Assembly (NCBI GenBank): GCA_030844625.1 | Contig: JAUUNJ010000014.1 | Location: 1-18,973, forward strand | Source: Roseburia sp. | Lineage (GTDB): Bacteria; Bacillota; Clostridia; Lachnospirales; Lachnospiraceae | Reading direction: 5' to 3' | DNA length: 18,973 nucleotides | Part shown: in pieces, positions 1-18,973 of the stretch | Position numbering within the stretch: position 1 is the first letter of the stretch | Layout: every line of letters starts with the position of its first letter | The notes under the pieces: model-generated | What the model was told of the DNA's origin: nothing | Seen by the model: the letters and a program-made list of their open reading frames with translations, nothing else | Database searches by the model: none | Position numbers and translations under genes: made by a program

Positions 1-156
1 AGCAGTATAAATCGTGTTCTGTGAAATAAATAAAAGATTATGGGAATTATCAGTAATAGATTTTACAATTTCATAGACATAACTATCGTGTTTAGCGAGA
101 ATTGAAAGAATCAATAATTCCGTTATCCCATTAATAAAATAATTTCTCCCAGCCAT
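1..156 (-). CDS. PadR-family transcriptional regulator (3' part beyond window edge)
   Basis: The first 52 codons of a leftward gene are visible, open to the window edge. The start is the ATG at 156-154, with GAAAGGTG at 174-167 as ribosome binding site 10 nt upstream. The N-terminus contains NGITELLILSILAKHDSYVY followed by EIV and, at the end of the fragment, ISQNTIYTA. This matches the winged-helix DNA-binding start of PadR proteins, whose usual pattern is L-x-LLILS-L-x3-D-x-YGYEI followed by IS-x-GTIYxxL. PadR proteins usually repress a divergently transcribed neighbour, often an ABC transporter or efflux gene, and respond to a small ligand or antimicrobial. The neighbour here is the secreted-protein/ABC-transporter row starting at 381, and a long inverted repeat sits between them. 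Family assignment is fairly firm; the ligand and true length cannot be seen. Confidence 0.85.
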   Translation of the reverse strand, partial: MAGRNYFINGITELLILSILAKHDSYVYEIVKSITDNSHNLLFISQNTIYTA

Positions 157-180
157 AAATTTCTTACACCTTTCATATAT

Positions 181-208
181 ATTATAGATGAAATGTTTGA
201 TTAATCAA
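181..208 (-). promoter_or_regulatory. Promoter of the padR-like gene
   Basis: Read leftward, TTGATT (208-203), a 16-bp spacer and a perfect TATAAT (186-181) form a sigma-A type promoter. The predicted start point near 174 would give a very short leader beginning at the ribosome binding site. The -35 lies inside the left arm of the inverted repeat 203-233, which fits autoregulation. Confidence 0.55.
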
Positions 209-233
209 TATTTTGGCGAACAAAATATTGATT
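203..233. promoter_or_regulatory. 13-bp perfect inverted repeat, candidate shared PadR operator
   Basis: AATCAATATTTTG (203-215) and CAAAATATTGATT (221-233) are perfect reverse complements around the spacer GCGAA. The left arm covers the leftward -35 (203-208), and the right arm runs into the rightward -35 (232-237). One bound regulator would therefore cover both promoters. A second palindrome, TTGATTAATCAA (197-208), overlaps the left arm. There is no T-tract and no upstream gene end, so a terminator role is unlikely. Binding by the PadR protein is an inference from position. Confidence 0.7.
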
Positions 234-260
234 GACAAAAATAAAGTGCTACGATAGTAT
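232..260 (+). promoter_or_regulatory. Sigma-A promoter of the secreted-protein/ABC-transporter locus
   Basis: Consensus TTGACA (232-237), a 17-bp spacer and TAGTAT (255-260). The predicted start near 267 gives a leader of about 114 nt before the small secreted protein. The leader contains a small hairpin, CTAAG/CTTAG (352-366), just ahead of the ribosome binding site. Confidence 0.7.
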
Positions 261-380
261 ATAAACATAATTATGTATCGGATCAATAGAATAAAATTAA
301 TATTTACAGTTTGGCGTCGGAATCTGGAAAACTGAAAATATAAATAAAAAACTAAGGAATACTTAGAGAAAGAGGTGAAG

Positions 381-764
381 ATGAAAAATAAAATTTCTAA
401 AAAGGTAACAGCTGTGATGATGGCAGGAATATTAACTGCTGGCAGTTGTGTAATGAGTATTTCAGCAGCAAGTTCCTGCTCAATAGGAAACGTGAAATTA
501 TCAAACAGCAATACGAAGGCTACAGCAACAACAATCATTTCAACTGCTTCCAATCCTGTAGATGGAATGGTGGGAACGGCGACAGTAACAACATATAATA
601 ATAAAGGAACAAAAAAATCAGCCAGCAGGACAGATGGCTCAAGTAAAATAAGCGTATCAAGAACTGCAGCAACGAACAGATACTTTGTTAGAGCAGAAGG
701 TCTTCATATACAATATTATAGAGGCTCTGAAATATTAAGGAAATCAACAAGTGTTAAAAATTAG
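381..764 (+). CDS. Small secreted Ser/Thr-rich protein, possible bacteriocin-like peptide
   Basis: The product is 127 residues. The N-terminus MKNKISKKVTAVMMAGILTA is basic then hydrophobic and ends in SISAAS, a type I signal peptide with likely cleavage around residues 28-30. The mature part is short, has no further hydrophobic segment and alternates Ser/Thr/Ala with charged residues (for example KATATTIIST, GTATVTTY and SSKISVSRTA), which suggests a small beta-sandwich. It ends near EGLHIQYYRG and a basic tail. The ATG at 381 is chosen because GAGG (372-375) lies 5 nt upstream; an in-frame GTG at 375 would place the start inside that site. It is the first gene after the strong promoter and precedes two lipoproteins and an ABC exporter. 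The general layout resembles lactococcin-972-type secreted peptides, but no clear family match can be read by eye. It could also be a structural or adhesive surface protein. Confidence 0.75.
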   Translation: MKNKISKKVTAVMMAGILTAGSCVMSISAASSCSIGNVKLSNSNTKATATTIISTASNPVDGMVGTATVTTYNNKGTKKSASRTDGSSKISVSRTAATNRYFVRAEGLHIQYYRGSEILRKSTSVKN

Positions 765-797
765 TAAATTGTAGTATAGATAGAAAGCAATGAGCAG

Positions 798-843
798 GCA
801 GCCATCAGTCAATTATAATATATTTATATGAGATGATGGCTGC
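798..843 (+). other. Intercistronic stem-loop
   Basis: GCAGCCATCA (798-807) and TGATGGCTGC (834-843) form a perfect 10-bp stem around a 26-nt AT-rich loop, between the small secreted protein and the first lipoprotein gene. No run of T follows, so it is not a standard intrinsic terminator. It could act as a partial terminator or RNA-stabilising element that raises expression of the first gene over the rest. Confidence 0.5.
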
Positions 844-882
844 TACTATTGTATTAAGGTGTTTTTGGGTAAGAGAATAGTT

Positions 883-2565
883 ATGAAGAAAAAAATAATA
901 ACATGGATTACGGTTTTAGTACTGATTGCAACGGGATGCAATAAAGTAAATAATTCTTTGCCAAGTTCGGAAAAGGTGTCACAAAATGAAAGTAATCCGG
1001 AAAGCCAAGTATCAGAAAATATAGATATTAATAAAGAATTTCTTTCAAAGAGATATCCTGGAAAGAAAGTGTTGACCTGGGTATATGGAGAGACTTGGGC
1101 ATATACACAGGAAGAAATGAATACATATGGGAGCAAATCAGGAACGAAATATATGACGAATGATCAGATAATACGGCTTAATGATAATCTGGCATCAAAG
1201 GGAAAGGACTATGTCATAAATTATATTAGGCTTGGCGGTGGAGAAGAATATATCAATGAAGTAAAAAAAATGGTCGCGGAAGGAAATGCACCGGATTTTA
1301 TAACGGCAGAAATGTTTTATGATCAGACAGCAGAAGTTTTTTCCCGTATTATGGAATATGACTTTATTGCCGAAGGATTATTGGAGGATTTAGAGAAGTA
1401 TTTAGACAGCGGACTCAAAGATTATAAAAAGTCAGTTTCCCAAAATGTATTGGAAGTTTCAAAAATAAATAATCACTTTTACGGTATTAATGGTAATTTG
1501 CATGATGTACCTTATCAATTAAATTGGTATGTAAACGTTGATATTGCAGAAAAATATGGGATTAATCTGGATAGTATGGATGAAATGGATTTACAGGATT
1601 GGGAAAAATATTGTGACATTGTTTATGAAGGAGAAAAAAAAGTAGGAACAAGAAATTTTAAAATATTAGATGGTAATAAAGGAATTCAGACAGAGACAAC
1701 ATCTACGGTGGGGTACATAGGAGACTTAGGGGGAAACAACTATTTTGAGACACATGTATTTGGAATTGGTTTAAATGGAAATAAAATCATCAATTATTAT
1801 AAAGATCCCGGAGTAAAACAAGAATATAAAACTTATTCGGAATATTTACAAAAAGGATATTTAAATTATTTAAATCCATCAGATCAAGATGAAGAATCCA
1901 TCTATACAGGAAATTTGTTTTTATATCCTCACGCAGATTGCACAGTGACAAAGTCAAGTAATGAGAATGTGTTGGAAGAAATAAATATACAATACTCTCA
2001 GGTAAAAAAAATAAAGAAGATTAAATGGAAAGAAGATAATATAAGTGAGTGGAGGTTAAACTATCCCGGTGTTAGCGGAATATGCAGCGCTTCAGATAAT
2101 AAGGAGCGTGCGGTGGATGCATTGAATATTATTTATTCGGATAAAGAAATAGCCAATATTATTTCCAATCCTTTTTATGAAACAGGAAGCGGTATATTGA
2201 AAACGACGAATCAAATAAAAGAATTTTATGATCAAAATAATGGTGACTTTGAATCTTCTCATGGAATGCTAACCAATAGTTTTTTGGCAGATAGTATTGT
2301 AGGGAATGATATAAATGATGGAAATACGGCAAAAGAACTTATAGACAGTGTTAATATAAATGAAAAATTTGCAGGGAAATTATATGATTACACTCCAATA
2401 AAAAAAGAAGTCCGAAAATTGAAAAAAATAGAAAAAAAGTATGTTGGGCTGGGGGCTGGAGGAAAGTTAAAAGAGAAAAATTTTGAGAAAATATGGAAAG
2501 AATTTCTAAGTGAACTGGATAAGGCGGGAATGGAAAAAGCTTTGAGATATTTGAATGAACAGTAG
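883..2565 (+). CDS. Extracellular solute-binding-protein-like lipoprotein
   Basis: The product is 560 residues. The signal sequence MKKKIITWITVLVLIATGC carries a lipobox with Cys19, so the protein should be anchored on the outer face of the membrane. The mature part follows the layout of family 1 ABC solute-binding proteins. It has an early beta strand (KKVLTWVYG), a helix and strand ending in EGNAPDFITA, then LLEDLEKYLDSG, a YGINGN strand and a hinge-like segment, W-Y-V-N-V-D-I-A-E-K-Y-G near residue 215. The ATG at 883 is preferred over an upstream GTG at 859 because it gives a clean signal peptide, although its ribosome binding site (AAGAG, 871-875) is weak. No MalF/MalG-type import permease is nearby. 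The neighbouring ABC genes are of the ABC-2 export type, so a receptor, sensor or immunity role is possible. Composition is very AT-rich. Confidence 0.75.
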   Translation: MKKKIITWITVLVLIATGCNKVNNSLPSSEKVSQNESNPESQVSENIDINKEFLSKRYPGKKVLTWVYGETWAYTQEEMNTYGSKSGTKYMTNDQIIRLNDNLASKGKDYVINYIRLGGGEEYINEVKKMVAEGNAPDFITAEMFYDQTAEVFSRIMEYDFIAEGLLEDLEKYLDSGLKDYKKSVSQNVLEVSKINNHFYGINGNLHDVPYQLNWYVNVDIAEKYGINLDSMDEMDLQDWEKYCDIVYEGEKKVGTRNFKILDGNKGIQTETTSTVGYIGDLGGNNYFETHVFGIGLNGNKIINYYKDPGVKQEYKTYSEYLQKGYLNYLNPSDQDEESIYTGNLFLYPHADCTVTKSSNENVLEEINIQYSQVKKIKKIKWKEDNISEWRLNYPGVSGICSASDNKERAVDALNIIYSDKEIANIISNPFYETGSGILKTTNQIKEFYDQNNGDFESSHGMLTNSFLADSIVGNDINDGNTAKELIDSVNINEKFAGKLYDYTPIKKEVRKLKKIEKKYVGLGAGGKLKEKNFEKIWKEFLSELDKAGMEKALRYLNEQ

Positions 2566-2574
2566 GAGGTATAT

Positions 2575-3870
2575 ATGAGAAAGTTCATTAATAGGATAAG
2601 CATAATGGTATTGTGTTCGGCATTCTTATTTACAGGGTGTAACAGTAAGAAAAAGGTAGTGGATCAAGAGTATATAGCGCTAGAAGAATATAAATCGTTT
2701 TGTGGTGAATTGGCTGTTCATAGCGAAATAGATGGTGATTATAGCAGGATATACTACTATGATTATAAGAGCGGAAAGGAAATATTTGCATGCGGGCAGG
2801 CAAATTGCAGTCATCAGTCATCAGATTATATCGCAGGAAAAATAAACTGTAACGCAGTAATAGAAGGCGAAGTACAGTATCCCTTTGTTTATCAGAGTAA
2901 GCTTTATTATTTTGTAGTTAATAGTAATAATTCGGTTCTCTGGAAAAGTAACACGGACGGGACACAAAAGGAAATTGTTGCAGAATTAGAATTTGCCATT
3001 AATAATTGTGAGAGTGCATTTGTAAAAGGAAATGTTTATATTACGTGCAGCAATGTGGAAGAGACTGAGGGCGAAATGAATAAATCATATATAAGTAATA
3101 CAAGAACAGAAATATACAAAGTAGATATTGGAAAAGGTAATGTAGAGCAGATAACTGATATGGGGGAAAAAGCCGAAAGTAATATTAAATATATACGTTA
3201 TTTTGACAATAAATTGTTTTTTGTTTATTCAAGTTCCCAAAAGTCATATGAAGAAGCAGGCTTTGATGGAGCGGATGATTATCTGAAATGGATGGCATCT
3301 GATAATTTTACATATAAGAAAGATATAGAACTTTTGGGAAAAACAGAAAAATGTTATACATATGATTTGGATACAAAAAAAGTAGAGAGAATAGACATTG
3401 ATTTCGAAAGCAATTTTGAACCTTACAAAGGAATAGACGATATGGATACCTATTATGTGTTGGGATACGCAAATGATACAATGTATTATCTAAACTCAGT
3501 AGTAGGAAAATACGCAATTTATTCTTATAACATAAAAACTAAGGAAAGAAAAGAAGTTTTAAGTTGTTTTAAATTAGTGGATGCATATAAAGATAATAAA
3601 ATTTATGTGACTGGTATGGATATGGATGAAAAGACAAAGGATGAACTTATACCATCAGCAGATTTAAATAAAGAGCCGACCTATTATATTATAGATGTAA
3701 AAACAGGAAGTGTGACAAAACAAGACTATGGTGTTGAGGGAAAAATATTATACGTTGTGGATGCAAATAAAGAAGGACTGATTGCATATATAAAAGATTT
3801 TGATGCAATGTATGATACATTGGATGAACATAGTATGTGCACAATAGGGGGAGAAAAGATAAAACAGTAG
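2575..3870 (+). CDS. Lipoprotein with predicted beta-propeller fold and Cys/His cluster
   Basis: The product is 431 residues. The N-terminus MRKFINRISIMVLCSAFLFT is followed by G-Cys22, giving a good lipobox. AGGAGG overlaps the preceding stop codon and fixes the ATG at 2575, so the gene is translationally close to the SBP-like lipoprotein. The mature part has repeated strand patterns of the type YYYDYKSGKEI, LYYFVVNSNNSVLWKSNTDG, EIYKVDIGKGNVEQI, CYTYDLDTKKVERI, AIYSYNIKTKERKEV and YYIIDVKTGSVTK. These are the short strand-turn repeats of beta-propeller proteins (DUF5050/TolB-like). A cluster Cys73-x4-Cys78-x-His80-x11-Cys92 follows the first repeat. Function is unknown. It may bind peptide or partner protein at the surface and work with the ABC exporter encoded next. 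Confidence 0.7.
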   Translation: MRKFINRISIMVLCSAFLFTGCNSKKKVVDQEYIALEEYKSFCGELAVHSEIDGDYSRIYYYDYKSGKEIFACGQANCSHQSSDYIAGKINCNAVIEGEVQYPFVYQSKLYYFVVNSNNSVLWKSNTDGTQKEIVAELEFAINNCESAFVKGNVYITCSNVEETEGEMNKSYISNTRTEIYKVDIGKGNVEQITDMGEKAESNIKYIRYFDNKLFFVYSSSQKSYEEAGFDGADDYLKWMASDNFTYKKDIELLGKTEKCYTYDLDTKKVERIDIDFESNFEPYKGIDDMDTYYVLGYANDTMYYLNSVVGKYAIYSYNIKTKERKEVLSCFKLVDAYKDNKIYVTGMDMDEKTKDELIPSADLNKEPTYYIIDVKTGSVTKQDYGVEGKILYVVDANKEGLIAYIKDFDAMYDTLDEHSMCTIGGEKIKQ

Positions 3871-3925
3871 TTTTTTCTAAGAATGATATTAAAACACACA
3901 GGGAACGGAAGTCTGGGGGCGTAAT

Positions 3926-5887
3926 ATGGTTTTGAAAGAGTTTAAAAAGATATTTTTAAACAAGTGGATTATTTTCCTGCTTATATTATTATGTTTTATA
4001 AACGTGTTTTTAAATATAAAAATCACAGATAAAGATAAAGAGAACATTCAACAGGAATATGCTGTTAGTCAGGAAAAAATAGACGAATATGGTGAGTATA
4101 TTGATAATGTAAGAGAAAATGCCAAAATAATTTCTTCCTTTGAATTATTCAATGAAGGAAGCGATTATCAAACCAAGAGTGCGGAAAAAATTGTAAAAGC
4201 ATACGATAATGTAAAAAATGTAAAGCCGGTTTATGGAAATTATGTGGCAGTTGGCAAATTTACAAATATAGGATTTACAGACATAATTATATTCATCGTT
4301 ATGTTGCAATGTACAATGGTTCTAATTAATACAGATGTGAAAAATGGAATGTTAATATTACTTAAATCATGCAAAAGGGGGAGAGTAAGGCTTGTACTTG
4401 GAAAAATAGGAGCGTTGTTTCTGGCAGATTTAATTGTTACATTTAGTGTAATGTTTGTACATGGAATTTCTTTGTATGCTGCTTATGGTTGTAGTAGCCT
4501 GACAGTTCCGTTGCAGTCAGTGTCGGAATTTTATGAATCATTTCTTCCAATCACAATTATTCAATATATTGTATTATTTTTTATATTTAAAATTTTTGCA
4601 GTTTTCACCTATTCCCTAATGATTTTTTTTCTTGCAGTCATATGCCGGAATAGTGGAATCATATACAGTATAACAGGTGTAATTATACTAATATCATTCA
4701 TTACTTATACGAGAATTTTGTGGGATTATGCCACAGCTTTATTTAAAATTATAAGTCCTATTACACTCATTGATATAAAAGCGGTGACCTGTAAATATTA
4801 CAATATGAATATATTAGGTAATCCCATTAGTATTATGGCTGTAGCAATATTATGTATTATTTTATATATTGTAATTTTGGAAATAGCATCAGTAGTGATG
4901 TTTTCTAATAATATAAATATTGCATTAAGGTTAAAGAAAAAACTGTGTCTAAGAAAAAACAAAGAGAAGCATGTAAAGGGCATGCTGTCAATGGAATATA
5001 AAAAGCTTCTTATAACAAACAAAGGAATTATTATTTTACTTATATTGATTTTATTACAGAGCTTTATTGTACAGGAAACGGATACGGAATTGTCAGAGGA
5101 GCAACTGTATTATGCGCATTATATAGATGATATTGAAGGGGAACAATCGAAGCAAACAAACGACTATATTAGTTTGGAGAAAAAGAGATATAAGACATTG
5201 AACGCAGATTACGAAAAAAATACGGAATTATTCAATGCAGGAAAAATTGATGCGATGTCAATGGGAGCCCTACAGGAGCAGTATGATTGGGAAATGCGAA
5301 AATATCCTTCTTTTGAAAAAGTAAAAGCGCATAAAAAATATCTGGATAGTTTAGAAAAAGAACAAAACATAAAAGGATGGTTCGTAAATGATATAGGAAT
5401 AAATTATATCATCCATCCGGAATTAATATATAGCGAAAACATAGCATGGATATTTATGATGATGGCAATCATTCTGCTTGTGACATCATGTATGGGGTAT
5501 GAGGAACAAACAGGAATGGAACATCTTACAGATACGATGACCTTTGGAAAAAAGAAGTTATTAAAAAAGAAAGTGATGGTTACAACGTGGATAACTACGT
5601 TAATTTTTATTATATCTAACTTACCTTATTTTTTATTGATGAAATATAATTATAAATTTAGCGGTGTTATGGCACCGATAAAAAGCTTGGAAGAATTTGA
5701 ACATTTTGCTCTAAATATTCCTATTGCAGTATATTTGATCTTATTGTACATAACTAAATTTATTTTTACCCTGTTTGTGATGGTACTGGTTATTGTAATA
5801 GCCAGACAATGCAGAGGCTACATAAAAAAGGTTGCAATTTCTGTTACTTTAATCATTGTGCCGATGCTCATATTTACCGTTTTGTGA
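3926..5887 (+). CDS. Tandemly duplicated ABC-2-type membrane permease
   Basis: The product is 653 residues and very hydrophobic. Two similar halves are visible. Half 1 (about 1-352) starts with EFKKIFLNKW then a membrane helix (13-31), an outer soluble loop (about 32-112), a helix near 115-134 and further helices to about 326. Half 2 (about 353-653) starts with MLSMEYKKLLITNKG then a helix, an outer loop (about 382-500) and a helix bundle. PLQSVSEF (195-202) in half 1 matches PIKSLEEF (584-591) in half 2, each before a long hydrophobic stretch. NGMLILLKS in half 1 corresponds to TGMEHLTDT in half 2. The protein has no ATPase motifs, and the ATPase is encoded 60 nt downstream. A GGGGG motif upstream supports the ATG at 3926. 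It is likely a fused exporter that moves or expels a peptide or lipid-like substrate; the substrate is not visible. Confidence 0.75.
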   Translation: MVLKEFKKIFLNKWIIFLLILLCFINVFLNIKITDKDKENIQQEYAVSQEKIDEYGEYIDNVRENAKIISSFELFNEGSDYQTKSAEKIVKAYDNVKNVKPVYGNYVAVGKFTNIGFTDIIIFIVMLQCTMVLINTDVKNGMLILLKSCKRGRVRLVLGKIGALFLADLIVTFSVMFVHGISLYAAYGCSSLTVPLQSVSEFYESFLPITIIQYIVLFFIFKIFAVFTYSLMIFFLAVICRNSGIIYSITGVIILISFITYTRILWDYATALFKIISPITLIDIKAVTCKYYNMNILGNPISIMAVAILCIILYIVILEIASVVMFSNNINIALRLKKKLCLRKNKEKHVKGMLSMEYKKLLITNKGIIILLILILLQSFIVQETDTELSEEQLYYAHYIDDIEGEQSKQTNDYISLEKKRYKTLNADYEKNTELFNAGKIDAMSMGALQEQYDWEMRKYPSFEKVKAHKKYLDSLEKEQNIKGWFVNDIGINYIIHPELIYSENIAWIFMMMAIILLVTSCMGYEEQTGMEHLTDTMTFGKKKLLKKKVMVTTWITTLIFIISNLPYFLLMKYNYKFSGVMAPIKSLEEFEHFALNIPIAVYLILLYITKFIFTLFVMVLVIVIARQCRGYIKKVAISVTLIIVPMLIFTVL

Positions 5888-5947
5888 GTGTAGTATGAAA
5901 CGGGAATGTTATTGTATTAGTGGAGAGATATTCAATAAGGAGGAGCT

Positions 5948-6835
5948 ATGTTAGAGATAAGAGAACTTACAAAAAGTTATGGTAATAAAATTGCGCTAAA
6001 CAAATTTAATTTTATTTTTGAAAAAGGAATATATGGTCTGCTGGGACCTAACGGTGCAGGGAAATCCACATTAATGAATATATTAGTAGATGGAATTAAA
6101 AAAAGTAGTGGTGAAATTTTGTACAATGGAAAAAGTATTGAAAAACTTGGGGCGAAATATAGAGATATAATTGGATATGTTCCGCAGCAGCAGGGGTTAT
6201 ATGATACATTTACGGCAGAAGAATTCTTGAATTATATTGGTAATTTAAAAGCAATAAATAAGTCCGAAATAAGAAATAGAATTGATGAGGTATTAGAGTG
6301 CGTAAATTTAAGTAATGAAAAAAGAAGAAAACTTGGCGGATTTTCTGGTGGAATGAAACAAAGAATTTTAATTGCACAGGCATTGATTAATGATCCGGAT
6401 ATATTGATATTAGATGAGCCGACGGCTGGGCTGGACCCGAATGAAAGAATCAGAATAAGAAATTTAATTGCACAAATAAGTATAAATAAAATTGTTATTA
6501 TAGCAACTCATATTGTGTCAGACATTGAATTTATAGCAGGTCACATTATATTGCTTTCAGATGGAAAAATAATAAGAAGTGGTAATCCATCCGAGTTATT
6601 GTCTGAAATAAACGGTTATGTATATGAGGAAATGATTCATGAGGAAAGGGTAAAGGAATACAATGAGAAATATTTAGTAAGCGGTCTTATGGCAGGTGCA
6701 GAACAAATTAAAGTAAGATATATCTGTACAGATAAAGACCACCAAGCGCCAAAGGCAGAAGCAAATCTGGAAGACTACTATTTGTTTATGGAAAATAGTC
6801 ACATTGAAGATGGTGTGAAGCATAATAAAAAGTAA
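5948..6835 (+). CDS. ABC transporter ATP-binding protein (ABC-2/CcmA type)
   Basis: The product is 295 residues. All nucleotide-binding motifs are intact: Walker A GPNGAGKST (33-41), Q-loop around Gln80-82 in VPQQQGLYDTFT, signature FSGGMKQR (132-139), Walker B ILILDEP (152-158, catalytic Glu157), D-loop near Asp163 and H-loop His188 in ATHIVSD. The order and the wording of the motifs fit ATPases that partner ABC-2 permeases in drug, bacteriocin or polysaccharide export and self-protection. The C-terminal tail (about 215-295) is variable, as usual for the group. A perfect AGGAGG precedes the ATG at 5948. It should energise the 653-residue permease encoded just upstream. It is the last gene of the AT-rich locus. 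Confidence 0.92.
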   Translation: MLEIRELTKSYGNKIALNKFNFIFEKGIYGLLGPNGAGKSTLMNILVDGIKKSSGEILYNGKSIEKLGAKYRDIIGYVPQQQGLYDTFTAEEFLNYIGNLKAINKSEIRNRIDEVLECVNLSNEKRRKLGGFSGGMKQRILIAQALINDPDILILDEPTAGLDPNERIRIRNLIAQISINKIVIIATHIVSDIEFIAGHIILLSDGKIIRSGNPSELLSEINGYVYEEMIHEERVKEYNEKYLVSGLMAGAEQIKVRYICTDKDHQAPKAEANLEDYYLFMENSHIEDGVKHNKK

Positions 6836-6874
6836 AATAATTGTTAATATTTTTCTAAAATTAAATAAACTATA

Positions 6875-6903
6875 TTGACAGACCATATATAAAGGGATAA
6901 AAT
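6875..6903 (+). promoter_or_regulatory. Sigma-A promoter of the marR-ABC-ABC operon
   Basis: TTGACA (6875-6880), a 17-bp spacer and TAAAAT (6898-6903). The predicted start near 6910 falls inside the inverted repeat that follows, so a bound repressor would block RNA polymerase. Confidence 0.7.
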
Positions 6904-6950
6904 TGCTAACATCGTTAATTACTAATGGTGTTAGCAATTTGTGGTTTTTA
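6900..6950 (+). terminator. Stem-loop after the ABC ATPase gene; terminator and/or operator
   Basis: AAATTGCTAACA (6900-6911) and TGTTAGCAATTT (6929-6940) form a perfect 12-bp stem that can extend through wobble pairs. It is followed by GTGG and five T (6945-6949). It lies 64 nt after the ABC ATPase stop codon and could terminate the upstream row. The T-run is displaced and short, so an operator role is at least as likely. Confidence 0.45.
6905..6935. promoter_or_regulatory. Two inverted MarR operator-like sites
   Basis: GCTAACATCGTTAAT (6905-6919) and, on the opposite strand, GCTAACACCATTAGT (6935-6921) agree at 12 of 15 positions. Each is itself a pseudo-palindrome (TAAC-3-GTTA type), the size and symmetry expected for a MarR dimer site. 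They begin just after the -10 box and cover the predicted transcription start. Autorepression by the MarR protein encoded at 7002 is inferred from position. Confidence 0.5.
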
Positions 6951-7001
6951 TCAAATATATACATTTAGAGAAAAGGAAAATTTCCGGAAAGAGAATTGTT
7001 T

Positions 7002-7436
7002 ATGAATTATGAAGAAGCAGCAAAAGAATTTGTTCTCCTGATACCTAAAGTCAGGAGGTCTAATGCTGAGAAGCATATTGATATGATTTCCAAGGGAGAA
7101 GTATTTATGCTGGAGTGTGTGGAAAAAAATGGAGGAGTCATTATGCCTGGAGAAATAGCAAAGGCGGTAGGCGTAAGCACGGCGCGTGTGGCAACTTTTT
7201 TAAATGCTGCCGAGAATAAAGGGTATATCAAAAGACAGAATGCAGAAAATGACCGAAGAAAGATTAAGGTTGTTCTTACAGAAGCAGGATTTCAAAGAGT
7301 CAGAAATGAGCGTGAAAGGATGCTTGCAAGAATGACACTCTTTTTTGAAAAACTGGGGGAAGAAGATACTGAAAACCTGATGAGAATTATGAAGAAAATG
7401 CAGGAAATTTTGAACAGTGATGAGTTTAAAAATTAA
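7002..7436 (+). CDS. MarR-family transcriptional regulator
   Basis: The product is 144 residues, a normal MarR length. A winged helix-turn-helix runs from about 32 to 100: GEVFMLECV, then MPGEIAKAVGVSTARVATFL (first and recognition helices), NAAENKGYIKR, and the wing with the family hallmark DRRKIKVVLTEAG. Flanking helices at both ends would form the dimer interface. The ATG at 7002 follows GGAAAGAG; an in-frame TTG at 6996 is a poorer choice. The gene lies directly before two ABC exporter genes (14 nt to the first) and behind a promoter with paired operator-like repeats. It therefore probably represses its own operon and is released by a toxic ligand. The ligand is unknown. Confidence 0.92.
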   Translation: MNYEEAAKEFVLLIPKVRRSNAEKHIDMISKGEVFMLECVEKNGGVIMPGEIAKAVGVSTARVATFLNAAENKGYIKRQNAENDRRKIKVVLTEAGFQRVRNERERMLARMTLFFEKLGEEDTENLMRIMKKMQEILNSDEFKN

Positions 7437-7450
7437 GGAGGCTGATAAAA

Positions 7451-9673
7451 ATGAGACATATTTTTTCAAACTTAAAGAAATACTGGTATCTTGTGTTAAT
7501 GATAGTAGCACTTTTGATGGTTCAGGCATACTGTGATTTGTCCCTGCCGGATTATACATCAAATATTATTGATGTGGGAATTACCAATAGCGGTGTGGAA
7601 CATGTTGTTCCGGAGTACATAACCGAAAAAAGTTATAAACAGATACAGACTTTTTTGACAGAAGATGAAAATGCAGAGTGGGAAAGTGCATATGAATATC
7701 ATAACAGTGATAAAATATACGAATTGAAAAATACAGACCGGGATTATTGGGAAAAATTAGACGATAAATTTCAGAAGCAAATAGCCGTTGTTTATATGAT
7801 GTCTTCTCAGAAAAACTCTGACATGAAAGATATGGATATGACAAATATGACCCCTGACAGTATGACACCGGAGCAGCAAAAGAAAATGCTGGAAGCATTG
7901 GATAAACTGGGTGTTGATGCTGCAAGTCCCACATTAATGCAGGACATAAGGCAGGCGTTTGAGAAAAAAATGTCCACGCTGGGAGATTCCATGATTGCTT
8001 CCTTTGGCAAAACTTTTGCGAAACAGGAATACGAGAGCTGTGGCATAAATATCAATCAAATGCAGTCGGATTATATGTGGCTGACGGGCGGAAAAATGAT
8101 AGCAATGACATTGTTGATGGCATTGGCTTCCATACTGGTGGGTCTGCTTGCATCAAGAGTTTCTGCGGGAGTGGGAAGGGATTTGAGACAAAAAGTATTT
8201 ACTAAAGTAATATCCTTTTCTAATGCAGAGCTGGATAGGTTTTCCACAGCTTCTCTGATTACAAGAAGTACCAATGATGTGCAACAGATACAAATGGTCA
8301 CAGTAATGCTTCTGCGTATGGTTCTGTATGCACCGATTCTTGCAATTGGTGGAATTGTTAATGTCATAAATTATGATTCAGGAATGGAATGGATTATTAT
8401 TCTTGCGATAGCAGTAGTTATTTGTATTATTGTGGTTTTGATGGTAGTTGCAATGCCTAAGTTTAACATTATGCAAAAGCTGGTTGACAGAGTGAATCTT
8501 GTTTCCAGAGAAATTCTTACGGGTCTGCCTGTAATACGTGCTTTTAGCAGAGAGAAAAAAGAAGAGGAAAGATTTGAAGATGCCAATGGCACACTTACCA
8601 AAGTAATGCTTTTTACGAACAGGGCAATGTCATTTATGATGCCGGCATTGATGATTGTAATGAATGGAGTTTCGGTGCTGATTGTCTGGGTGGCTGCCAA
8701 TAAAATTGATGAGGGAGTTTTGGAAGTTGGTTCCATGACAGCCTTTATTACCTATTCCATGATGATTATTATGGGATTTTTAATGCTGACAATAGTTTCA
8801 ATTATGCTTCCAAGAGCAGCAGTTGCAGCAAACCGTATTAATGAGGTTATCAGTACAGAGATTGTTATTGAAGATAAGGAGAATGCCATTACGGCAAAGG
8901 CTGAAAAAGGAATCATTAGGTTTGACCATGTGGATTTTAAATATCCGGACGGAGAAGAAAATGTTCTTCAGGATATAGACTTTGTGGCAGGACCAGGAGA
9001 AACTACTGCAATTATTGGAAGTACCGGAAGTGGAAAGTCCACACTGGCAAAACTGATTCCGAGATTTTTTGACATCACTGACGGTTCTATTACATTGGAT
9101 GGGGTAGACATAAGAGAGATTTCCATTGAGACACTCCGTTCCCAGATTGGTTATGTGCCTCAGCAGGGAGTACTTTTTTCGGGAGATATTAAATCTAATA
9201 TTGCATATGGGGCACCATCTTCCAAAATGAAAGATATTATGGAGGCAGCGGAAATTGCTCAGGCAACAGAGTTTATTGAAAATAAGTCCGAAAAATATGA
9301 CAGTCCGATTGCTCAGGGGGGAACCAATGTTTCCGGAGGTCAGAAACAGAGACTGTCCATTGCAAGAGCAATTGCCAGAAATCCAAAGATCTATATATTT
9401 GATGACAGTTTTTCAGCATTGGATTTTAAGACAGATACACAGCTGAGAAAGGCGTTAAAGCCAAAGACAAAAGATGCTACGGTTCTGATTGTGGCACAGC
9501 GTGTAAGTACGATTTTACATGCCGACCAGATACTTGTTCTGGATGAGGGAAAACTTGTAGGCAAAGGAACACATAAAGAACTTGTGAATAGTTGTGAAAC
9601 ATACAGACAGATTGCACAGTCTCAGCTTTCCGAGGCAGAGTTTACAGCAAGCATAGAAGGAAAGGAGGACTAA
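7451..9673 (+). CDS. Heterodimeric ABC exporter subunit with degenerate ATP site and extracellular insert
   Basis: The product is 740 residues, longer than the usual 570-600 for a half-transporter. The excess lies between the first membrane helix (about 12-30) and the second (about 213-233). This stretch of about 165 residues is predicted to be extracellular and includes a Met-rich segment at 125-146. The nucleotide-binding domain has Walker A GSTGSGKST (523-531), signature VSGGQKQR (627-634) and Walker B ending in Asp651-Asp652, where the catalytic Glu is normally found. Gln683 replaces the switch His. These changes mark the degenerate-site partner of heterodimeric exporters such as LmrCD, BmrCD, EfrAB and TM287/288. 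AGGAGG precedes the ATG. The stop lies 2 nt before the partner gene, so the two are co-translated. Drug or lipid export is the usual role. Confidence 0.9.
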   Translation: MRHIFSNLKKYWYLVLMIVALLMVQAYCDLSLPDYTSNIIDVGITNSGVEHVVPEYITEKSYKQIQTFLTEDENAEWESAYEYHNSDKIYELKNTDRDYWEKLDDKFQKQIAVVYMMSSQKNSDMKDMDMTNMTPDSMTPEQQKKMLEALDKLGVDAASPTLMQDIRQAFEKKMSTLGDSMIASFGKTFAKQEYESCGININQMQSDYMWLTGGKMIAMTLLMALASILVGLLASRVSAGVGRDLRQKVFTKVISFSNAELDRFSTASLITRSTNDVQQIQMVTVMLLRMVLYAPILAIGGIVNVINYDSGMEWIIILAIAVVICIIVVLMVVAMPKFNIMQKLVDRVNLVSREILTGLPVIRAFSREKKEEERFEDANGTLTKVMLFTNRAMSFMMPALMIVMNGVSVLIVWVAANKIDEGVLEVGSMTAFITYSMMIIMGFLMLTIVSIMLPRAAVAANRINEVISTEIVIEDKENAITAKAEKGIIRFDHVDFKYPDGEENVLQDIDFVAGPGETTAIIGSTGSGKSTLAKLIPRFFDITDGSITLDGVDIREISIETLRSQIGYVPQQGVLFSGDIKSNIAYGAPSSKMKDIMEAAEIAQATEFIENKSEKYDSPIAQGGTNVSGGQKQRLSIARAIARNPKIYIFDDSFSALDFKTDTQLRKALKPKTKDATVLIVAQRVSTILHADQILVLDEGKLVGKGTHKELVNSCETYRQIAQSQLSEAEFTASIEGKED

Positions 9674-9675
9674 TT

Positions 9676-11484
9676 ATGGCAGCAAAAATAAATAGAAATG
9701 TTTCGGGAGAAAAGGCAAAGGATTTTAAAGGAACATTTAATAAATTGCTTAATTATATGGGCAGATATAAAATCGCCGTTGTGGCGGTTATGATTTGTGC
9801 AGTTTTAAGTGCTGCATTTTCCATTATCAGTCCGAAGGTGCTTGGTAAAGCAACGACAGCCCTATCGGAAGGAATGATGGCAAAAATTTCAGGGACCGGT
9901 GGAATGGATTTTGATTATATTGGAAAAATTCTGCTTATTGTCATCAGTTTGTATGTAATTAGTTGCATATTTAATCTGATACAGGGATATACAATGTCCA
10001 CAATAACCCAGAAACTGTGTTACAGATTACGCAAGGAGATTGTTGAGAAAATCAACCGCATGCCAATGAAATATTTTGAAAGCCGAACCTATGGTGAGGT
10101 GCTTTCAAGGATTACTAATGACGTGGATACTTTTGGTAACGGTCTGAACCAGAGCATCACCCAGTTAATAACATCTGTCACAACTATGATCGGTGTAGTT
10201 ATAATGATGCTTACAATCAGTCCTCTTATGACATTGATAACATTATTAATTTTACCTGTGAGCATGGGATTTATAGGTACTATTATGAAAAAGTCACAGA
10301 AACATTTTAAAGTGCAGCAGGAATATCTGGGGCATATTAATGGACAGGTGGAAGAAAATTATAGCGGTCATCTGGTTGTTAAAGCATTTGGAAAAGAGCG
10401 GGAAGTAATCCAAGAGTTTAACAGAGTCAATGATGTACTTTACAAGTCAGCATGGAAATCCCAGTTTTTGTCAGGACTGATGCAGCCGGTAATGATGTTC
10501 GTTGGCAATCTCGGATATGTGGGAGTAGCCATTTCAGGCGCGTTCCTCGCAATTAATGGGACGATCACCATTGGTGATATTCAGGCATTTATTGTATATG
10601 TGAAGAACTTTACCCAGCCAATGCAGCAAATTGCACAGGTTACTAATATGATGCAGTCAATGATGGCGGCGGCTGAAAGAGTTTTTGAATTCCTTGAAGA
10701 AGAGGAAGAGGACCAGATTACAGAAAATGCTGTTTCTGTGGAAAACGTAGAAGGTGTTGTTGATTTTGAACATGTACATTTTGGATATAATCAGGATCAT
10801 ATTATTATTAATGACTTTAATGCTCATGTAAAACAGGGACAGCAGATTGCAATTGTAGGACCGACAGGGGCAGGAAAGACAACAATGGTTAAACTGTTAA
10901 TGCGGTTCTATGATGTGAATGGTGGTGAAATCAAACTGGATGGTCATAATTTAAAAGATTATAACAGAAATGAACTTAGAAGTGCTTTCGGAATGGTTCT
11001 TCAGGACACATGGCTGTTCAAGGGGTCAATTATGGAAAATATCAGATATGGAAGACTGGAGGCTACAGATGAAGAAGTCATTGCAGCAGCTAAGTCTGCC
11101 CATGCACACCATTTCATAAAAACACTTCCGGGTGGGTATAATTTTGAATTAAATGAAGAGGCGTCCAATGTTTCTGCGGGACAGAGACAGCTGCTTACAA
11201 TAGCCCGTGCCATTCTTGCAGATAATCCGGTTTTGATTCTTGACGAGGCAACTTCATCTGTTGATACAAGAACAGAACACAGAATTCAAAGAGCTATGGA
11301 TAACCTGATGAAAGGAAGAACCAGTTTTGTCATTGCCCATCGTTTAAGCACAATAAAAAATGCAGATCTTATTCTTGTAATGAAAGATGGAGATATTATT
11401 GAGCAGGGAACTCATGACGAATTAATTCAAAAGAAAGGATTTTACTCAGAGATGTACAACTCCCAGTTTGATGTTGTTGCATAA
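9676..11484 (+). CDS. Heterodimeric ABC exporter subunit with catalytic ATP site
   Basis: The product is 602 residues, a standard half-transporter: an N-terminal six-helix membrane domain (about 30-330) and a C-terminal ATPase. Walker A is GPTGAGKTT (395-403). Walker B ends in LILDEATSS with catalytic Glu524, and the switch His555 is present in IAHRLST. The signature is VSAGQRQ (Ser500-Ala501-Gly502-Gln503) instead of SGGQ. This is complementary to the upstream subunit: each defective element would face a normal one in the dimer, giving one catalytic and one degenerate ATP site. It starts 2 nt after the upstream stop, with GGAGG inside the end of that gene. It forms the second half of the MarR-controlled efflux pump. 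Confidence 0.93.
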   Translation: MAAKINRNVSGEKAKDFKGTFNKLLNYMGRYKIAVVAVMICAVLSAAFSIISPKVLGKATTALSEGMMAKISGTGGMDFDYIGKILLIVISLYVISCIFNLIQGYTMSTITQKLCYRLRKEIVEKINRMPMKYFESRTYGEVLSRITNDVDTFGNGLNQSITQLITSVTTMIGVVIMMLTISPLMTLITLLILPVSMGFIGTIMKKSQKHFKVQQEYLGHINGQVEENYSGHLVVKAFGKEREVIQEFNRVNDVLYKSAWKSQFLSGLMQPVMMFVGNLGYVGVAISGAFLAINGTITIGDIQAFIVYVKNFTQPMQQIAQVTNMMQSMMAAAERVFEFLEEEEEDQITENAVSVENVEGVVDFEHVHFGYNQDHIIINDFNAHVKQGQQIAIVGPTGAGKTTMVKLLMRFYDVNGGEIKLDGHNLKDYNRNELRSAFGMVLQDTWLFKGSIMENIRYGRLEATDEEVIAAAKSAHAHHFIKTLPGGYNFELNEEASNVSAGQRQLLTIARAILADNPVLILDEATSSVDTRTEHRIQRAMDNLMKGRTSFVIAHRLSTIKNADLILVMKDGDIIEQGTHDELIQKKGFYSEMYNSQFDVVA

Positions 11485-11577
11485 CAAGAATCAGATGATT
11501 AGAAATTGACGAATACTTTAAAAAATTAAACAAAAACTTTAGATTATTTTGAAAAGTGGCTTGAGAACTAAAAGAAG

Positions 11578-11606
11578 TTGACGATTAAACTTAATATATT
11601 TATAAT
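11578..11606 (+). promoter_or_regulatory. Strong sigma-A-like promoter ahead of a terminator hairpin
   Basis: TTGACG (11578-11583), a 17-bp spacer and a perfect TATAAT (11601-11606). The predicted start near 11613 lies only about 5 nt before the hairpin at 11618. It is the only good promoter between the ABC exporter genes and the ATP-grasp operon. Confidence 0.6.
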
Positions 11607-11617
11607 AATTAACAAAC

Positions 11618-11660
11618 AAAGACGTTTTGCATTTTTTTTGCAGGGCGTCTTTTTTTCTTT
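11618..11660 (+). terminator. Intrinsic terminator or leader attenuator
   Basis: AAAGACGTTTTGCA (11618-11631) pairs with TGCAGGGCGTCTTT (11639-11652) over 14 bp, including three G-U pairs. The loop is seven T, and the stem leads into a T-tract to 11660 broken by one C. It stands 134 nt after the ABC exporter operon and could end that transcript. Its place directly after a promoter also makes it a candidate attenuator for the following operon. Confidence 0.85.
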
Positions 11661-11763
11661 TACTAGGGGGTGCCGGGATTAAGGGACGACAGGCTTTAGT
11701 TTAGGTAAATAAGCGGACAGGGAGATGGATTTCTGTCTGCAAAAAAGACTAGGAGTGATGTAT
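11661..11763 (+). other. GC-rich, possibly structured leader of the ATP-grasp operon
   Basis: After the AT-rich promoter region the sequence becomes G-rich (for example GGGGGTGCCGGG, 11666-11677). It contains the stem GCGGACAG/CTGTCTGC (11713-11720 and 11733-11740), 8 bp with one G-U pair, ending 10 nt before the ribosome binding site AGGAG (11751-11755). The motif ACTAGG-(G/A)-G occurs both at 11662 and at the ribosome binding site (11749). No known riboswitch class was recognised. Confidence 0.35.
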
Positions 11764-13083
11764 ATGAAGAATGTGGATCTTTACCGCCATACAGAGACGG
11801 TGAATGAATTACTTGCCAGATATGGAGTGAAGTTTGGTATTTATAAAAATAATATATTTAGGGAGCAACTGTTTCCCTTTGATGCAATTCCTCGGGTTAT
11901 TCCTCACAACGAATTCGATTATCTTGAAAGAGGATTGAAGCAGAGAGTTATGGCTCTCAATTTGTTTATAAAGGATATATATGGGGATAAAAAGATTATC
12001 AGAGATAAAGTGGTGCCGGAGGAATTTGTTTATGTCTCCAGTGGATATCTGGCACAATGTGAAGGTGTGATGCCATCCAAAGGAATTTACAGCCATATAT
12101 CCGGAATTGATCTGGTTCAGGGGAAAAACAAGGAATGGTATGTGCTTGAAGATAATCTGAGGGTGCCTTCCGGGGCGTCTTACCCAATGATTGCCAGAGA
12201 ATTATGCAGAAGAAGCAGTCCTGAAACTTTCAGACAGTATCATATAGAAGATAACAGAAACTATGCCAAACTGCTTCGAAAGTCTATGGATTATGTTAAC
12301 ACAGGAGGACATACCGTAATACTTACTCCAGGCAGGTATAATGCGGCATATTTTGAACATTCCTATCTGGCAGAGAAAACAGGAGCTCATCTTGTAACGG
12401 GCAATGAACTGATTGTGGAAAATGATCACCTGTATTTTATTGATTATTCCGGAAAGAAAGAGCAGGTAGGGGCTGTGTACCGCAGGATTTCTGATGAGTA
12501 TCTGGACCCGATGAATTTCAATAAAGAATCGTTGATTGGAATTCCGCATATATACGATATTTTCCGAAAAGGTAATGTGGCATTATTGAATGCACCGGGA
12601 AATGGTGTTGCGGATGATAAAGGGATTTATTATTTTGTTCCTAAGATGGTGAAATATTATTTGGGAGAAGATTCCATATTGCAGAATGCTCCTACATATT
12701 TACCGTTTTATAAAGAAGATATGGACTATGTATTGAGTAACTTTGATAATCTGGTGCTGAAAGATGTGGCAGAAGCAGGCGGATACGGAGTTGTCTTTGG
12801 AAACTCAATGACATCGAAGCAGAAAGAACAGTTCATTGAAATGTTAAAGAAAGAGCCGCGAAGGTTTATTGCTCAGGAGGTTATTGACTTCCTGGATATA
12901 GATATAATGGATGGAAAGGAAATTGTAGCAAGAAAGGCAGACTTAAGAGCATTTGTTGTCATGGGAGAAGAACCCATGGTATGGAAGAGCGGTCTGACCA
13001 GGTTTTCCAGAAATCCGGATTCATTTATAGTTAATTCGTCACAGGGAGGAGGATTTAAAGACACATGGGTATTATCTCAGTAG
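11764..13083 (+). CDS. Circularly permuted ATP-grasp amidoligase (COG2308)
   Basis: The product is 439 residues. The family hallmarks appear in order: LEDNLRVPSG (128-137), GNGVADDK (279-286), LKDVAEAGGYG (332-342, Lys333 and the glycine loop probably binding ATP), FIAQEVIDF, DLRAFVV and the closing SSQGGGFKDTW (from about 425). Proteins of this type are predicted to form amide or peptide bonds using ATP. The true substrates are unknown. The ATG at 11764 is chosen because AGGAG lies 8 nt upstream; earlier in-frame ATGs at 11725 and 11758 are too close to their purine-rich stretches. The common GGLTR motif reads KSGLTR here. The gene overlaps the next by 19 nt, and the alpha-E and transglutaminase neighbours are the standard partners of this family. 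The family call is firm; its reaction is inferred. Confidence 0.92.
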   Translation: MKNVDLYRHTETVNELLARYGVKFGIYKNNIFREQLFPFDAIPRVIPHNEFDYLERGLKQRVMALNLFIKDIYGDKKIIRDKVVPEEFVYVSSGYLAQCEGVMPSKGIYSHISGIDLVQGKNKEWYVLEDNLRVPSGASYPMIARELCRRSSPETFRQYHIEDNRNYAKLLRKSMDYVNTGGHTVILTPGRYNAAYFEHSYLAEKTGAHLVTGNELIVENDHLYFIDYSGKKEQVGAVYRRISDEYLDPMNFNKESLIGIPHIYDIFRKGNVALLNAPGNGVADDKGIYYFVPKMVKYYLGEDSILQNAPTYLPFYKEDMDYVLSNFDNLVLKDVAEAGGYGVVFGNSMTSKQKEQFIEMLKKEPRRFIAQEVIDFLDIDIMDGKEIVARKADLRAFVVMGEEPMVWKSGLTRFSRNPDSFIVNSSQGGGFKDTWVLSQ

Positions 13084-13730
13084 AAAACACAGACAGATTA
13101 TTTTGGCTGGGGCGCTATAGCGAGAGAGTTTATACAACTACCCGCTTATTTGCAGACAGTTATGATCAGATGATCGATATAGATTTTAATAATTATGAGG
13201 ATTTTTGCAGAAGGCTGGATATTCCCAACATATATAAATCAAAAGAAGATTTTGTGGAAAAATACAGTTTTGATGAATATAATCCCAATTCAATTTACGC
13301 CAATTTGATGAGGGCTTATGACAATGCAATTGTTTTAAGAGAGGAAATCGGAAGTGAAACTCTTTCCTATGTGCAGCTTGCAGTATATGAAATGCAGAAA
13401 GCAAAGACCTCTTCTGCACCCCTGATTGAATTACAGAAGGTAATTGACAATATACTGGCATTTTGGGGAATTGCAGATGACAGAATTGATGATGAGAATG
13501 TAAGAAATATCATTAAGGTAGGAAAACGGATAGAGAGGCTTGATTTGTATGGAAGATTACACATGAATCCTGAAGAGATTACCAGAGAGGTTTGCAGGCT
13601 CAGTGATAGAATTGCCAGGACATGTCTGTCATACAGTATGGATAATCTTAAAGTATTAAATGAGATTGTCCGAAAAGAGGAAATGGATTATTATAATGTT
13701 GTACAAAAGGTTGACGGACTGGTGGAATAA
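13065..13730 (+). CDS. Alpha-E domain protein (COG2307)
   Basis: The product is 221 residues, shorter than many alpha-E proteins (about 300). The opening ENTDRLFWLGRYSERVYTTT matches the hallmark start of the family (A-x-x-L-x-W-x-GRY-x-ER-x-x-x-x-R). The rest is almost wholly helical, and LSDRIARTCLSYSMDN lies near the end. The function of alpha-E proteins is not established; they nearly always accompany a COG2308 ATP-grasp ligase and are thought to be its partner or substrate-binding subunit. The ATG at 13065 overlaps the ligase gene by 19 nt, with GGGAGGAGG (13044-13052) 12 nt upstream, so translation is coupled. Confidence 0.88.
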   Translation: MGIISVENTDRLFWLGRYSERVYTTTRLFADSYDQMIDIDFNNYEDFCRRLDIPNIYKSKEDFVEKYSFDEYNPNSIYANLMRAYDNAIVLREEIGSETLSYVQLAVYEMQKAKTSSAPLIELQKVIDNILAFWGIADDRIDDENVRNIIKVGKRIERLDLYGRLHMNPEEITREVCRLSDRIARTCLSYSMDNLKVLNEIVRKEEMDYYNVVQKVDGLVE

Positions 13731-13754
13731 TAGTCCGTAGTGAGGAGCAGCATT

Positions 13755-14543
13755 ATGAAAAATTTGCATTTTAATTATACTATGAAAATACAGTTTGACA
13801 GCCCTATCAGGGAACATAGATTTACGTTAAAATGTACACCTGTATCAAATGACAGACAGACAATAACAAATTTTAATATTGATGTATTTCCAAAAGAATT
13901 TTTGGGTACAGATATGGACGCTTTTGGAAATTCATGCATTTATGGATATTCGGAACATAAGCATAATCACTTTTCGATTCACATAGAAGGTGATGCAAGG
14001 ACAGGTCTTCTGGAATATGAGAAAGCAGGAGATGAATACGATATTGGTTTGTACAAGTATCAGACAGATTATACAAGACCGGGAACAAAGCTAAAACAGT
14101 TTTTTGAAGATCATTTTATAAAGCTAAATGGAATGTCCAATTTGGATAAAGCAATTACTTTTATGCAATGTTTGTATGATAATTTTCAGTATGTTTCGGG
14201 AGTTACAGATATTTATACAACAGCCGAAGAGGCATTAGAGCTTGGAAAGGGTGTGTGTCAGGATTATTCCCACATAATGATTTCCCTTTGCCGGATGGCA
14301 AATATTCCGGCAAGATATGTGGTAGGAATGTTAATCGGTGAGGGTCTGAGCCATGCGTGGGTAGAAATATTTCATCAGGGGAAATGGATTGCACTGGATC
14401 CTACCAACAATCTAATTGTAAATGATGAGCATATAAAGATATCTAATGGCAGGGATTATAAGGACTGCACAATAAACCAGGGTATTTTCACGGGACAGGC
14501 AAACCAGATTCAGGAAATTAGTGTCAGTGTAACGGAGAGCTAG
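13755..14543 (+). CDS. Transglutaminase-like cysteine protease/transferase (COG1305)
   Basis: The product is 262 residues with no signal peptide, so it is probably cytoplasmic. An N-terminal beta-rich region (about 1-95: MKNLHFNYTMKIQFDSPIRE and following strands) resembles the N-terminal domain common in bacterial transglutaminase-like proteins. The catalytic triad is visible: Cys168 in GKGVCQDYSH, His200 in LSHAWVEIF and Asp215 in ALDPTNN. Such proteins cleave or transfer acyl groups at amide bonds. In this operon type the enzyme is thought to trim, release or transfer the product of the ATP-grasp ligase. The ATG at 13755 is supported by GAGGAG (13742-13747) 7 nt upstream; an upstream GTG at 13740 lacks this. 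Confidence 0.9.
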   Translation: MKNLHFNYTMKIQFDSPIREHRFTLKCTPVSNDRQTITNFNIDVFPKEFLGTDMDAFGNSCIYGYSEHKHNHFSIHIEGDARTGLLEYEKAGDEYDIGLYKYQTDYTRPGTKLKQFFEDHFIKLNGMSNLDKAITFMQCLYDNFQYVSGVTDIYTTAEEALELGKGVCQDYSHIMISLCRMANIPARYVVGMLIGEGLSHAWVEIFHQGKWIALDPTNNLIVNDEHIKISNGRDYKDCTINQGIFTGQANQIQEISVSVTES

Positions 14544-14613
14544 AATTTATCTGATTTCATCTAAATAGAAAACAACAACTATGGTGACTGAAAAATAATG
14601 AGGTATTAAGGAA

Positions 14614-15549
14614 ATGTTAAGAACAGTAGCAAAGACAGAACTTCCTGTAGATGAAGTGCTGTCCATCAGAAAGAATAGAATTGAGCCGGAAACCGGTTCT
14701 AATGGAAAAAGAATAAGTATTGTTACGGGAATTCACGGTGACGAGCTGGAGGGACAGTTTGTATGCTATGAGATTTCCAGAAGGATTAAGGAACATCCTG
14801 AATATTTAAAGGGAACAGTGGATATTTATCCTGCCATGAATCCTTTCGGAATAAACTCAGTCACCAGAGGAATTCCTGCTTTTGATTTAGACATGAACAG
14901 AATTTTTCCCGGCAGGGAAGATGGAGATATGAATGAATATCTGGCTTCAAAAATTATTGAAGACTTGGAAGGCTCAGACCTCTGCATTGATATTCATGCC
15001 AGTAACATTTACTTGACGGAGGTTCCGCAGATTCGCATTAATGAGATTAACAGGGATGTTCTGGTGCCGTTGGCAAAACTGGCAAATGTTGATTTTATAT
15101 GGATTCACGGAAACAGCACTGTTTTGGAGGCTACCCTTGCATACAGTATGAACTCAAGAAACGTACCAACTCTTGTGGTGGAAATGGGAGTTGGAATGAG
15201 AATTACTCAGGAATATGGAAATCAGCTTACCAATGGAATCTTCAGACTGATGAAAGAATTGGAAATTTGGGATGGCCCGGCAGAAGAAGTAAGGAAACCG
15301 GTTATATCTGATAATCCCCCTGATGTGGAATTTTTGAATGCTTCGGTTTCGGGTGTTTTTATAAAAGATATTCTTCACGGAAGTAATGTAATAAAAGGGC
15401 AGCATCTGGGATATATTGTTGATCCTTTGAATGGAGAAATGCTAAGTGATGTGAAATCCCCTGTGGACGGATGGTTGTTTACAATTAGGGAATATCCGAT
15501 TGTGGATGAGGGCTCGTTGATGGCGCGAATACTCAGGGTGAAGAGATAA
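14614..15549 (+). CDS. Aspartoacylase/succinylglutamate desuccinylase-like zinc deacylase, intact active site
   Basis: The product is 311 residues, the usual AstE/AspA length. The M14-like zinc site is complete: His41 and Glu44 in GIHGDELEG, His128 in IDIHAS, the substrate-binding Asn95-Arg96 in DLDMNRIFPG and the catalytic Glu190 in VEMG. A C-terminal beta domain (about 238-311) with SPVDGWLF is also typical. The family removes acyl groups from amino acids or peptides by hydrolysing an amide bond. It lies 70 nt after the transglutaminase-like gene and directly before a paralogue, and is presumably part of the same operon. The ATG at 14614 has TAAGGA very close and GAGG 10 nt upstream. The substrate is unknown; cleavage of an amide made by the COG2308 ligase is a reasonable inference. 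Confidence 0.88.
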   Translation: MLRTVAKTELPVDEVLSIRKNRIEPETGSNGKRISIVTGIHGDELEGQFVCYEISRRIKEHPEYLKGTVDIYPAMNPFGINSVTRGIPAFDLDMNRIFPGREDGDMNEYLASKIIEDLEGSDLCIDIHASNIYLTEVPQIRINEINRDVLVPLAKLANVDFIWIHGNSTVLEATLAYSMNSRNVPTLVVEMGVGMRITQEYGNQLTNGIFRLMKELEIWDGPAEEVRKPVISDNPPDVEFLNASVSGVFIKDILHGSNVIKGQHLGYIVDPLNGEMLSDVKSPVDGWLFTIREYPIVDEGSLMARILRVKR

Positions 15550-15572
15550 GAGTGAATAGTGAAGAGGAAAAG

Positions 15573-16505
15573 ATGGAAGAGAAAGTTTTATTTGAGATAA
15601 AGGATATTTATAGAGATACATTCAGGGTGACAGGTTTTTCTTTTGGAAAAGGGGAGAAAACCATATGTATTGTGGGAAGCACCCGTGGCAATGAGAATCA
15701 GCAGCTTTTTACATGTTCCCAGCTTATTAAAAAACTGGCAGAGCAGGAAGAGAAAGGAAGACTGGCAGAAGGAGTGGAGATTCTTGTAATTCCATGTGTC
15801 AATCCATATTCCATGAACATCAAAAAGAGATTTTGGACGGTAGACAACACTGATATTAACAGAATGTTTCCGGGATATGATCTGGGAGAGACAACCCAGA
15901 GAATTGCCGCGGGGGTATTTGACGTAATAAAGGATTATAAATACGGAATTCAGTTTGCATCATTTTATATGCCGGGGGCATTTCTTCCGCAGATTCGTGT
16001 GATGAAGACCGGGTTTGAGGATGTGGAGCTGGCAAAGCAGTTTGGTCTGCCATATGTGGTACTGCACAATCCAAGACCTTTTGATACTGCCACATTGAAC
16101 TATAACTGGCAGATATGGGAGACTAAGGCGTTTTCGTTGTATACAACCAACACCTCCCGAATTGACAAAAAGAGTGGGAAGCAGGCAGTGGAGGCAATTC
16201 TTAATTTTATGTCGAAGCAGGAAATTATTAATAACGAGTACAGAGCAAGGGCAGGATACATTTCACGAGTTATCGAAAGTAATGATATGATTTCGGTCAG
16301 AACCAAGGCTTCCGGTTTCTTTGACAGCCAGGTTGCCCCGGGAGAGGAAGTGGAGGAAGGTCAGCTTCTTGCAAGAATTATAGATACTTACCGAGGAACA
16401 GTAAAGAGCGAGATATTTTCTCCGGTAGAAGGTGTAGTGGCATTTCTTCATGATGAGGCAATGACTTATGAGGACACGGCAGTGATAAAACTAATTGGGG
16501 AATAG
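15573..16505 (+). CDS. Aspartoacylase-like paralogue, predicted pseudoenzyme
   Basis: The product is 310 residues, nearly the same length as the gene before it. The fold-defining parts are kept: the NTDINRMFPG loop (Asn96-Arg97, matching DLDMNRIFPG), LPQIRV matching VPQIRI, and the C-terminal beta domain with SPVEGVVAF. The active site is not. GIHGDELEG reads GSTRGNENQ, so the first zinc His is Arg38 although Glu41 remains. IDIHAS reads IQFAS, with Ala129 or Ser130 where the second His should be. The VEMG segment reads YTTN, losing the catalytic Glu. A hydrolase with these changes should not bind zinc normally. It may regulate, bind substrate for, or form a heteromer with the active partner. 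The ATG at 15573, with GAGG (15564-15567) 5 nt upstream, is preferred to the GTG at 15552. Confidence 0.82.
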   Translation: MEEKVLFEIKDIYRDTFRVTGFSFGKGEKTICIVGSTRGNENQQLFTCSQLIKKLAEQEEKGRLAEGVEILVIPCVNPYSMNIKKRFWTVDNTDINRMFPGYDLGETTQRIAAGVFDVIKDYKYGIQFASFYMPGAFLPQIRVMKTGFEDVELAKQFGLPYVVLHNPRPFDTATLNYNWQIWETKAFSLYTTNTSRIDKKSGKQAVEAILNFMSKQEIINNEYRARAGYISRVIESNDMISVRTKASGFFDSQVAPGEEVEEGQLLARIIDTYRGTVKSEIFSPVEGVVAFLHDEAMTYEDTAVIKLIGE

Positions 16506-16536
16506 GTAAGAATGCTATTCATTTTTATATTTTAGT
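16500..16536 (+). terminator. Weak terminator-like hairpin at convergent gene ends
   Basis: GAATAG (16500-16505) and CTATTC (16515-16520) form a 6-bp stem with a 9-nt loop, followed by ATTTTTATATTTT. It overlaps the stop codons of both convergent genes. The stem is short and AT-rich, so termination would be weak. Confidence 0.3.
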
Positions 16537-17477
16537 ACAAAGTCATGTTTTAAATTTAAAAGCTCCTGCATTTGTTTTAGCATATAAAATAAGATAGCTC
16601 TTGCTTCAAATTCTTCCCTGATTTGTGGCATTTCCTCATTTTTTAATGTTAATAATAGGTTATCTAATTCCATGAGTAAATTTTCTACGTTGTTGTATCT
16701 GTGATATTCTAAAGATACTTTATTTATAAAATTGGAAACCATATTTGCCTGTTCAGGTAAAAAAGTAATCATGAGAATACTTTTATAAATGTTTTCTAAA
16801 ACCATACGTTGTTTTTGACGCATTTCTACATAAGCAATTTCATAGGCTGAATTATGAAGAATTACATTACCATAATTGTTGAGTGCACATAATTTTGCGG
16901 CGGATAGTTTTTCATCTAAATGTTCAAAACATTTCCCGTCATAAATGTTTTCATCTTTTGTCAGAATTTGTGAAGACATGCGCTCTAAAATGCCTTTCAC
17001 TTCATTGTCAACTTCATCAGCAAGTCTAATAAATTCATTGCTATTTTTTCGAAGCATTAAATTGATAATGACTCCATACCCCGTTCCTATTATAAAAAGA
17101 AATATTTCATTGCTGATAAGAGAAACAGATATATTGCCATTCGTTAAAAAATGTGTAATTAATACCGAGTCCATGGCAATTGCTTCTTTTAAATTAAATT
17201 TTAGACAGACCAAAACAAATGTGAAAATATAAATACTAAATCCCAAAGTATTGAAGCCGAACAAATAAAAGCATACAAATGCAATTATAAGTGCACACAA
17301 AAATGCAATGGAACGCTTCGCTGCGGTTTTTAAAGTTTCTCTTTTGGTTCCACCTATACTTAGTATCGTTATGATGCCCGCAGTTACACTGTATTGTAAA
17401 TTGAAGAAGTTGGCTGTAATAATTGACAGAATACAGGCGCTGGCTATTTTTAATGATCTAACAAATAATTCTTTCAT
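16515..17477 (-). CDS. Aromatic-acid exporter family membrane protein (FUSC/ArAE-like)
   Basis: The product is 320 residues. The first 145 contain about six closely packed membrane helices, with the conserved pattern YSVTAGIITILS in the second and the short loop GGTKRETLKTAAKR after it. This is typical of the FUSC/ArAE_1 (COG4129) group. Residues about 145-320 are charged and helical, matching the cytoplasmic C-terminal domain of that family. These proteins are predicted to export aromatic acids or similar compounds, but few are characterised. The ATG at 17477-17475 lacks a clear ribosome binding site. The gene is much more AT-rich (about 27-32% G+C in sampled lines) than its neighbours on both sides, which hints at separate origin. 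Its end is 9 nt from the convergent deacylase-like gene. Confidence 0.82.
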   Translation of the reverse strand: MKELFVRSLKIASACILSIITANFFNLQYSVTAGIITILSIGGTKRETLKTAAKRSIAFLCALIIAFVCFYLFGFNTLGFSIYIFTFVLVCLKFNLKEAIAMDSVLITHFLTNGNISVSLISNEIFLFIIGTGYGVIINLMLRKNSNEFIRLADEVDNEVKGILERMSSQILTKDENIYDGKCFEHLDEKLSAAKLCALNNYGNVILHNSAYEIAYVEMRQKQRMVLENIYKSILMITFLPEQANMVSNFINKVSLEYHRYNNVENLLMELDNLLLTLKNEEMPQIREEFEARAILFYMLKQMQELLNLKHDFVLKYKNE

Positions 17478-17542
17478 AATATATTTAATGTATCACATCT
17501 TTTAAATTTTAATCAATTAAATTTTTAATTTGATTTTATTTT

Positions 17543-17580
17543 AGGGATAAAATATACTAAGCCAAGTTTATTTTATCCCT
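17543..17580. repeat. 12-bp perfect inverted repeat between the acyl ligase and the exporter gene
   Basis: AGGGATAAAATA (17543-17554) and TATTTTATCCCT (17569-17580) are perfect reverse complements around a 14-nt spacer. No T-run follows on either strand, so a standard terminator is unlikely, although it lies only 13 nt after the ligase stop codon. Read leftward, TTGGCT, 17 bp and TAAAAT form a possible promoter whose -35 lies in the spacer and whose -35 to -10 gap holds one arm. An operator for the exporter gene is possible. Confidence 0.5.
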
Positions 17581-17593
17581 CGTCAGGTCTGTT

Positions 17594-18973
17594 TTAATAA
17601 CGCTTAATCTTCTTTGACGGTGTCTTTTCAAATTCCGTTTTGCGAATTTTCAGTCTGTATATTCTTTTATGTGCAGGAGCCGTTTTATTATATTCATCAA
17701 TGAGCTGCTGTAAAGCATCACGAATATCATTTACAGCATTCTTTTCTGCAAACTCATGATCCGGGAAAACTTCTGCCTCAATGACACCCTCGCTTTCCCG
17801 TACGAGAATTTCCTGAACGAGAGGGCTCTCTCCAAGTTTATTCTCCAGTTCCTCGGGAGAAACATTTTCTCCGTTTTTGGTAATAATAAGATTTTTCTTA
17901 CGGCCTGTGATAAATACAAAGTTCTCATCATTCACGTACCCCAGATCTCCGGTTTTCAGCCAGCCATCTTCCAGTGCTTCCGCGGTCTGCTCAGGCATCT
18001 GGTAATAACCCATCATAACGCTGCTTCCGCGAACCCATATCTCACCATCAACAATTTTTGCTTCGCAGTTTGGCATTAACTGTCCAACGGATTGTTTGTT
18101 GATGTTCCAGCTTCGGTTTGTACTGATGACTGGTGCACATTCTGTCATTCCATATCCCTGAAGAATCGTAATTCCGTAAGAGTTAAACAGGTCAATGTAT
18201 GCCGGATTTAGGTAGGCACCACCACTGCAAATCGTATGAAACTGTTCGCCAAATACTTCCCTTTTGACAATTTCGGTTGGAAGTCCTGCTGCATCCTGAA
18301 GTTTTTTCGCAAAGGACTCAATCATAAGCGGCACCATGAGAATCATGTTTGGCGCAAACAATTTAATATTTTTAACAACACGCATCAGGGAATCATTAAT
18401 ACAGATAATACTTCCTAAAGAAATACCCTTTAAAATATCCATACTGAGACAATAAGCATGATGTATTGGGAGCACCGATAAAATAACGGTTCTTTCCGGG
18501 ATTTTCATATCCAGACAGGTTGCATTTTCAGCCATATTTCTGTGAGTAAGCATTACCCCTTTGCTTTTTCCTGTTGTTCCGGAAGTAAACATAATGGTAC
18601 AAAGTTGTTCCGGGTCTGGAGTAAAATCAAAAGAGCCTGCATTTTCACATAGCAATTGGGTCAGAGAAAGCATATGCTCATCACTTTCTGCTTTCTGCAT
18701 AGAGATGATATGCTTTAATTTCGGGCAACGCTCTTTTGCAATGACAGAGATATCTTTCCGGACTTCATCCAAAACAAGAACGGTTACATTGGCTCTGTCA
18801 ATGAGATTGCATACTTCCTCTGCGGGAAGAGATACGTCGAGAGGGACGGCAACACTGCCGCTATTAACGGTTCCTAAATAGGAAATCAGCCAATGGTAGG
18901 AGGTAAGACCTATCATTGCAACATGTTCATTTAGTGCATCTAGTTTTCCGAGCACATTGGAGAAACTTTCGCT
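17594..18973 (-). CDS. AMP-forming acyl-CoA synthetase/ligase (5' end beyond window)
   Basis: The frame is open to the window edge. The fragment of 459 residues starts SESFSNVLGKLDALNEHVAM, so the Val at codon 7 (a GTG at 18955) is an internal residue and not a start. The domain motifs of the adenylate-forming family are in order: phosphate-binding loop TSGTTGKSKG (130-139 of the fragment), YGMTECAPVIS, GEIWVRGSSVMMGYY, WLKTGDLGYV, the hinge-region TGRKKNLIITKNGENVSPEE and the C-terminal catalytic Lys in TPSKKIKRY. The enzyme activates a carboxylic acid, probably a fatty or aromatic acid, with ATP and passes it to CoA or a carrier protein. The N-terminal part of roughly 30-60 residues is missing. 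The downstream exporter is on the same strand, 116 nt away; a functional link is only a guess. Confidence 0.93.
   Translation of the reverse strand, partial: SESFSNVLGKLDALNEHVAMIGLTSYHWLISYLGTVNSGSVAVPLDVSLPAEEVCNLIDRANVTVLVLDEVRKDISVIAKERCPKLKHIISMQKAESDEHMLSLTQLLCENAGSFDFTPDPEQLCTIMFTSGTTGKSKGVMLTHRNMAENATCLDMKIPERTVILSVLPIHHAYCLSMDILKGISLGSIICINDSLMRVVKNIKLFAPNMILMVPLMIESFAKKLQDAAGLPTEIVKREVFGEQFHTICSGGAYLNPAYIDLFNSYGITILQGYGMTECAPVISTNRSWNINKQSVGQLMPNCEAKIVDGEIWVRGSSVMMGYYQMPEQTAEALEDGWLKTGDLGYVNDENFVFITGRKKNLIITKNGENVSPEELENKLGESPLVQEILVRESEGVIEAEVFPDHEFAEKNAVNDIRDALQQLIDEYNKTAPAHKRIYRLKIRKTEFEKTPSKKIKRY

Follow-up and report, generated by a model that had tools for sequence, protein, structure and literature searches.

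A COG2308 ligase operon of Lachnospiraceae carrying an M14 deacylase and its pseudoenzyme behind a leader element shared with nitrogen genes

Genes for a COG2308-type ATP-grasp ligase, an Alpha-E protein and a transglutaminase-like enzyme form the core of the Anbu operon, and published accounts of the Anbu form describe the product of these three families as unknown (PMC5666114; PMC6376114). In the window analyzed here, an 18,973-nt stretch of Roseburia sp. DNA, the same core is followed by two AstE/AspA deacylase-like genes, which raises the questions of when such an operon is expressed, what it might do, and why one of its deacylases should persist without an active site. In a partial literature search, which may have passed over earlier mentions, COG2308 and AstE/AspA genes were not joined and the leader described below did not appear.

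Table 1. Coordinates of the leader features and genes of the operon in the window.
Feature	Coordinates	Strand	Assignment	Evidence
Promoter-like site	11578..11606	+	TTGACG-17-TATAAT	11 of 12 consensus bases
Conserved leader element	11606..11660	+	Model R1	54 bits, E 3.3e-9; window leader included in the training set of 53 rows
Mini-hairpin	11614..11627	+	AAAC-[AAAGAC]-GTTT, ANTAR-P2-like hexaloop	Covariation, 53 operon leaders and 34 sites outside training
Terminator hairpin, then U tract	11618..11652	+		Terminator scan, helix covariation, fold of the window leader
g1	11764..13083	+	Circularly permuted ATP-grasp ligase, COG2308 type	PF14403 (CP_ATPgrasp_2) 445 bits; PDB 3n6x E 8.3e-106
g2	13065..13730	+	Alpha-E protein	PF04168 76 bits, cut-off 20.8
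g3	13740..14543	+	Transglutaminase-like cysteine amidohydrolase; start perhaps ATG 13755	PF01841 (Transglut_core) 77 bits and PF08379 (Bact_transglu_N)
g4	14614..15549	+	AstE/AspA (M14) deacylase, active site complete	AstE_AspA_cat 81 bits
g5	15552..16505	+	AstE/AspA pseudoenzyme; start perhaps ATG 15573	AstE_AspA_cat 44 bits

The initial annotation had read the five closely spaced, same-direction genes as one operon built around an amide-ligase core, and both proposals are borne out. All five open reading frames were recovered where claimed on the + strand between 11764 and 16505, with every Pfam match of g1–g5 above its curated cut-off (Table 1). The ligase and Alpha-E genes overlap by 19 nt, and the gaps that follow are 9 nt from g2 to a g3 start at GTG 13740 (24 nt if ATG 13755, which by eye has the better Shine-Dalgarno sequence, is used), 70 nt from g3 to g4, and 2 nt from g4 to a g5 start at GTG 15552 (23 nt with ATG 15573). 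Between the ends of g1 and g5, the + strand gave no terminator-like site in the scan; two weak ones lie inside g1, and the whole region holds four against a chance expectation of 2.6. By coordinates, domain matches, gaps and terminator scan, g1–g5 form a single operon, in which the ATP-grasp ligase (PF14403, 3n6x) is accompanied by Alpha-E and a transglutaminase. The catalytic triad of the latter is retained across 120 relatives (C173 and H205 in 120, D220 in 119), and a search of Alpha-E against solved structures gave just weak, unrelated matches. A conserved sixth gene was ruled out, the commonest neighboring family being found at no more than 12 of 83 loci. In two Treponema contigs, extra reading frames sit between the operon genes.

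The association of the deacylase pair with the ligase core was surveyed across a single family, inferred to be the Lachnospiraceae and represented by 397 genomes. From one 102-row match listing, three rows (two cross-matches to g4 and one fragment) were excluded before counting. All 95 genes of g4 type have g5 directly downstream. The five genes occur in the same order and strand within 6 kb at 71 of the 80 loci fetched with g5, a sample that is biased toward g5 and in which some loci are cut at contig ends. When sampling is centered on the ligase, both deacylase genes lie downstream of 42 of 48 full-length ligases, and the remaining six comprise three cut by contig ends and three without the pair. 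The co-occurrence of the pair with the COG2308 core anticipated by the initial annotation is thus observed from either side. The converse concern, that the pair might usually be found apart from COG2308, is justified in part: 52 of 95 pairs lie away from a ligase by coordinates, or 49 once three contig-split operons are counted, and these stand-alone pairs often precede purL (29 of 48 loci; directly in 23 of 46). It does not hold for the ligase, since the pair follows nearly every full-length ligase and the pairs found alone belong to a largely distinct lineage. This separation is seen in a tree of pairs, which shows six to seven changes between operon and stand-alone labels, against about 36 in shuffles, with the label of a few rows (L023, L152) depending on contig ends. 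Because roughly one pair in two occurs without a ligase, largely in a lineage of its own, the pair can be regarded as a module in its own right, with at least one job independent of the ligase.

As the initial annotation had proposed, the two deacylases are an active and an inactive copy. The metal site (H41, E44, H128) and the catalytic E190 are all present in g4 of the window and are retained over 144 relatives in 136, 143, 144, and 144 cases, respectively. In a joint alignment, the same columns of g5 hold R45, E48, A136, and Y197. Over 148 relatives of g5, R45, E48, N103, R149, and Y197 are each invariant (148/148), and the column of the third ligand holds A in 100, T in 31, P in eight, S in six, G in one, R in one and another residue in one more, with no histidine listed. 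With three of the four catalytic columns replaced in all 148 relatives, g5 was rejected as an active enzyme, and by its residues it is a true pseudoenzyme, predicted to lack the metal site. Its conservation is nonetheless about equal to that of g4: mean distances are 0.455 for g5 and 0.397 for g4 in 50 operons, and 0.421 and 0.503 in 49 stand-alone pairs. This co-conservation suggests that the M14 enzyme may act in complex with the pseudoenzyme. Since g5 has retained the conserved pocket arginines but not the metal site, its role would be to hold or orient a substrate or partner, by analogy with alpha-MPP toward beta-MPP. An active and an inactive copy that do not separate are well suited to the question of why bacteria should retain a dead enzyme.

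The region upstream of g1 combines a promoter-like site with a terminator hairpin. Promoter-like sites with at least nine of 12 consensus bases are no commoner in the region (18) than in shuffles (18.2). In the 50 nt preceding the hairpin, however, such sites are found in 39 of 53 aligned leaders against 5.4 in shuffles, and sites with at least 10 of 12 in 36 against 0.8 expected. The 5′ arm of the terminator hairpin can instead fold into the hexaloop mini-hairpin, and the two structures are mutually exclusive. The aligned set derives from 71 of 150 leaders that fit a pattern, 58 of them distinct, with five near-copies excluded to leave 53; this pattern demanded G-R-C-G / C-G-Y-C, so that the selection itself accounts in part for the lack of variation in those columns. 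The leader is supported independently by its matches at nitrogen genes, considered below, and by an energy-only scan, in which 110 of 148 upstream regions held a hairpin, compared with 32 of 154 random stretches, some genomes being repeated. The R1 element lies within 400 nt upstream (E ≤ 0.1) of 51 of 65 ligase loci. Of the 14 others, seven have it 3.9–4.9 kb upstream and seven have none at that distance. Among ligase loci outside training, 21 of 35 have the element, five of these 21 being near-copies of training rows.

Outside training, the hexaloop stem covaries across all 34 sites, and a hand-picked set of 18 plus the window gave the same result. The G at loop position 4, which the selecting pattern demanded in the 53 rows, is nearly invariant in the 34 model-found sites, and the loop begins with A in 38 of the 53 leaders and with G in the other 15. 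A second hairpin (P1) was found within 40 nt upstream in three of 53 leaders against 4.2 in shuffles, with 70 and 100 nt giving a similar outcome. A canonical two-hairpin ANTAR site was rejected accordingly, as was a known Rfam element, the window giving no match at gathering scores. Since P1 is not above chance and 15 of 53 loops begin with G, the regulator may be other than an ANTAR protein.

Model R1, trained on operon leaders only, was used to search four genomes, with 150 candidates scored per genome. At least 14 sites scored E ≤ 0.01 among these candidates, two of them at the operon itself; of the other 12, one precedes a GH84 gene and 11 precede nitrogen genes, nine in core assimilation or amino-acid uptake and two encoding class-III aminotransferases. 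The genes so preceded include glnA, with an ANTAR gene behind it in two genomes, GSIII, amtB-PII, gltB, and genes for amino-acid uptake and aminotransferases. The 29 rows obtained comprise these 14 and 15 weaker ones, of which five duplicate these sites on the opposite strand, three were inspected (an amino-acid ABC transporter, an AsnC-type regulator and one without a near gene on its strand), and the remaining seven have E of 0.3–0.9. The company of glnA, amtB, and gltB points to limitation rather than excess as the signal, and this direction is taken from that company only. A leader common to glnA, GSIII, amtB, and gltB makes nitrogen limitation the condition under which to seek the COG2308 product, and provides a compact entry point into the nitrogen control of gut Lachnospiraceae.

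Taken as a whole, these observations favor, at a probability of roughly 0.55, the reading in which the operon serves under nitrogen limitation, first forming an amide bond and later opening it. In this reading, nitrogen shortage might lead an RNA-binding antiterminator, for which the ANTAR protein encoded behind glnA would be the best candidate, to stabilize the hexaloop hairpin, thereby blocking the terminator and allowing the five genes to be read. The ATP-grasp protein and Alpha-E would then use ATP to join a carboxylate, with glutamate as a guess, to an amine-bearing compound, and the transglutaminase-like enzyme and the M14 deacylase would later open amide bonds and free usable amino nitrogen. 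More tentatively, and at slightly less than even odds, the Lachnospiraceae COG2308 system may scavenge nitrogen, with a metal enzyme and its pseudoenzyme as replacements for Anbu, and may belong to a nitrogen regulon governed by an antitermination RNA that has a single hairpin and lies next to the promoter.

Other readings of the same data can be envisaged. The ligase and transglutaminase could tag proteins that the hydrolases then trim, in a form of peptide tagging and protein recycling that has been proposed in print for the Anbu operon (PMC5666114; PMC6376114). The core genes are identical to those of that operon and nitrogen starvation would favor protein recycling, but the proteasome family (PF00227, Anbu type) was matched in none of 40 operon-bearing genomes, against 10 of 14 controls, and the solved relatives with a named activity are reported to act on a small acyl-amino acid (DoeB) and a dipeptide (CphZ), so that tagging appears unlikely. 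Lower still stands a cyanophycin-like nitrogen store, in which an isopeptide made by the ATP-grasp enzyme would later be hydrolyzed by the M14 enzyme, as CphZ does on beta-Asp-Arg. In its favor, both models have CphZ among their top structural matches, and M14-type isoaspartyl dipeptidases act in cyanophycin use, those of Firmicutes being termed undiscovered (PMC10206079). Against this, cyanophycin synthetase (TIGR02068) is above its curated cut-off in none of 80 pair-bearing genomes (of 84 bearing g4) and none of 80 others, with weaker matches in all 160, and cyanophycin was rejected as the substrate on these grounds. Furthermore, nitrogen stores are normally made under excess, but the genes to which the shared leader points are those of limitation.

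It could also be that the deacylase pair was recruited beside the ligase core and shares its leader and site without sharing its pathway, acting on an unrelated acyl-amino acid. The stand-alone pairs, their frequent position before purL and the three full-length ligases without a pair all fit this possibility, which the largely distinct lineages of operon and stand-alone pairs and the presence of the pair behind nearly every ligase make improbable, to about the same degree as tagging. The least credible of these readings, to which only a slight chance can be given, is that the hairpin merely terminates the upstream ABC exporter gene and has no role for the operon. It does lie 133 nt past the exporter stop codon, where a terminator would be expected, but a promoter sits upstream of it, the element stays before the operon though the neighbors vary, and the same element is found ahead of nitrogen genes elsewhere.

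Several known systems resemble parts of this module. With the AstE/AspA deacylases (PF24827; DoeB 6twm, CphZ 8eip), g4 shares the fold and the full set of metal-site and catalytic residues; it differs in falling below the NCBIfam cut-offs of the models matched and in being always trailed by an inactive copy in the family sampled. The mitochondrial processing peptidase (M16B alpha/beta) likewise joins an active metallo-hydrolase to an inactive homologue, which is reported to be needed for substrate binding, with prokaryotic forms arising from two-gene operons (PMC11266112). That enzyme is M16 rather than M14 and acts on peptides, making the likeness an analogy only. ANTAR target leaders (eut, nasF, amiE), as reported, also carry a hexaloop with G at position 4 and a 3′ stem overlapping a terminator, and also stand in front of nitrogen genes (PMC3369931; PMC3369936). 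The leader described here differs from them in its single hairpin, without P1, placed immediately after the promoter, and in a loop position 1 that is A or G. In the gamma-glutamylputrescine (Puu) route, ATP-dependent ligation comes first and amide hydrolysis after, in the service of nitrogen use, as proposed here; a C26 (PuuD-type) gene family adjoins the operon at six of 83 loci, but the Puu route has no homologous ligase and serves as an analogy only.

The closest parallel is the Anbu operon, which has the same three core families as g1–g3 and, as here, a hydrolase gene downstream of them. Here, Anbu is absent from the ten window reading frames scanned (including all of 11764–18955), and an M14 enzyme with its M14 pseudoenzyme stands in its stead; the pair seems to take Anbu's place, and may supply the hydrolase function that falls to Anbu in other phyla. 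The Yersinia ATP-grasp protein is reported to release phosphate from ATP, and the same study could demonstrate neither activity of Anbu nor complexes among the operon proteins (PMC6376114). Control also differs, through a leader terminator here and NtrC/sigma54 there: the B. cenocepacia homologues are reported to depend on NtrC/sigma54 (PMC5491218), and Anbu to rise in P. putida under nitrogen limitation (PMC5666114). The nitrogen link of the Lachnospiraceae operon thus matches that reported for related operons of Burkholderia and Pseudomonas that are regulated quite differently, and makes the question directly testable.

Five genes at 11764-16505 of the window form one operon, whose unity, together with the deacylase pair, the active sites and the common leader, is established at the level of sequence. 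On the forward strand, a scan for terminator-like sites found none from the end of the ligase gene (g1) to the end of the pseudoenzyme gene (g5), and a convergent gene of the ArAE_1 (aromatic acid exporter) family lies 9 nt past the operon end; the presence of ArAE_1 genes here and in locus L059 is perhaps chance. The three-gene core and a form with Anbu, a proteasome-family hydrolase, have already been described, and excerpts of PMC5666114 and PMC6376114 report Anbu accompanying the gene set in proteobacteria and cyanobacteria. Probing with the proteasome/HslV family PF00227, of which Anbu is a relative, yielded matches in 0/40 operon-bearing genomes, with 10/14 controls positive. In the literature searched, which leaves the 2009 founding paper outside, no five-gene Anbu-less form with an M14 enzyme/pseudoenzyme pair was found, and the leader element was likewise absent.

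Features of the operon, its leader and neighbouring or related loci
Feature	Location	Strand	Remarks
Small secreted-looking protein	window 375-764		129 aa; upstream of the 859-6835 gene cluster with an ABC ATPase
Promoter-like site	window 11578-11606		11/12 matches; just before the hairpin
Terminator-like hairpin	window 11618-11652		behind the upstream ABC exporter gene, ahead of g1
Promoter-proximal terminator with hexaloop mini-hairpin	window 11578-11660		also in loci L276-L288
Circularly permuted ATP-grasp (g1), Alpha-E (g2), transglutaminase-like (g3), two AstE/AspA-type (g4, g5)	window 11764-16505	+	
ArAE_1 gene	window 16515-17477		convergent with operon
ArAE_1 gene	L059:1425-1952		between leader element and transporter
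GH84 N-acetylglucosaminidase gene	L276:4-3058	-	behind a strong leader-element site

A g5-alignment scan of the genome collection returned at least 586 confirmed relatives, and among the best 80 of these, g1-g5 occur in order, on one strand and within 6 kb in 71 loci; of the remaining nine, about four run into a contig end, and in the others genes are lost or displaced. Since this sample is biased to g5, a second one was begun from the ligase, covering 397 genomes from the family of one of these genomes, G001 ('Bacterium 1xD42-87'). PF14403 matches (E ≤ 0.001) are present in 70 of these genomes, many of them weak or fragmentary, and g4 and g5 follow the ligase on the same contig in 42 of the 48 matches longer than 1 kb. 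Three of the remaining six ligases are cut by a contig end (G281, G319, G559), and three are without the pair (G470, G576, G589); broken g1 copies are also present in the family. In a class-wide draw (196 genomes, G001 included) a full-length ligase was found in four genomes, with the pair in 4/4. In a phylum-wide draw (299 genomes, G001 included) three genomes have g5, and the fourth row listed matches a different AstE/AspA gene weakly. These three draws therefore place the operon mainly in the family of G001, with a patchy distribution inside it. In five loci (L018, L052, L012, L020, L142) the operon middle is gone and g1, g3 or the leader is directly followed by a late portion of g4 or g5; decay seems to proceed by loss of the middle portion. 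Operon genes in bins named Treponema or Spirochaetaceae (L017, L023, L037, L077) reflect transfer or mis-binning; 3/100 genomes from the family of one such bin have PF14403 matches.

Across the 397 genomes, the active deacylase g4 (E ≤ 1e-50) is represented by 95 genes in 84 genomes, and g5 (E ≤ 1e-20) by 99 genes in 87, after exclusion of two g4 cross-matches and one fragment from 102 rows. Gene g5 is immediately downstream of g4 in 95/95 cases and g4 immediately upstream of g5 in 95/99, the four exceptions being broken operons (G329, G446), a contig-end gene (G411) and a solitary g5 (G266). Coordinates place 43 pairs behind a ligase and 52 apart from one, but the latter include three contig-split operons (G281, G334, G559), for a corrected split of 46 with and 49 without ligase. 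Operon and stand-alone labels change seven times on the g5 tree (110 rows) and six times on the g4 tree (109 rows), against about 36 changes with shuffled labels (0/500 shuffles as low as observed). In 29/48 stand-alone loci the pair is followed on its own strand by a purL-type gene, so assigned from one family member scanned with Pfam; this is the immediate next gene in 23 of the 46 loci that have any next gene. In several purL-associated stand-alone pairs (loci within L155-L204), g4 is without H41 or R96, hinting at an altered chemistry. P0046, a 477-aa g5 relative, has an internally duplicated middle part.

An energy scan for leader structure detected a hairpin with T-tract in 110/148 regions upstream of g1, against 32/154 random stretches from the same loci. 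Among 53 aligned leaders, the 13-pair terminator helix has 96.9% of cells paired and a covariation score of 0.511 (0.232 in shuffles), and the promoter reaches at least 9/12 matches in 39 (5.4 in shuffles). Alternatively, the terminator 5' arm can fold into a mini-hairpin with an R-A-R-G-R-C hexaloop. This mini-hairpin and the terminator are mutually exclusive, and the four pairs of the mini-hairpin also covary in these leaders (0.422 against 0.246 in shuffles). The covariance model R1, which includes the terminator helix and no hexaloop pairs, was run at E ≤ 0.1 on 71 first-scan loci from the best 80 of the at least 586 relatives. Of these, 65 contain g1, and 51 of the 65 have R1 within 400 nt upstream of it, as do 21/35 non-training loci (five of the 21 being near-copies of training rows). 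In seven of the other 14, R1 lies farther from g1, at an amino-acid ABC transporter 3.9-4.9 kb upstream; the remaining seven show no match at that place. In L059, L065, L066, L070, L071, L074 and L076 such a transporter separates g1 from the leader element, which looks like an upstream extension of the operon; several of the seven also have a cytidylate-kinase-like gene in that interval, and in L059 another frame precedes the transporter behind the element. In 54 loci around pairs or g5 without nearby ligase, R1 gave two weak matches, one of them 24 nt before g4 of a purL-associated pair (L181).

In four whole genomes, R1 has 14 distinct sites at E ≤ 0.01, two being the operon itself. At the other 12, the gene that follows first is glnA (2), GSIII (2), an amtB-PII fusion (2), gltB (1), an SBP_bac_3 amino-acid binding protein (2), a class-III aminotransferase (2) and GH84 (1), and an ANTAR gene follows glnA at both glnA-linked sites. 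The hexaloop pairing recurs in the 34 non-training sites inspected, taken as one set (93.2% of cells paired; covariation 0.581 against 0.275 in shuffles). The operon leader is therefore that of core nitrogen assimilation genes. Alone among the 12, the GH84 gene has no obvious link to nitrogen; it may serve amino-sugar nitrogen.

Under the mechanism proposed here, nitrogen limitation would be the signal, an ANTAR protein would bring about antitermination at the leader, ligation would come first and amide hydrolysis follow, and g4 and g5 would act as a complex. We favour nitrogen scavenging over storage, because of the nitrogen-gene company of the leader and because no cyanophycin synthetase exceeded the cut-off in 160 genomes. 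A nitrogen-gene leader agrees with the NtrC-dependence of the Burkholderia BCAM1233-1236 cluster and the increase of Anbu in nitrogen-limited Pseudomonas putida, as given in excerpts of PMC5491218 and PMC5666114, respectively. Like this leader, ANTAR antiterminators involve two mutually exclusive structures, according to excerpts of PMC3369931 and PMC3369936. An ANTAR-type P1 hairpin upstream of the hexaloop was, however, not above chance, and the leader has its promoter where those antiterminators have P1; the element is possibly a one-hairpin relative of ANTAR targets.
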